Assembly (NCBI GenBank): GCA_903933715.1
Contig: CAIZLD010000036.1
Span: forward strand, 1-64,000
Source: an uncultured Spartobacteria bacterium
Lineage (GTDB): Bacteria > Verrucomicrobiota > Verrucomicrobiia > Chthoniobacterales > Chthoniobacteraceae
Direction of reading: 5' to 3'
Length of the DNA: 64,000 nt
Position 1 is the stretch's first letter; the number at the start of each line of letters is the position of its first letter. The notes under the pieces were generated by a model. The model did not search any database. It was given only the letters and a program-made list of their open reading frames with translations, and had not been told where the DNA came from. Positions 1 to 64,000 of this stretch are shown here, piece after piece. A program made the translations under genes and the position numbers.

Positions 1-13
1 AACTTCGCAAGAA

Positions 14-140
14 GGTGCGTTCCCAAGTTAAACTTGGGAACGAGGGGAAAAAACTTGGGAACGAGGGGAAAAAAGGCGCAAAGAAGAGGAGTTTCTTTGC
101 CTTTACCTTTGCGGCTTTGCGTCTTTGCGAGAGACTAAAA
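14..140. repeat. Intergenic repeat cluster at the left edge
   Basis: The first bases hold a palindrome of the form TTCCCAAG..CTTGGGAA, followed by a second half copy near 52-64 and then a stretch rich in TTTGCGTCTTTGCGAGAG-like sequence (about 90-133). Closely similar motifs recur at 11110-11335, and the TTTGCG part also at 51650-51720, so these are dispersed non-coding repeats rather than a gene. ORFs called across here are products of repeat composition. Confidence 0.6.
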
Positions 141-173
141 AACTCCGCCACTCAGGAAGATCTGCGGATCAGC

Positions 174-671
174 TTACGCCTGAGCCTCGGGCTCTTGACC
201 GGGCTGGGGCGGTTGCTGCGCTCCGCTCATCATCTCCTGGAGCTGCTGCAGTTCCTGCTCGCTGGCGTCGCGGATTTCCAACACCTCGATGTCAAAAAAG
301 AGGTCTTCGCCGGCCAACGGATGATTGCCATCCAGAATGACATGATCTTCGGCGATCTCTTTGACGGTGAACGGGAGCGGGCTTTGGCTGGACTGGAACA
401 TGTCCCCCACCTTGACCTCCTGCTTGGGCAGCGCTTCCCGGGGCACTTGGACGTATTTGCTGAAGTCGATCAATCCGTAGCCGTCCTCGGCTTTGACTTC
501 CACATGGCCTTTTTGCCCCACGCTGTAGTTGACGATTTCCCGTTCCAGGCCGGGAACAATCATCCCCATGCCGGTGATGAACGAGACCGGGTCGCGGCCT
601 TGGGAAGATTCGATGACAACGCCATCGTCATCGGTGAGCGAGTAGTGAAAGGAAATGACTTTTTGGGACAT
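174..671 (-). CDS. FKBP-type (SlyD-like) peptidyl-prolyl cis-trans isomerase
   Basis: This 165-residue protein should catalyse proline cis-trans isomerisation as a cytoplasmic folding helper. The N-terminus reads as an FKBP half-domain (ISFHYSLTDDDGVVIESS), then the insert-in-flap region with VPREALP and a domain-closing stretch with HPLAGEDLFFDIEVLEI, the layout of SlyD. No signal peptide is seen. The C-terminus is a Gln/Pro/Glu-rich tail of about 25 residues, without the His/Cys-rich metal-binding tail of enterobacterial SlyD. The open frame extends far upstream, but family length and the conserved start at MSQKVIS favour the ATG ending at 671. The upstream aminotransferase lies 23 bp away on the same strand, so the two may be co-transcribed. 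Confidence 0.9.
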   Translation of the reverse strand: MSQKVISFHYSLTDDDGVVIESSQGRDPVSFITGMGMIVPGLEREIVNYSVGQKGHVEVKAEDGYGLIDFSKYVQVPREALPKQEVKVGDMFQSSQSPLPFTVKEIAEDHVILDGNHPLAGEDLFFDIEVLEIRDASEQELQQLQEMMSGAQQPPQPGQEPEAQA

Positions 672-694
672 GGGAAAAAAAGAAGATGCACTAT

Positions 695-1876
695 TCAGGC
701 GCGGGCGGAAAAGATATTTCCTAATAATTCGACGCCGCGCTCCAGATCCGGCTCCGCAGCCCTGGCGCAGTTCAATCGAATCTGCGAGACCGGGCGGTTC
801 CCCCCGGCTGGCGCGGCGAAGAAAGCAGGCCCGGCCGCATAGGCGACCCCGGCGGCTTGCGCTTGGGGTTGGAATTGCGTGACATCGATCCCGTCCGGCA
901 GCCGCACCCAGAGCATGTAGCCGCCCCAGGGAGCGTCCACTTCGGTCCCTTCCGGGAAACTCCGCCCGATGGCGTCGAGCGCCAGGGTGCGGCGGCGCAG
1001 GTTGCGTTCCCGCAGCCAGGCGAGGTGGGGATCGAAGTTTCCGCCCGCGAGGAATGTGCGCAAGATCGTCTCGGAAACGACCGAACTGTGGATATCCTGC
1101 TGGCATTTGCGGGCGGCAAAGGCATCGGCGAGTTCCGGCGTCCCCGGCGCGCAGTAGCCGACGCGCAGCCCCGGCGAAACGGTTTTGGAAAAACTGGTCA
1201 CAAACGAGACCGTCGAGCCGTCGTCAAACGCCCGGCACGGTTTGGGCGCGCCGCTGTCGAGGAGTTCCGCGTAAATGTCGTCCTCCACGAGCCGGACGCC
1301 CGTTTCCCGGCAGATTTGCACCAGCCGCTGGCGGTTGGCTTCGGTCAGCGTGGCCCCGGACGGGTTGGAAAGAGAGGTGCAAACGATCAGGCATTTGGGT
1401 TTCCAGCGGGTCAGCGCTTCCTGGGTGGCGTCGAGATCGACTCCCCCATTCCCGACGGGCAACGGCAGGACGCGAGCCCCGGCTTCGGCGATCAGTTCCA
1501 AAAGCCCGTAATAACCGGGGGCTTCACAGGCGACGATCTCCCCCGGGCGCACCAGGATCGAGAGCATCACCTGCAACGCTTGCGTGCAGCCGCTGGTCGT
1601 AACCAACTCGCCGGGAGTAATTTCCGCGACGCCACGAGCTTGCAGCCGGGCGGCGCACAGCGAGCGCAAGGGGTGGTCCCCCTCCGGGTGATGGTAGGCG
1701 AACATCGACGCGCCGTCCGATTCCAGCGCCGCCTCCATCGAGGAGCGCAACCGGGCAAACGGGAGGGCATCCAGCCCCGGCACCCCGGCGGCGAAATTGA
1801 TGAGATGGGGGTTATCAGCCTGACGCATGAAATCGACCAATCGTGCGGGTGCTGGGAACAAAAACGGCTCTTGCAT
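695..1876 (-). CDS. PLP-dependent class I/II aminotransferase
   Basis: This protein of about 393 residues is a fold-type I aminotransferase related to the aminotransferase half of MocR/PdxR regulators and to 2-aminoadipate aminotransferases. Visible landmarks are the substrate-binding INFAAGVPGLDALP near the N-terminus, TTSGCTQALQ, SNPSGATLTEANR, the VEDDIYAEL aspartate segment and SFSKTVSPGLRVGY with the PLP-binding lysine. No helix-turn-helix domain is attached, so an enzyme is more likely than a regulator; the substrate cannot be told from sequence. An ATG 60 bases further upstream (1936) is possible, but the MQEPFLFP start fits the family better. Confidence 0.85.
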   Translation of the reverse strand: MQEPFLFPAPARLVDFMRQADNPHLINFAAGVPGLDALPFARLRSSMEAALESDGASMFAYHHPEGDHPLRSLCAARLQARGVAEITPGELVTTSGCTQALQVMLSILVRPGEIVACEAPGYYGLLELIAEAGARVLPLPVGNGGVDLDATQEALTRWKPKCLIVCTSLSNPSGATLTEANRQRLVQICRETGVRLVEDDIYAELLDSGAPKPCRAFDDGSTVSFVTSFSKTVSPGLRVGYCAPGTPELADAFAARKCQQDIHSSVVSETILRTFLAGGNFDPHLAWLRERNLRRRTLALDAIGRSFPEGTEVDAPWGGYMLWVRLPDGIDVTQFQPQAQAAGVAYAAGPAFFAAPAGGNRPVSQIRLNCARAAEPDLERGVELLGNIFSARA

Positions 1877-2046
1877 TCCCTTTGAGGTAATCCGAACCGG
1901 CGGCGAGGCAAACGTCTTTTTACATAAAATGGGCATTTTTTTCGTATCTGATGCATCTTCTGGTTGCGTGAGCCCCGGTCATCCGTAGACTATGCCTTGC
2001 CCTTGAGAGCGGGTGATATTACCCGAGCGGCAGGCAACCCAAGCAT

Positions 2047-2280
2047 ATGATTAATGATTCTGGAGAACGCCCGGCGGCAAACGAACCGTTGGCATCGGAA
2101 AAGATCACGATCGACCGGAAAGTGTTTTTTCTCGATCTTAAGGAAAACAGCCGGGGCCGATTTTTGAAAATTACCGAGGATGTCGGCGGACGTCGCGACA
2201 CGATCATGCTTCCCTCGGCGGCATTTCGCGATTTTGCGGATGCCCTGGATCGCCTGATTGACCTCGAAGGCAGGCTTTAG
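2047..2280 (+). CDS. PUR-family (DUF3276-like) small DNA/RNA-binding protein
   Basis: This 77-residue protein carries one PUR repeat: the segment KVFFLDLKENSRGRFLKI followed by RRDTIMLPSAAFRDF matches the beta-rich repeat and closing helix of bacterial PurA-like proteins, which bind single-stranded nucleic acid, probably as dimers. The gene stands alone between the divergent aminotransferase and a repeat-filled intergenic stretch. Its cellular role is not known. No clear ribosome-binding site is seen. Confidence 0.75.
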   Translation: MINDSGERPAANEPLASEKITIDRKVFFLDLKENSRGRFLKITEDVGGRRDTIMLPSAAFRDFADALDRLIDLEGRL

Positions 2281-2484
2281 AGTAGTTTCCGTTTATTTTG
2301 TCGCATGCTCTTCGGCGGCGGGGGCTGTTGCGTGTCATTTCGAGCTTGGGCAGTATTAAAAATACAGCCACTGCGCTCAAAAAGCCCCGCATCAACCCGC
2401 GGCGCTCTCATCATTGCGCCAAACTAACCAGAAAATGCCCAGAAAATGCTCTGGAGCGACTGCCAAAAAAGCTGTGAGGGAAAT

Positions 2485-2628
2485 CTGGTAAGCCGGCTGG
2501 GGCCCTCGGGCTTTATCAAAACCACCGGCTGAAGCCGGTGGCAAAGCGGATTTGCCGGCTAAAGCCCGGCATAAGGAGGCTCAGAGGGCTTGGAGGGCTT
2601 GGAGGGCTTGGAGGGCTTGGAGGGCTTT
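2485..2628. repeat. REP-like palindrome and 9-bp tandem repeat
   Basis: The 348 bases between the PUR gene and the next gene hold no credible ORF. At 2520-2545 there is a perfect hairpin, ACCACCGGCT/AGCCGGTGGC-like, followed by GCCGGCTAAAGCCCGGC. The same pair recurs in degenerate form at 11030-11099. It is followed by five tandem copies of the 9-mer GAGGGCTTG (2584-2628) that run up to the stop codon of the minus-strand gene. Confidence 0.7.
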
Positions 2629-2961
2629 TTACGGCTCTGAGCCGTTGTCATCCGTGCCATATAGCGCAGCAGCCAGCGGCACCACGACGGGGAGCGGGAG
2701 TTCCAACCGGAGGTCTCCTTGGATTGTTTCGTCGGGATTTATTGGAGGGTTGATCCAGCCCCGCAACTGCTTCCATGGGAATTTGACTTTGCCGTGGCGG
2801 AGCGCCTCCCCCAGTTCGTCCATTGGGATCGCAAGCGTCAGTTCAACGGGGTGGACGGCCAGTATCTCGCGGACCGTGCGGGGCCAGTGAGGTGTGAATT
2901 GTTTCAAAGGAACCTGCAAGTATCGCGGGGTATCTTTTCCTGGGGATGGGGAGTCAAACAT
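2629..2961 (-). CDS. Hypothetical protein (110 aa)
   Basis: I do not recognise this protein with confidence. From the ATG at 2961 it has 110 residues, with repeated short segments of the type 'PLKQF..HWP' and 'VKFPWKQLRGWI..P' that alternate hydrophobic and polar residues. These loosely recall small verrucomicrobial proteins with paired beta-alpha segments, but I cannot name a family. An upstream in-frame start at 3105 would add 48 residues that read like intergenic repeat sequence, so it was not chosen. The stop codon sits inside a small GC-rich palindrome beside the 9-bp tandem repeat. The gene lies downstream of secDF on the same strand. Confidence 0.5.
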   Translation of the reverse strand: MFDSPSPGKDTPRYLQVPLKQFTPHWPRTVREILAVHPVELTLAIPMDELGEALRHGKVKFPWKQLRGWINPPINPDETIQGDLRLELPLPVVVPLAAALYGTDDNGSEP

Positions 2962-3108
2962 GGGGCTGCTTTGCGATGCAATTTTCAGGCCAATTCCCAG
3001 AAATAAATTTAACGCGCCTTCCCAAAAACAAACGTGCCCAAGCCGGAGCTTGGGCACGCGAATAATTGATTGCGCGGATGAGCGCAGTTGCAATCTGCGG
3101 ATCAACGG

Positions 3109-5535
3109 CTATGCCTGAACCGCCGGGGAGTCGCCTTGTTTTTTGACTTCCTTGACGAGGTTGCTGCCCGTTCCGCGGCTCCACCACAGGACGATGGGCG
3201 AGGCGATGAAGATGGACGAGTAGGTTCCCACGACGATGCCGATCAGGATCGCCAGGGCGAAATCCTTGAGCGTCGCACCGCCGAAGAAGAAGAGGGCTCC
3301 CACGGAGAGGGCCGTCAACCCGGAGGTCAGCAGCGTGCGCGAGAGCGTCTCATTAATCGAGGCGTTCATGATGCTCTGGATGGTTCCCTTGCGGCCGCTG
3401 TGCAATCCTTCCCGGATGCGGTCGTAGACGACGATGGTGTCGTTGATCGAGTAACCGGCAATCGTCAGGATTGCGCCGACCATCACCAGCGAAAGCTCGC
3501 GCTGGCACAGGGAGAAGACGCCGACGGTGATAATGACGTCGTGGAGCACCGCGACAACGGCGCCAACGGCAAACGAAAGCTCAAACCGTGCCGTTACATA
3601 GACTAGAATGCCGAGGATGCCGAGCCCCAACGCGATGGCGCTGTTGCGGGCCAGTTCGCCGCCGACGAGCGTGCCGACGTGGTCGCGCTTGTGTTCCTTG
3701 AACCCGGCTTCCGGCATGGTTTGGACGAGGTGGGTCTTGATTTTCTCGGCGGTGTCAGTCGCGCTGCGGATCGCGATGTAATCGCCGCCGCCCGCTTCGT
3801 GTTCTTTTTGAATGATCGCGTCGTTGAGGCCGATTTTTGCAAGCTCGGCACGAACTTGGTGTTCGGTGACGTTCGCGTTGGCCTGGAGCATCAGCAGATC
3901 GCCGCCCTTGAAGTCGATGCCGAAGTTTTTCTCACCCCGGATGGCGAAGCTGGCGATGCTGATTGCGATCACCGCGAGGGAGATGCCAATCCAGAGGCGA
4001 CGCTTGCCCATGAAATCGATTTGCATCTTGTCGGAGATAAGGTGGTGCATTTTGACCCCCTTCAGGCCGAATTTCGCGATGCCCCAGTCAAAGCAGTTGC
4101 GCCCGACGATCATCGCGGTGAAAACCGAGGCAATGACGCCGACGATCAGCGTGATCGAGAACCCTTTGACCGGACCGGCGGCATACCAGAAGAGGATGCC
4201 CGCCGTGATGAGGGTGGTCGCATTGGCGTCAAAAATGACGGTGAACGCTTTGGAGTAAGCGCCTTGAATCGCTGCCGGGAACGATTTTCCCAAGGCGAGT
4301 TCTTCGCGGAGCCGCTCGAAGATGAGTACGTTGGCGTCTACGGCCAGGCCGATGGTCAGGATGATGCCGGCGATCCCGGGCAGGGTCAGGACGAAATTGA
4401 ACATCCCCATGATCCCGAGCAGGATGGCGACGTTCACCACCAGCGCGATGATGGCGAATAACCCGGCGAGCCGGTAATAAAGGGCCACGACCACGAGCAC
4501 CGCAAGAAGCCCGCCAATCCCGGCGTAGATGCCGCTGCGGATCGAGTCTTCGCCCAAGGTGCTCGAAGCGCTCCGTTCTTCTTCAATGACCACGGGAACC
4601 GCGAGCGGGTTTTCAAGGACGCTGGCCAGGTTTTGCGCTTCTTTTTGCGTGAACCGGCCGGTGATGGAGGCGTTGCCGCCCCAGATGGCGTCGCGGATCA
4701 CCGGGGCGCTCTGAATCTTGCCGTCGAGCAGGATGGCAAACCGTTCGCCGACGTGAGCGGCCGTCAGTTTGCCAAAAAGATCGGCCCCTTCCTTGGTGAA
4801 TTGGAGGGCAACGCCGTACCCTTGCTGATCATAAACCGGACGACCGCTTTTGACATACTTGCCTTCGATGTCGATCTTGGTTTTGACGAGCAGCTTGGAT
4901 TCAACTTTCTCCCCGTCGCGGGTGCTTTCCTCGGTTTCGATCCGATAACCGGGAGGAATGGGGGCTTGGCCGCTTTCGATGGCTGCGATCAACTGATCGC
5001 TCTGAGGGTGAACGAGGCGGAATTCGAGCTTCGCGACTTTCCGCAACTGTTCGCGGGCTTCGGCGATTTTCTCGGCGTCCAGGCCGGGAATCTGAACCAG
5101 AATACGGTCTGCCCCTTCAGGGGTAATGACCGGTTCGCTGACGCCAAATTGATCGACGCGCTTGCGGATGACTTCCACCGCTTGGTCGAGAACTTCCTTG
5201 CTGGGGGCGAGCCCTTCCTCCTTTTTGAGACGGATCAGGAACGAGGTGCCGCCCTTCAGGTCGAGCCCGAGGTTGATTTTCTGTTTGTATTCGTAGGCAA
5301 CCGGCTGGGCAGGGGAGGCTGCTTTGGCCGGATTGCCGATTTCCGGCACGGCGGGGCTTTTCTCGGTCTGCTTGACCACCTTGACGGGCCAGATGGCCTG
5401 GATTGAGATCGCCAGGATGACCAGCGTCAGGATGGTCCCCAACAGCCGACGGCGCGAGGCGAAGTCGGTAGCGAAATACCAAAAGAAGAGGATCAGGGTA
5501 AGTAAACCGGCAAAGAAGGTCTGGGTCGGACTCAT
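3109..5535 (-). CDS. secDF: Fused protein translocase subunit SecDF
   Basis: This 808-residue membrane protein joins SecD and SecF in one chain. It uses the proton gradient to pull secreted proteins out of the SecYEG channel. The first transmembrane segment lies in residues 5-25 and a second at about 33-52. The P1 head follows, with GLDLKGGTSFLIRL near residue 92, and then a block of transmembrane helices containing GLAVDANVLIFERLREE, the SecD signature. The SecF half starts near residue 500 and has GIDFKGGDLLML and the second helix block with GYSINDTIVVYDRIRE. Fusion is common in several phyla, including this one. yajC lies 64 bp upstream on the same strand, so a yajC-secDF operon is likely. 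Confidence 0.97.
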   Translation of the reverse strand: MSPTQTFFAGLLTLILFFWYFATDFASRRRLLGTILTLVILAISIQAIWPVKVVKQTEKSPAVPEIGNPAKAASPAQPVAYEYKQKINLGLDLKGGTSFLIRLKKEEGLAPSKEVLDQAVEVIRKRVDQFGVSEPVITPEGADRILVQIPGLDAEKIAEAREQLRKVAKLEFRLVHPQSDQLIAAIESGQAPIPPGYRIETEESTRDGEKVESKLLVKTKIDIEGKYVKSGRPVYDQQGYGVALQFTKEGADLFGKLTAAHVGERFAILLDGKIQSAPVIRDAIWGGNASITGRFTQKEAQNLASVLENPLAVPVVIEEERSASSTLGEDSIRSGIYAGIGGLLAVLVVVALYYRLAGLFAIIALVVNVAILLGIMGMFNFVLTLPGIAGIILTIGLAVDANVLIFERLREELALGKSFPAAIQGAYSKAFTVIFDANATTLITAGILFWYAAGPVKGFSITLIVGVIASVFTAMIVGRNCFDWGIAKFGLKGVKMHHLISDKMQIDFMGKRRLWIGISLAVIAISIASFAIRGEKNFGIDFKGGDLLMLQANANVTEHQVRAELAKIGLNDAIIQKEHEAGGGDYIAIRSATDTAEKIKTHLVQTMPEAGFKEHKRDHVGTLVGGELARNSAIALGLGILGILVYVTARFELSFAVGAVVAVLHDVIITVGVFSLCQRELSLVMVGAILTIAGYSINDTIVVYDRIREGLHSGRKGTIQSIMNASINETLSRTLLTSGLTALSVGALFFFGGATLKDFALAILIGIVVGTYSSIFIASPIVLWWSRGTGSNLVKEVKKQGDSPAVQA

Positions 5536-5599
5536 AGACTAGGATGTGGAGGGTTGAACAGCCCAGCGGTCTGGGCGGAGATGGAAAAGGGGGCGGAAA

Positions 5600-5926
5600 T
5601 TAGGCTTCGTCTTTAAGAACTGATGCGACAGACGCCTTATCGAACTCGATTTTGACGTTATCGGCAACTTTCACCAGAATCGTCGTCTCTTTAACATTGG
5701 CAACGATACCGTGAATGCCGCTGCTCATGACGACTTTATCCCCGGTTTTCACCGAGGCGATGAGCGCGGCCAGTTCCTTCTGGCGTTTTTGTTGGGGGCG
5801 GATGATGAGGAAGTAGAAAATGACGCCCAGAGCGACCAGCTGGATCATAAACATGGAACCACCGGCTCCTCCGGGAGCAGGCGCGGGGGCGGCTTGGGCG
5901 AGTGTCAGATAGATGGAATTGATCAT
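5600..5926 (-). CDS. yajC: Preprotein translocase subunit YajC
   Basis: This 108-residue inner-membrane protein is an accessory of the Sec holotranslocon. The N-terminus is an Ala/Pro/Gly-rich stretch, followed by one transmembrane helix (about residues 25-42) ending in the diagnostic FLIIRPQQKRQKE. The cytoplasmic domain follows with KTGDKVVMSSGIHGIV. Length and order match the family. It directly precedes secDF in the same orientation. Confidence 0.96.
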   Translation of the reverse strand: MINSIYLTLAQAAPAPAPGGAGGSMFMIQLVALGVIFYFLIIRPQQKRQKELAALIASVKTGDKVVMSSGIHGIVANVKETTILVKVADNVKIEFDKASVASVLKDEA

Positions 5927-6106
5927 ATGGTTGCGATTCGCTTCGAGATTGGTCCAGATTGCCTAAAAAAAGAGAGCTAACTTACGCAGGGATTGCCCCG
6001 TTCGTCCACGGATTTCTTGGCAAGACTTGGCGGTGTTCCAGTTTTTTCGAAAATAGCCGCATAGAGGCGCAAATGAGAAGCGGATGGAAAGCGTTCTTAA
6101 ATTCTC

Positions 6107-6170
6107 CCTCTTATTCTCCCTCTTTTTGTGCCTTTTGCGTTCCTTTGTGCCTTTTGTGTTAAAATTTCCG
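6107..6170. repeat. Low-complexity TTTGTGCCTTTTGTG intergenic repeat
   Basis: In the 290 bases between yajC and the divergent protease gene, the only structure I see is a pyrimidine-rich run with repeated 'TTTGTGCCTTTTG' units. It belongs to the same loose class as the TTTGCGTCTTTGCG repeats elsewhere in the window (about 90-133, 11310-11335, 30345-30385, 51650-51720). No gene is apparent. Confidence 0.4.
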
Positions 6171-6220
6171 CCCATTTTGCCAATTGCGAAGCTCAAAACT
6201 TCCAGTAACGTTTGGGCCTC

Positions 6221-7672
6221 ATGCGACATTTCTGGCTTTGCCTCGTCCTGCTTCTTTCAGCACTTCCGGCTCGCGCGATCTCGATTGTCGAGGTCCGCAA
6301 GAGTCTGGTTCGCATCACTAATACTTCCCAGGAAGCCAATTACCGGACTCCTTGGAACCCCGGAGCGGTCGGGGGCGGCACCGGCACCGGGTTTGTCATT
6401 GGGGGCAACCGGGTTCTCACGAACGCCCACGTTGTCTGCAACGCCCGGTTCATCTCGGTGGAGCGGGAAAACGATCCCAAACATTACGTGGCGAAGGTGC
6501 TTTTCATCGCTCACGATTGCGATCTGGCGGTGCTTTCGGTGGATGATCCGAAGTTTTTTCAGGGAACCGTCGCCGTCTCGTTCACCAATCAGATCCCGCA
6601 AATCGAGTCGTCGGTCTCGGTTTACGGCTATCCGATTGGCGGCGACCGGCTTTCGGTGACGACCGGGGTGGTTTCCCGCATCGCCTTCCAGCCTTACGCC
6701 CATACGAACGCCGATTCGCATCTGGCGATTCAGACCAACGCCGCGATCAACCCCGGCAACAGCGGCGGCCCGGTGTTGCAGGAGGGCAAGGTGATCGGTG
6801 TGGCGTTCCAGGGGTTTAGCGGCGAGGTGGCCCAAAACGTCGGCTACATGATCCCCGTCCCGGTGGTTCAGCGGTTTTTGAAAGACATTGAGGACGGCCA
6901 TTACGACCGGTACATGGACCTCTCGCTGACGACCTTCCCGCTGCTCAACCCGGCCCAGCGGCGGGCGCTCGGGCTTCAGGAAGAGGGGGGCGTGCTGGTG
7001 GGGAGCGTCATGAGCGGCGGCGCGTGCGACGGGATGCTCAAGCCGGGTGACGTCATTCTCTCCATCGACGGCCATGCGGTGCAAAGCGACGGGTTTGTGG
7101 AACTCGACGGCGAGCGGGTGGAGATGCCGGAGGTCGTCGAACGCAAATTCAAGGGGGACACGGTGGCGTTTCACATCTTGCGCGACAAAGCCCCTCTCGA
7201 TGTCACTGCCAAATTCGAGCAAGCCTGGCCGTTCCATCTCCAAGCGAGCGAATACGATGTGAAACCCCGCTACCTGATCTTTGGCGGCTTGGTTTTTCAG
7301 CCCGTTTCGCGCGATTTCCTCCAGGCGAACCCGACCGACAACCTGCGGGTGCGCTTCCTCTACAACGCCTATGTAAGCGATGAAATTTACAAGGATCACC
7401 CGGATCTGGTTGTCTTAAGCGGCATTCTCCCGGACCCGGTAAACACTTATTTGACCGGGCTGCGGGGCGGCATCGTCGATGCGGTGAACGGTTGCAAAAT
7501 CAAGACGCTTCAAGAGATGGCTGACGCGCTTGCCAAACCGGCGGATCAATACGTCATCCAGTTAATGGGCGAAGGCCGGCCCATTGTCATGGAACGGGCG
7601 GCCGTGGATGCGGCGCGTGAGCGCATCAAAACGCGCTACAACGTCCGCAACGAACAAAATTTAAGCGAATAA
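6221..7672 (+). CDS. Exported trypsin-like serine protease with PDZ domain (DegP/HtrA-like)
   Basis: This 483-residue protein begins with a signal peptide (MRHFWLCLVLLLSALPARA) and should act in the periplasm or outside the cell. The trypsin-like domain has a complete triad: His70 in VLTNAHVV, Asp101 in AHDCDLAVL and Ser181 in NPGNSGGPV. A PDZ-like domain follows (about residues 255-330, with GGVLVGSVMSGGACDGMLKPGDVILSID cut into its usual segments). A C-terminal region then contains a second PDZ-like motif near GGIVDAVNG. A TTG nine bases upstream is in frame, but the ATG is preferred. The gene is followed two bases later by a paralogue lacking the triad, so the two are surely co-transcribed. 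Confidence 0.93.
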   Translation: MRHFWLCLVLLLSALPARAISIVEVRKSLVRITNTSQEANYRTPWNPGAVGGGTGTGFVIGGNRVLTNAHVVCNARFISVERENDPKHYVAKVLFIAHDCDLAVLSVDDPKFFQGTVAVSFTNQIPQIESSVSVYGYPIGGDRLSVTTGVVSRIAFQPYAHTNADSHLAIQTNAAINPGNSGGPVLQEGKVIGVAFQGFSGEVAQNVGYMIPVPVVQRFLKDIEDGHYDRYMDLSLTTFPLLNPAQRRALGLQEEGGVLVGSVMSGGACDGMLKPGDVILSIDGHAVQSDGFVELDGERVEMPEVVERKFKGDTVAFHILRDKAPLDVTAKFEQAWPFHLQASEYDVKPRYLIFGGLVFQPVSRDFLQANPTDNLRVRFLYNAYVSDEIYKDHPDLVVLSGILPDPVNTYLTGLRGGIVDAVNGCKIKTLQEMADALAKPADQYVIQLMGEGRPIVMERAAVDAARERIKTRYNVRNEQNLSE

Positions 7673-7674
7673 TT

Positions 7675-9180
7675 ATGCATTTTTTCCGAATTGCCGCCTT
7701 CCTGATCGTCTCCCTGAATGCGCCGTTGCTAATGGCCAGAGAGAAGAGTGAACCGCTCGCCGTCGCTGAAAACAGCTCGGTGAGCCCGGTTTCCGTCGTG
7801 CGGGTCAACGTCACCAGCCAGCCGTACGATTTTCTGCGCCCCTGGAGCAAACGGGCGCCGTTCCAGCGTCGAGCGGTGGGAGCCGTCCTGCCCGGTTCCC
7901 GCGTGCTGACCACCGCCGAGCAGGTGGCCAACGCGACCTGCCTTGAACTCGAAAAACCGGACAGCGGCGAGAAATCGCCCGCTACCGTGGAAGTCGTCGA
8001 TTACGAGTGCGACCTGGCAATTGTCGCCCCGTGCGATCCCAAATTTCTGGACGGCTTCAAGCCGCTGGCAGTGGTTGAACCGGCTCTTGGAGACGAACTG
8101 GCGATCTGGCAACTGGAAAGCAACGGGACGCTTTTAAAGACCCGGGCCCAATTTACGACGGCGGAAGTCGCCCCTTACCCGGTGGGGGACGACTCCTTTT
8201 TGGTTTACCGGCTCGCTTCGGCGCTGCAGGCGCGCGACAGCGGGTTCACGCTCCCGGTGGTTAAAGGCGGGGCACTGGCAGGCATGCTGTTGCGGTTCGA
8301 TTCCCGGACCCAGACCGCCGACGTCATTTCCACCCCGGTGATCCGGCATTTTCTCAAGGCTGCCGCTGTTAAAGGCGGTTACGTCGGGTTCCCGAGCGCC
8401 GGAGCGCAATTTGCCGCATTGCGCGACCCCCAACTGCGCCACTACGCCGGGCTGACGAACGGCAACGGGGGTGTTTACATCACCCGTGTCCAACCGGGCG
8501 GCCCTGCGGATCAAGCCGGTATCCAAGCCGGGGATGTGCTGCTGGCCATCGGCAACGATCCCGTGGATCAGGATGGCAACTATATCGATCCGCATTACGG
8601 CAAAGTCTCCATCGCCCACCTGCTTTCCTGCGGGAGCAGTGAGGGAGCCGAAATCCGCTTTAAGCTGTCCCGCAAAGGCAAGGAATTGAGTGTGCCGGTG
8701 AAGCTCACCCATTCCGACCCTTCGCAATCGGTGATTGAATCGTTCTCCATCGATAAAGCGCCCCGTTATCACATCGTCGGCGGCCTTGTGTTTCAGGAGC
8801 TTTCCCGTCAATTCCTCAAGGAATGGGGGCCGGAATGGACCAAAAAAGCGCCGGAGCGATTCCTCTACTTTGACCAATACCAGGACGAACTTTTCCAGAA
8901 CGATCCGCGCAAGCGCATCGTCATCCTGAGCCACGTTCTGCCGTCCCCCTGCACGGTTGGTTACGAAGATCTGAATTGCCTCGTCGTCACGAAAGTCAAC
9001 GGCGTGGAACTCAAAAGCCTCGCCGATATGGAGGCCGCCCTGGCCAAGCCGATGGACGGCTTCCATCGATTCGAAATCCAGGGGCACCCCGGCGAAATCG
9101 TCCTCGACGCCAAGGAAGTCGAAGGAATCGAGTCCGGGCTGATGCAAAACTACGGTCTGCCTGCCATGAAGAGGCTTTAG
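7675..9180 (+). CDS. Catalytically dead HtrA-like paralogue with PDZ domains (pseudoprotease)
   Basis: This 501-residue exported protein (signal peptide ending near LLMA) is collinear with the preceding protease: RVLTTAEQVANA aligns with RVLTNAHVVCNA, YECDLAIVAP with HDCDLAVLSV, and both share the 'GGLVFQ.LSR.FL' and 'DELF.NDPRK..VILSHVLP' C-terminal blocks. The catalytic His is Glu82 here and the NPGNSGG serine loop is replaced by RDSGFTLPV, with Phe191 at the serine position; only the Asp is kept. The PDZ segment (GGVYITRVQPGGPADQAGIQ) is intact. It is probably a binding or regulatory partner of its neighbour rather than an enzyme. The frame is unbroken, so it is not decaying. Confidence 0.9.
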   Translation: MHFFRIAAFLIVSLNAPLLMAREKSEPLAVAENSSVSPVSVVRVNVTSQPYDFLRPWSKRAPFQRRAVGAVLPGSRVLTTAEQVANATCLELEKPDSGEKSPATVEVVDYECDLAIVAPCDPKFLDGFKPLAVVEPALGDELAIWQLESNGTLLKTRAQFTTAEVAPYPVGDDSFLVYRLASALQARDSGFTLPVVKGGALAGMLLRFDSRTQTADVISTPVIRHFLKAAAVKGGYVGFPSAGAQFAALRDPQLRHYAGLTNGNGGVYITRVQPGGPADQAGIQAGDVLLAIGNDPVDQDGNYIDPHYGKVSIAHLLSCGSSEGAEIRFKLSRKGKELSVPVKLTHSDPSQSVIESFSIDKAPRYHIVGGLVFQELSRQFLKEWGPEWTKKAPERFLYFDQYQDELFQNDPRKRIVILSHVLPSPCTVGYEDLNCLVVTKVNGVELKSLADMEAALAKPMDGFHRFEIQGHPGEIVLDAKEVEGIESGLMQNYGLPAMKRL

Positions 9181-9439
9181 GCTGAATCGACATTCAAAAG
9201 CCGCCGCAACCCGGAGGGTTGCCAGCGAATAGCCGGTGGTTGAGCGTTAGCGACACCACCGGTTCAATGCAAGACCGCGCCTCACCCCAAAGGGGTGGCA
9301 GAGACCATCGCCTCGTTTTCTGCCACCCCGTTGGGGTGAATTCTTTCAAACACCTCATCCGGTGGTGTCGCTAACGCTCAACCACCGGCTATGGGCTTCA
9401 AACCCTTTGGGTTTGGCTCGATCTGAATGTCGATTCAGC
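9181..9439. repeat. MITE-like nested palindromic element, copy 1
   Basis: A 259-bp non-coding element begins right after the pseudoprotease stop codon. Its outer ends are perfect 16-bp inverted repeats (9181-9196 and 9424-9439, GCTGAATCGACATTCA). Inside lie perfect 30-bp inverted repeats (9233-9262 and 9359-9388, beginning CCGGTGGTTGAGCG), each of which is itself a hairpin. Innermost are inverted TCACCCC..GGGGTGGCAGA blocks. A second, diverged copy is at 62160-62489. Confidence 0.85.
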
Positions 9440-9447
9440 TTAGTCTT

Positions 9448-9663
9448 TTAATAAAGCTCCTGGCCCGGCATCGTTTCGAAGAACTCGTAATGCTCTCCAT
9501 TGAGATGGGGGACAAACATCCAGCCGTGCCATACGGCAAAGGCGCGTGCCGATTCCACATCCCCGAGCTGCTTCATCTCCGCCGGGGATGCGACAAAATA
9601 ACGCCCCTGGACCCGGATTCCATCCTCGATCCGCCGCTCCATTGCTGCCCATTGGTGCCCCAT
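9448..9663 (-). CDS. Hypothetical small protein (71 aa)
   Basis: I do not recognise a family. The 71-residue product has a plausible soluble composition (many aromatic and charged residues, HGWMFVPHLNGEHYEFFE) and GC-rich codon use like its neighbours, which suggests a real gene rather than noise. No convincing ribosome-binding site precedes the ATG at 9663, and a shorter overlapping frame also exists. It lies between the palindromic element and tyrS, divergent from tyrS. Confidence 0.45.
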   Translation of the reverse strand: MGHQWAAMERRIEDGIRVQGRYFVASPAEMKQLGDVESARAFAVWHGWMFVPHLNGEHYEFFETMPGQELY

Positions 9664-9807
9664 CGTAAAGGGATTCGCGGGGGAGCGGCAGATCGGGCGT
9701 TGTAGGGGAGTATGGGAAGTATGCGAATCCAGCGGCGAAAAAGAGCCTTTTCGCGCCCGGTATTAGGTGTTTAAATAAGAGGTCACACGAGCCCAGTGAA
9801 TCCCGGT

Positions 9808-10980
9808 ATGACTCCAGAAAAACAGCTAGAACTCCTGAAACGCGGCGCAGCCCAGATCATTTCTGAGGCCGATCTGCTCGAAAAACTGCGTGAAAAACGG
9901 CCGCTCAACATCAAGCTGGGGGTCGATCCCACGGCCCCGGACATCCATTTGGGCTTCACCGTTGCGCTCCAGAAACTGCGTCAATTCCAGGACCTCGGGC
10001 ACACCGCGATTCTCATCATCGGCGATTTCACCGCGATGATCGGCGACCCCAGCGGCCGCAGCAAAACCCGTCCCCAGTTGACGCACGACCAGGTGATGGC
10101 CAACGCCAAGAGCTTCCGCGCGCAGGCTTTCAAAATCCTCGATCCCGAGCGCACCCGCACCGTTTTCAATGGGGAGTGGTTCGAGCTCATGACCTTTGAG
10201 GAAGTCATCAAGCTCAACAGCCGCGTTACCCTCCAGCAAATGCTCCAGCGCGAAGATTTTGCCAAGCGGCTGGCCAACAACGAACCGGTGCGGCTCCATG
10301 AAATTCAATATCCGATCATCCAGGGGTGGGACTCGGTGAAAGTCAAAGCCGATGTGGAAATCGGCGGCACCGACCAGCTTTTTAACATCCTTGTCGGGCG
10401 CGATCTCCAGAAAGAAGAAGGACTCCCGCAGCAAGTCGTTTTCCTGATGCCGCTTTTGGAAGGGCTCGACGGCGTGCAGAAAATGAGCAAGAGCCTCGGC
10501 AACTATGTCGGCGTCAGCGAAGCCCCCGAGACGATGTTTGGCAAGTTGATGAGCATTTCCGATACGCTCATGGCCCGCTACTATCTGCTTTTATTGGGCG
10601 AGGAAATGCCCGGCGGCCACCCGATGGATGCGAAAAAGCAACTCGCCTTCCGCATCGTCGAGCGGTATCACTCCAAAGAGTGCGCCCAGGCTGCGCTCGA
10701 CGATTTCAACACCCGGTTTTCCAAAAAAGACCTCGCCCACGCCGACCTGCCGCAAATCAAGCTTGAGGGTGTTGGCGCAGATATCGTCTCCGTCGTCGTC
10801 GCGGCGTATGCACAAGGCTACCAAATGACCAAATCGCGCGGTGATGCCCGGCGATTGGTGGAGCAAGGGAGCGTGCAATGGAGCGGCGAGAAAATCACTG
10901 ATCCGAAAGCAACCCCCGCATTCGCCAAAGGCGGGGAGCTCAAACTCGACAAAACCCGCGCCGTTCGGGTGGTGGCTTAG
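9808..10980 (+). CDS. tyrS: Tyrosyl-tRNA synthetase
   Basis: This 390-residue class I enzyme charges tRNA-Tyr. The ATP-binding HIGH motif appears as HLGF (in DPTAPDIHLGF) and the second signature is a perfect KMSKS (VQKMSKSLGN). Tyrosine-binding segments such as GDFTAMIGDPSGR and GGTDQLFNILVGR are intact. The C-terminus carries an S4-like RNA-binding segment (SRGDARRLVEQGSVQW). The protein resembles the TyrZ-like branch. A GTG 12 bases upstream is possible; the ATG (MTPEKQ) was chosen. No T-box leader is visible. The matching tRNA-Tyr gene is in this window at 14.4 kb. Confidence 0.96.
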   Translation: MTPEKQLELLKRGAAQIISEADLLEKLREKRPLNIKLGVDPTAPDIHLGFTVALQKLRQFQDLGHTAILIIGDFTAMIGDPSGRSKTRPQLTHDQVMANAKSFRAQAFKILDPERTRTVFNGEWFELMTFEEVIKLNSRVTLQQMLQREDFAKRLANNEPVRLHEIQYPIIQGWDSVKVKADVEIGGTDQLFNILVGRDLQKEEGLPQQVVFLMPLLEGLDGVQKMSKSLGNYVGVSEAPETMFGKLMSISDTLMARYYLLLLGEEMPGGHPMDAKKQLAFRIVERYHSKECAQAALDDFNTRFSKKDLAHADLPQIKLEGVGADIVSVVVAAYAQGYQMTKSRGDARRLVEQGSVQWSGEKITDPKATPAFAKGGELKLDKTRAVRVVA

Positions 10981-10984
10981 CAGC

Positions 10985-11335
10985 TTTTAGGGAAAAGCCC
11001 GGCTGAAGCCGGCTGGGGCTGGAGTTGCATCAAAACCACCAGCTAAAGCTGGTGGCAAAGAGAAAAGCTGGTGCAAAGGAGAGCGCCGGCTAAACCCGGG
11101 TTAACATTTCTCCTCGTTCCCAAACTCTGTTTGGGAATGCCTCTGTCTGCGAAACTCTGTTTCGTAAAGCGTTGAGAGAAGGAGGATCGCGGAAGCTGAT
11201 CCGCCGGCCCGCCACAGGGAAACAGAGTTTCCAAAACCAAGTGCGTTCCCAATCAGGAGATTGGGAACGAGAGCGTAATGAGAGCGTACAAATCGCCTCC
11301 TCTTCCTTTGCGTCTTTGCGTCTTTGCAAGAGACC
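10985..11335. repeat. Composite intergenic repeat cluster
   Basis: The 370 bases between tyrS and the PHP gene have no gene. They hold three dispersed repeat types in a row: REP-like hairpins (ACCACCAGCTAAAGCTGGTGG, 11035-11055, and neighbours to 11099), CGTTCCCAAxCT/GGGAACG-type palindromes (11112-11270), and a TTTGCGTCTTTGCG run (11305-11335). Related copies are at 1-140 and 2485-2575. Confidence 0.7.
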
Positions 11336-11354
11336 TAAAAAGCGTCGGAAAACC

Positions 11355-12062
11355 CTATTCCTCCCGGTGCCGTTTGCGATTGCGACGCCAGCGCAGCCGC
11401 ATCCAGTTGTTCCAGGTTTTGCGGAGCTTGTCGAAGCGGGTCAACGGATGCATGACAAGCTGGTTCTTTTGCAGAATCTGGCGCATCACGTTTTCGAGCG
11501 AAAGCTCGTCGGTATCCAAAACCGTGTAAGCGGTTCCAATCGCCCGCTCGTGGTGGGCATCGCTTCCCGCCGTCATCGGAAGCCCGTGGGCTCCGGCGTA
11601 TTTGTAAGCCCTCGCGTTGCAATGCTGGAATGTCGTCGCGGCATTGAACACCTCCATCGCATCGATGGGCAACGTCTCAATCACCGATTGGCGGATGCCC
11701 GCCCGAAAATAGTCATACGGATGGGCCGGGATCGCCAGGCCGCCGCGCTCGTGGATCGCGTGGCAAACCTCCAAGGCCGGTTCCCCTTTCATGTTCGGGA
11801 GCGTGACCCCGAGGCAAAGCAAGTGGCCGTCGTCGGTCGAAATTTCCACACCGGGGATGATGAGAAAACCGTCCACCGGCAGGCCGTCCTCCCGCATCAG
11901 TCCTTTTTTAAGGAGGTAATCGATTCCCTTGCAGGTGTTGTGATCGGTCAGCGCGAATCCGTGGAGCCCTTTACGGCGCGCCGAAGCGATCATTTCCTCG
12001 GGACTGCTGACGCCGTCGCCCGAGAAAAACGAGTGCGTATGCAAATCGATATTTAAGGGCAT
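11355..12062 (-). CDS. PHP-domain metal-dependent phosphoesterase
   Basis: This 235-residue protein belongs to the PHP (polymerase and histidinol phosphatase) superfamily. The first metal motif DLHTHSFFSGDG is near residue 6, followed by ALTDHNT, a GVEIS segment, the internal IPAHPYD and a C-terminal TAGSDAHH. All are expected metal ligands. The protein is the short stand-alone type that includes RNase AM-like enzymes (YciV), which act on 3',5'-nucleoside bisphosphates or RNA 5' ends. The C-terminus is strongly basic (RRNRKRHREE), which could favour nucleic acid binding. The exact substrate is not determined by sequence. Confidence 0.85.
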   Translation of the reverse strand: MPLNIDLHTHSFFSGDGVSSPEEMIASARRKGLHGFALTDHNTCKGIDYLLKKGLMREDGLPVDGFLIIPGVEISTDDGHLLCLGVTLPNMKGEPALEVCHAIHERGGLAIPAHPYDYFRAGIRQSVIETLPIDAMEVFNAATTFQHCNARAYKYAGAHGLPMTAGSDAHHERAIGTAYTVLDTDELSLENVMRQILQKNQLVMHPLTRFDKLRKTWNNWMRLRWRRNRKRHREE

Positions 12063-12165
12063 GCCTTAGTATGGCGCAGGAAACGGCGATAGGGAAACGA
12101 AGAAATTTGGCTTTTAAATCGGCGGGGCAAAATCTACGACCGACGGGCGACCTTGCGCTCGGTGC

Positions 12166-12193
12166 TTGCCCTTCTGTATCAAGCGGTTATATT
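12166..12193 (+). promoter_or_regulatory. Sigma-70-type promoter of the RNase P RNA gene
   Basis: A -35 box TTGCCC (12166-12171) and a -10 box TATATT (12188-12193) are separated by 16 bp. The -10 box ends seven bases before the predicted 5' end of the RNase P RNA. The 16-bp spacing equals that of the five rRNA promoters in this window. Confidence 0.6.
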
Positions 12194-12199
12194 AAAACC

Positions 12200-12585
12200 T
12201 TGGGCGGCGGATGGCCGCTGGCGGGGTAACCTGCCAGAGGAAAGTCCGAACACCCCAAGGCAGCATGCCGCATAAAACGTGCGGGGGGCGTCGGCGAAAG
12301 CCGGCGTTCACGGAAAGTGTCACAGAAAATAAACCGCCGGGGGCAACTCCGGTAAGGGTGAAACGGCGAGGTAAAAGCTCACCGCCCGGCGCGCAAGCTC
12401 CGGGGCACGAAAAACCCCATGCGGTGCAAGACAAAACAGGGAGTTGGTCGCCTGCCTCATTCTCCCGGGTAATAGTCGCACCGGTCGCAAGACCGGCTCG
12501 CCGCTCTTAAAAAGCGGTGTTGAGATAAATGGTCATCCGGCCTGTGGCAACACGGGCCGACAAAATTCGGCTTATAGCCGCCCAA
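12200..12585 (+). ncRNA. rnpB: RNase P RNA (type A)
   Basis: This is the catalytic RNA of RNase P, which trims tRNA 5' ends. The conserved 5' core GAGGAAAGTCCGAACACC, the ACAGAAA segment, GGTAAGGGTGAAACG, the GAGATAAATGGTCATC region and the closing ACAAAATTCGGCTTA are all present in order. The terminal helix P1 forms between 12200-12208 (TTGGGCGGC) and 12577-12585 (GCCGCCCAA), which fixes the ends to within a few bases. ORFs called across the region are spurious. Confidence 0.95.
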
Positions 12586-12748
12586 AACGGGGCGTTTTCC
12601 GGGAGAACCGGGGAGCGCCCCACTTTTTTGTCCCCCCCCGGAGAGCAACCGCCAGATTGCTGGTACGGGTGGCCCATTCGTATCGGTGGAATTGTATCAG
12701 GGATTCCTTGATTTCCGCCCCGGCCCGTAGAAAAATGCGGCACTCCCC

Positions 12749-13756
12749 ATGCCGCTCAAGTCTTATGCCGTTCTCAAAGGCCGACCCACGGCGACTTTGG
12801 TCTCGTCCGAAGGGCACCCTCATTTCCAACTCCAGCTTGAGGCCAACGGCAGCTTCTATCGCGTCGCCATCAATGTCCGTTCGATGATGGACCCGTCGGA
12901 GATGGAATACCTCATCAAACTGCGTTTCGGCCACCCGATCACGGCGGAACTCCGGCGGCTCGCGTGCGGCCTGCACTCGTTGGAAAGCGCACCGGGCGGG
13001 CTGGCGCTCGATTACATCCGCCTGAACCTTTTTCCGCGCGATCAATTTCTGAAACTTCCCAGCCACGATCCCCGCGGCGGGACCGATTTGAATAACGTGC
13101 TCGATGGCATCTTCGCCAGCGCGATCGCCGAGGCCGGGAGCCGGGTTTACGTCTTTGGCGAGCCGTGGGAGAGCGATTCCACCGATCGGCTTTTTCATTT
13201 TTATCCATCGCGCGGGATGCACGATGTCCACATGAACCAGGGCAACGACCCGTGCCATTGGGAACAGGATGGCCCGTGGCAGGACGGCGCGGTGCTGCTT
13301 GAACACCCCCGCCAACACCGCTGGACCGGCATCTTCCTGAAGTTCCAGTCGCAATCGTGGTTGACCAACGATGTCACCGGGCACCCGCTGCCCATAAGGG
13401 ACCACGCCGGAAAGATCCGGGAAACGCATCCCAAACAACAGCCGGTCCGCATTGTCGCCGTCCTGGTGAACCCTGCCGCGGGCCAACCCCGGCGCTCGTC
13501 GGCCACCCTGCTCAACGTCTCGCCCAACCCGGTTGATTTGGACGGCTGGCGGCTGACCAGCGGTGACGAAGGGTGCTGGGAATTAAAAGGATGCCTGGAG
13601 CCGGGCGCGATCCGGGAAGTCCAATTAGGCTCCGTTCCGTCGCACGAAAACAACGGAGGGATCGTCACCTTGCTCAATCACGAGGGCCGCAAAGTCCACG
13701 GCGTCTACTACACGGCGGAGCAGGCATTGCGCGAAGGCTGGCGGGTGGCATTTTAA
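12749..13756 (+). CDS. DUF2278 (YukJ-like) family protein
   Basis: This 335-residue protein matches the DUF2278/YukJ family: MPLKSYAVLKG at the start, LDYIRLNLF, the acidic DLNNVLDGIFASA segment, VYVFGEPW and the HDVHMNQGN..W.QDG..L block. The last 95 residues (VNPAAGQPRRSSATLLNVSP onwards) look like a beta-sandwich of the lamin-tail type, NVSPNPVDLDGWRLTSGDEG. No signal peptide is seen. The function is unknown. It follows the RNase P RNA by 160 bp and precedes rdgB. Confidence 0.8.
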   Translation: MPLKSYAVLKGRPTATLVSSEGHPHFQLQLEANGSFYRVAINVRSMMDPSEMEYLIKLRFGHPITAELRRLACGLHSLESAPGGLALDYIRLNLFPRDQFLKLPSHDPRGGTDLNNVLDGIFASAIAEAGSRVYVFGEPWESDSTDRLFHFYPSRGMHDVHMNQGNDPCHWEQDGPWQDGAVLLEHPRQHRWTGIFLKFQSQSWLTNDVTGHPLPIRDHAGKIRETHPKQQPVRIVAVLVNPAAGQPRRSSATLLNVSPNPVDLDGWRLTSGDEGCWELKGCLEPGAIREVQLGSVPSHENNGGIVTLLNHEGRKVHGVYYTAEQALREGWRVAF

Positions 13757-13793
13757 AGTGGTTATTTGCCGACTTTGAGGTAAACACCCCTCC

Positions 13794-14381
13794 ATGCACC
13801 GTCTTCTCATTGCCACTCGCAATCGCCATAAAACCGGCGAGCTCGCCGCGATGCTCGGGTCCGATTTTTGCGTCGAGGATCTCACCGCCCATCCCGGTTT
13901 GCCGGAGGTGGAAGAGACCGGCGAGACTTTTTTGGATAATGCCATTTTGAAGGCGCTGGGGGCATCCCGCCATTTTGCGGGGGAGCAACTTGTGCTCGCG
14001 GACGACTCCGGGCTGGAGGTCGATGCCTTGGAGGGAGCGCCGGGGGTACGTTCCGCGCGTTATTCGGGGGAGGGGGCGACCGACCGCTCCAACCTTGCGT
14101 TGTTGCTGGCCCGGATGGCGGGCGTGACGCAACGTTCCGCGCGGTTCCGCTGTGTCATTGCCGTGGCGCAAGGGGGCGAATTGAAGGCCAGTTTTGCAGG
14201 GGCGTGCGAAGGGAAGATCATCGAAGCGCCCCAGGGCGAGAGCGGTTTTGGATACGATCCGGTCTTTGTGCCCGCGGGTGAAACCGCGACCTTTGCCGAG
14301 CTGCCCGCCGAAGTCAAAAACCGCCTGAGTCACCGGGCCAAAGCGATGCAATCCGCCCTGGCGTGGCTGCGCGGGTTATAA
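13794..14381 (+). CDS. rdgB: Non-canonical purine NTP pyrophosphatase (RdgB/HAM1)
   Basis: This 195-residue enzyme hydrolyses ITP, dITP and XTP to monophosphates and so keeps deaminated purines out of nucleic acids. The start LLIATRNRHKTGELAAML, the ADDSGLEVDALEGAPGVRSARY signature and GFGYDPVF near the C-terminus are all present. Length is typical. The gene starts 37 bp after the DUF2278 gene and ends in a hairpin shared with the convergent tRNA-Tyr gene. Confidence 0.95.
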   Translation: MHRLLIATRNRHKTGELAAMLGSDFCVEDLTAHPGLPEVEETGETFLDNAILKALGASRHFAGEQLVLADDSGLEVDALEGAPGVRSARYSGEGATDRSNLALLLARMAGVTQRSARFRCVIAVAQGGELKASFAGACEGKIIEAPQGESGFGYDPVFVPAGETATFAELPAEVKNRLSHRAKAMQSALAWLRGL

Positions 14382-14389
14382 GAAGTAAA

Positions 14390-14420
14390 AGACCCGCAGA
14401 ACGAGCGTTCATGCGGGTTT
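14390..14420. terminator. Bidirectional terminator between rdgB and tRNA-Tyr
   Basis: A hairpin with outer stem ACCCGCA/TGCGGGT and inner stem GAACG/CGTTC is followed by TTT on the plus side and by CTTTTACTT on the minus side. It can end rdgB on the plus strand and tRNA-Tyr on the minus strand. Confidence 0.7.
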
Positions 14421-14424
14421 AAAA

Positions 14425-14510
14425 TGGTGGGCAGGAATGGATTCGAACCATTGAAGGCGTAAGCCAGTGGATTTACAGTCCACCCCGTTTGGCCACTTCG
14501 GTACCTACCC
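14425..14510 (-). tRNA. tRNA-Tyr (GTA)
   Basis: Read on the minus strand, an 86-nt tRNA folds with acceptor stem GGGTAGG/CCTGCCC, anticodon loop CTGTAAA giving GTA, the long variable arm typical of bacterial tRNA-Tyr, a GGTTCGAATCC T arm, and encoded ACCA at the 3' end. Confidence 0.95.
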
Positions 14511-14624
14511 AATTTGAATTTTTCCCCAAAGGGGACGCGTTTTATACGATGCCCGTCCGCCCGGTGCAAGGGATATGTTCAAAAAGCGGGCGAAAATCGA
14601 ATCAACCCTCATTTTGGCCGGGTC

Positions 14625-15242
14625 TTAGAAATGCCGATAATAGACCCGCTGGAACCAGTTTCCACCGGTCTGGGCGGTTTCACGCGAGACAATATGCACG
14701 CCTTGGATGACGACCCGTTCGAGCGGGCTGTCATTGGTGTCGGTGCGGAGTTTGCTGATCGCGTTGAGCGCGTCGAGCCCTTCGATAACGTGCCCAAAAA
14801 CGGTATATTGCCCATCCAACTGCGGCATCGGGGTGAGCGTGATGTAGAACTGGCTGCCGTTGGAGACGCGCGCGGGGTTGATTTTATCCGGCAATCGCGC
14901 GGCGGCAACCGTCCCCGCGAGGTGCTTGCGCCCGATTTCCGCAGGCAAAGTGTAACCGGGGCCGCCGGTTCCGATGCCCGTCGCATTTTTGTTTTTGCTC
15001 AACGGATCGCCTCCCTGGATCATCTGGAGCGGGAAAACGCGATGAAAAGCGGTTCCGTTGTAGAACCGCTTGGACGCCAGCTTTTTGAAATTGGCGACCG
15101 TCAGCGGGGCGGCCTCTTCGTAGAATTCAATGACGACGCGCTGAATTTTTTCGCCGCTTTGAATTTGCATCACCGCAACCTCATCGGCGACGGCGGAAGT
15201 GGCCAAGGCGGCGAGACTCAGGAGAACGACTATTTTTTTCAT
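14625..15242 (-). CDS. Exported cyclophilin-type peptidyl-prolyl cis-trans isomerase
   Basis: This 205-residue protein has a cleavable signal peptide (MKKIVVLLSLAALATSAVA) and should assist protein folding in the periplasm. Cyclophilin hallmarks are FYEEAAPLTVANFKKLA, FYNGTAFHRVFPLQMIQGGDP and GSQFYITLTPMPQLDGQYTVFGHV. The aromatic drug-pocket tryptophan is not present, as in many bacterial forms. The frame opens 14 codons earlier, but the MKKI start is preferred because the signal peptide begins there. A parvulin-type exported isomerase lies just upstream on the same strand, separated by a perfect hairpin. Confidence 0.92.
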   Translation of the reverse strand: MKKIVVLLSLAALATSAVADEVAVMQIQSGEKIQRVVIEFYEEAAPLTVANFKKLASKRFYNGTAFHRVFPLQMIQGGDPLSKNKNATGIGTGGPGYTLPAEIGRKHLAGTVAAARLPDKINPARVSNGSQFYITLTPMPQLDGQYTVFGHVIEGLDALNAISKLRTDTNDSPLERVVIQGVHIVSRETAQTGGNWFQRVYYRHF

Positions 15243-15286
15243 GGAGAAGGGCCTCAGGGTGGTGGTCCAGGGGTAACGATTCATGC

Positions 15287-15308
15287 CGCAGGTGGCGTGC
15301 CACCTGCG
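15287..15308. repeat. Perfect hairpin between two isomerase genes
   Basis: CGCAGGTGGC and GCCACCTGCG pair perfectly across a two-base GT turn. There is no U-tract, so it is not an obvious terminator; it may act in mRNA processing or simply be a repeat. Confidence 0.5.
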
Positions 15309-15371
15309 TATCGATGATGCCTAAGCGAGGGCTCCGACTCTGATAGGCTTTTTTCCGAACCTGGGTCTTTG

Positions 15372-16451
15372 TTATTGAGCCTTCGCCTTCTTCTTGGCCT
15401 TGGCGGGTTTGGCAGGGGTTGCGCTTGCCTCTGGAGTCGCCGCGGCTGCCGACGGTTGCGCCGTGGCAGAAGCCGCGGGAGCTTCGGCAGGGAGATTGTT
15501 TTTCACGTTGGCTTTGGCAACGAGATCTTTCAGGAAGCTTTGGACGGCGGCTTGCTTTTTCTGGGCTCCCAGGAAAGCGACGAGCTTCGGTTTGGCTTCG
15601 TCGAACGGGATTGTGCGGGCTTCCTTCCGGTCGGTCTGCTTGATGATATGGAAGCCGTATTTGCTCTTCACCACCTTGCTGACTTCGCCTTTTTTGAGGG
15701 CGAAGGCGGCGTCGGAGAATTCCGGCACCATCGCTTGTTTGGGGAAGAAATCGAGATCGCCGCCCTTTTCCTTGGTGCCGGGGTCTTCGGAAACTTCCTT
15801 CGCTACGGTGGCGAAATCGTCGCCCTTGGCGATGCGCGCGGCGGCGGCGTTGATCGCTTTTTCTTTTTCAGCGACGACTTCAGGCGTGGCTCCCTCGGGG
15901 GTCAGCACGAGAATGTGGCTGGCACGGACCATTTCGGGTGCCTTGAACGCTTCGGGCTGGGATTCGTAGAACCCTTTGGCTTCCTGCTCGGTCACGTCGG
16001 CTTTCCCGGCGATCTGGGATTCAATCCATTTGTTGCCGCGCAGCCCTTCTTTGATCTTTTCCTTGAGAGTTTCCTGGGTCAATCCGGCTTGCTTGAGTTG
16101 TTCATCAAATTGTTTTGGATCGGGATACTGGCTGGCTACTTTTTCAAAGCGGGCTTTGACTTCCTCGTCGCTGACGGGGGTGGAGGCGGACCGTTTGGTG
16201 ACGAGTTCCTGGATGATCAGGCTATCAACGATCATGCGAACCCCGCCCATTTTCTCGGCATCGGTGATCTCTTCCGGCTTTTTGCCGCTCTTGGCGATCA
16301 TGGCATTCAGCGGTCCCTCCACATCGGCCCGCTTGATCTCCTTGCCTTCGACAACGGCCACGGGGTCAGGGAGATTAAATTTGGAAGTTTCCGCCGCCTG
16401 GAGCAATCCAGCGACACACACCAGCACCGACGCGATATAACGGGATTTCAT
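15372..16451 (-). CDS. Exported parvulin-type peptidyl-prolyl isomerase (SurA/PrsA-like)
   Basis: This 359-residue protein starts with a signal peptide (MKSRYIASVLVCVAGLLQA). It continues with a SurA-like helical N-domain (PVAVVEGKEIKRADVEG onwards) and one rotamase domain. The rotamase region shows VRASHILV, an ADFATVAKEVSEDP-like segment (GDDFATVAKEVSEDPG) and the GGDLDFFPKQAMVPEF and SKYGFHIIK motifs. The C-terminal 45 residues are an Ala/Pro/Lys-rich low-complexity tail ending KKKAKAQ. It should chaperone secreted or outer-membrane proteins. Confidence 0.93.
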   Translation of the reverse strand: MKSRYIASVLVCVAGLLQAAETSKFNLPDPVAVVEGKEIKRADVEGPLNAMIAKSGKKPEEITDAEKMGGVRMIVDSLIIQELVTKRSASTPVSDEEVKARFEKVASQYPDPKQFDEQLKQAGLTQETLKEKIKEGLRGNKWIESQIAGKADVTEQEAKGFYESQPEAFKAPEMVRASHILVLTPEGATPEVVAEKEKAINAAAARIAKGDDFATVAKEVSEDPGTKEKGGDLDFFPKQAMVPEFSDAAFALKKGEVSKVVKSKYGFHIIKQTDRKEARTIPFDEAKPKLVAFLGAQKKQAAVQSFLKDLVAKANVKNNLPAEAPAASATAQPSAAAATPEASATPAKPAKAKKKAKAQ

Positions 16452-16512
16452 AAAGGGCCGACCCTGTCACGATTTCGGGGTGGATGCCAGCGCAAAACAG
16501 GGTGGATTGGCA

Positions 16513-16550
16513 AAAAAAAGCCCGCGCAGACATCGCCCGCGCGGGTTTTT
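16513..16550 (-). terminator. Terminator of the small heat-shock gene pair
   Basis: CCCGCGC (16521-16527) pairs with GCGCGGG (16539-16545). On the minus strand the stem is followed by CTTTTTTTT, placed 14 bp after the stop codon of the second Hsp20 gene. The plus side also has a T run, so it may work in both directions. Confidence 0.8.
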
Positions 16551-16563
16551 AAACGATCTTTTT

Positions 16564-16947
16564 TTAGTCCCCGACGGTGATTTTGCGCGGCTTGACGCTT
16601 TCGGCTTTCGGGAGGGTCAGCCGAAGAACTCCTTGCTCCATCTTCGCCACGATCTTTTGCGTGTCGATGGAAGGGTCAATTTCAAAACTGCGCCGGTAAT
16701 CGCACCGCCGCGACTCCTGATAAACCACCTCTCCCTTGGTTTCCAAATCGCTCCGGTGACCCACCAGGGTGAGTTCATTGTTTTCAACCGTCACTTCAAT
16801 GCCCGATTTATTCACTCCCGGCATTTCCAGCTCAAGAATATAGGCGTCGTGTTCCTCGCGGATATTGGCAGGAGGGACATCCCAAGCCGGAAGCCGAGAG
16901 GCCGATTCCACGGGCCGTTCGGTTGTGGTGGATAGCTGTTGTTTCAT
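16564..16947 (-). CDS. Small heat-shock protein, Hsp20/alpha-crystallin family (second gene)
   Basis: This 127-residue holdase has an alpha-crystallin domain: PPANIREEHDAYILELEMPGV, then VTVENNELTLVGHR and the C-terminal GVLRLTLPKAE. The final PRKITVGD carries the short tail in place of a classical IxI. Its N-terminal arm is brief. It sits 14 bp after a longer Hsp20 gene in the same operon, and the pair are diverged paralogues that may form mixed oligomers. Confidence 0.93.
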   Translation of the reverse strand: MKQQLSTTTERPVESASRLPAWDVPPANIREEHDAYILELEMPGVNKSGIEVTVENNELTLVGHRSDLETKGEVVYQESRRCDYRRSFEIDPSIDTQKIVAKMEQGVLRLTLPKAESVKPRKITVGD

Positions 16948-16961
16948 AATTTTAAATTGGG

Positions 16962-17429
16962 TTAAGAAATTTTGACTTCGATTTGTTTCGCTTTGACTTC
17001 CGCGGCTTTCGGGAGCTCGACGGAAAGGATGCCGTCCTTGTAGTTCGCTTTGATTTTGTCGGCGTCTACCTTGGTGGGCATGGAGATCGTCCGATGAAAA
17101 CGCCCAAAGAAGCGTTCACTGCGAAAGTTTTCACCCTCGCGCACTTCACTCTCCTGCTTGCGTTCTCCGGAAATCGTCAGCATCCCATCTTGGAACGAGA
17201 TATCGATTTCCTCCTTTTTCATCCCGGGCAATTCCGCTTTCACAAAGATCGTATCTTTGTCCTGATGCACATCAATGGACGGGCTCCAGCCACCAAACAG
17301 TCCGGCATTGCCGGTAAACGCGGCGAGGGAGCCGTCCAACAAGCGATTCATTTCCTCGCGTAACGATGAAAGCCGATTAATCGGCTGCCACGCGGCCAAT
17401 TCTGGATCTTGATAACGTATTAGTTTCAT
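16962..17429 (-). CDS. Small heat-shock protein, Hsp20/alpha-crystallin family (first gene)
   Basis: This 155-residue chaperone binds unfolding proteins without ATP. The alpha-crystallin domain spans about residues 48-145 with SIDVHQDKDTIFVKAELPGM, GMLTISGERKQE, FHRTISMPTKVDADKI and DGILSVELPKA, and the C-terminus ends KQIEVKIS. An AAAGGAG ribosome-binding site lies about 8 bases before the ATG. The upstream region contains a perfect dyad and TGTGACA-like repeats, plausible control sites for heat-shock regulation. Confidence 0.95.
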   Translation of the reverse strand: MKLIRYQDPELAAWQPINRLSSLREEMNRLLDGSLAAFTGNAGLFGGWSPSIDVHQDKDTIFVKAELPGMKKEEIDISFQDGMLTISGERKQESEVREGENFRSERFFGRFHRTISMPTKVDADKIKANYKDGILSVELPKAAEVKAKQIEVKIS

Positions 17430-17588
17430 AGAAATGGTTACTCCTTTGGGTTGCTTAGGGATTCGTTTTCCGGGTTTTATAGAAGCTTATCCGATGCCTG
17501 AGTTTATGGAGGGGGATAACATGAGATATAAGTGCTTGATTATGAGGAAATTCATGCAGATTTAGCATTTTTGAATAAGGGAAAAAGT

Positions 17589-17603
17589 GTGTCAAAATGA
17601 CAC
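17589..17603. promoter_or_regulatory. Dyad upstream of the hsp20 operon, candidate operator
   Basis: A perfect inverted repeat GTGTCA-AAA-TGACAC lies 160 bp before the hsp20 start codon and about 110 bp before ribD on the other strand. TGTGAC-containing half sites follow at 17619-17625 and 17634-17640. The left arm overlaps a TTGACA on the minus strand that would be a good -35 box. It is not the CIRCE element. Related dyads occur upstream of dnaK (34946-35000). Confidence 0.45.
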
Positions 17604-17712
17604 TAAAACGTGTCCCGGTGTGACGGGGCGAGGTGTGACAAAAATGCACTCTATCTGAGCCCCGTTTAATTTCATGGCGGACCGCCTTTTTTGGGCTTTA
17701 ATAGGGGCCGTG

Positions 17713-18765
17713 ATGGACGATGCGCTTTCAGATGAAAAATTGATGCGGGCGGCTTGGGAGCAAGCCCGGCGCGGGGTGGGGCGGACGAGCCCGAACCCGG
17801 CCGTCGGGGCGGTGATCGTGACCCGGCAAACCGATGGAGCCGGGCAGATCATCGGCGAAGGGTGGCATCACCGGGCGGGACAGCCGCATGCGGAAATCGA
17901 GGCGCTGCGTTCCCTTGCCGATCCATCGTTGGCGCGTGGCGCGGCGCTCTATGTCACGCTGGAACCGTGTTCCACCCACGGCCGCACACCGCCTTGCACG
18001 CAGGCGATTATCGAGGCCGGGATTCGACGCGTGGTGATCGGCACGCTTGACCCGAATCCCGCTCATGCCGGACGCGCGGTTGAATTATTGCGCCAGGCGG
18101 GCGTGGATGTGCGCTGTGGAGTGCTGGAGGAGGAGTGCCGCCGGTTAAACCTCGGTTTTAATAAATGGATCGTGACCCGGATGCCGTGGGTCATTGCCAA
18201 AGCCGGATTTTCGCTCGATGGCCGGATCACCCGGCCCCCGGAGGAGCCCCGATGGATTACCAACGCCGATTCCCGCGCCGATACCCACCGCATGCGGGCC
18301 GAAGTGGACGCCATCTTGGTGGGCGGGGGGACGGTGCGTGATGATAACCCGAGCCTGACCGTGCGCGGAGTGCCCGGAGCCACGCTCCAACCGTGGCGCG
18401 TGGTGGTCAGCCTTTCCGGGAACCTGCCCCCTCAGGCCGCGCTTTTTACCGACGAACACCGGGAGCGGACGCTCGTATTCCAAGGCCAGTCGTTGCGGCA
18501 GGTCTTGGAGGAACTGGGGCGGCGGGAAGTGACGAGCGTTTTGATTGAAGGCGGGATGCGGGTTTTAGGCGAGGCGTTTGATAATCAGCTTGTGGATCAG
18601 GTCTGTTTTTATGTGGCACCGCTCTTTTTGGGCGGCCCAAAGCTCCTCACCGGCGGAATCGGGGTGGGGTCGAGCGCCGCCGCCCCCCGGATCATCAATC
18701 CACGTTACGACCGTTTCGGTGACGATTTGCGGATGACGGGGGAAGTCGAATACGCGGCAGATTAG
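17713..18765 (+). CDS. ribD: Bifunctional riboflavin deaminase-reductase RibD
   Basis: This 350-residue enzyme carries out the second and third steps of riboflavin synthesis. The N-terminal deaminase domain has the zinc site PHAEIEAL (His59, Glu61) and PCSTHGRTPPC with two cysteines. The reductase domain starts near residue 155 with AKAGFSLDGRI and continues through DAILVGGGTVRDDNP and the GGMRVLGEAF segment. An AGGGG ribosome-binding site precedes the ATG at 17713; an in-frame ATG at 17674 was judged too far upstream. No FMN riboswitch is visible, and other rib genes are not in this window. Confidence 0.95.
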   Translation: MDDALSDEKLMRAAWEQARRGVGRTSPNPAVGAVIVTRQTDGAGQIIGEGWHHRAGQPHAEIEALRSLADPSLARGAALYVTLEPCSTHGRTPPCTQAIIEAGIRRVVIGTLDPNPAHAGRAVELLRQAGVDVRCGVLEEECRRLNLGFNKWIVTRMPWVIAKAGFSLDGRITRPPEEPRWITNADSRADTHRMRAEVDAILVGGGTVRDDNPSLTVRGVPGATLQPWRVVVSLSGNLPPQAALFTDEHRERTLVFQGQSLRQVLEELGRREVTSVLIEGGMRVLGEAFDNQLVDQVCFYVAPLFLGGPKLLTGGIGVGSSAAAPRIINPRYDRFGDDLRMTGEVEYAAD

Positions 18766-18874
18766 GTGGATCGCGATCTCCGAGCGCGATCGGGCGGCGC
18801 CGGTTATTGAACTCCCCTTTGCGCTTGCCCTTGGGCAGCGCGCTTTTATTCTGACGCGGATCGATTCAAAGCGC

Positions 18875-19957
18875 ATGGCACAAGTATCCCTCAAAAATAT
18901 CAGCGGCGGCGTGATTCATGATTTCACCTTGGAGGTGCGCGACCGAGAGTTCGTGGTGCTTGCCGGGCCGCACGGGTGCGGAAATTCGTTATTGCTGCGG
19001 CAGATCGCGGGGCTTGATCCCGTTTCCGGCGGCGAGATCGTTATCGGCAACCGGCCCGTCCAGACCGCGCTGCCCGAGCAGCGGGAGTTGGCAATGGTTT
19101 TTTCCACCCCGGCGCTTTTTCCGCATTGGACGGTGGCCCAGAACATCGCGTTCGGGTTGAAAGGCCGCCATTTCCCAAAAACCGAGGTCGGCAAACGAGC
19201 CCGGGAAGCGGCAGAAATCGCGGGAGTCGCCGAATTGCTCGAACGCAAACCGGACGCATTGACAGCAGTCGAAGCGTTACGGGTCGCGTTGGCCCGGGCA
19301 ATAGTCCGACAGCCTAAATTGATTTTGATGGACCATCCGCTGGCCGGATTGGAGCCCGCCGACCGTGAAAAAATGCGGGCGGAACTGGTAAAACTCCAGG
19401 AACGGCTTCAAACCTCGGTGATTTATGCGACTTCCGATCCAGTTGAAGCGATGGCATTGGGGCACAGGGTGGCGGTGATGGAAAAGGGGGAACTTCGGCA
19501 GTTCGATCCGCCGCTGGCGATTTACGGAAAACCGGCTCATCTGTTTGCCGCCCGATTCCTGGGGCAACCGAGGATCAATTTATTGGAAGGCAAGTTGCGG
19601 GCCGCCGCGCAAGGGGTTCTTTTTAAAGAGAACGGGGGAACCGTGGAACTGAATTTGAGCGATGCTCCCAAAGAATGGGCCGGCAAAGAGGTCGTGCTGG
19701 GGATCCGGCCCGAGGCGTTGGAGCCGGGGGAGGCGACCGTGGGGAAAACGCGCGGCGCGCGATGCCAGGGAATCGTCGAACATTTGGAGTCGAACGGCGC
19801 GGAAACCCTCTATTATATAGAGACCGGCGGGCACACCGTCATTCTTCGAGCCAGCGGCAGAGGCGAGGCAGGCGGCGCGGGCCGTCGGATGGCATTCGAC
19901 ATCGACCCCGCAAAGGTGCATCTTTTTGATGCGGAGAGCAAAATGCGGCTGTTTTAA
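18875..19957 (+). CDS. ABC-transporter ATPase homologue with all catalytic motifs lost (pseudo-ATPase)
   Basis: This 360-residue protein has the full length and order of a MalK/UgpC-type importer ATPase with a C-terminal TOBE domain (GIRPEALEPGE, then the 'VHLFDAESKMRLF' ending), but each nucleotide site is altered. Walker A reads GPHGCGNS with Asn37 replacing the essential Lys. The Q-loop Gln is Ser77. The LSGGQ signature is LTAVE (129-133). Walker B continues LILMDHP with His154 replacing the catalytic Glu, and the H-loop His is Ser187 in YATSDPVEAMALG. The frame is intact, so selection for a non-ATPase role is likely. No permease or binding protein is adjacent. Confidence 0.85.
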   Translation: MAQVSLKNISGGVIHDFTLEVRDREFVVLAGPHGCGNSLLLRQIAGLDPVSGGEIVIGNRPVQTALPEQRELAMVFSTPALFPHWTVAQNIAFGLKGRHFPKTEVGKRAREAAEIAGVAELLERKPDALTAVEALRVALARAIVRQPKLILMDHPLAGLEPADREKMRAELVKLQERLQTSVIYATSDPVEAMALGHRVAVMEKGELRQFDPPLAIYGKPAHLFAARFLGQPRINLLEGKLRAAAQGVLFKENGGTVELNLSDAPKEWAGKEVVLGIRPEALEPGEATVGKTRGARCQGIVEHLESNGAETLYYIETGGHTVILRASGRGEAGGAGRRMAFDIDPAKVHLFDAESKMRLF

Positions 19958-19962
19958 GATTT

Positions 19963-19991
19963 ATCCGCAGATTTCTGCGAAATCTGCGGAT
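19963..19991. repeat. ATCCGCAGATTT hairpin repeat
   Basis: A perfect 12-bp inverted repeat with a 5-base loop lies just after the pseudo-ATPase stop codon. The same CCGCAGAT/ATCTGCGG theme appears at 40860-40962 and 46901-46962, so it belongs to a dispersed palindromic repeat family. Confidence 0.65.
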
Positions 19992-20011
19992 CGTTCCTTC
20001 TGAAACTGTTT

Positions 20012-20311
20012 ATGAACGAGAAACCGGTGAGTTTCATTCTTTTGATTTCCAAGGGCATCCTGCGGGACCGGTCCATGCGCCGACGCGCCCTGTTCTGGAT
20101 TGTGGCGGGGGCTCTGTTCCTTCTGGGGGCGGGGGTGATGCTCCTCGATGAATGGCTTTCCACTCATCCGGTGATTTTTCTGCTCTACTGGGGGGCTTGC
20201 CTCTGGTTGACGGTCAGTTCCATGCTGCTCGCCTTTTACGATATGCTTTTAATCCGCCAGGAAGCCCGCGAGGAACGGCGCAAATCGCGGTTTATGGGGA
20301 ACGACACATGA
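20012..20311 (+). CDS. Small membrane protein (99 aa), unknown function
   Basis: I do not recognise a family. The 99-residue product has a basic N-terminus (GILRDRSMRRR), two transmembrane helices (about residues 27-45 and 53-80) and a charged C-terminal tail (RQEAREERRKSR), so both ends probably face the cytoplasm. Its stop codon TGA overlaps the ATG of the dGTPase gene by four bases (ATGA), which implies translational coupling. Confidence 0.7.
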   Translation: MNEKPVSFILLISKGILRDRSMRRRALFWIVAGALFLLGAGVMLLDEWLSTHPVIFLLYWGACLWLTVSSMLLAFYDMLLIRQEAREERRKSRFMGNDT

Positions 20312-21456
20312 TCTGGAGCCGCGAAAAACTGATTGAATTGGAGGCGCTTACGCTGGCTCCCTACGCGCAGAAATCCGGGGAGACCGCCGGACGACATTTT
20401 GTGGAGCCGCCGCACCCTTTTCGCACCGATTACCAGCGCGATTACGCCCGGATCATCCATTCGCGCGCGTTTCGCCGCCTGGAATACAAGACGCAGGTGT
20501 TTCTGAACGGCACGGGCGACCATCTGCGCACCCGGTTGACGCACACGATGGAAGTGGTTTCGGTAAGCCGTTGCATCGCCCGGGCGCTCGGGCTTAACGA
20601 AGATCTCGTGGAATCAATCGCTCTCGCGCACGATCTCGGCCACGCCCCGTTTGGTCACTCCGGGGAGGAGATGCTGGATAAACTGATGCGCGGCCAGGGC
20701 GGATTCGACCACAACGAACAGAGCCTTCGGATTGTCCAGCAGATCGAAAAGAAATACCCGCACATTGACGGGCTCAATCTCACCTTTGAACTGCTCGAAG
20801 GGCTCCAAAAGCACCGGGAATTTTACGAACCGCCGCCCGGCAGCCATGCGGTTTGTTATTTGAACCCGTCGCTGGAGGCCCAAGTGGCCAACCTTGCCGA
20901 CGAGATCGCCTATTACAGTCACGATCTGGACGACGGTCTCGATTGCCATTTGATCCACCCGGCGCAACTCGAATCGCTGGAGGTCTGGCAGGAGTCGTAT
21001 GAAGAAGTCAAACGCCGCTACCCGGAAATCGAAGGGCGCGAATTGGTTGCCTACGTGATCCGGTGCATTATCGACCGGGAAGTCGAGGACGTGATCGCCA
21101 CCAGCGCCCGGCGCATTGCCGAAACCAAAGTTGGCAGCGTGGAAGATGTCCGGCGTCAACCCCAGCCGTTGATCGGCTACAGCGGACCGCTTTGCGAGGC
21201 CAACCGGGCCTTGCGCAAGTTTCTTTACGCCAATCTCTATTACCATCCGGATGTTTCCCAGGTAAACCGCCGGGCTTGCGAGATGCTCGGGCGGGTTTTC
21301 GAGACCTATATCGAGAACCCGAATCTTTTGGGCGGCAACACGGCGACCCGGATTGAGCGCGACGGGCTGCACCGCGCCGTGTGCGATTATCTTTCCGGCA
21401 TGACCGACCGCTATTTGCTGGACGAATACGCGCGGCTTTTTCCCTCCCTTTCTTGA
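20308..21456 (+). CDS. dgt: Deoxyguanosinetriphosphate triphosphohydrolase-like protein
   Basis: This 382-residue HD-domain enzyme should hydrolyse dNTPs to deoxynucleosides and triphosphate. Key segments are YQRDYARIIHSRAFRRLEYKTQVF, RTRLTHTMEVVSVSR with the first metal His, AHDLGHAPFGHSGEEML with the HD pair, and LEAQVANLADEIAYYSHDLDD. This layout matches the Dgt subfamily long used in bacteria without mutT-like control. The open frame extends upstream to 20152, but homology begins at MIWSREKL, whose ATG overlaps the preceding stop. Confidence 0.92.
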   Translation: MIWSREKLIELEALTLAPYAQKSGETAGRHFVEPPHPFRTDYQRDYARIIHSRAFRRLEYKTQVFLNGTGDHLRTRLTHTMEVVSVSRCIARALGLNEDLVESIALAHDLGHAPFGHSGEEMLDKLMRGQGGFDHNEQSLRIVQQIEKKYPHIDGLNLTFELLEGLQKHREFYEPPPGSHAVCYLNPSLEAQVANLADEIAYYSHDLDDGLDCHLIHPAQLESLEVWQESYEEVKRRYPEIEGRELVAYVIRCIIDREVEDVIATSARRIAETKVGSVEDVRRQPQPLIGYSGPLCEANRALRKFLYANLYYHPDVSQVNRRACEMLGRVFETYIENPNLLGGNTATRIERDGLHRAVCDYLSGMTDRYLLDEYARLFPSLS

Positions 21457-21500
21457 CAAATCGCCCGCCGGCGCGCATCAACAAAAGCGCTTCGGCGTCC

Positions 21501-22178
21501 ATGATTTATTTAAAGCAAACCAAAGAGACCCGGCCGGAACGATTGTTCCGGGTTTGGCGACCGGTGTCGCTGGCGGCCCTGGCCGCGTTTTGCATGCTCT
21601 GGATGGGCGGATGCGCCACTCCCTATTACAATATCACCGATTTTAACACGGTGGTGATTGATCCGGGACATGGCGGCCGCGATACCGGCGCCTTCACCCG
21701 TCGCCGCCGCCCGCAATTGCTGGAGAAAAATTTGACGCTCGACGTGGGGCAGCGCGTGGCGGTCAAATTGCGCGAGGCCGGGTTCCGCGTGATCCTCACC
21801 CGCCGCAGCGACCGGTTCATCACGCTGGACGACCGGGTTGATTGCTCCAACCAGTACAGCAAATCGGTATTTGTCGCGATCCACTTCAACGATTCCAGCC
21901 GCCGGGGCGCCCACGGCCCGGAAGTTTATCACAACCGGCGCGGCACCTGGGAGCTGGCCGCCCGAATCGAGCGTTACTTGTCCACAATGCCGGGCGCGGA
22001 GGATCGCGGCGTCAAAACGGCTCGCTACCGCGTGCTTCGCAAATCGCGCGGGCCGGCGCTCCTGGTGGAATGCGGTTTTCTGAGCAATCCCAGGGAGGCT
22101 AACCGTTGCGCGAACGCAGTTTGGCGGGACCAGGTCGCCACCCGCATCGCTCGCGCCATCATCGCCCAGCGGCGTTGA
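21501..22178 (+). CDS. N-acetylmuramoyl-L-alanine amidase, probable lipoprotein
   Basis: This 225-residue zinc amidase (Amidase_3 type) cleaves the bond between muramic acid and the peptide stem of peptidoglycan. The N-terminal hydrophobic segment ends in the lipobox-like WMGGC, so it is probably anchored to a membrane and faces the periplasm. Catalytic landmarks are VVIDPGHGGRDTG, the glutamate in LLEKNLTLDV, VFVAIHFND and LVECGFLSNPREA. The longer frame from 21381 overlaps dgt and lacks a signal peptide at its start, so the ATG at 21501 is chosen. Confidence 0.9.
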   Translation: MIYLKQTKETRPERLFRVWRPVSLAALAAFCMLWMGGCATPYYNITDFNTVVIDPGHGGRDTGAFTRRRRPQLLEKNLTLDVGQRVAVKLREAGFRVILTRRSDRFITLDDRVDCSNQYSKSVFVAIHFNDSSRRGAHGPEVYHNRRGTWELAARIERYLSTMPGAEDRGVKTARYRVLRKSRGPALLVECGFLSNPREANRCANAVWRDQVATRIARAIIAQRR

Positions 22179-22220
22179 TTTTTGATAGAGATCGGGGCTT
22201 TCTTTGGATATACGGAAGGG

Positions 22221-23105
22221 ATGAATCCAATGGAAATTCCCGGGGTCGCTTGCCTGGTGACCGGATTGGGCGGTTTGCCCCGTTACGAAATCACAACCCC
22301 CCACGGGGAAGCCCATATTTACCTTCACGGGGCGCATGTCACTCATTTTGCCCCGGCGGGTCAAAAACGGCTGCTTTTTATGAGCAGGGAGAGCCGGTTT
22401 GAACCCGGCCAGGCGATTCGAGGCGGCATTCCGGTGATTTTTCCATGGTTTGGGCCGCAGACAGGCTCCGCCGCCCATGGTTTTGCGCGGAGCCGCTCGT
22501 GGAAACCGGAATCGCTCGTCCAAGAGCCGGATGGATCGGTGGCGCTCGCGTTCCAGCTCCAATCCGACCCGGAAATGCAGGCGCTCTGGGGGGAGCCGCA
22601 CGCATGGAGTTTGCGCTACCGCATCGTCGTCGGCACGGCGCTCACGTTGGAATTGGAAATCGAAAACCGGGGCGCCGCCCCCTTCCAATGTGAGGAAATG
22701 CTTCATACCTATTTGCAGGTCAGCGATGTGAGGCAGACGGAGGTCCGGGGGCTCGAAGGAGTGGAATACATCGACAAGTGCGATGGCGGGCAACGCAAGC
22801 GCCAAGGCAGCGAACCGATCCGGTTTACAGAGGAAACCGACCGAACTTATCTTAACACTAACGGGAGTTGCTCAATCAAAGATCCGGCTTGGAATCGGCA
22901 GATCGTGGTCGAAAAAACCAACTCGGATTCGACCGTGGTCTGGAATCCGTGGATCGAAAAATCAAAACGAATGCCCGATTACGGAGACCACGAATGGCCC
23001 TCAATGGTTTGCGTTGAGACCGGTAACGTGGCCGATAACGCGCTCGAAATCGCGCCCGGTCAGACCCATTTAACCCGCACGGTAGTGCGTTGCGAACCGC
23101 TTTAA
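22221..23105 (+). CDS. Aldose 1-epimerase / D-hexose-6-phosphate mutarotase family protein
   Basis: This protein of about 294 residues fits the YeaD-like galactose-mutarotase fold that interconverts anomers of glucose-6-phosphate. Diagnostic segments are YLHGAHVTHFAPAGQ, RGGIPVIFPWFGPQ, AHGFAR, a LHTYLQVSDV histidine segment and the C-terminal WPSMVCVETGN. The upstream GGAAGGG directly before the ATG at 22221 supports this start over the earlier one at 22182. Confidence 0.9.
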   Translation: MNPMEIPGVACLVTGLGGLPRYEITTPHGEAHIYLHGAHVTHFAPAGQKRLLFMSRESRFEPGQAIRGGIPVIFPWFGPQTGSAAHGFARSRSWKPESLVQEPDGSVALAFQLQSDPEMQALWGEPHAWSLRYRIVVGTALTLELEIENRGAAPFQCEEMLHTYLQVSDVRQTEVRGLEGVEYIDKCDGGQRKRQGSEPIRFTEETDRTYLNTNGSCSIKDPAWNRQIVVEKTNSDSTVVWNPWIEKSKRMPDYGDHEWPSMVCVETGNVADNALEIAPGQTHLTRTVVRCEPL

Positions 23106-23123
23106 TCCGGTCGAAATTGCCCG

Positions 23124-23519
23124 ATGTCGCGCCCCAATAAGCAAAAAATTCCGACTGAAAACCCAACCGGCGGCGGGCTTTTCGCAGCCTTTTCGGGTCT
23201 CGAAATCCCAGGATTGCCCCCGCTCGCCAGCGACCCGGAGACCGTTGCGGAACCGCCGTCCAGCGTTCCGGCAAAAAAAGGCCGGGTCATCCTTAGGCGG
23301 GAAACCGCCCATCGGGGAGGAAAACAAGTCATTGTGATCGACGGATTTGACCCCGCGATCAGCGACGATGAAATCGAAACCGTTGGAAAAAAGCTCCGCG
23401 CGGCGTGCGGATGTGGCGGGGCCGTCAAAAATCGAACCGTCGAAATGCAGGGAAATCACCCCGAACGCATCCGGGCATGGCTCGTTAAAGAAGGGTTCCG
23501 AGTCGGCGGAATCAGCTAA
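23124..23519 (+). CDS. SUI1/YciH-family translation initiation factor
   Basis: This 131-residue protein has a disordered, Pro-rich N-terminal half and a SUI1 domain from about residue 52 (RVILRRETAHRGGKQVIVIDGF, then CGCGGAVKNRTVEMQGNH and the closing KEGFRVGG). By family it binds the small ribosomal subunit and affects start-site fidelity, like eIF1. It is placed 18 bp after the epimerase and directly ahead of the rRNA promoters. Confidence 0.88.
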   Translation: MSRPNKQKIPTENPTGGGLFAAFSGLEIPGLPPLASDPETVAEPPSSVPAKKGRVILRRETAHRGGKQVIVIDGFDPAISDDEIETVGKKLRAACGCGGAVKNRTVEMQGNHPERIRAWLVKEGFRVGGIS

Positions 23520-23609
23520 AAACGGCAGTTTTTGCCCTGCAACCAAGCAAAGACGGGCTTTGGAGTAAATTTTTTTACAGAGGAAAAGCAGGAATTTTCC
23601 AAAATACCG

Positions 23610-24027
23610 TTGACCCGGGGGCGGTCTTTGATAGCTTTCGCATCCCACGCAGCGGCAAGGATAGCCGGGCCAACCGGGCGATTGAGAAACCTAAAAAATT
23701 CTTCGAAAAACGGTTGACGGAACGGGTCGATGCGCTAAGGTGCACGGCCCGCGACGGAAGGCAGCCAACGGTCGAAACGACAGGGTTAAAAAAATCGAAA
23801 GATTTGATTGACCCCGGAAAAAAAGACGGTAGGTTGTTTGCCCCGCGAACGGAAAGCAAAGGACGGTCGGAAACGATGGCGCCGAAAAAAATCGAAAGAT
23901 TTGATTGACGCCGGAAAAAAAGACGGTAAGTTGCTAACCCCGCAGCGAAGGCTGGCAAATCGGTGAAAATGAGGAAGTTAAAAAAATCGAAAGATTTAAT
24001 TGACGACCAAAAATAAACCGCTAAGTT
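23610..24027 (+). promoter_or_regulatory. Five tandem rRNA promoters with 16-bp spacers
   Basis: Five -35/-10 pairs occur in series: TTGACC/TAGCTT (23610-23615, 23632-23637), TTGACG/TAAGGT (23714-23719, 23736-23741), TTGACC/TAGGTT (23808-23813, 23830-23835), TTGACG/TAAGTT (23905-23910, 23927-23932) and TTGACG/TAAGTT (24000-24005, 24022-24027). Every spacer is exactly 16 bp and the units repeat every 94-104 bp. The last three carry an A-rich AAAAATCGAAAGATTT block immediately upstream, resembling an UP element. They precede the 16S gene. Confidence 0.8.
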
Positions 24028-24375
24028 GTCCTTCCCGCCACGATGAAAGTCGAGCGAGGGAAAGCGGTGAAAGCCGCGACTCACAACGAAGTGAGTGTTC
24101 TTTTTAACAGCAAAGTTGGTCGATTTTGAGAAATCGAAATGACCGGCTGAAACTGATTGAAAAGCGAGATCTTTGAGAGTTTGGTTCCACGGTTTTTCGA
24201 ATGGTCGAAAACTTGGAACGGTTGAGGATAGCAAAAATTGAATTGTGCGTTGAACGTCAAATTATTTGATCTAAACATTAATTGACCGAAGCGGACCACC
24301 TGATCTCACAAGAAGGGTGGCGAGCTAAAATAAGGTCAGAATTTTGCTCGGGCTTTAGCAGCTCGGCACAAATTT
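24028..24375 (+). other. rRNA operon leader
   Basis: About 350 bases separate the last promoter from 16S rRNA. I see no ORF with support here. The stretch should hold the leader with processing and antitermination signals, but I could not assign individual boxes. Confidence 0.5.
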
Positions 24376-25933
<1,558 letters not shown>

Positions 25934-26142
25934 TAGCCGCTTACCTTCGGGTTTGTCGGCAGGTCGACAGCTAAACTGGGGCTTCGGTCCCAAAGATCTT
26001 CGGATCTTAAAGCATGCTGTTAAGCCCTTTAGGACGAAAGGAATAAAGGCTCAAATCATTTGAAACGTCAGCGCACAATTCAGTTTTTGCTTGTCCCGGA
26101 AAAAAGGTAAGGCTTAGGGCTTTAGTTAGATTTTCGAACCCA

Positions 26143-26215
26143 GGGGGCATAGCTCAGTTGGTAGAGCGGTAGCTTTGCAAGCTATAGGTCTGGGGTTCGA
26201 ATCCCCATGCCTCCA
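26143..26215 (+). tRNA. tRNA-Ala (TGC)
   Basis: Cloverleaf with acceptor GGGGGCA/TGCCTCC, anticodon loop TTTGCAA giving TGC and T arm GGGTTCGAATCCC. The 3' CCA is not encoded. It lies in the 16S-23S spacer. Confidence 0.96.
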
Positions 26216-26248
26216 GTTTTCTGCGCTAAGCGCGCATACTTTACAAAA

Positions 26249-26325
26249 GGGCCTGTAGCTCAGTTGGTTAGAGCATGCGCTTGATAAGCGCAGGGTCACT
26301 GGTTCGAGTCCAGTCAGGCCCACCA
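26249..26325 (+). tRNA. tRNA-Ile (GAT)
   Basis: Cloverleaf with acceptor GGGCCTG/CAGGCCC, anticodon loop TTGATAA giving GAT, and encoded ACCA. It lies 33 bp after tRNA-Ala in the 16S-23S spacer, the usual Ala/Ile pair. Confidence 0.96.
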
Positions 26326-26592
26326 TATTTTCCGGGAAATACAGAAGCAACTCGCTTCCAAACAGGCAAAATCAACCGTTTTTAGTTCGACCAGCAAGGG
26401 AAACCTGCGGATCTGAACCATGCTTTTGGGAATATCCCAAATCTGTTCTTTGACATCTACATATAGGGTAGTAAATACAACTTCAAAAGATTGAAGAGCG
26501 AATATGAATACTCAGATTTCGAGGATTAAACCTCGGGAAAAGAGAATTCAGTTATCAAAATTTGCATCGGCCGAGAGGTCGAAGCAGTGGAT

Positions 26593-29448
<2,856 letters not shown>

Positions 29449-29463
29449 TTACTTTTCTAACAC

Positions 29464-29497
29464 ACCGTCGCGTAGCTTTTAAGCACTACGCGACGGT
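29464..29497 (+). other. Processing hairpin between 23S and 5S rRNA
   Basis: A perfect 12-bp stem (ACCGTCGCGTAG/CTACGCGACGGT) with a 10-base loop follows 23S closely and has no U-tract, so RNase III processing is more likely than termination. Further on, 29613-29632 and 29680-29698 can form an imperfect stem next to the 5S 5' end. The 23S-5S spacer is about 250 bp, longer than usual. Confidence 0.5.
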
Positions 29498-29700
29498 AGC
29501 TAGAGATTATTTTCTTGCTCGAAAGTCCAAAAAGCTGTATTGAAACCTGTATGTAGATGTCAGAGGATCGAATGATCTTTGAAATTCTGGCAATAAAAAG
29601 AAGAATGTCGCTAGAAATCTGGCGGATTTGAGATCGGTTTGGCCCCCCAAAGGCGTCAAAACCTCCCCCAATCAAATCTGAGTTCAAGTCCGCTAGATTT

Positions 29701-29813
29701 CTGGTGACCTTAGCGCAGTGGCCCCACCCGTTCCCATTCCGAACACGGAAGTGAAACGCTGCAGCCCCGATGGTAGTGCATCTATAGGTTGTGCGAGAGT
29801 AGGACGTTGCCAG
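29701..29813 (+). rRNA. 5S ribosomal RNA
   Basis: 5S rRNA with CTGGTGACC at the 5' end and the pairing CCAG at the 3' end. It contains the conserved CCGAACACGGAAGTGAAACGC-type loop (29739-29759) and GCGAGAGTAGGACGTTGCCAG at the end. Ends are accurate to a few bases. Confidence 0.95.
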
Positions 29814-29819
29814 TTTAAT

Positions 29820-29859
29820 GACCCTCAGTCGTCTAAAAGCGACTGAGGGTCTTTTTTTT
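29820..29859 (+). terminator. rRNA operon terminator
   Basis: A strong hairpin, GACCCTCAGTCG/CGACTGAGGGTC with a short loop, is followed by eight T residues. It directly follows 5S rRNA. Confidence 0.95.
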
Positions 29860-29877
29860 GCTCTTATACCTGGAATA

Positions 29878-29967
29878 AGCAAGCATGCGACCCGGAGCAA
29901 GCATGCGACCCGGAGCAAGCATGCGACCCGGAGCAAGCATGCGACCCGGAGCAAGCATGCGACCCAG
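29878..29967. repeat. Five tandem 18-bp repeats
   Basis: Five head-to-tail copies of AGCAAGCATGCGACCCGG, the last with two end changes, follow the rRNA terminator. Each unit contains the palindrome GCATGC. The frame can be read as a repeating hexapeptide on either strand, but nothing else supports translation. Confidence 0.9.
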
Positions 29968-30523
29968 TGCAAGCGGTGCAAGCTGGGGCAAGCCGTGCAA
30001 AAACGGCGCCATTTTGGTAGTTGATGGCGCCGCCACCAGCTCGGCCAGCGGCGCGGCGTCCACGACGTTGTTGACGCGAGCAGCCAATCTGTTCCTCGCT
30101 ATTCAATAGGAGAACCCCACAGGTTTGCTGGGGAGGCTCCCAGAGTTTTTACTTATCGAGCGGTCCGAAGAAATGAGAAAACGATAAAAAAGTTCGCGCC
30201 TTCGTGCTTTCGTGTAAAATATCCACAACCTTTGAAGCTCCGGGTGCGTCGCCCTTTTTTTTCAGTCCCCTACTCCCCTTGGCTCAACGGGAAACGCCCG
30301 GGGTTCTGAATCTCCTCGTTCCATTCGACTCCTGCTTTTGTTTTTTTCACACGAAGGCACGAAGGCGCAAAGGCACGAAAAAAGGCAGATGAGGAGCAGA
30401 GCGGGATGTTAAAAAGTAGTCCGCTTTTAAGCGGCTCCCCCTTACAAGCCACCGGTTTTACCAGTCGTAGCTGACGCAGGCTTCGGTCAAGAAGTAATAC
30501 CGGACCCTAGTCGCAGCTTTAAA
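29968..30523. other. Gene-poor stretch downstream of the rRNA operon
   Basis: About 550 bases with no convincing gene. The part at 30000-30110 is GC-rich and reads on the minus strand as a short Ala-rich peptide, possibly a remnant. At 30340-30390 there is another copy of the ACGAAGGCACGAAGGCGCAAAGG-type repeat. Confidence 0.5.
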
Positions 30524-30676
30524 CCAAAATCCATATTGCTGTACGCAACGCTCCAACGATGCGCGCAGTTGACGGCGATCTTCGTCATCGCGGAAGATTC
30601 GCAGCCGACGCTCGTTCCCGCGCACGGTTTCAAGATAAACGGCTTCCTCAAATTCGACTCGTATGGGTCTGGCTAT
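30524..30676 (-). pseudogene. Remnant of a Y1 (REP-associated) transposase
   Basis: On the minus strand this segment encodes about 50 residues reading ARPIRVEFEEAVYLETVRGN and then ERRLRIFRDDEDRRQLRASL, the typical N-terminus of REP-associated Y1 transposases. The initiation codon position is ATA instead of ATG, and homology stops after YGFW. The catalytic His-x-His motif and tyrosine are missing, so this is a dead 5' fragment. Confidence 0.75.
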
Positions 30677-30735
30677 CCGCTTTCAATATCACACCGTGCC
30701 TCAGTGGCAATGGTCAAGAGCTCCCCGCGTTCCCG

Positions 30736-31611
30736 CTAAAGCATGCCGATTGTTTTTAGCCACTCCTGGCACTTTTGTGGCCAGGCACTGATCTCCTGCT
30801 CGGGTTTGAGACGTATCCCGTAACCGTGGCCTCCTTTGGGGCAGAGGAAGAATTTGTTGGGCACTTTCGCCGATTCTAAAGCCGCCTGGTAGATTTTCGT
30901 GCCGGGAACAAAGGAGGCGTCGTCGTCTGTTTGAGCGATGAAGGTCGGTGGAATGTGGGGGCCGACGTGGAGCTCCGGGGCAAGTTGCCCGTTGTGAGCC
31001 AAAAACGCTGGGTAGACGAGCAGGGTGAAGTTGGGGCGGCTGCTGAGGTCGTCGATAGAATCGAGCTTGGGATAACTGTTTTGCTCCGAATCCGTGCTAA
31101 AACGAGCACAGAGGTGCCCTCCTGCCGAGAAGCCTATGGTCCCAATGCGATCGGGGTTGATGTTCCATTTTACCGCGTTTGCCCGAACAAGGCGCATGGC
31201 GCGCTGGATGTCCTGAAGCGCGCCGTCGCGGTTGTTCGGGACGCGGTATTTGAGGACAATGCCGGTGATCCCGATGGAATTAAGCCAGGTTGCGATTTCC
31301 GTGCCTTCTATATTGTAAGCAACAATACCATAGGCGCCGCCGGGGCAGACAATCACGGCGGGAGTCGGTTGTATCGCGCCGGGAGCTTGGAAGATTTTGA
31401 TCGTTGGATTGCTGACCTGGGTGATCCGTTGCACATTGTCGCCTCTGGGCGGCAATTCGCTTTCAGGGTGTGCGGCTGGTTTGCCAGGCATTTTGCCTTC
31501 GGGCCACAAGAGCACGGGGGCGGAGGGTTCGGATTTGGCTTGCTGGGCTGGAAGGGGGGTTATGGACAGAATGGAGAGGGCGGTTACAAAGAATGCGGTG
31601 GTTGTTTTCAT
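30736..31611 (-). CDS. Exported alpha/beta-hydrolase, acetyl-esterase/xylanase type
   Basis: This 291-residue protein has a signal peptide (MKTTTAFFVTALSILSITPLPA) and an esterase fold of the BD-FAE/Axe type. The oxyanion region PAVIVCPGGAYG, the nucleophile Ser162 in GFSAGGHL, an acidic DDDASFVPG segment and the His in GGHGYGI give a complete triad. Proteins of this type remove acetyl groups from plant polysaccharides. The upstream co-oriented GH3 glycosidase, 56 bp away, supports a role in hemicellulose breakdown; the exact substrate is inferred. Confidence 0.87.
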   Translation of the reverse strand: MKTTTAFFVTALSILSITPLPAQQAKSEPSAPVLLWPEGKMPGKPAAHPESELPPRGDNVQRITQVSNPTIKIFQAPGAIQPTPAVIVCPGGAYGIVAYNIEGTEIATWLNSIGITGIVLKYRVPNNRDGALQDIQRAMRLVRANAVKWNINPDRIGTIGFSAGGHLCARFSTDSEQNSYPKLDSIDDLSSRPNFTLLVYPAFLAHNGQLAPELHVGPHIPPTFIAQTDDDASFVPGTKIYQAALESAKVPNKFFLCPKGGHGYGIRLKPEQEISAWPQKCQEWLKTIGML

Positions 31612-31667
31612 TTGGAACTTTCCGAATATTTTGCCACGGTTTTCCCGAGAGCAACGGGGCGCTCGCT

Positions 31668-33857
31668 TTAATACGGCATTTCCACGGCTTCGCCGGTGAC
31701 CGTGATTTCCGCCTCCAATGGCGAACAGCCGTGGCGGCGGACGCCGATTGGATCCGGCTGGCTGCCGCCCACGAAAATCCGGAAGCGGCCGGGCTCCAGA
31801 ACCCGTTTACCCCGTTCATCAATCAATGAGAGGTCGCGCGGTGTCAGGTTGAAGGTTACTCTTTCCTTTTCGCCCGGAGCGAGATGCAGGCGCTTGAACC
31901 CGCGAAGGTCGCGGAGCGGCACCCTCACGCTGGCTTCGAGGTCGGATAGGTAAAGCTGCGCAACCTCGTCTCCCGCCATCGCCCCTTCATTGGTGACGGT
32001 AACAGACACTTCCACGGATTCATCCGTCCTCACGGTCTGGCGGGAAAGCGTCAGCTCGGAATACCCGAACCGGGTGTAGCTCAATCCGAAGCCAAACGGA
32101 TAAAGGGGAGTCCCTTGGAAATACCGGTAGGTCCGCCCTTGCATTGAATAATCGGCAAACTCCGGAAGGTCTTCCAGTGTCCGGTAGAATGTGACCGGCA
32201 GGCGTCCGCCGGGTGAGACCGCGCCGAACAAAACGTCCGCGACTGCCGCGCCGCCTTCCTCCCCCGGATACCAGGCTTGCACAATCGCCGCCACATGTTC
32301 GTCCGCCCAAGACAAGTCCACCGCGCTGCCGCTGAGATTCACAACGATTACCGGTTTGCCAACCGACACCATGGCTTCCAACAGTTCCGGCTGGAATCCG
32401 GGCAGTTTCAGGCTGACCTTGTCGCCGGCGGCCGTCTCCGGGTTGAACGTGTCGCCCTGTTCCCCTTCTACCGTCGCATTCAACCCCAACACAAGCACCA
32501 CAACGTCGGAGCGCTGCGCCGCGCTGACTGCTTCGGAGAACCGCCCATCCATCACCCAGTCCTGGCGGCGGCCGGTGACCTTGCAGCCTTCGGCAAACCA
32601 GACCTTGGTGGCGGCCCCTACGGCCGTGCGAATCCCTTCCAGCACCGTCACCACCCGGGAGGGACGCCCCTCGTAGTTGCCCAGTAATACCTGGCCGTCA
32701 TCGGCATTGGGGCCGATCACGGCGATAGACGCCAGATCCCGTCGAAGCGGCAGGATTCCGTCGTTCTTTAGCAGGACGAGCGATTTGGCCGCCGAGTCCC
32801 GCGCCAACCGGCGGTGGGCGGCGCAATCGTTGGCTTCATAAGGGATTCCCGCGTACGGAACCTGCTCCGGTGCGTCAAACATTCCCAGCCGCATGCGCGC
32901 TGAAAAAAGACGCCGCGCGGCGACATCGATATCATTCTCGGTTATCAATCCCTCCTCAAGCGCCTGCATCAATTTCTCGTAGGCACAACCGCAATTGAGG
33001 TCGCAGCCGTTGCGCAGACCGTAGGCTGCCGATTTCACCGGGTTGGGCGTGATCTTGTGCTGTTCATGGAAGTCGCGGATGGCATCGCAATCGCTGACGA
33101 CGTACCCTTCGAACCCCCACTCCTCCCTTAGGATCTTCTGGAGGAATTTCTGGCTGCCGCAACAGACCTCGCCGTTAACGCGGTTATAAGCCCCCATGAT
33201 GCTTTCCGCCCGGGCTTCCGTGATGCAGGCGTGGAAGGCCGGCATGTAAGTCTCGCGGAGATCTTTCTCGCTTGCTTTTGTGTGAAAAGAGAGCCGGTTG
33301 AGCTCCGGGCCGCTATGCGCGAGGTAATGCTTGGGCGTCGCCACGACCTTCAAATAACGGGGGTCATCGCCCTGGAGCCCCTTGCAGAAGGCGACCCCAA
33401 GGCGCGAGGTCAGATAGGGACACTCGCCGTAGGTCTCCTGTCCCCGTCCCCAACGAGGGTCACGGCAGATATTGATCGTGGGGCTCCAGTAAGTCAGGCC
33501 CGCATAAGCGCCCGTATCCCCTTGCCTGAGATATTCATGATGTTTGGCGCGTGCTTCGGTCGAGATTGCATCCGCCACGGTGTGCAGGAACGGAGCATCC
33601 CACATGGCCGCCAGCCCGATCGCCTGGGGAAAGACAGTCGCCACACCAGCTCGGCCCACTCCATGCAGGCATTCGTTCCACCAGTTGTAGGCCGGAATGC
33701 CCAGCCGTTCAATGGCTGGCGCGGTGTGGAGCAATTGAGAACATTTCTCCGCGGGAGTCAGGCGCGACAACAAATCGTCCACCCTTTCTGAACAGGTTCT
33801 TTCGACATCCCGGAACGGGAGCATCGCGCTTTCTGGAGATATCGTGCTAATAGTCAT
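31668..33857 (-). CDS. Glycoside hydrolase family 3, probable beta-xylosidase or beta-glucosidase
   Basis: This 729-residue enzyme has the GH3 layout. An N-terminal TIM-barrel carries YNWWNECLHGVGRAG, a typical xylosidase-like signature, and the nucleophile Asp256 in VVSDCDAI. The alpha/beta sandwich domain has KSLVLLKNDGILPL, and a C-terminal fibronectin-like domain has GFGLSYTRFGYSEL. No signal peptide is seen, so it probably acts in the cytoplasm on imported oligosaccharides. It is followed by the esterase gene on the same strand, forming a likely two-gene operon. Confidence 0.92.
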   Translation of the reverse strand: MTISTISPESAMLPFRDVERTCSERVDDLLSRLTPAEKCSQLLHTAPAIERLGIPAYNWWNECLHGVGRAGVATVFPQAIGLAAMWDAPFLHTVADAISTEARAKHHEYLRQGDTGAYAGLTYWSPTINICRDPRWGRGQETYGECPYLTSRLGVAFCKGLQGDDPRYLKVVATPKHYLAHSGPELNRLSFHTKASEKDLRETYMPAFHACITEARAESIMGAYNRVNGEVCCGSQKFLQKILREEWGFEGYVVSDCDAIRDFHEQHKITPNPVKSAAYGLRNGCDLNCGCAYEKLMQALEEGLITENDIDVAARRLFSARMRLGMFDAPEQVPYAGIPYEANDCAAHRRLARDSAAKSLVLLKNDGILPLRRDLASIAVIGPNADDGQVLLGNYEGRPSRVVTVLEGIRTAVGAATKVWFAEGCKVTGRRQDWVMDGRFSEAVSAAQRSDVVVLVLGLNATVEGEQGDTFNPETAAGDKVSLKLPGFQPELLEAMVSVGKPVIVVNLSGSAVDLSWADEHVAAIVQAWYPGEEGGAAVADVLFGAVSPGGRLPVTFYRTLEDLPEFADYSMQGRTYRYFQGTPLYPFGFGLSYTRFGYSELTLSRQTVRTDESVEVSVTVTNEGAMAGDEVAQLYLSDLEASVRVPLRDLRGFKRLHLAPGEKERVTFNLTPRDLSLIDERGKRVLEPGRFRIFVGGSQPDPIGVRRHGCSPLEAEITVTGEAVEMPY

Positions 33858-34015
33858 AAATTATTTCCGTTCGTTTTTTGCATCAGAGAATTCCGGCCTC
33901 GCCGATAACCCGTTGGTTTCTCAAGGGTTAACTGCTTACCGCTCAAGATCATCTCAATCAAGCGGAATCATGGACTGCCCCTGATTCCACGCGCAGTCCG
34001 GTTCCTGGCTGCTCT

Positions 34016-34879
34016 TTAGGAGACGAACTCCAGTTCCACCGGAGCCGGGATGAGCCCCGCGTCGGAGGCGCGTTTGAGGAACAGTTCGATCGAGCGTCGG
34101 CCGCTGTCGCCGTAATCGAGCGTGTAGTCGTTGACATACATGCCGATGAATTTGTCGGCGAGCGTGGAGTCCATATCGCGGGCGTGCGGCATCGCATGGG
34201 CCACTCCGGCTGCCCGGTGTTCCAGGCCGTAGCGGATGCTTTCCTCCAGAATCCCGGCGATTTCCTTGCGCACGGCGGGGTCAATATCTTTGCGGATTGC
34301 ATTGCCTCCCAACGGAAGCGGCAGGCCGGTTGAATCTTTCCACCATTCGCCGAAATCACGGATTTTAGTGAACCCGTCGCGCGCATAAGTGAGCTGCCCT
34401 TCGTGAATAATGAGGCCCACCTCGCTTTCGCCGCGCCGGACGTGGTCAAAAATTTCGTCAAAGGGAACGACGACCGTTTCGCAGTCGCCCAAATAGAGGC
34501 GCAGGGCAAGATAGGCGCTGGTCATCAGGCCGGGAACCGCGATCCGCTTGCCGCGCAGCCACGCTTTGATTTCGTCGTCCGAAGCGTTTTCGGCAAGCCC
34601 TGCGCGGGAGGTGGCGATGAGCATCGGGCCGTAGCCGTCCCCCATGCTCGCGCCGCTTGGGAGGAGGGCGTATTTGTCCAAAACGTAGGCGTAGGCATGG
34701 ATCGAAATGGCGGTGATGTGCAGCTCGCCGCGCGTGGCCCGCTGGTTGAGCGTCTCGATATCCTGGAGCGTATGCTCAAATTGATAACCGTGCGTGTCGA
34801 TCTTGCCCTCCGCCATCGCGTAAAACATGAAGGCATCATCGGGATCGGGAGAATGGCCGAGGGTAAAGGTCGTGGACAT
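34016..34879 (-). CDS. mqnD: 1,4-dihydroxy-6-naphthoate synthase (futalosine menaquinone pathway)
   Basis: This 287-residue protein matches MqnD, which converts cyclic dehypoxanthine futalosine to 1,4-dihydroxy-6-naphthoate in menaquinone synthesis. The start TLGHSPDPDDAFMFYAM is the family signature, followed by DIETLNQRA, ISIHAYAYV and the GLMTSAYLAL and GLIIHEGQLTY segments of the periplasmic-binding-protein-like fold. An in-frame upstream extension to 35119 reads as intergenic sequence, so the ATG at 34879 is chosen. Other mqn genes are not in the window. Confidence 0.92.
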   Translation of the reverse strand: MSTTFTLGHSPDPDDAFMFYAMAEGKIDTHGYQFEHTLQDIETLNQRATRGELHITAISIHAYAYVLDKYALLPSGASMGDGYGPMLIATSRAGLAENASDDEIKAWLRGKRIAVPGLMTSAYLALRLYLGDCETVVVPFDEIFDHVRRGESEVGLIIHEGQLTYARDGFTKIRDFGEWWKDSTGLPLPLGGNAIRKDIDPAVRKEIAGILEESIRYGLEHRAAGVAHAMPHARDMDSTLADKFIGMYVNDYTLDYGDSGRRSIELFLKRASDAGLIPAPVELEFVS

Positions 34880-34945
34880 AAAGCAAGGTTTAGTGCACCC
34901 GGACGGGGATGACAATTCCCGATTCGGCGGTTTCCAGCCTCGATT

Positions 34946-35000
34946 TGCGTCAAGTGAGACACAATGTGCGCCAAAATGTGACGCAGTTGCGCCACCTTGG
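34946..35000. promoter_or_regulatory. Imperfect dyads upstream of dnaK, candidate operators
   Basis: Three imperfect inverted repeats lie in a row: TGCGTCA-AG-TGAGACA (34946-34961), TGCGCCA-AAATG-TGACGCA (34967-34985) and TTGCGCCA-CC-TTGGCACA (34987-35004). They resemble the perfect GTGTCA-AAA-TGACAC dyad before the hsp20 operon. No CIRCE sequence is present. They are 140-190 bp before the dnaK ATG. Confidence 0.35.
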
Positions 35001-35123
35001 CACACAACCCCGGGGCATATTTTTCGCAAATAAATTGTAAGTTTCTTTAAAACAGATATTTGCAAAACAATTGCATGCCGGGCGCGGCATTTGCTGAAAG
35101 GGTTCCGTCCACAAGGCAACTAA

Positions 35124-37073
<1,950 letters not shown>

Positions 37074-37138
37074 GGAAAGAAAGCCGAAATTTGCACATCG
37101 TTCAAACGAAGTAGGGCGAAGCATGCGCAGCATTCCTC

Positions 37139-37774
37139 AGCGCCAAAGGCGCAACACCATACCAGCCTGGGGCAACGCCCCAGGTTCCCGGACCCCGAGC
37201 CGCCAGGGCTGAAAGCCCGCACCATCTTCACATGCCACAATCCCTGTCACTCATTCTCGCTCATTTGGTGTTCAGCACCAAAGACCGCCTGCCCTTCATT
37301 GGGCCGTCGGTGCGTGGTGGGTTGCATGGATATTTGGCTGAGGTGGCGCGGAATATGGGATGCGAATGTTTCCGCGTTGGTGGAACGGCCGAGCATGTGC
37401 ACTTGGCGATCCACCTTTCCCGCACCGTTACGGTCGCGCAATTTGTCGAAGGGGTGAAAACATCCTCCTCAAAATGGATGAAGGGGCAGTCGCCTGAATT
37501 GTATAATTTCTCTTGGCAACGGGGATATGGTGTCTTTTCGGTCGGGCCGGGAGACCGGGAAGCGTTGTTGGATTACATCGATAAACAGGAGGAACACCAC
37601 CGCACTCGGACATTTCAGGAGGAATTCCGGGCGTTTCTGAGTAAATACAGTATTCAATATGATGAGCGCTATGTGTGGGACTAAGCCTATGGTGCGGGCT
37701 TCCAGCCCTGTTCCCGGAGATGCCGTTACCTGGGGCGTTGCCCCAGGCTGGTATGGTGCCGCGCCTTTGGCGCT
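37139..37774 (+). mobile_element. IS200-type element bounded by long inverted REP sequences
   Basis: A Y1 transposase gene is flanked by two inverted copies of a sequence of about 87 bp. The left copy runs 37139-37225 and the right 37689-37774. Both start at the outside with GCGCCAAAGGCGC and share CACCATACCAGCCTGGGGC, AACGCCCCAGGT, and AGGGCT..AAGCCCGCACCAT. Each copy holds its own hairpin (CCTGGGGC/GCCCCAGG). IS200-family elements use subterminal hairpins instead of plain terminal repeats; here a fully inverted pair gives a REPIN-like layout. Confidence 0.75.
37232..37684 (+). CDS. tnpA: IS200-like Y1 (HUH) transposase
   Basis: This 150-residue protein has the Transposase_17/Y1 fold: an initial AHLVFSTKDRLPFI strand, the HUH motif as AEHVHLAIHL, and a helix with the candidate catalytic tyrosine in EALLDYIDKQEEHH. 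It would nick single-stranded DNA at hairpin ends and needs no partner. The length is full and the frame is intact, so it may be active. Confidence 0.88.
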   Translation: MPQSLSLILAHLVFSTKDRLPFIGPSVRGGLHGYLAEVARNMGCECFRVGGTAEHVHLAIHLSRTVTVAQFVEGVKTSSSKWMKGQSPELYNFSWQRGYGVFSVGPGDREALLDYIDKQEEHHRTRTFQEEFRAFLSKYSIQYDERYVWD

Positions 37775-37854
37775 TAAAGGCAGCAACCGTTCTTAATCAC
37801 ACTTACGCTTTCATCCGAAACACGTTTACTCATCATCATTTCCACCACACCCCT

Positions 37855-38055
37855 ATGAAACGCAAATCAGCCTGGCTCTCTTTTACCGCTTGCGCGTTGA
37901 CCGCAGCGAGCGCCCCTCATGCCATGCGCGCGGCGGAGCAAATGGAAATCCCCTTCAAAACGCAGGAATGCCGGGTATGCCCGTTGCGCACCGGAGCCCC
38001 GGTGGTCCCGATGTGGTCCGTAAGCGCCAAAGGCGCGCAAAAATTTCAACAATAA
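37855..38055 (+). CDS. Hypothetical small exported protein (66 aa)
   Basis: I do not recognise it. The N-terminus has a basic start, a hydrophobic stretch (AWLSFTACALTAASA) and a possible signal-peptidase site near AMRA. The rest has two cysteines (ECRVCPL). The last codons run into a GCGCCAAAGGCGC repeat, so the gene may have been altered by repeat insertion or may not be real. Confidence 0.3.
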   Translation: MKRKSAWLSFTACALTAASAPHAMRAAEQMEIPFKTQECRVCPLRTGAPVVPMWSVSAKGAQKFQQ

Positions 38056-38144
38056 CCAAATTACCGATTTCGCCGGGGCGGGCCGCAAAGCACGCGCCGG
38101 TGGGTGAAGTAAACCAACCACAAAACCAACAGAAACACTAAGTT

Positions 38145-38438
38145 ATGGCAGTTAATGTCAAACCCCTCGGCGACCGGGTGCTCGTGCAACCGCTCGAAGA
38201 GAAAGAAGTCATCAAAGGCGGCATCATCATTCCTGATTCAGCCAAAGAAAAACCGCAGGAAGGCAAAGTCGTTGCTCTCGGAACCGGCAAGACCGACGAG
38301 AAGGGCAATAAAGTCGATTTCACCGTCAAGGTGGGCGACCGCGTCCTCATCTCCAAATACGGCGGCACCGAGATCAAGGTCGACGACGCCAGCTATCTCA
38401 TCATGCGCGAGGACGACATCCTCGGCATCCTCGGCTAA
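38145..38438 (+). CDS. groES: Co-chaperonin GroES
   Basis: This 97-residue protein forms the heptameric lid of GroEL. It has [15 protein letters not shown], the mobile loop with [16 protein letters not shown], and the C-terminal REDDILGI. It lies 36 bp ahead of groEL in the same operon. No CIRCE operator is seen upstream. Confidence 0.97.
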
Positions 38439-38468
38439 ACCAAAACCACCATCCATTTTACTCGCTAA

Positions 38469-40121
<1,653 letters not shown>

Positions 40122-40151
40122 GTCATTTGACTTAAGTCTCTCGCAAAAGTT

Positions 40152-40184
40152 GAGGGCCGGGTGCATGCATCCGGCCCTCTTTTT
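40152..40184 (+). terminator. Terminator of the groES-groEL operon
   Basis: GAGGGCCGG (40152-40160) pairs with CCGGCCCTC (40171-40179), followed by five T residues. The loop GTGCATGCAT is palindromic. Confidence 0.9.
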
Positions 40185-40421
40185 GACCAAAAACGTCGGG
40201 GGGCTCAGGGAAAATCTGAGCCTTGAATCAGTTTTTTCATGATTTGCGTGGGAATCGGCCCCAAAATTGCTGTTGTTTGGTTACGCTGAGAAGCAGTTTT
40301 TCTGAAGCACCCTGAAAAATCGCAAAAACCGCTATAGAATGCGTATGGTCAACGAACGGTCGTTCAAATAATATTTAAAAACCCTGAGACCTATTCAAGA
40401 CGAGGGTGAACAACTCGAAGC

Positions 40422-40826
40422 ATGAATTCCACATCCCAAATCGAACTTTCAACGCCGTCCGCGACAATTCTCATTGTCGATGACGATCCGTTTATGCTCC
40501 GGCTGATGGATTTGATTCTACGCGATGCCGGGTATGAAATGATTCAAGCGCGGAGCGGGGATGAGGCATTGGCAATCATTCGGGAGCAGCCCAATATCGA
40601 TCTGGTGATTTCGGACGTCGTTATGCCGGGGATGAATGGCGAACTTTTGAGGGAAAGCATCAAACGCCTTTGGCCCCAATGCAAATTCATCGTTTGTTCC
40701 GGCTATCCCGACAAATGCTGGGACATCGCCAACAGCGGCGAGCCGATCGCCACGCTGCCGAAACCGTTTACCTCCAGCCTTCTCAAGGAGCGGGTGAGCG
40801 AGGTTTTGGCCTCCCCATTTTTGTGA
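40422..40826 (+). CDS. Stand-alone response-regulator receiver domain
   Basis: This 134-residue protein is a single REC domain with no output domain. It has the acidic pocket DDDP, the phospho-acceptor Asp in VISDVVMPGMNG, a switch Ser in FIVCSGYP and the conserved Lys in ATLPKPF. Like CheY-type proteins it should pass a phosphate-dependent signal by protein contact. No kinase is adjacent. An A/T-rich stretch with possible promoter sequence precedes it. Confidence 0.9.
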   Translation: MNSTSQIELSTPSATILIVDDDPFMLRLMDLILRDAGYEMIQARSGDEALAIIREQPNIDLVISDVVMPGMNGELLRESIKRLWPQCKFIVCSGYPDKCWDIANSGEPIATLPKPFTSSLLKERVSEVLASPFL

Positions 40827-40859
40827 CAAGTTGGTTCACGAATTCTGAAATAAAGAGAG

Positions 40860-40962
40860 TCCGCAGATTTCCAGAAAATTGTCCGAAGATCATCATTTGA
40901 GTATCACCGCTGATTCGTATCGAAAAAAATCTGCGTTGATCTGCGTAATCTGCGGATAAAAC
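40860..40962. repeat. CCGCAGATTT / AATCTGCGGAT repeat pair
   Basis: GTCCGCAGATTTCC at the left and ATCTGCGTAATCTGCGGAT at the right form another degenerate copy of the palindromic repeat seen at 19963-19991 and 46901-46962. No gene is apparent in 40830-41000. Confidence 0.55.
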
Positions 40963-41029
40963 TCTTAATTCCTTAGCAGCTCCTAAAGCCTGTTTAGCGA
41001 GGGCTTGACGTTCTTATCCCCTCGTGGCA

Positions 41030-41238
41030 CACTCGTTTCCGAAGATGTTTTCCTATTCCACAACGATGAAACCGACCGCCTCAGTGCATGCCATGGGCAT
41101 GCTTGGCCGCGTCATTTGTTCCCATCGTACCGTCCAGGGGACGCGGAGCCCCGGCAGTGGAATGAAAATAGAGTAACCCAAAACGTTTAATCAATTTTTT
41201 CAAAACCCACTGCTGGAAACGGCAGTGGGTTTTTTCTT
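41030..41238 (+). ncRNA. Candidate structured non-coding RNA with its own terminator
   Basis: An intergenic stretch of about 200 nt has strong pairing potential: TTTTC (41048-41052) with GAAAA (41164-41168) and ATTCCAC (41055-41061) with GTGGAAT (41157-41163) close a long helix. Inside are GCATGC-CATGG-GCATGC, CCGCGTC with GACGCGG, and CGTCC-AGG-GGACG hairpins; the last two cannot all form at once. A TTGACG lies at 41005 and a clean terminator at 41203-41235. The overall shape, a closed rod with a branched centre, could suit a 6S-like RNA, but I see no diagnostic sequence. The 61-codon ORF through it has no support. Confidence 0.45.
41203..41235 (+). terminator. Intrinsic terminator after the candidate RNA
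   Basis: AACCCACTGC (41204-41213) pairs perfectly with GCAGTGGGTT (41222-41231) across a short loop and is followed by a run of T. No protein gene ends nearby on this strand, which implies a short untranslated transcript. Confidence 0.85.
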
Positions 41239-41259
41239 TTTCGGCAACCATTCCAAATT

Positions 41260-41442
41260 ATGAACAACAAGACCAATCCTCCCGGGAACGGGAATCCATT
41301 GGACCCAGTCGGGGCTCTCTACGGAGCCTTGCAAGAGCTGGCCGCCATCTATCAAGAGGCCGGGGTTCCGCCCCAAGCCGCACGGATCGCCGCGCTTGCG
41401 GATTTCGAGTGCGACTTCGGGGTGCTTCCCCTGGCGGCATGA
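41260..41442 (+). CDS. Hypothetical small protein (60 aa)
   Basis: I do not recognise this 60-residue protein. It has a polar, Asn/Pro-rich start and an amphipathic helical part (LYGALQELAAIYQEAG, then ARIAALADF). Composition and codon use resemble real genes of this genome. It begins 24 bp after the terminator and ends convergent with the RodZ-like gene. Confidence 0.5.
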   Translation: MNNKTNPPGNGNPLDPVGALYGALQELAAIYQEAGVPPQAARIAALADFECDFGVLPLAA

Positions 41443-41451
41443 AAGCCAATT

Positions 41452-42456
41452 TTATTGAATTTCCACGCCGGATTCCGGTCCGGTCACCGGCTGCCCGTCA
41501 ACGGTGATCTTCAAGGCGCCCGGATCGCTCGACTTGATCCAGAAATGGGCTCCCTTGAAAGAAAGCGGCGCCATCTGGGGATTCACATAGCCGAAGTAAA
41601 GGGAGGGCGATTTGGGATTGTCCCGGACGACTCGTATTTTCGTTTTCCGGGTTACGCGAAGTTTCAGTTCCCGCACGGCTCCCAAAGGAGCGGGAGTCGC
41701 CTCGGGCGTCTGCTCGGGCACGCTCGTCACGGGCGTTGCTGCGGCCAAGGCTGCGGCTTGGGCCAGAATCTCGGCATCGGAGCTGCCCGAAATCACCGCT
41801 TCAGCCCGGCGAACTTCCGGGGTTGGATGGGTCGCTGGCGGGTTGACCGGCTCCGCTGGTAATACGGGGGCCGCGTCGTTAACTTCCGCAGGGACCGCCA
41901 CCGCGATGGGAATGCTGCCGGATAACAATGGCGAAACCGTGGGGGAGGGGACCGGGGTGCTGGCGGGAGCCGGCATCGGCGTCGGCGTGACGGAGGGTGC
42001 CTGATAGGATTCGCCCTCTTTTTTGACGAGGTTTTCCACTGACCCAAGGCGCATGAATTGCATAAAGAACAATCCGGCGATCACGCCGAGGACCACCATC
42101 ACGACAAAGACAAAAAAGGCGATCAGCCAGCGCGGTTTTTCGGGCGGCCCGACCGGTTCCTGAAGATTGCGGGAAGCCTTTGCGGCCTCTTCATTGCGCA
42201 AATATTGATAATCCCCGGTCCCGACCGAACTGCCGACTTCCACGGTTGGATATTTGGTAATGTCGAGGCGCAGGTATTTTGCGTACAGGAGCAGGAAACT
42301 CCGCGCGTAGGCGAGATTCGGGAAATGCATGTAATCGTCGTTCTCAAGATCAACGATCCGCGCGGGCCGTATCTTGGTGCCGCGGGCGACTTCCTCCACG
42401 GTCAGTTTTTGCTGGAGCCGCGCATTGTGCAGCGCTTTGCCGACGCTTCCTTCCAT
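41452..42456 (-). CDS. RodZ-like helix-turn-helix membrane protein
   Basis: This 334-residue protein has an N-terminal HTH_25 domain (GKALHNARLQQKLTVEEVARGTKI cut across residues 5-28, then YARSFLLLYAKYL). A single transmembrane segment follows (about 112-134, LIAFFVFVVMVVLGVIAGLF), then a Pro/Ala-rich periplasmic linker and a C-terminal DUF4115-like beta domain. This is the layout of RodZ, which links MreB to the cell wall machinery and sets cell shape. ftsK lies 39 bp upstream on the same strand. Confidence 0.85.
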   Translation of the reverse strand: MEGSVGKALHNARLQQKLTVEEVARGTKIRPARIVDLENDDYMHFPNLAYARSFLLLYAKYLRLDITKYPTVEVGSSVGTGDYQYLRNEEAAKASRNLQEPVGPPEKPRWLIAFFVFVVMVVLGVIAGLFFMQFMRLGSVENLVKKEGESYQAPSVTPTPMPAPASTPVPSPTVSPLLSGSIPIAVAVPAEVNDAAPVLPAEPVNPPATHPTPEVRRAEAVISGSSDAEILAQAAALAAATPVTSVPEQTPEATPAPLGAVRELKLRVTRKTKIRVVRDNPKSPSLYFGYVNPQMAPLSFKGAHFWIKSSDPGALKITVDGQPVTGPESGVEIQ

Positions 42457-42495
42457 ATTCGTTTGGTTCTTAATAAAAAGCTAACGGGTTTCGGG

Positions 42496-44919
42496 TCAGG
42501 GAAGGTCGTCCAAATCCACCAGGATTTCACGCGGTTTCGCCCCCTCTCCGGCGGCAACGTAACCCCGGGCTTCGAGGATGTCCACCACGCGCGCGGCCCG
42601 GGTGTATCCGAGCCTTAACCGCCGCTGAAAGAGGGAGGTGCTGGCTTTGCGCTCCTGTTTCATGATCTCGATGCATTTTTGCACCAGTTCCTCGTCTTCT
42701 TCGGAAAGTTCTTCGGGTTCGCTGGTTTCTCCCGAGAGCCGATCGTGAATTTCGCGCTCAAAATCGGGCGTGCTCTGGGCCGAGGCAAAATTAACGAGGC
42801 GATGAATCTCGTCATCGGTGACCAGCACCCCTTGGGCGCGGGTCATGCGGGAGGTGCCGGGCGGCTGGTAAAGCATATCGCCCTGGCCGAGAAGCCGTTC
42901 GGCCCCTTTCTCGTCGAGGATGATGCGCGAATCGAGCCCGCTGGCCACCTGGAACGCGATGCGGCTCGGAATATTGGCTTTGATGACGCCGGTGATGACG
43001 TCGGCGCGGGGCGTCTGGGTGGCGACGATCATGTGGATGCCGGCGGCGCGTGCCATCTGGGTGATCCGGGCAATGGCGCTCTCGACATCGGCGGGCGCGG
43101 TCTGCATCAGGTCGGCCAACTCGTCAATAATGACGACGATATAGCCCATCGGCCCCTCGGGGATCTCGATTTCGTCGTCCCGGCGAACCCGGACGGGCGG
43201 CTTGACCGGTTCTTCCTCCTCCAGTTCGTTCTCGTCGGATTCCCACGGAGCGGTTTCGGCGGGAGTCTCCGCTTCGGCGGCCTCCGCTTCTTCATCCAGT
43301 TCCTTTTGCGACTTCGGTTTGGGCCGGGCGTTGAAGGAATGGATGTTGCGGACGCCGGTTTTGGCAAAAATCTTGTAACGCTTCTCCATCTCGTCGATGA
43401 CCCAGCGCAACGCGAGAAGCACTTTTTTGGGATCGGTGACGACCGGGATCACCAAATGCGGCAGCGTGTTGTAAACCTGCATCTCGACCACCTTCGGGTC
43501 GATCATGATGAAGCGCAATTGGTCGGGCGTGAAACGGTAGAGGATGGAGGCGATGATCGAGTTGATGCAGACGCTCTTGCCCGAACCGGTGGTGCCGGCC
43601 ACCAGCAAATGAGGCATTGCGGCGAGGTCGCCGAGGATCGCCTTGCCATAGACATCCTTGCCCAGCACGAGCGGGATCTTGGCCTTGGTTTGGAGCCAGT
43701 CCTCGCTTTCCATCAATTCGCGGAAAATGACTTTCTGCTTCCGGCTGTTGGCGATCTCAATGCCGACAGTGTCTTTGCCGGGGATCGGGGCGAGGATATT
43801 GATCCGTTCGGCGCGGGTGGCGCGGGCGATGTCCCGTTCGAGACTGACGATTTTATCCACGCGCACCCCTTTGGCGGGATAAACCTCGTAGCGGGTGATG
43901 GTGGGGCCGCGCGTGATGTCGCCGGGGGCAACGGCGATGCCGAACTGATCGAGCGTGTCGATTACGAGCGCCTGGATTTTTAAAAGCTCCTCCGGATCGG
44001 CCGTTGCGGCATCGGCCGGATTGGCGGGATCGAGCAGTTCCAGGCCGGGGAGCTGGTAATCTTCAAGGTGAACCGGGTCTTTGGGTACGAGCGGCTCGGA
44101 AAGCTTCGGTTCCGGTTTGCGGGGAGCGGGAGCGCTGGTGTCGATCACCTGCGGCGCGGGCCGGTCCGGGTCGAAAACCGGTTCCTCTGCTTCCTCCTCC
44201 GGCTCGGGAGAGGCAATCGGTTTGATCCCTTTGCGCTTGAGTTGTTTTTCGAGTTTGCGCGCCTGGGCTTCGAGGTGCTGGCGTTCCAGTTCGAGCCGCT
44301 CGCGCTCGTCGGCGCGGGCGATCCGCCATTGGCGATAGCGTTCCAGGGCCACCGGGATTTGCTCGATGGCCTTGCGAAGGAGCAGCACCGGATGGATGCC
44401 GGTCATCAGAACGAGGCTCGAAACGTAAAGACTGGTGAGAAGGATCAGTGAACCGATCGTATTGAACATCGACTCAAAAAAGCGGCCGCCGAGCCAGAGC
44501 CCGATTTCGCCGCCCGGCCCGCGCACCTTCATTAAGTGAGGCCATTCGCGCAAGGCGGAGTGCTGGATCTGGAGCAGGCACGCGCCGGTGATCACAAAAA
44601 CGAGAACCCAGGGAAGCCGTTTCAGGAGGGAGGTGTCCGGCTTGATCAGCTTGACGGCTCCCATTCCAAACAGGGTGACGGAGACCAGGAATGCCGCGGC
44701 CCCGAAGAGGAAATAGAAAAGTCCGCCAACGTAAGCGCCCGCGATGCCGACGAAGTTGTGGGCATGGCGATTGGTCTCGCTGGTGCAGGCCAGCCAGGAG
44801 CCGGGCGGGATGTCGCGGGCATCGTAGGAAACCAGCGCCAGAAAAAGGAGAGTCCCGGCCCCCAGTAACAGCAAGCCGAAAACTTCGTGATAGATGCGAT
44901 GCTCTGACTCGCGTGACAT
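42496..44919 (-). CDS. ftsK: DNA translocase FtsK
   Basis: This protein of about 807 residues pumps chromosomal DNA at the division septum. The N-terminus has four membrane helices (within about residues 10-170, including LLLLGAGTLLFLALVSY and FLFGAAAFLVSVTLFGMG). A charged, Pro-rich linker follows, then the motor with Walker A AGTTGSGKSVCIN and Walker B VVIIDELADLMQ. An acidic insertion of about 50 residues (EAEAAEAETPAETAPWE and on) lies inside the motor. The C-terminal gamma winged helix ends with LGYTRAARVVDILEARGYV. The frame opens at 45012, but that would leave 14 bp to the divergent manA start, so the ATG at 44919 is chosen. Confidence 0.94.
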   Translation of the reverse strand: MSRESEHRIYHEVFGLLLLGAGTLLFLALVSYDARDIPPGSWLACTSETNRHAHNFVGIAGAYVGGLFYFLFGAAAFLVSVTLFGMGAVKLIKPDTSLLKRLPWVLVFVITGACLLQIQHSALREWPHLMKVRGPGGEIGLWLGGRFFESMFNTIGSLILLTSLYVSSLVLMTGIHPVLLLRKAIEQIPVALERYRQWRIARADERERLELERQHLEAQARKLEKQLKRKGIKPIASPEPEEEAEEPVFDPDRPAPQVIDTSAPAPRKPEPKLSEPLVPKDPVHLEDYQLPGLELLDPANPADAATADPEELLKIQALVIDTLDQFGIAVAPGDITRGPTITRYEVYPAKGVRVDKIVSLERDIARATRAERINILAPIPGKDTVGIEIANSRKQKVIFRELMESEDWLQTKAKIPLVLGKDVYGKAILGDLAAMPHLLVAGTTGSGKSVCINSIIASILYRFTPDQLRFIMIDPKVVEMQVYNTLPHLVIPVVTDPKKVLLALRWVIDEMEKRYKIFAKTGVRNIHSFNARPKPKSQKELDEEAEAAEAETPAETAPWESDENELEEEEPVKPPVRVRRDDEIEIPEGPMGYIVVIIDELADLMQTAPADVESAIARITQMARAAGIHMIVATQTPRADVITGVIKANIPSRIAFQVASGLDSRIILDEKGAERLLGQGDMLYQPPGTSRMTRAQGVLVTDDEIHRLVNFASAQSTPDFEREIHDRLSGETSEPEELSEEDEELVQKCIEIMKQERKASTSLFQRRLRLGYTRAARVVDILEARGYVAAGEGAKPREILVDLDDLP

Positions 44920-45026
44920 TCCCGCCACTGTAACGATCTTGCTCCGGCTTTCAAGGTTACAGACGGAAGAAGTTTCATCCGATCCGGCCTTGCCTCCTTT
45001 GCCCTTTTCCATATCTTGGCGCGACC

Positions 45027-45971
45027 ATGATTCTCACCGCACCAATTATTTTTGAGCCTCTTTACATGGAACGCATTTGGGGAGGGCGCAGGCTGGAAAC
45101 GCTTTTTGGAAAAAACCTGCCCAGCGGGGCGACCATTGGGGAGGCATGGGAGCTGGTGGATCGCCCGGAGGCTCAAAGTGTCGTGCATTATGGACCGCTG
45201 CGGGGAAAGACGCTCAACGAACTCTGGTCGCAATCCCGCGAAACGGTTTTTGGCGCGCGCTATGCCGGAGCCGGGGATCGTTTCCCGCTACTGGTCAAAC
45301 TTTTGGATGCGGAAGAGCGGCTTTCGGTGCAGGTGCATCCCCCGGCCTCCGTCGCCGCCGAGCTCAAAGGAGAGCCAAAGACGGAAATGTGGTATGTGGC
45401 CGCGGCTTCGGAAGATGCGGACCTTTATGCCGGGCTAAAAAGGGGAACGACCCGGGAGCAATTTGAAGCGGCCCTGGAGAACGGGAAATGCGCCGCGCTG
45501 CTCCACCGGATTCCGACCCGCGCCGGGGATTGCATTTTCATCCCGAGCGGACGGGTTCACGCGATTGGGAGCGGCAACGTGATCGTCGAAATTCAGCAAA
45601 ACAGTGATACGACTTACCGGGTATTTGACTGGAACCGCACCGGGCTGGACGGCAAGCCGCGGGCTTTGCATGTGGCCGAGTCGATGCGCTCGATTGATTT
45701 TGCAGATGCCGAGCCGCAGCTTCAAAAGGCTGAGGGGGAAACATTGGTGGCGTGCGACTATTTTGAAGTCCAGCGCTGGAATCTGGACGCTCCCCGCGAA
45801 GCCGCTCCGAAGGGCGATTTTGCCGTGATCACATGCTTGAGCGGCTCGGTCAGGTGTGGTGGGGAAACCTATGGCCCCGGCCAGTTCTTTTTGGTCCCGG
45901 CGGCGCTCGAAGACCGGAGGCTCGCCCCCGCTGCGCAGGGAACGACGCTACTGCGGACAACGATCCCGTAG
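45027..45971 (+). CDS. manA: Type I mannose-6-phosphate isomerase
   Basis: This 314-residue zinc enzyme interconverts mannose-6-phosphate and fructose-6-phosphate. It has the short bacterial layout with PLYMERIWGGRRLETLFG at the start, the metal site LSVQVHPPASVA, TEMWYV, FIPSGRVHAIG and a VIVEIQQNSDTTYRVFDWNR segment with active-site residues. The gene is divergent from ftsK and convergent with the PHP gene. Confidence 0.93.
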   Translation: MILTAPIIFEPLYMERIWGGRRLETLFGKNLPSGATIGEAWELVDRPEAQSVVHYGPLRGKTLNELWSQSRETVFGARYAGAGDRFPLLVKLLDAEERLSVQVHPPASVAAELKGEPKTEMWYVAAASEDADLYAGLKRGTTREQFEAALENGKCAALLHRIPTRAGDCIFIPSGRVHAIGSGNVIVEIQQNSDTTYRVFDWNRTGLDGKPRALHVAESMRSIDFADAEPQLQKAEGETLVACDYFEVQRWNLDAPREAAPKGDFAVITCLSGSVRCGGETYGPGQFFLVPAALEDRRLAPAAQGTTLLRTTIP

Positions 45972-45983
45972 CATCGCCCGGTT

Positions 45984-46814
45984 TTACACCAACCGCGCCC
46001 CGGGCTGGCGTTCCCGTTTTTCAAAGCGCACCAGTTCCGTAAATCCGGCTTGCCGGGCCAATGTCACCCCTGTTTCAAAACCGGCGCCCACTTCTTCAGG
46101 GGCGTGGGCGTCGGAGTTGATGAGCAGCCCGATCCCGGCTTCGCGCGCCAGTTTCAAAAACCCCGGGTCCGGGTAACATTCGCCCGCCGGTTTTCTCAAA
46201 CCCGCGGTGTTGATTTCAAAAGCTGTGCCGCTCTTTGCCAGCGCGGCGATGACCGGTTCGTAAAACCGGGCTAAATCCCCCTCGGGCCGATGGCCGAATT
46301 TTTTGGGCAGGTCGGGGTGAGCAACAAAATCAAAGAGCCCGCTGGCGACGCACCGCTCGTAGGCGTCGAAGTAAAGTTCCCAGATTTCCGCGACCGGCTG
46401 CGTTTGGAAACGTGAAAGGTGCGCCGGATTATCCACATCCCAGCCGGGGGCGATGTAATGGACGCTGCCGATAAGGAAATCCCACTCGGCCATCGTGGCA
46501 AGTTGCTCGATCCATTTCTCGTGGCCCGCAAGATAGTCGATTTCAAGCCCCAACCGGATCGTCAGTTGCGGATACGCGGCGCGGGCTTGCTCGACCGCTT
46601 CAAAATAGCGGGGCAGATCGGCGAGCGCCATGCGCCAGTTGTCGAACGGCTCCAGCGCGGCGGGCATCGGGCTGTGATCGGCGAACCCGAGTTCCGCCAA
46701 GCCGCGTTCCACGGCGACGCGGGCGTAATCGACAGGCCACCCCTCGGCGTGATGGCACAACGGAGTATGCGTGTGGTAATCGGTCAGGTTGCTTAAGGAA
46801 AATGCGGAGGGCAT
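45984..46814 (-). CDS. PHP-type histidinol-phosphatase-like protein
   Basis: This 276-residue protein matches the HisJ/HisK-type histidinol phosphatase family. Metal-binding segments are DYHTHTPLCHHAEG, GFADHSPMP, GLEIDYLAGHE, a VAHPDLPKKFG motif and a terminal INSDAHAPEEVG. Histidinol-phosphate hydrolysis in histidine synthesis is likely but not certain, since the family also covers other phosphoesterases. It converges with manA, the stops being 12 bp apart. Confidence 0.83.
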   Translation of the reverse strand: MPSAFSLSNLTDYHTHTPLCHHAEGWPVDYARVAVERGLAELGFADHSPMPAALEPFDNWRMALADLPRYFEAVEQARAAYPQLTIRLGLEIDYLAGHEKWIEQLATMAEWDFLIGSVHYIAPGWDVDNPAHLSRFQTQPVAEIWELYFDAYERCVASGLFDFVAHPDLPKKFGHRPEGDLARFYEPVIAALAKSGTAFEINTAGLRKPAGECYPDPGFLKLAREAGIGLLINSDAHAPEEVGAGFETGVTLARQAGFTELVRFEKRERQPGARLV

Positions 46815-46900
46815 CAGTCCCGATCTTATCCCGGGCCGGGCTGCATTGCAGCGAAATTCGGCTTAGGTAGTATCACGAATCCTGAAAGGAAGAAGAGAAT

Positions 46901-46962
46901 CCGCAGATTGCGCAGATGAACGCAGATTTAAATAATCGGCAGAAAATCTGCGCAATCTGCGG
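46901..46962. repeat. Perfect 17-bp inverted repeat of the CCGCAGAT family
   Basis: CCGCAGATTGCGCAGAT (46901-46917) is exactly complementary to 46946-46962. It lies just after the stop of the downstream minus-strand gene and belongs to the same dispersed family as 19963-19991 and 40860-40962. Confidence 0.8.
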
Positions 46963-46977
46963 ATAGAACCTGAATTC

Positions 46978-47580
46978 TTAGGTCGGCTTAATGAAAACGC
47001 CCAATAGCGGACGGCGTGACGGGGTGGGGGACTCGAAATCGCTGACAAAACCGCCCCGCGTGCGAATCTCGACATGGCCCGCACCGCGTCCGCCATAGAC
47101 GAGCACCGAACCGACCGGGGCTTTGAAGGGATCGTTAATCGAAAGGCGGCGGAACCCGTGTTTGCGGATCAACTCTTCCCCGGCCTGTTTGGCATAGGTG
47201 GTTTGGGGATAACTATCGACGACGTTGGCGGCCAGGAGCGCCTCTTTCACATAACGCCAGCAACTGCGAATGGAGTGCCGCCGGGCGCGCTCTTCAGCAA
47301 TTTGCGCGGCATGGATCATCCGGGAGTCGTATCGGACGCCGTCGGCCTTGGGGCCGAACAAGCCGAGAAAACCGCTGTCGGGAGCCTGCGCTTTGGCGGG
47401 ATTATAGAGAGATTTCGCCGGGGTCTCGGGAATGGCGTCCACGGCGCGGGTGGGGAGTTTTGCGGCCGCTGCCGAGGCCGATTTTACGCTTCGCTTGGTG
47501 TGACGTCCGTGCGCGGAAATGTCTGCATGTGCCGAAAGAGGCAGCAGCAAGAGCAAAAATAGGACGCGCGTGGAGATCAT
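46978..47580 (-). CDS. Exported protein with CHAP/NlpC-like cysteine-histidine signature
   Basis: This 200-residue protein has a signal peptide (MISTRVLFLLLLLPLSAHA), a basic Ala/Lys-rich linker and a C-terminal domain. In that domain SCWRYVKEALLAANVV holds a Cys at a helix start, and PVGSVLVYGG is followed by GAGHVEIRTRGG with a His. This order resembles CHAP-type peptidoglycan amidases or endopeptidases, but the match is weak and the function is inferred. The frame extends 15 codons upstream; the ATG at 47580 gives the better signal peptide. Confidence 0.65.
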   Translation of the reverse strand: MISTRVLFLLLLLPLSAHADISAHGRHTKRSVKSASAAAAKLPTRAVDAIPETPAKSLYNPAKAQAPDSGFLGLFGPKADGVRYDSRMIHAAQIAEERARRHSIRSCWRYVKEALLAANVVDSYPQTTYAKQAGEELIRKHGFRRLSINDPFKAPVGSVLVYGGRGAGHVEIRTRGGFVSDFESPTPSRRPLLGVFIKPT

Positions 47581-47638
47581 GGTTACGAAGCTCGCTAGAA
47601 AACCCCGTACCGGGCCATCCGTCAACTTCTAAGTGAAA

Positions 47639-47667
47639 CCCCGCCGGGAACTTTTGCTCCGGCGGGG
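47639..47667 (-). terminator. Hairpin downstream of the autotransporter gene
   Basis: CCCCGCCGG (47639-47647) pairs with CCGGCGGGG (47659-47667). On the minus strand it is followed by TTTCACTT, a weak T-tract. It lies 38 bp after the autotransporter stop codon. Confidence 0.6.
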
Positions 47668-47704
47668 TCGAATGAACGGACTTTTTAGAAAAACCGTCAG
47701 CTTT

Positions 47705-50059
47705 TTAGAAATTCCACTTGAAGCCGCCCTTGACGATCTGCTCCGTATAGTTCGGGTCGGCTTGCACGTCGTAATCCACGAACGTGGTCAGTGTTTCCCG
47801 ATAGGTGGCATTGAGGCCCAAGCCAACCAGCGCGGCGTTGCGTTCGGGATCGTTGGTGCGGACCGCGAACGATCCGAGCCCGGAATCCGAAAACCGGGCA
47901 ACAATCGCGCGGTCGTTGTTGGCGAACTCATGCTGCCAGGCCAGGCGCACTTCAGAGGCGACGGTCCATTGGGCCGTCAGCTCTTTGCGCAGTTCCAGCC
48001 GCAAGCCGAGGCGGGACCGGATGGAATCCATGGCCTGCTCGTTGATGGCGAGGTCGGCGCCGTCGGCTCCATTTTCCGTGAAGCTGTTGACCCCGAGGTG
48101 AACGTATTGCAGGCCGACAAATGGTCCAACAGTCAGGTCTTTGCAGACCGGGTGGTCGTAACCGCCGTCGATATTGAATACGTATTGGTTCCCCGAGGTG
48201 CGGCCATTGGCGGTCTTGGAGTAATCAGAGAACCCAATATTCCGGTCGCTCTCGTAGATGTTGCGCGAGAAGCTCGCCAGGCCGTTGCCGTAGAAGTTGC
48301 CCTGCCTGTAGCCTCCGTAAACGCCGGTCCCGTAGGTATCGACATTCGCGGTGCTGTTTTGGCTGTCCATATCGGCATCGGTATGGGCATAGCTCAAGAG
48401 CAAGCCGCCGGTGAACGCATCGGTGATTTTTGCGTCCACACCGGCCAGGAGGCCCGAGGAAACGAAATTGCTGTCCTGTTGCCGGTTTTGGCCGTCAATC
48501 CCGGCGAAGGTGATTTCGCCGCTCAGGAAGGCTCCCCAGCGGTTCGTTTCGGTAACGGCGTCTTTCAAGGTCACGCTCTTGCCGTCCTTGCTCATGGTCG
48601 CGGAGGCTTGGGATGCTTTGCTGTTGCCCATGCCGAGTTTGCTTTGGATTTTGGAGCAAGAGACGCCGAGCGCGCTCGTATCGAACCCTTCGCTGCCGAC
48701 CCGAACGTTGTTGAGCCGCTGGTCGATCCCCTGGGTGAGCAAGTTGGCGTTGGCCAGCGCAATGTCACCGTAGATTTGGTAGCGCTGCGGCGAGAGCTGT
48801 TCCAGCCCGGCGGGGACGTTGCCGCTATCGAGCGCATTCAATAGTTGAAGCATGTCGCCCGTCGGGTTGACCTTGAAGCTATCGAGGTTCGCGCCGATCG
48901 CCTTCTGGTTGGGGGTCTTGGCCTGCTCTTCATATGAGGAGACGTCCAGGTTCACGATCAACGGGTCGTAGGTATAAGTGACCCCGCGCACCGTGAAGGA
49001 GCCGCTGCTTTCCGAGCCGTTGAGCGCCGTGCCCAGTTGGGCTCGCAGAGCCTTGGCTTTCTTGGCGCTGATACCGGTAAACGCGATGTTGAGGACGTTA
49101 TTGCTCCCGCTGGCGGCGATCAAACCTTGCACGGAGGAGTGGCCGTTCAAGTTGATGACGTTGTTGCTGCCGTTCACGATGTTGATGGCGATCCCCGCGC
49201 CGTTATTGGCGTTAATGGCACCCCAGTTGTTGATCACGTTACTGTCGGCGACGCCGAGGGTTCCGGTAATAAAAATTCCCGTTGCCGCAGATCCCGAAGC
49301 GAAAATGGAGCCGTAGTTTGTAATAACATTGTTGCTGCAAATACCGGAAAATGCCCCATTTAATTCAATTCCTGTTGCCTGCCCTGTCGAGGCAAACGCT
49401 TCGATCCGGCCCCTGTTGATCACGACATTTTCACTGGCGTCCCCACTCTGGCCATTCAAACTAATTCCCGTGGCGGCTCCCGGGACGAAGTTCACATTAA
49501 TGAGGCCGTCATTGATGATGGTATTATTATTGGCGCTTTGCGCCGATTCGCTGATAAACCCGATCCCCAATCCGGTCCCGATACTGCCGCTGACAAGAAT
49601 CGAACCTTCGTTCTTCACCAGATTGTATTTCGTATCACCATTACCGATGCAAGAGAACAAAATACCGGCAAAGTAAAGGGGGTGGTTGGCATCGAGCCCG
49701 ATAATCGTGCCGTAGTTGACCACAATATTCCCATTGCTCTGGCCATGGTTGGCGGCATTGAAATAGATTCCGGCAGATCCTATCGTTCCACCGCCGATGC
49801 CGGTGCCGCTGATGATGGCGCCATAGTTTTCGACAATGTTTCCATTGCTCGCCGCAGAATTGGTTCCGGAGAATCGCAATCCAAAAGCCGTGCTGCCGGT
49901 GAGACTTCCCACCATCTCATAATTGGTGAAGACGTTGCCCGATTGGGTGAACTCCTTCACGGCGATGCCGTACCTCATGGGAGAGCCTTGCGCCGTGCTC
50001 AATAGCGCCAGAGAGAAAAGGCTCAATGCGGGGATGATGCGTGTTTGTAGTATTCTCAT
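47705..50059 (-). CDS. Autotransporter (type V secretion) outer-membrane protein
   Basis: This 784-residue protein has a signal peptide (ending near LLSTAQG). The passenger is a beta-helix of about 300 residues built from repeats of the type 'N.V.NYG.I...G...TGI' (for example NIVVNYGTIIGLDANH and NVITNYGSIFASGSAA). A linker with YQIYGDIALANANLL follows, and then a C-terminal beta-barrel of about 270 residues ending GGFKWNF with the terminal aromatic needed for outer-membrane assembly. It should display the beta-helix on the cell surface; the ligand is unknown. Confidence 0.9.
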   Translation of the reverse strand: MRILQTRIIPALSLFSLALLSTAQGSPMRYGIAVKEFTQSGNVFTNYEMVGSLTGSTAFGLRFSGTNSAASNGNIVENYGAIISGTGIGGGTIGSAGIYFNAANHGQSNGNIVVNYGTIIGLDANHPLYFAGILFSCIGNGDTKYNLVKNEGSILVSGSIGTGLGIGFISESAQSANNNTIINDGLINVNFVPGAATGISLNGQSGDASENVVINRGRIEAFASTGQATGIELNGAFSGICSNNVITNYGSIFASGSAATGIFITGTLGVADSNVINNWGAINANNGAGIAINIVNGSNNVINLNGHSSVQGLIAASGSNNVLNIAFTGISAKKAKALRAQLGTALNGSESSGSFTVRGVTYTYDPLIVNLDVSSYEEQAKTPNQKAIGANLDSFKVNPTGDMLQLLNALDSGNVPAGLEQLSPQRYQIYGDIALANANLLTQGIDQRLNNVRVGSEGFDTSALGVSCSKIQSKLGMGNSKASQASATMSKDGKSVTLKDAVTETNRWGAFLSGEITFAGIDGQNRQQDSNFVSSGLLAGVDAKITDAFTGGLLLSYAHTDADMDSQNSTANVDTYGTGVYGGYRQGNFYGNGLASFSRNIYESDRNIGFSDYSKTANGRTSGNQYVFNIDGGYDHPVCKDLTVGPFVGLQYVHLGVNSFTENGADGADLAINEQAMDSIRSRLGLRLELRKELTAQWTVASEVRLAWQHEFANNDRAIVARFSDSGLGSFAVRTNDPERNAALVGLGLNATYRETLTTFVDYDVQADPNYTEQIVKGGFKWNF

Positions 50060-50237
50060 GGATGTGGTTTGGTTTTTTCTGCGACCGAAAGGGACGAAAG
50101 AAAAGGGGGGGGAGAACAGGTGGTTTTGCCGAACCCTGCAATATTTGCCGTGTTGGGCGATTTGTAGTCCCGCGAGATCGGCGAGGCAAGAGAAATAGAC
50201 AGAATACTACTGGGCATCCGATCAAAATCCCGGATGC

Positions 50238-50275
50238 AAAAAAGCCCGCCTTTCACACGGAAAGACGAGCTTTTG
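50238..50275 (-). terminator. Terminator downstream of purB
   Basis: On the minus strand AAAGCTCGTCTTTC pairs with GAAAGGCGGGCTTT (two G-U pairs) and is followed by a T run. It lies about 19 bp after the purB stop codon. Confidence 0.75.
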
Positions 50276-50293
50276 AATTGACGAAGTTTTGGC

Positions 50294-51586
50294 CTAAAGC
50301 CCGAGCTTGCGGAAGGTCTCCTCGATGTGCCGGAAGTGGATGTCGAGCGAGCAAAATTCCTCGATTTCCGCCGGGGTCAGCTTCGCCATGATCTCGGATT
50401 CATCCAGGAGGTTTTCCTTCAACGAGCGGTCCCCCTGCCACGTTTTCATGGCGGCGCGCTGCACGGCCTCGTAAGCGGTTTTCCGTTCGATGCCTCGCTC
50501 GGTGAGTTTGAGCAGGATCGTTTGCGAGAAATAGAGCCCTTTGGTGATCTCCATGTTCCGCTTCATGTTTTCGGGATAAACAATGAGGCGGTCCACCAGC
50601 TTGGTGGTGATGGTGAGCATGTAATTGAGGAGAATCGTCGAATCGGGCATGATGACCCGCTCCACGCTGGAGTGGGAAATATCCCGTTCGTGCCACAGGG
50701 CGACGTTTTCCAGGGCTGCCATGGCGTTGCCGCGCAGGATGCGGGCGAGGCCGCTCAGTTTTTCGCCGGTGATCGGGTTGCGTTTGTGGGGCATGGCGGA
50801 GCTGCCCTTTTGACCGGGGGAGAAATATTCCTCCACTTCGAGCACTTCGGTGCGTTGGAGGTGGCGGAACTCGGTGGCCCAGCGGTCGATGCTTGATCCG
50901 ATCAAGGCGAGCGTCTGCTGGAACTCGGCGTGGCGGTCGCGCTGAACGACCTGCGTCGAAAGGGCGGCTGGGATGAGCCCCAGTTTGCGGCAGACCATTT
51001 CCTCCACGCACGGGTCGAGATGGGCATGGGTGCCGACGGCTCCCGAAAGTTTGCCGACGCGAACCCGTTCGCGGGTCTGCTTGAGCCGTTCGATGGCCCG
51101 GCCAAATTCGTCATACATAAGGGCCATTTTGAGGCCAAAAGTGATCGGCTCGGCGTGGATGCCGTGGGAGCGTCCGATCATCGGGGTGAGCTTGTATTCG
51201 TGCGCCTTTTTGGCGATGGCGGCGCGGAGGGCTTCCAGGTCTTCCAACAGCATCCCGCAAGCCTCGTTCATCTGGACGGCGAGGGTGGTATCGAGTACGT
51301 CGGAGGAGGTCATCCCCTGGTGAATCCAGCGGGAGGCGGGCCCGACGTAGCTGGCGACGTTTTCGAGGAACGCGATCACGTCGTGGTTGGTGCGCAGCTC
51401 GATTTCCTGGATTTTGGCCAGTTCGAAGCGGGCTTTTTGGCGGATGGTGGCGGCGTCCTCTTTAGGGATCACGCCGATCTCGGCTTGCGCTTCGCAAGCG
51501 AGAACTTCGATTTCCAGCCAGATTTCGTATTTGTGTTGCTCGTCCCAGAGGGCGCGCATCTTTGGAAGAGAATAACGGTCGATCAC
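50294..51586 (-). CDS. purB: Adenylosuccinate lyase
   Basis: This 430-residue enzyme acts twice in purine synthesis, cleaving SAICAR and adenylosuccinate to release fumarate. The signature loop GSSAMPHKRNPITGEKLSGL is intact, as are MTSSDVLDTTLAVQM and IGRSHGIHAEPITFG with the catalytic His. Homologues begin at I/V-D-R-Y, which points to a GTG start at 51586 (VIDRYSLPKMRALW); the in-frame ATG at 51649 would add 21 unlike residues. No Shine-Dalgarno sequence is visible before the GTG. Confidence 0.93.
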   Translation of the reverse strand: MIDRYSLPKMRALWDEQHKYEIWLEIEVLACEAQAEIGVIPKEDAATIRQKARFELAKIQEIELRTNHDVIAFLENVASYVGPASRWIHQGMTSSDVLDTTLAVQMNEACGMLLEDLEALRAAIAKKAHEYKLTPMIGRSHGIHAEPITFGLKMALMYDEFGRAIERLKQTRERVRVGKLSGAVGTHAHLDPCVEEMVCRKLGLIPAALSTQVVQRDRHAEFQQTLALIGSSIDRWATEFRHLQRTEVLEVEEYFSPGQKGSSAMPHKRNPITGEKLSGLARILRGNAMAALENVALWHERDISHSSVERVIMPDSTILLNYMLTITTKLVDRLIVYPENMKRNMEITKGLYFSQTILLKLTERGIERKTAYEAVQRAAMKTWQGDRSLKENLLDESEIMAKLTPAEIEEFCSLDIHFRHIEETFRKLGL

Positions 51587-51647
51587 GCGGTGGAGGATAC
51601 GGGAGCGGGCGGCACAGGAAAGGAAAAATTCAGGGGAAGTTTCTCGC

Positions 51648-51720
51648 AAAGACGCAAAGCCGCAAAGGGAAAGTCAACGGAACTCCTCTTCTTTGCGCCT
51701 TTGCGTCTTTGCGAGAGAAT
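51648..51720. repeat. TTTGCGTCTTTGCGAGAG-type repeat upstream of purB
   Basis: Inverted copies (CTCGCAAAGACGCAAAG at 51648-51665 and CTTTGCGCCTTTGCGTCTTTGCGAGAG at 51692-51718) form a long imperfect hairpin. The same words occur at 90-133 and 11310-11335. The remaining bases to 51757 show nothing else. Confidence 0.65.
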
Positions 51721-51757
51721 AAAACTACGGATGTTGCCGCAATTCTGACCCGGCATT

Positions 51758-51766
51758 AATGCCTAT
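51758..51766. repeat. Left target-site duplication of the defence transposon
   Basis: TAATGCCTA here is repeated exactly at 57391-57399, directly abutting the two outer ends of the inverted repeats. Nine bases is the usual duplication made by IS1-family transposases. Confidence 0.85.
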
Positions 51767-51791
51767 TAACTGGCCTACTTTGCTGCACCTC
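51767..51791. repeat. Left terminal inverted repeat
   Basis: The 25 bases match the reverse complement of 57366-57390 at 24 positions; the single difference is position 16 (T here, C in the right end). Confidence 0.88.
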
Positions 51792-51934
51792 AAAAGGCGG
51801 GTTGCGACAAGTTTCGCATTATGCTGATTCTGAACGGCTTGCGATTAGGGATATGACAGGAGAAGCGGCGGATTGCTGGTTTTAAGCCGGCCCGCCCTCT
51901 CTGTAATTCCAAAGCCTGAAGGTTCAGACCGCCC

Positions 51935-53704
51935 TTATTTCAGTTTCTGCACCGTCCACTTCCAGCGTTTGTAGGCCTGAGCCATGCAGAAATCAAAGGC
52001 CGCCTTGGTTCGCAGAAAGTCATACCGTTGCTGCTCCATCTTTTCACGGTAGGGCTCCGCCGCCACGAGATCGCTTAACAGGGTTCGGACACGGTTGACC
52101 GCCAGGCCGACCAGCCACTGCATCAGCCCCGCCTCGAACTGGATTTTCGTCCCGAACGCCTCGGCACGGGCTTCCAGTTCGGGGTCGTTCAGCATCCCCT
52201 GGCACACCAAAGCCCAAATCAGGTTGCGGGCCCGCCGGGCGAAAAAGTATTTCTGATACCCCTTGGCGACGATTTCATCCGTGAGTTTGCGAAGTCGGAA
52301 CTGCGCCTTGTAACAAAGCAGAATCATACGGGAGTCGGCACTGAGCCGCCCCTTCCCGAAGACCGCCGAATAGGCTTTGTCGTCCTCAAAGATTTCGGAC
52401 AGACGGGCGGCCTTGTCCACTTCCCCGTCAGCAATCAGGAAGGTGCTGGCGAGCAGCCGAAGTTCGATGGCCTTCTGCTGCTCAATCTCCATCCGTTCCA
52501 AATCCTCGTCCGTAAGGTTGTGAAAGGCGTTCTCCTGCCGCTGGTAGTAGATTTTGAGGTCGGTCTGGAACTTGTCGGCCAATTCCAACTGAATCAGGTC
52601 GTTCGCCCGCAACGCCCAAGGCTTGACGGGGTTCTGCCGGTTGTTGTTGACGGTGACGGTGATCACGAACTCGTCGCTCGCCTGGGTGATGATGCGGCAG
52701 ATCACCTCGATTTCCTCCAGCCTCGCCCGATTGGTTTTCAGTTTCGGGTGGTCGGCGAACTTTTTCAGGAACCCGTTGAAGGACGTGACCGTTTGGGCTC
52801 CGTTCAGCACCCGTGGCTCGGTGATACGGTAACCGTGCTCGCCCTGTTCCAGACTCTGGGCATAGACGGTGATCCCGTTGTGGTTGAACAGGAACACTTC
52901 GGGCGACAGTTTTTCGTCCAGGACGATCTCTTTGAGGGAACGGATGATGGCACGGTTCGGGGCCTCGTCCCCGGCCAGCCCAGAGCGGATGTTCCGGTCG
53001 AAGAGCCGTTGCCGCATTTCCTCGAACATGGCGTTCAACTGGTGGAGTTTGACCGAGCCGACGTGCATCACCTGCCCCTCCGGGCCGCACTTTTGGAGGG
53101 GGGCGGCGAAATCAATGGCGTAGGTGTGGGTTTTCGTCGCAACCGTCACGCCGCCGATGTGGCCGTGGGCGGAGCGGTAATCAATGACCAGATTCACCTC
53201 CCGCCCGAAAAACTCGTCAATGAGGTATTTCTTCGTCTCCAAATCCTCCCGCAGTTTTTCAAGCACGGTGCTGTTTTCGGCGGTTCGGGTGTCGCCACGG
53301 AAGACGAAGCGGATATAGACCCCCGCCACAATCGCCTTCTTCTCCATCAGGACGCTTTTGAGTTGGAGCAGGGCCTGGTTCTGCTTGGCATCCTGGAACG
53401 ATCCGACGAAAATACGGTCCAGGCCGACCTCCATCATCCGCCGGTAGGAATCCTTGAACAGGGACGCATCCTCCGACCACTTGAATTGATACAGGTAGAG
53501 GTTGCACGTCTTCGGATCCAGATAAAAGGCGTCAAACCCGTAGTCGCCACCTCCGAACGTGCTGTGCAGCAGGGCGGTTTCCGTGTCTATCGCATGCTCG
53601 TTTTCAAGGAACAGGGGGGCGAAATAGTCGTTGCGAACGCCTCCATACTCACGCTTGAAGTCCGCAAACGCCTGGTCAATGGCCTGGTCGGTGATTTTGC
53701 TCAT
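51935..53704 (-). CDS. AIPR-family abortive phage infection protein with N-terminal nuclease-like region
   Basis: This 589-residue protein carries the AIPR core: VFLFNHNGITVYAQSLEQG, then RVLNGAQTVTSFNGFLKKF and the VTVNNNRQNPVKPWALRAND segment. AIPR proteins are linked to phage resistance and are often found beside restriction systems. The N-terminal part (GGGDYGFDAFYLDPKTCNLY, then LYQFKWSED, about residues 50-80) has the D...QxK pattern of Mrr-like PD-(D/E)xK nucleases, suggesting DNA cleavage; this is inferred. It is divergent from the restriction-modification gene across about 200 bp and is inside the transposon. Confidence 0.82.
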   Translation of the reverse strand: MSKITDQAIDQAFADFKREYGGVRNDYFAPLFLENEHAIDTETALLHSTFGGGDYGFDAFYLDPKTCNLYLYQFKWSEDASLFKDSYRRMMEVGLDRIFVGSFQDAKQNQALLQLKSVLMEKKAIVAGVYIRFVFRGDTRTAENSTVLEKLREDLETKKYLIDEFFGREVNLVIDYRSAHGHIGGVTVATKTHTYAIDFAAPLQKCGPEGQVMHVGSVKLHQLNAMFEEMRQRLFDRNIRSGLAGDEAPNRAIIRSLKEIVLDEKLSPEVFLFNHNGITVYAQSLEQGEHGYRITEPRVLNGAQTVTSFNGFLKKFADHPKLKTNRARLEEIEVICRIITQASDEFVITVTVNNNRQNPVKPWALRANDLIQLELADKFQTDLKIYYQRQENAFHNLTDEDLERMEIEQQKAIELRLLASTFLIADGEVDKAARLSEIFEDDKAYSAVFGKGRLSADSRMILLCYKAQFRLRKLTDEIVAKGYQKYFFARRARNLIWALVCQGMLNDPELEARAEAFGTKIQFEAGLMQWLVGLAVNRVRTLLSDLVAAEPYREKMEQQRYDFLRTKAAFDFCMAQAYKRWKWTVQKLK

Positions 53705-53908
53705 TGGGAATAGGGGGAGAAAGGGGCAGTTTCAGGAACCCGCCCCGGCTGTGCAAGCAAATTAGGCCCCGACCCGACACCATCCCCCGGCGGTGCGGGT
53801 GAATCAAGCCCCGACCGCCCAATAGCAGGGGGCGTATCTTGGCTTGCGTGGGAGCCTCGGCCAGTCGTGGCCGCGGGGGTGTGCAAAAATTGCCTGTATC
53901 TGCTGGGG
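53705..53908. promoter_or_regulatory. Divergent control region of the two defence genes
   Basis: About 204 bp separate the AIPR start from the chosen start of the restriction enzyme. The stretch is GC-rich with direct repeats around CCCCGACC (53768-53775 and 53811-53818) and a GGCCAGTCGTGGCC dyad at 53859-53872. No clear -10/-35 pair stands out. Control of both genes from here is plausible but not shown. Confidence 0.35.
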
Positions 53909-56362
53909 ATGAGCATTTCCGCAGAACTCCCCCTCGCACCCCTCCATCAGGAGCACTTTTTTGAAGATCCCACCTGCCTTCAGGTCAAAAAGCCGGAAAT
54001 AGACACGGCACCTATGACAAGGCACGAAATCATCAGTGTTGTCGGCAAGCAGTATTACACGAGCAATCTTGAAAACGGCGAGTTCAGTTATCCCCGAGCT
54101 TTCAAAGACGCTGGGAAAGAGTTCGTCAGTCGAGCAAAACCTGGGAAAACGGACCACATCCGCCTAGACCTTCGGTTCGTGGATGGTGCGGTTAGCGTCC
54201 TCATCGAAACCAAGGACAACTTTGACAGGTGGAACGCCGAAGCTACGGTTGAACAATTACGGGGATACGCCGCTTACGAAAAGGAACTGACTGGAAATAA
54301 AATTGTGGTCATCTTGGCAAACACGCACGATGACCGCATCAAGGTGTGGTGGGGGAGTGATCTATTATTCGACGACTCCCATCAATTGAAGAACCAATAC
54401 AAACTCAAGACATTTACTGAATACTCAGAACTTTACACGGCCACGACCAACGACCGAGAACAGGTTATAAAGAACACCTATTCCCTGAATGAGATTTTGC
54501 ACAAGCATGGAATCGGGGAGAAGATAAGGAGTCAATTTGTCGGAACTTGCCTCTTGGCCTTGAATAAGGAATTGAAGTTTGAACGCCTTTCGACGAAAGT
54601 GATTATCTGTGGTATTGAGGAGGCCATAACGGAACTACTCGAAAAGGACCTTAACAAGGCGGTTAAACTAGCTATCTTGAAAACCAAGGTCCTAGATTCC
54701 CAGGACGTGCGGTCTCTAAAACCCGAAGAAATGCAGGAAATCCTGCGCCATATTGACAGCAAAATTCTTCCGTATATCAACGCCAAGATTACGACAGGGC
54801 AGGACATATTAAACTTGTTTTTCACTACGTTCAACAAGTTTGTCGGAAAGTCCGACAAGAACCAAGCGTTCACCCCGGATCATATAGTGCATTTTATGAG
54901 TCAAGTTGTAGGGGTCAACCGTCATTCGCGAGTCCTAGACCCGTGTTCTGGTAGTGGCACTTTCTTGGTTCGCGCGATGACAGAAGCATTAGACGATTGT
55001 GCGGATGAACAGGAAAGGAACACCCTTAAAAAAACTCAGATATATGGCATCGAGTTTGAAGAAACCGCGTTCGGCCTATCAACGACGAACATGCTGATAC
55101 ACGGCGATGGCAACTCAAATGTTAAGCAGGGCAGTTGCTTTGAGGCAAAGCAATTCATAGAGGAAGCCCGCATCAATGTCGTTTTGATGAACCCACCATA
55201 CAATGCCCAGCGCAAATGCTGTGATCCAGCTTACGTCACGAATTGGGACCCGAAAACCAAAGAAGACCCTTCTCAGGGCTTCCATTACGTCCATTATGTC
55301 GCCTCTGTTGTGAAAACTGGCAGGTTGGCCGTCTTGCTGCCTATGCAGTGTGCCATCGGGACATCAAAAGAAATACAAGCGTTTAAAGAAAAAATGCTGC
55401 AAGAGCACACCCTCGACGCCGTGTTTTCGCTCCCCCCTGACATATTCCACCCTGGTGCAAATGCCAGTGCCTGTTGTATGGTCTTCACCCTTGGGGGCAG
55501 ACACAACAATGCCGTGCAGCCCACATTTTTCGGGTATTACAAAGACGACGGTTTTATAAAAAGGAAGAACCTGGGCCGCGTAGAGAAAACCAAGCCCAAT
55601 TCATCTGAGGGGGTATGGGCTGACATTGAGTCGCATTGGCTAGACCTGTATCGGAACCGAAAAGAAGAAGCCGGTCTTTCCGTGGTCAAGTCTATTACAG
55701 CAAAGGACGAATGGTTGGCGGAAGCATACATTGAAACAGATTACTCAAAAATCACGGCTCAAAATTTTGAGCGTGCGGTCATTGAGTATGCGGGGTTCAG
55801 TATCAGGGTGGGGATACTAGACGAAAAGTCCATTCGGATCCGAGAGAAGATAGCACTACCGCTCGATACATCTAATTGGAGGGATTTTAAAGTTGGTCAA
55901 TTATTCCGGATCGAACCGACCAAGGGGGTTACTACGGACGACTTGGCTGAAGGGAACGAGCTTCCATACATTGCCGCAAAAAAAGATAGCAACGGTCTCG
56001 AAATGATGTGCTCAAAAGAGGGAAACGAGGACTTTATTTCAACGGGGAACTGTGTCGTTTTTGTCCAACTTGGGCAAGGAAGTGCCGGGTATTCAACATA
56101 CCAGGGAAGTGATTTTATCGGGATGAACGGCAAGACATCGTGCGGTTACAACGAACAACTCAACAAATACATTGGACTGTTTTTGGTTGCGATTCTTGAC
56201 CTAGAAAGGCCGAAATTTTCATTTGGCAGAAGTTGGACAGGGGAACGCCTAAAAAACACGACCATACGGCTTCCTTCGATAAAAAATGGCGGTGACCATA
56301 TTCCCGACTGGTCGTTTATGGAACATTACATTAAGTCTCTTCCATACAGCGACCTGATATAA
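53909..56362 (+). CDS. Single-chain restriction-modification enzyme (type IIG/BcgI-like, N6-adenine methylase)
   Basis: This protein of about 817 residues joins three activities. An N-terminal PD-(D/E)xK nuclease-like region has RLDLRFVDGAVSVLIETKDN with the D and ExK residues. The N6-adenine methylase has motif I VLDPCSGSGTFLV (about residue 346) and motif IV NPPY (about 428). The C-terminal 130 residues look like one target-recognition domain of an S subunit (WRDFKVGQLFRIEPTKG, then FSFGRSWTGERLKNTTIRLP). One recognition domain suggests an asymmetric site. The start is uncertain: GTG 53867, ATG 53909 or ATG 54014, none with a good Shine-Dalgarno. The gene is visibly AT-richer than the host genes, consistent with transfer. 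Confidence 0.85.
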   Translation: MSISAELPLAPLHQEHFFEDPTCLQVKKPEIDTAPMTRHEIISVVGKQYYTSNLENGEFSYPRAFKDAGKEFVSRAKPGKTDHIRLDLRFVDGAVSVLIETKDNFDRWNAEATVEQLRGYAAYEKELTGNKIVVILANTHDDRIKVWWGSDLLFDDSHQLKNQYKLKTFTEYSELYTATTNDREQVIKNTYSLNEILHKHGIGEKIRSQFVGTCLLALNKELKFERLSTKVIICGIEEAITELLEKDLNKAVKLAILKTKVLDSQDVRSLKPEEMQEILRHIDSKILPYINAKITTGQDILNLFFTTFNKFVGKSDKNQAFTPDHIVHFMSQVVGVNRHSRVLDPCSGSGTFLVRAMTEALDDCADEQERNTLKKTQIYGIEFEETAFGLSTTNMLIHGDGNSNVKQGSCFEAKQFIEEARINVVLMNPPYNAQRKCCDPAYVTNWDPKTKEDPSQGFHYVHYVASVVKTGRLAVLLPMQCAIGTSKEIQAFKEKMLQEHTLDAVFSLPPDIFHPGANASACCMVFTLGGRHNNAVQPTFFGYYKDDGFIKRKNLGRVEKTKPNSSEGVWADIESHWLDLYRNRKEEAGLSVVKSITAKDEWLAEAYIETDYSKITAQNFERAVIEYAGFSIRVGILDEKSIRIREKIALPLDTSNWRDFKVGQLFRIEPTKGVTTDDLAEGNELPYIAAKKDSNGLEMMCSKEGNEDFISTGNCVVFVQLGQGSAGYSTYQGSDFIGMNGKTSCGYNEQLNKYIGLFLVAILDLERPKFSFGRSWTGERLKNTTIRLPSIKNGGDHIPDWSFMEHYIKSLPYSDLI

Positions 56363-56394
56363 TGTTGGTGGGGCCTAAATGGGTGTGACAAATG

Positions 56395-57261
56395 TCAGGC
56401 GAAGGCGTAGTTGTTGTTGAAGGCCACGTATAAATCCAGGTGGTCCTGCAAGCAGGCAGCCTTTTTGCTGGCCGACCACGTTTTCCGGGCCAAACGGGAG
56501 AGGTCGGCCCGCAGTTTGGCACAGATGTGGTTCAACTTGAACAGCGGATCCCGGCTGCCAGTCGGCCCCTTTCGGCTTGGATAAACCTGATGAGCCGCCT
56601 CAGGCAGGATGGTCTGGATGTATTTCTTGTAGGCGGCCTTTTTGTCGGTGGCGACGGTCAATTTGGGTTTGGCAACTATTGCGACCTCCCGAAACACGGC
56701 CAAGGCGGCAGCCCGGCGGGTGTCCTGCCGCCGCCCATATCGTTGGACGCTGGTGTGGGCGGGTTTCCCGTGGCAGTTCATTTCCGCCACTTTCACCCCT
56801 ACAATCTGACCCGTTTTCGCCCGCACGGCCAAAGCGATGGAGAGCGGTAGCAGTTTGTTCCGCTCATAGGTCTCCATTTCGTCGAACTGGACGTAGGAGG
56901 TTTGGAACTCCGCCCCTTTGAGGTGCTCGGCGTGGGCGGCCCGTGCTCGTGCCGCCAGCCATTCGAGTTTCTTGGCAACCGTTCGGCGGCTCACCCCCGC
57001 TAAGTCAGCCGTCCGCCGCATCGTCACCCCTGAACAGAGCAACTTGGCAATCAGGGCGTTCGCCTTGGGCTTGTGCTGCCGATAGGTGGCCGTGCCGGTG
57101 TGCGACCCGAAATAGCGGCCGCAAGCCTTGCAGCGGTAGCGGGGCACGGGCTGGCGGTCGAACTTGGTTCGGTAATACCCTTTCTTCGCATACCAGTCAG
57201 GAGCGGGAGCCCCGTGGTGCTTGCAGGCGGGGTTGGGACAGGTGAGCGGAGGCGTGAACAT
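56395..57261 (-). CDS. IS1-like transposase with zinc ribbon
   Basis: This 288-residue protein starts with a zinc ribbon of two Cys pairs (CPNPACKHHG and YRCKACGRYF) and a helix-turn-helix (TADLAGVSRRTVAKKLEWL). The DDE-type catalytic domain has a first Asp in VQFDEMETYE and a second in VATDKKAAYKKYI. The C-terminal block RKTWSASKKAACLQDHLDLY aligns with the region that usually supplies the catalytic Glu, but here Ala seems to take that place. It is the only recombinase in the transposon, and its family makes 9-bp duplications as found here. Confidence 0.8.
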   Translation of the reverse strand: MFTPPLTCPNPACKHHGAPAPDWYAKKGYYRTKFDRQPVPRYRCKACGRYFGSHTGTATYRQHKPKANALIAKLLCSGVTMRRTADLAGVSRRTVAKKLEWLAARARAAHAEHLKGAEFQTSYVQFDEMETYERNKLLPLSIALAVRAKTGQIVGVKVAEMNCHGKPAHTSVQRYGRRQDTRRAAALAVFREVAIVAKPKLTVATDKKAAYKKYIQTILPEAAHQVYPSRKGPTGSRDPLFKLNHICAKLRADLSRLARKTWSASKKAACLQDHLDLYVAFNNNYAFA

Positions 57262-57365
57262 CTGTAATATAGATACGGGGAGACTTCAAACGTTTGAAGC
57301 AGGATGCGGGCCAAAACCCGCCCGCCCTGTATTTATCGGGCGTTTCGCTTCGGGTTCACTTTTCT

Positions 57366-57390
57366 AGGTGCAGCGAAGTAGGCCAGTTAA
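57366..57390. repeat. Right terminal inverted repeat
   Basis: Inverted copy of the left end, immediately followed by the second TAATGCCTA duplication (57391-57399). It is about 105 bp upstream of the transposase start codon, so it may also carry the transposase promoter. Confidence 0.88.
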
Positions 57391-57396
57391 TAATGC

Positions 57397-58482
57397 CTAA
57401 ACCGCCTCGTAATCGACCCAATGGATCAGCGGGAGGAGGACGGGGCGGGCGTCGTGATGCCAGGTGAGCGGCGGGTATTGCATTCGGCCGATGGGGCAGA
57501 TGCGCGAGACGCCGGTCAAGCCCACTTTCTCCGCGTTCTCGGGGGTGGCGGGGTGGATGCCGACGGTGCTCAGGTGCTTGTAGACCCGGCGAACCGCCAA
57601 GGGCAGGTTATCCGGCAGCGGCTTGACGTAGACGACCCGGTTAAGGCATGAGGCCATGAATTGCGGCTCCGGATCGTAGAGGACGGTCCATGCGGTCGAG
57701 CCCGGGCTTTCCCAAAGCGCGGGGGCTTCCCCCGGTTCGCAATGCATGGAGGCGCGGAAGGCGAAATCTTTGCGCAGGGCGGCGATATCGGTTTGCTCCC
57801 CGAGCGTCACCGGGCCGCGCGGGTTGGCCTGCTCAAACTCCTCCATCGCCTTCGCGAGCCGCTCGGCGTATTCGCGGGCAATCTTCGGTTCCACGTAATA
57901 AACATGAGGCGAGAGACACCCTTGCTGGTTGAAAAGCGAGGCGGAGAGGGCGGCATCGGCTACGGAAGCGAACTCCGGGTCGTCGAAAACGACGCCAAAA
58001 CTCAAGCGGTGGGCATGCGGGATGAAACGCTGGTCGGCGCGGACCCGTTTGCGAAAATGCTCCACAGTTTCATCCCGGCCAAAGACGATCACCGCATCGG
58101 CTTGGTGGAGCCAGTCGCCACGCAATTCATTGGAAACGATGACCCGGCGGGCCAGTTCAAAAGGGAGTTGCTCGCAGAATTCTGCGATTTCGGGGAGTCC
58201 CTCGGACGGGATTTTGCACCAGTTGTATGCTCCCAGCAGCAATCCCCGGATCAAACTTTGAACTCCCGCGTGGGGGGTGTTGCCGCTGATAATATGCAGG
58301 ATCATGCACGGGCCGAGAGCGCGGGCGCGGTGTTCGCCATAAGGCAGGAACCGGTCGAGCGCATCCTCGTGGCCCAGTTCGGCCCGGACGAGCCCCATCA
58401 ATCCGTCCACCGTCACCGGTCCCAGCCAGGGAAAGTGGCGTGCGGCTTTGGCCAAATGCGTCGCAAGTTCGCGGGTCTGCAT
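57397..58482 (-). CDS. LuxC-like acyl-CoA reductase
   Basis: This 361-residue protein resembles LuxC-type fatty-acyl reductases of the aldehyde dehydrogenase superfamily. It has a nucleotide-binding MILHIISGNTPHAGVQSLIRG-type segment (near residue 60), the VIVFGRDETVEHFRKR stretch and the catalytic Cys in LFNQQGCLSPHVYYVEP. Reduction of an acyl-CoA or acyl-enzyme to an aldehyde is the family role. No LuxE partner is present in the window. Its TAG stop lies inside the 9-bp duplication made by the transposon, so the protein end is unchanged by the insertion. Confidence 0.8.
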   Translation of the reverse strand: MQTRELATHLAKAARHFPWLGPVTVDGLMGLVRAELGHEDALDRFLPYGEHRARALGPCMILHIISGNTPHAGVQSLIRGLLLGAYNWCKIPSEGLPEIAEFCEQLPFELARRVIVSNELRGDWLHQADAVIVFGRDETVEHFRKRVRADQRFIPHAHRLSFGVVFDDPEFASVADAALSASLFNQQGCLSPHVYYVEPKIAREYAERLAKAMEEFEQANPRGPVTLGEQTDIAALRKDFAFRASMHCEPGEAPALWESPGSTAWTVLYDPEPQFMASCLNRVVYVKPLPDNLPLAVRRVYKHLSTVGIHPATPENAEKVGLTGVSRICPIGRMQYPPLTWHHDARPVLLPLIHWVDYEAV

Positions 58483-58535
58483 GGGGTTTTTCTAGCACAT
58501 CCTGTGCAGAAAGAAAGGACGGGAAAGCGGAATTT

Positions 58536-59444
58536 TTACCGCAAATGGAGCCAGAGCGTCTGCGCCCCTTCGGCTGGCGGAAAATCGGGGAGAGGCGGCT
58601 CGGAATGCATTTCGCAGCCGCGCCGGGCTGTTTTAACCACAAAGCGGGCCATGACTTCCAGGGAGCGCCGGTTGAGCTTGGTGCAGTTGGTGGAGAGCAG
58701 TATCAAGGCATTGGGGGCGGCCAGTTCTATCGCGGCGACCAGCAACTTCTCCATCTGCTCCTCCACTTGCCAGCGTCGGCCCCGGTTCCCGCGCGAGAAG
58801 GTGGGCGGGTCGAGAATGATCGCGTCGAACTTTTCGCCGCGCCGCTCCAGCCGGGGCAATACATCCAGGACGTCATCGGCGAAGAATCGGTGGGATTCGA
58901 GAGGCAACTCATTGAGTTCGAAATTCTTGCGGCCTCGGTCGAGCGATTTTTTGGAAAGATCGACGCTCACCGTCTGCGCCCCGGCCAGCGCCGCCACCAC
59001 GGAGAAGGAGCAGGTGTAGGCGAAGGTGTTGAGCAGCCGTTTGGGGGCGCGTTCGCGGAGAAACGCGCGGTTGGCCCGCTGGTCGATAAACAGCCCGTGC
59101 GAGTAGCCCGCGCCGAAGTCGATTTCATAACGGACGCCGCCTTCGCTCACGACGGTTTGGAGCGGGGCGTTCGGGCTGCCTTCCATCAGCACCGGGGCCA
59201 CGCGCTCGGCGTTTTGTTTGGGGAGGAAGCGGGAAAAAACGCGGTCGCTTTGGAACCCGGTTTGCGTTTCCCATTCGCGGAGGCCGCAGAGGGCGTCGTC
59301 GCGGGCAGCGTCGGTCTTGAACGAAATCAGGATGTCGCGTCCGAGCCGTTCCACCCAGACATTCGGCCCGGTGAACAGGCGGTGCGCGGAGGTTTGTTGC
59401 GCCTCAAAGGCGGAAAATAGCTCGGGAGAAATCCAGCGGTTCAT
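58536..59444 (-). CDS. RlmI/RlmK-like SAM-dependent RNA methyltransferase
   Basis: This 302-residue methyltransferase belongs to the RlmI-like class that modifies 23S rRNA cytosines or guanines. It shows YEIDFGAGYSHGLFIDQRAN, the SAM-binding LLNTFAYTCSFSVVAALAGA, VSVDLSKKSLDRGRKNFELN and the catalytic motif ILDPPTFSRG. An N-terminal PUA domain, usual in full-length RlmI, is not obvious. It is in a minus-strand run with LuxC-like, HNH and kinase genes. Confidence 0.88.
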   Translation of the reverse strand: MNRWISPELFSAFEAQQTSAHRLFTGPNVWVERLGRDILISFKTDAARDDALCGLREWETQTGFQSDRVFSRFLPKQNAERVAPVLMEGSPNAPLQTVVSEGGVRYEIDFGAGYSHGLFIDQRANRAFLRERAPKRLLNTFAYTCSFSVVAALAGAQTVSVDLSKKSLDRGRKNFELNELPLESHRFFADDVLDVLPRLERRGEKFDAIILDPPTFSRGNRGRRWQVEEQMEKLLVAAIELAAPNALILLSTNCTKLNRRSLEVMARFVVKTARRGCEMHSEPPLPDFPPAEGAQTLWLHLR

Positions 59445-59518
59445 TATCGCCAGTAAAACACCGAAAAAACGAAAAGTCCGCCGATAAAGATAAGAAATCT
59501 ATTTTCCACCAAAATCGG

Positions 59519-60163
59519 TCAACTCTCATCCCCCAGTTCCACGTTCCAATAGGCGACATCCAGGAAATGCTTCCAGGCGTCTTGCGCGCCGCCGCTGAAT
59601 TTGAATTGGAGGAACGGCCGCCATTTGGGTCGCTCCGGCGCTTTGATGAGCCGCATACCGGCCTCGTGGGGGAGCCGGTTGGCCTTGCGGCTGTTGCATG
59701 GGATGCACGAGCAGACGATGTTTTCCCAATTCGTTTTACCGCCCCGGTCGCGCGGCAGGACGTGGTCGAGGTTCAGCTCCTTGCGGTCCAGGGTCTTGCC
59801 GCAATATTGACAGGTGTTGTGATCCCGCTCGAACAGGTTGTTACGGGTGAACTTGATTTCTTTGCGCAGGGTCCGGTCAAAAAACAGGAGCACAATGACG
59901 CGGGGAATCCGGATTTTGAAGGCGATGGTATGGACCATCTCCGGTTCCGGTTCCCGCTGGGAGAAATCCCGCCAGCTTTCGAAATCGTGCGTAACGTAGC
60001 TGTTGGGGCCGTCCGTAGAGACGATCTGTGCGTGACCTTGACAGAGGAGCGTAAAGGCCCGGCGTACCGTGGTGATGTTGACCGCTTGCCACAATCGGTT
60101 CAACACCAGCACCTGGCGGTTGAGGAGTGTAAAATTCCGGTCGAAGATGGACGAAAATATCAC
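59519..60163 (-). CDS. HNH endonuclease family protein
   Basis: This 214-residue protein has a C-terminal HNH nuclease domain with two zinc-binding Cys pairs: CQYCGKTLDRKELNLDHVLP, then GGKTNWENIVCSCIPCNSRK. The N-terminal part (LLNRQVLVLNRLWQAVNITT) is of the form common in chromosomal HNH proteins found across many bacteria as single genes. It is probably a nuclease of unclear cellular role rather than a mobile-intron enzyme. The kinase gene ends 33 bp upstream. Confidence 0.88.
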   Translation of the reverse strand: MIFSSIFDRNFTLLNRQVLVLNRLWQAVNITTVRRAFTLLCQGHAQIVSTDGPNSYVTHDFESWRDFSQREPEPEMVHTIAFKIRIPRVIVLLFFDRTLRKEIKFTRNNLFERDHNTCQYCGKTLDRKELNLDHVLPRDRGGKTNWENIVCSCIPCNSRKANRLPHEAGMRLIKAPERPKWRPFLQFKFSGGAQDAWKHFLDVAYWNVELGDES

Positions 60164-60196
60164 TCTCCTTCTCTGGCGTCAAACGCATAGAGAGTT

Positions 60197-61861
60197 CTAC
60201 TGGAGCGTCAATAGTTCCCGCAGGCGGCCCGGGTCGATCGGCTTGATGTAAAAGTCGTGAAAACCGGCTTGCGTGGCGCGGGCGCGATCGGCTTCCTCGG
60301 CATAGCCGCTCATCGCGATCAGCCGGGTGGAGTTGAGGGCGGGTTCGGCCCGGAGCGCCCGGGCGACCGCATAGCCGTCCATCCGGGGGAGCCCGATGTC
60401 AATCAGGACCAGATCGGGCCGGAACTCCAACGCTTTCTTCAAGGCATCCGAACCGCAGTTGGCCAGGGCCGGTTCATGTCCCCAAAGCAGAAGGAGCTGA
60501 CGAAGGGTCGCGCCGAGATCCGAATTGTCATCCACCACGAGAACGCGCAGGTGGGCGGCAGCAGCGGCAGGGGCATCCGAAGCGATGAACTGCTGAGCGG
60601 TTTTTGGAGCTTCGACTAAAGGGAATCGCACGGTGAATTCAGATCCTAATCCCGCTCCTTCGCTGTGGACCTCCACGGTGCCGCCGTGAAGGTGGATCAA
60701 CTGGCGCACAAGGGGTAATCCCAGCCCCAGCCCGCCTTGGTTGGAATCGGAATCGCCAATCTGGACGAACGGGTCGAAAATGCGCTCCTGCATTTCCGGG
60801 GCGATGCCGATCCCCTCATCCCGGACCCGCAATACCGCCTCGCCGCCTTCTTTTCCAAGCGTGAGCTGGATCGATTTCTCTTCCGGAGTGAATTTGGCGG
60901 CATTGACGAGCAGGTTGCTTACGACCTGTTCCAGGCGCATCGGGTCCGCCTCAGCCCAAAGCGGTTCAACGCCCAGTTCGATGGCGAACCGTTGCCGCCG
61001 TTTGGCAAGGGCCGGGGCGGCATCCCGGGCGGCCGACCGGACGGCTGAGACCAGGTCGAGCGTGGTCTTATTGAGCGCGATTTTCCCTCGTGCGGCCCGC
61101 GAGAAATCCAGCAAATCGTTGACAAGGCGGGCGAGCTGTTTGACCTGCCGCTCAATGATTTCGATGGAATCCCGGGGCTCGGGCGAGCGCAGGATTTCGA
61201 CGGCGTTGATGATGGGAGCCAGCGGGTTGCGCAGTTCGTGGGCGAGCAACGCCATGAACCGGTCTTTCATTTCATTAAGCCGCTCGAGCTGGCGGGCCCG
61301 GTCCCGCAATCGGGCCTCTTCCTCGGCTTCCTCCCGCTGCCGTTGGGCGAGTGCCTGGGCGAGGTAGGCGGATGCGTAACGGTGGTCGATCTGCGTCATG
61401 AGATGGCGCCCGAGCATTTGGAGAGTTTTGTGTTGATGCGGGGCAAATCGGGGGCGGGGCTGGGTATCTATCACACAAAGCGCCCCCAGGGCATAGCCGT
61501 CCCGGGTCAACAGCGGCGTGCCGGCGTAAAACCGGATTCCGGGAGCCCCTTGAACCAGCGGGTTGACGGCGAACCGGGGATCGGCCAGCGCGTCGGCGAC
61601 GACCATCCCCTCCGGGTCGAGAATGGTGTAGGCGCAGAACGAGTTTTCCCGTGGGATTTCAGATAGCTGGAACCCGAAGCACGATTTGAAGCATTGCCGG
61701 GTTTCATCCACCAGCCCGAACAGCGCAATGGGGGCGCGGGAAAGATAGCTCGCCAGGGCGGTGATTTCGTCAAAACCGGCTTCCGGCCGGGCATCGAGCA
61801 GCCCATAGGCGTGCAAGGCCTGGAGTCGTTGCGCTTCATTGGGTGGCAGCGGGATAACCAT
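60197..61861 (-). CDS. Hybrid sensor histidine kinase (GAF-HisKA-HATPase-REC)
   Basis: This 554-residue signalling protein has a GAF domain (about residues 10-165, with FCAYTILDPEGMVV and PLLTRDGYALGALCVID) and a coiled coil. The HisKA domain follows with the phospho-accepting His in ALLAHELRNPLAP (about residue 210), then a HATPase with NLLVNAAKF, DEGIGI and GLGLGLPLV. The C-terminal receiver has LVVDDNSD, phospho-acceptor LIDIGLPRMDG and the Lys in YIKPID. No transmembrane helix is seen, so it senses a cytoplasmic signal. An output partner is not adjacent. Confidence 0.93.
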   Translation of the reverse strand: MVIPLPPNEAQRLQALHAYGLLDARPEAGFDEITALASYLSRAPIALFGLVDETRQCFKSCFGFQLSEIPRENSFCAYTILDPEGMVVADALADPRFAVNPLVQGAPGIRFYAGTPLLTRDGYALGALCVIDTQPRPRFAPHQHKTLQMLGRHLMTQIDHRYASAYLAQALAQRQREEAEEEARLRDRARQLERLNEMKDRFMALLAHELRNPLAPIINAVEILRSPEPRDSIEIIERQVKQLARLVNDLLDFSRAARGKIALNKTTLDLVSAVRSAARDAAPALAKRRQRFAIELGVEPLWAEADPMRLEQVVSNLLVNAAKFTPEEKSIQLTLGKEGGEAVLRVRDEGIGIAPEMQERIFDPFVQIGDSDSNQGGLGLGLPLVRQLIHLHGGTVEVHSEGAGLGSEFTVRFPLVEAPKTAQQFIASDAPAAAAAHLRVLVVDDNSDLGATLRQLLLLWGHEPALANCGSDALKKALEFRPDLVLIDIGLPRMDGYAVARALRAEPALNSTRLIAMSGYAEEADRARATQAGFHDFYIKPIDPGRLRELLTLQ

Positions 61862-61992
61862 AGCGGTTCAAAGGAACGGAGCGGGCGGAAATCCGCATCT
61901 GCCGTTGCCTGGTCATGAGTTGTGAACAGGAATCGAGAAAAGCGAGCCGGGCGCGCTCGGAAGGTTGCACCCCGTCGGTTTTAGACAGCTTC

Positions 61993-62163
61993 TTAGGGAC
62001 ACGCTGAACAAATCCCGACGGGCAGCCTGCGCGTGGTTTTTAGCGTCTGCCATTGCCGCGCTCGGTATCCTTGTCTTCAGACAAGGCAACCGCTTGCGGC
62101 TGCGGCATCCGCCAAAACTGACGGGCATTCTGCTCCATCGTTCTTTATTCAGTGTGTCCTTAG
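61993..62163. repeat. MITE-like element with GGACAC-type inverted ends
   Basis: A 171-bp stretch starts TTAGGGACACGCTGAACAAA and ends with the inverted counterpart TTTATTCAGTGTGTCCTTAG (16 of 20 positions match). An inner palindrome CCTTGTCTTCAGACAAGG lies in the middle. It has no gene and looks like a remnant or miniature of an insertion sequence. Confidence 0.6.
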
Positions 62164-62489
62164 GCGGAATCGACAGTCAACACAGTGGGGGTTCTCTGAA
62201 TCTGAAGGATTCATAGCTAATAGCCGGTGGTTGAGCGTCAGCGATACCACCGGTAGCCAAAAGCAAATCGCCTCACCCCAACGGGGTGGCAGAATTCGCG
62301 ATCTCTGCCACCCCGTTGGGGTGAATGCGTGGTGGGCGTATGATCCGGTGGTGTCGGCGCGTGACCGCGCCTCAACCACCGGCTATCGGCTTAAAACCCT
62401 CTGGGTTTCCTTTTGCCGGAAACCGGCAATGGGAACTCGGCGTGATCTGCTTCCCGTGTGATGGTTTTTTGAATATCGATTCTGATTAG
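62160..62489. repeat. MITE-like nested palindromic element, copy 2
   Basis: A diverged relative of the element at 9181-9439: outer GGAATCGACAGTCA and TGAATATCGATTCT, the inner CCGGTGGTTGAGCG..CAACCACCGG arms (62225-62255 and 62350-62384), and the innermost CTCACCCCAACGGGGTGGCAG and CTGCCACCCCGTTGGGGTGA. It abuts the 171-bp element on the left and ends seven bases before the Dabb gene stop codon. Confidence 0.75.
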
Positions 62490-62496
62490 TTCGATT

Positions 62497-62814
62497 TTAC
62501 GAGAACCGGATATTTTTGCCGGGGTCCATTTCAAAATCGACCACCAGACGTCCGCAGGTGTTCGGTCTGATGATTTCCTCGACGAATTTGAGGTGGAGGC
62601 CGTCCTCGCGGTAAAGGGCAAGTTTTTCCATCGATTCCACATCGACCGAGAGAAAAAACCCCCATTCGCCCGTGGGGTCGATTGCTTTGCCGCATTTGAC
62701 CGTGAGCGCCGAGCTGATCTTGAGGAGGCGGCTCCGGGTTTCCCGCATCATCATTTCGAGGGTTCCGTTCGTGACTTCCGGTTTGAGTTTGAAGAGCACG
62801 AGATGGTGAATCAT
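62497..62814 (-). CDS. Dabb (stress-responsive A/B barrel) domain protein
   Basis: This 105-residue protein is a single Dabb domain. It starts MIHHLVLFKLKPEV and has the usual beta-alpha-beta order with WGFFLSVDVESMEKLALYRE and the His-containing end DGLHLKFVEEIIRP. Members form dimeric barrels and vary in function, including small-molecule enzymes. No partner gene suggests a substrate. Confidence 0.85.
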   Translation of the reverse strand: MIHHLVLFKLKPEVTNGTLEMMMRETRSRLLKISSALTVKCGKAIDPTGEWGFFLSVDVESMEKLALYREDGLHLKFVEEIIRPNTCGRLVVDFEMDPGKNIRFS

Positions 62815-63045
62815 GGCAGGAATTCAATTAAGATCGGCAATTGGCTGAAATCAAGAGCGATTCGCCCGAGCGCGTTGGCGCGGATGCCGCGTCGATCAGG
62901 GAACGTTGACAATGTTTTACAACTCCCGGTGGCTTTGGCTTGCGCCCGGTCCAAATTCCGAATAACTCTTTGGCGAATGCACATTTTTCCGCCGCGACCA
63001 TGGGTTACGGGATTTTTTTGCATTCTTATTTATTAATACCGATTT

Positions 63046-64000
63046 ATGCAGAGCCAAGCCACCCAACAACCCCTTCCAACCTTGCAAACCTTGCCCGGAG
63101 ACGGCGTCCGCCAGATCCTGTGGGGTTTCGCCGACCGCTACGACCTCGCCATGCTCGTGCAATCCACCCGTTGTGTCGCGCGCGGGCCGGTGGCGCGGAT
63201 GGTCGCGGAGGGGGTGCGCAATTCGCACGAGTGGACCGACGCCAAGGCATCGCTGCTTTCGGTGTACGACGAGAGCGGCATCACGGCAGCGGGGCTTGAC
63301 CTGGAATATGGCGGGTTCATCGAGGGGCCCAAGAACCTCGCTTTCGCGTTGATGTCGTTTGAATTGGCCTGGGTGGATGCGGGCGCGGCGACCAGCAGCC
63401 TGGCCACCAACCTCGGCCTTGCGCCGATTCACGAGCGCGGCACCCCCGAGCAGAAGGCCAACTATCTGGGGAAGGTCGCTCCCGTGCAACCGGGCGAGGA
63501 CCGCAAGCAAATCCGCGCTGCGTTTGCGCTGACCGAGCCGATCCCGTTCGTGGGCGTCGAGACCGGGATGCTTTGTGGTAAAGCACGCGTGGCTCAGTGG
63601 GTGGACGGCCAAGAGCCGACGCTCCAGATTGACAAGCGCGCCCGGTTCATCACCGGCATGGCTTTTGCCGATGTCGTTACGGCGGCCGTCGAATCCGACG
63701 ACGAGCGGATCAAAGGCACCTTCATGGTGATTTTGGAAGAGAACGATCCCGGCGTTTTTGACCGCGGCGTCCCGACCAAGAAAATGGTCCACCAGCTTTC
63801 CTCCACGCGCGATCCGGTATTCAACCAGACCGTTCCCGCCAGCCGGATCGTCGGCGGCTACACGATCAAAGGCGGCGTCATCATCCCGCGCTATTCCCAT
63901 AGCGAAGTGATCGAGGCCGTTTTCAAACGGACCCGCGTGCCGGTCGGCATCATGACCTCGGCCAAGCTCCTTTCGGCCATTGAGCCGGTGATCCGGTATC
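63046..64000 (+). CDS. Acyl-CoA dehydrogenase family protein (5' part, runs off the window)
   Basis: The first 318 residues are present; the frame is open to the window edge. The N-terminal helical domain (LWGFADRYDLAMLVQS) is followed by ITAAGLDLEYGGF, a TSSLATNLGLAPI segment and FALTEPIPFVGVETG, which takes the place of the usual TEPGAGSD flavin motif. The beta domain holds RARFITGMAFADVVTAAVE. Oxidation of an acyl-CoA with an FAD cofactor is the family role. An altered loop after TEP suggests a divergent subfamily. Confidence 0.8.
   Translation, partial: MQSQATQQPLPTLQTLPGDGVRQILWGFADRYDLAMLVQSTRCVARGPVARMVAEGVRNSHEWTDAKASLLSVYDESGITAAGLDLEYGGFIEGPKNLAFALMSFELAWVDAGAATSSLATNLGLAPIHERGTPEQKANYLGKVAPVQPGEDRKQIRAAFALTEPIPFVGVETGMLCGKARVAQWVDGQEPTLQIDKRARFITGMAFADVVTAAVESDDERIKGTFMVILEENDPGVFDRGVPTKKMVHQLSSTRDPVFNQTVPASRIVGGYTIKGGVIIPRYSHSEVIEAVFKRTRVPVGIMTSAKLLSAIEPVIRY

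Follow-up and report, generated by a model that had tools for sequence, protein, structure and literature searches.

A probable cargo-bearing transposon of an IS1-related clade with one exchangeable slot for restriction-modification genes in an uncultured Spartobacteria bacterium

We analysed a window of 64,000 nucleotides, positions 1-64,000 of contig CAIZLD010000036.1 from an uncultured Spartobacteria bacterium (GCA_903933715.1). Positions 51766-57390 form an element of 5,625 bp, present as a single copy in its genome. Its terminal inverted repeats, TTAACTGGCCTACTTTGCTGCACCT and TTAACTGGCCTACTTCGCTGCACCT, match each other at 24 of 25 positions, and exactly three genes lie between them according to the ORF listing and Pfam. 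The features are listed below, with backbone blocks and cargo slot as delimited by comparison with L005, an element of a sister species.

51757-51765, no strand: target duplication, left copy TAATGCCTA, a perfect 9-bp match to 57391-57399 that fits the TA-N5-TA pattern of the relatives
51766-51790, no strand: terminal inverted repeat, transposase-distal end, 24/25 to 57366-57390
51766-51952, no strand: backbone block common with L005, last 187 bp read from the transposase side, 86% identity, length 187-188 bp
51935-53704, minus strand: AIPR/AbiU-type gene, 589 aa, cargo, its last codons inside the backbone block (PF10592, 4e-22; PADLOC AbiU, 5e-25)
51953-56394, no strand: cargo slot, 4,442 bp; no homology to what fills the 2,917-bp slot of L005
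53867-56362, plus strand: single-chain restriction-modification (R-M) gene, type IIG-like, cargo (N6_Mtase and Methylase_S; PADLOC REase_MTase_IIG, 2e-54)
56395-57261, minus strand: IS1-related transposase, 288 aa, with zinc ribbon, HTH and probable DDN catalytic domain (D127, D206, N244) (NF033558; alignment of 28 relatives; IS1 InsB profile match)
56395-57390, no strand: backbone block common with L005, first 996 bp read from the transposase side, 87.8% identity
57366-57390, no strand: terminal inverted repeat, transposase-proximal end, 24/25 to 51766-51790
57391-57399, no strand: target duplication, right copy TAATGCCTA, overlapping the stop codon of a LuxC-like gene

An earlier, sequence-only reading of this DNA had described 25-bp inverted repeats here; the 24/25 match was confirmed, and its left coordinates proved one base too high. 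The perfect 9-bp duplication that it had seen on both outer sides was found as listed, and its three genes (AIPR-type, fused nuclease-methylase-specificity, IS1-like transposase) were borne out by family searches. The LuxC-like gene (57397-58482) remains intact despite the target duplication over its stop codon. In L005 and in another relative, L006, the duplication also overlaps the stop codon of a neighbouring gene, whose frame is kept. Beyond the left end, at a distance of 40 bp, we observed a 26-bp near-perfect palindrome (TCTCGCAAAGACGCAAAG arms, 23-nt loop; 51642-51716). Within the window this motif recurs at ~11320 and 121-129, and it also occurs in L025, on another contig of the same genome; it is a REP-like dispersed repeat.

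The layout of IS1 and its catalytic DDE have been described (PMC12428005). IS1 was the best family for the window transposase, but the score stayed under the curated cut-off (NF033558: 54.3 bits vs 100), and this model was matched by all 28 relatives, at best with merely 2e-15. The catalytic domain is homologous to E. coli IS1 InsB and aligned over the whole domain (hhalign E 2.6e-6); in this profile comparison D127 and D206 correspond to both IS1 aspartates. Asn244, invariant in 28/28 relatives, stands at the position of the IS1 glutamate (IERHNLNLR), as assigned by an ungapped count back from the shared LR motif across a region where the profile alignment has gaps. The D, D and N are all invariant in the 28 aligned sequences, which therefore lack the catalytic DDE of IS1. 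The InsA/InsB frameshift layout is absent too, the transposases of the window and of the relatives being encoded by a single ORF. DDN variants occur in the IS1595 family as well. The Pfam and NCBIfam models of the IS1595/ISXO2 catalytic domain gave no match, and weak matches were restricted to the zinc domain shared by IS1 and IS1595. A match to TnsD was weak and confined to the zinc/HTH part, and structure prediction was of low confidence (mean pLDDT 52-55). We conclude that the transposase is an IS1-related, single-ORF enzyme of probable DDN type. Because it falls below the family cut-off, consists of a single ORF and has Asn for the catalytic Glu, we do not file it under the IS1 family. The earlier description as IS1-like thus holds for the relationship to IS1 and the InsB homology, but the enzyme belongs to a distinct clade with a DDN-type site and scores under the IS1 cut-off.

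With 79.7 bits for PF10592 against a Pfam cut-off of 25, the first cargo gene belongs to the AIPR family, a long-known companion of R-M systems (PMC2292703, PMC3506569). An N-terminal HEPN domain has been described for AIPR/AbiU1 (PMC3506569); residues 1-234 of the window protein gave no Pfam match. The single chain encoded by the second gene combines a nuclease, a methylase and one specificity domain (Pfam, PADLOC, motifs), the layout of type IIG enzymes. Its motifs D101...E114-T-K116 (nuclease) and NPPY (N6 methylase) are invariant in relatives, and since homologues begin at residue 50, the ATG at 54014 is the likely start of this gene. GC3 is 78% in the AIPR gene vs 50% in the R-M gene, which suggests that the two entered the slot separately. 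Further AIPR copies were found neither among 388 genomes of the phylum nor in viral contigs, and plasmids gave weak partial matches only. Relatives of the R-M gene (42-54% identity) occur in plasmids and in one viral contig, with no AIPR near those checked; because they stand without AIPR, the two genes are not established as a conserved two-gene system. The exact pair was seen once. From the gene families we infer that the cargo restricts phage.

The closest relative, L005 (G001:C104), lies in a Lake Pavin MAG of the same genus as the window genome. Its site, with an outer-membrane barrel gene on one side and an ExbD gene on the other, is unrelated to that of the window element. It has near-identical ends (24/25), its own perfect 9-bp duplication TAGTTATTA and a transposase 85% identical to that of the window. 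In the alignment of the two elements, the 996-bp backbone block runs precisely to the transposase stop codon, and both elements have GTGC(A/C)GAAACTG at the start of the last block; outside these blocks there are short scattered matches only. Together the blocks make up 996 + 187 = 1,183 bp, as long as an entire bare IS. The 2,917-bp slot of L005 holds another single-chain R-M gene (981 aa) and no AIPR gene. This enzyme and that of the window share 21% identity, in the methylase part only.

In the two sister elements, the point at which cargo interrupts the backbone is the same to the nucleotide. The terminal codons of the window AIPR gene and of the L005 R-M gene sit inside the backbone block in different frames, which fits independent captures at one place. 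As L005 has a different R-M gene and no AIPR, the cargo appears to be exchangeable, with the AIPR and R-M genes as one loading rather than a fixed gene set. In L005, the R-M cargo is bordered on both sides by the 6-bp direct repeat GTGCCG (element positions 997-1002 and 3914-3919), which does not border the window cargo. It is a possible footprint of cargo insertion; at 6 bp it is too short for the capture mechanism to be named from it.

Two further elements were found in Verrucomicrobiota. L006 (Opitutaceae UBA3033) has related ends and a perfect TAACCGTTA duplication; its transposase carries in-frame stops and a frameshift, and its passenger is one 193-aa ORF with a hydrophobic N-terminus (L006:7852-8433) that matched neither Pfam nor PADLOC. 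L300 (G1296, from the same order as L006) measures 1,674 bp and has related ends, a perfect TATGTCTTT duplication and one exported-looking 193-aa ORF, also with a hydrophobic N-terminus (L300:2423-3004). The interiors of L300 and L006, including the two 193-aa ORFs, showed no detectable relation. L300 is inserted in a sensor-kinase-like gene, and joining its flanks minus one duplication gave an open frame over the entire 722-codon fragment; of what was available, this comes closest to an empty site. Passengers are thus found in 4/4 Verrucomicrobiota elements (window, L005, L006, L300), in each case between IS ends and with one transposase, as in a transporter IS (tIS). The sequence-only reading had proposed a search for copies with the same ends, other flanks and 8-10 bp duplications. 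L005 is such a copy, and L006 and L300 are such copies with related ends.

True empty sites were sought in the genus. Among its four other genomes, none with a single TAATGCCTA was found. The LuxC-like and purB genes are both present in 3/4 of these genus mates, on separate contigs; in the fourth, G001, no full-length purB was found. No empty window site was found because the flanking genes do not stand side by side in the four genomes. L005 likewise had no true empty site: genus mates keep the gene on its right flank, and the left flank is elsewhere or absent.

Outside Verrucomicrobiota, L007 (Pseudobdellovibrio) is a bare IS of 1,041 bp with related ends and a perfect TATCTGATA. In Bdellovibrionota, the phylum of L007, the transposase was detected in 119/320 genomes, with up to eight copies each. 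We took 120 stretches around these transposases; the 125 matches scanned comprised these together with the window, L005, L006 and L007. Ends with a 9-bp duplication (one mismatch allowed) were seen in 24 and a short end pair without a matching duplication in 92, one of which encloses a short transposase fragment; 6 lay at contig ends and 3 were undelimited. Once the three Verrucomicrobiota elements are left out, 113 bare ISs of ~1 kb remain, 92 of them without a matching 9-bp duplication, a lack that may reflect decay or other insertion modes. The Bdellovibrionota ISs (L180-L299) have a matching end motif, with ends NNAACTGNCC, and no cargo was found in the copies examined. A perfect 9-bp duplication, as is typical of IS1, was present in 24 elements, viral-contig relatives included; these duplications are 81% A+T and tend to begin with TA and to finish with TTA.

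When the phylum and class of the window genome were sampled (388 and 384 genomes, partly overlapping), the only transposase match in both was the window's own genome, and the cargo clade is therefore rare. In a maximum-likelihood tree, the transposases of the four cargo-bearing Verrucomicrobiota elements fell into one supported clade (99/92), in which both R-M carriers (window, L005) were sisters (100/100).

Relatives of the IS were also observed in three viral contigs of 45-157 kb (L304:8131-9478, L305:9641-11089, L306:4301-5768), two of them with perfect 9-bp duplications; L304 has an additional 104-aa ORF upstream of the transposase. Given this location, large phages may carry the IS between hosts. 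The transposase had no match in plasmids. The end motif gave 81 single matches in viral contigs; the 80 scanned showed neither a transposase nor a convincing pair, and thus yielded no short non-autonomous derivatives.

Taken together, these results make it very probable that the element in the window is a unit transposon belonging to an IS1-related clade, a cargo-bearing or transporter IS with one exchangeable cargo slot. This reading is based on the observed ends, duplications, backbone/cargo mosaic, independent insertions and clade phylogeny. The slot has been filled twice by unrelated R-M enzymes, and two loadings are few. From the duplications and the different sites we infer that the element moves together with its cargo. 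The transposon with a dedicated transposase and two cargo genes proposed by the sequence-only reading is hence well supported by the ends, the duplication and L005, except that the gene pair is not a fixed set.

In the proposed mechanism, the zinc-ribbon/HTH part of the transposase would bind both ~25-bp ends, and the catalytic domain (D127, D206, N244) would join them to a TA-N5-TA-type target, leaving the 9-bp duplication. Everything between the two ends would be moved. The backbone is a complete IS of ~1,183 bp with one fixed slot, reaching from the transposase stop codon to the last 187 bp. In the window this slot is occupied by the genes of a type IIG-like enzyme and of a divergent AIPR/AbiU protein, and in the sister species by that of an unrelated single-chain R-M enzyme. 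The R-M enzyme would protect the cell by cutting unmodified DNA, the AIPR protein may add an abortive response, and the R-M cargo would help the element persist through loss-killing, much as restriction may have favoured the carrier in the IS-linked PaeR7I experiments (PMC3031569).

Alternatively, a bare IS might have inserted first, with the defence genes entering later in place, within an ordinary defence island, and never moving as cargo. The difference in GC3, which makes separate arrivals of the AIPR and R-M genes probable, would agree with such a history, as would the bare form of most relatives and the single occurrence of the gene pair. We nevertheless consider it unlikely: the cargo of both sister elements lies between identical backbone nucleotides, the transposase frame and both ends are undamaged, all four Verrucomicrobiota elements have passengers, and no further defence genes stood out near the window element in the ORF listing.

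A composite transposon or island between two IS copies, one of them degraded to its end, has nothing in its favour apart from a transposase near one end. This is very improbable, as there is a single transposase, the outer repeats are 25 bp rather than whole ISs, and the duplication is perfect; it was rejected because the L005 backbone explains both ends as those of one ~1.18-kb IS. The least probable explanation, that ends and duplication match by chance and the three genes are mere neighbours, was also rejected. By our own estimate, a 24/25 inverted pair with a correctly placed matching 9-mer is expected ~1e-11 times in 6 kb, and this expectation, together with three relatives with like ends and their own perfect 9-bp duplications, excludes a chance origin: the ends of the window element recur in L005 together with a separate duplication, and L006, L300 and L007 have ends related to them.

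The unit transposon resembles IS1 (InsAB') in the order of zinc ribbon, HTH and RNase H-type catalytic domain, in its ~25-bp ends and in its 9-bp duplications. It differs from IS1 in its single ORF, the Asn for the catalytic Glu, a score below the family cut-off, the TA-N5-TA target and cargo of up to 4.4 kb. The tIS, an IS with passenger genes, is a recognised concept that is best known in the IS1595 family (PMC7986276). Like a tIS, the window element combines one transposase and IS-type ends with passengers of no use for transposition (PMC7986276); unlike the IS1595 examples, its transposase clade is nearer IS1 by family search, and R-M genes are the repeated cargo of one slot. Tn7-like transposons frequently bear R-M cargo (947 listed; PMC8649781) and share with the window element R-M and other defence genes as exchangeable cargo (PMC8649781). 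They are large islands with TnsA/TnsB/TnsC and a dedicated attachment site, whereas the window element has none of these, one transposase gene and a size class of 4-6 kb. That the PaeR7I R-M system can travel with IS1, and that successful integration is selected for by restriction, has been shown (PMC3031569), but there a plasmid was integrated via chromosomal IS copies in the laboratory, and here the R-M gene is natural cargo inside an IS. The window enzyme, known from its sequence, joins nuclease and N6-methylase to one specificity domain in the same chain, as type IIG systems do; the difference is that its gene is borne by a transposon. In an incomplete literature search, no published account of R-M genes as cargo of an IS1-related element turned up. 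To our knowledge, both this vehicle clade and the repeated filling of one slot with R-M genes are new; the principle of an IS with passengers is already known.

The analysis points to a large clade of IS1-related ISs with a DDN active site that is abundant in Bdellovibrionota and that the general family models used match weakly. The spread of single-gene R-M systems between genomes is often inferred and seldom visible as a bounded unit. Here such a unit can be seen, ends and target duplication included, together with a sister unit in which the R-M gene has been swapped. Because the relative in the sister species holds an unrelated R-M gene in the same internal slot, the window element gives the impression of a simple vehicle with exchangeable immune genes, which opens the question of whether a minimal IS can act as an interchangeable carrier of immunity genes and how its slot is refilled. 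A more far-reaching and tentative proposal is that this Verrucomicrobiota lineage is a dedicated fixed-slot vehicle that repeatedly takes up complete single-gene R-M systems, with loss-killing stabilising it and AIPR adding an abortive layer. If true, it would be an unusually small, self-mobile, cargo-swapping defence transposon.
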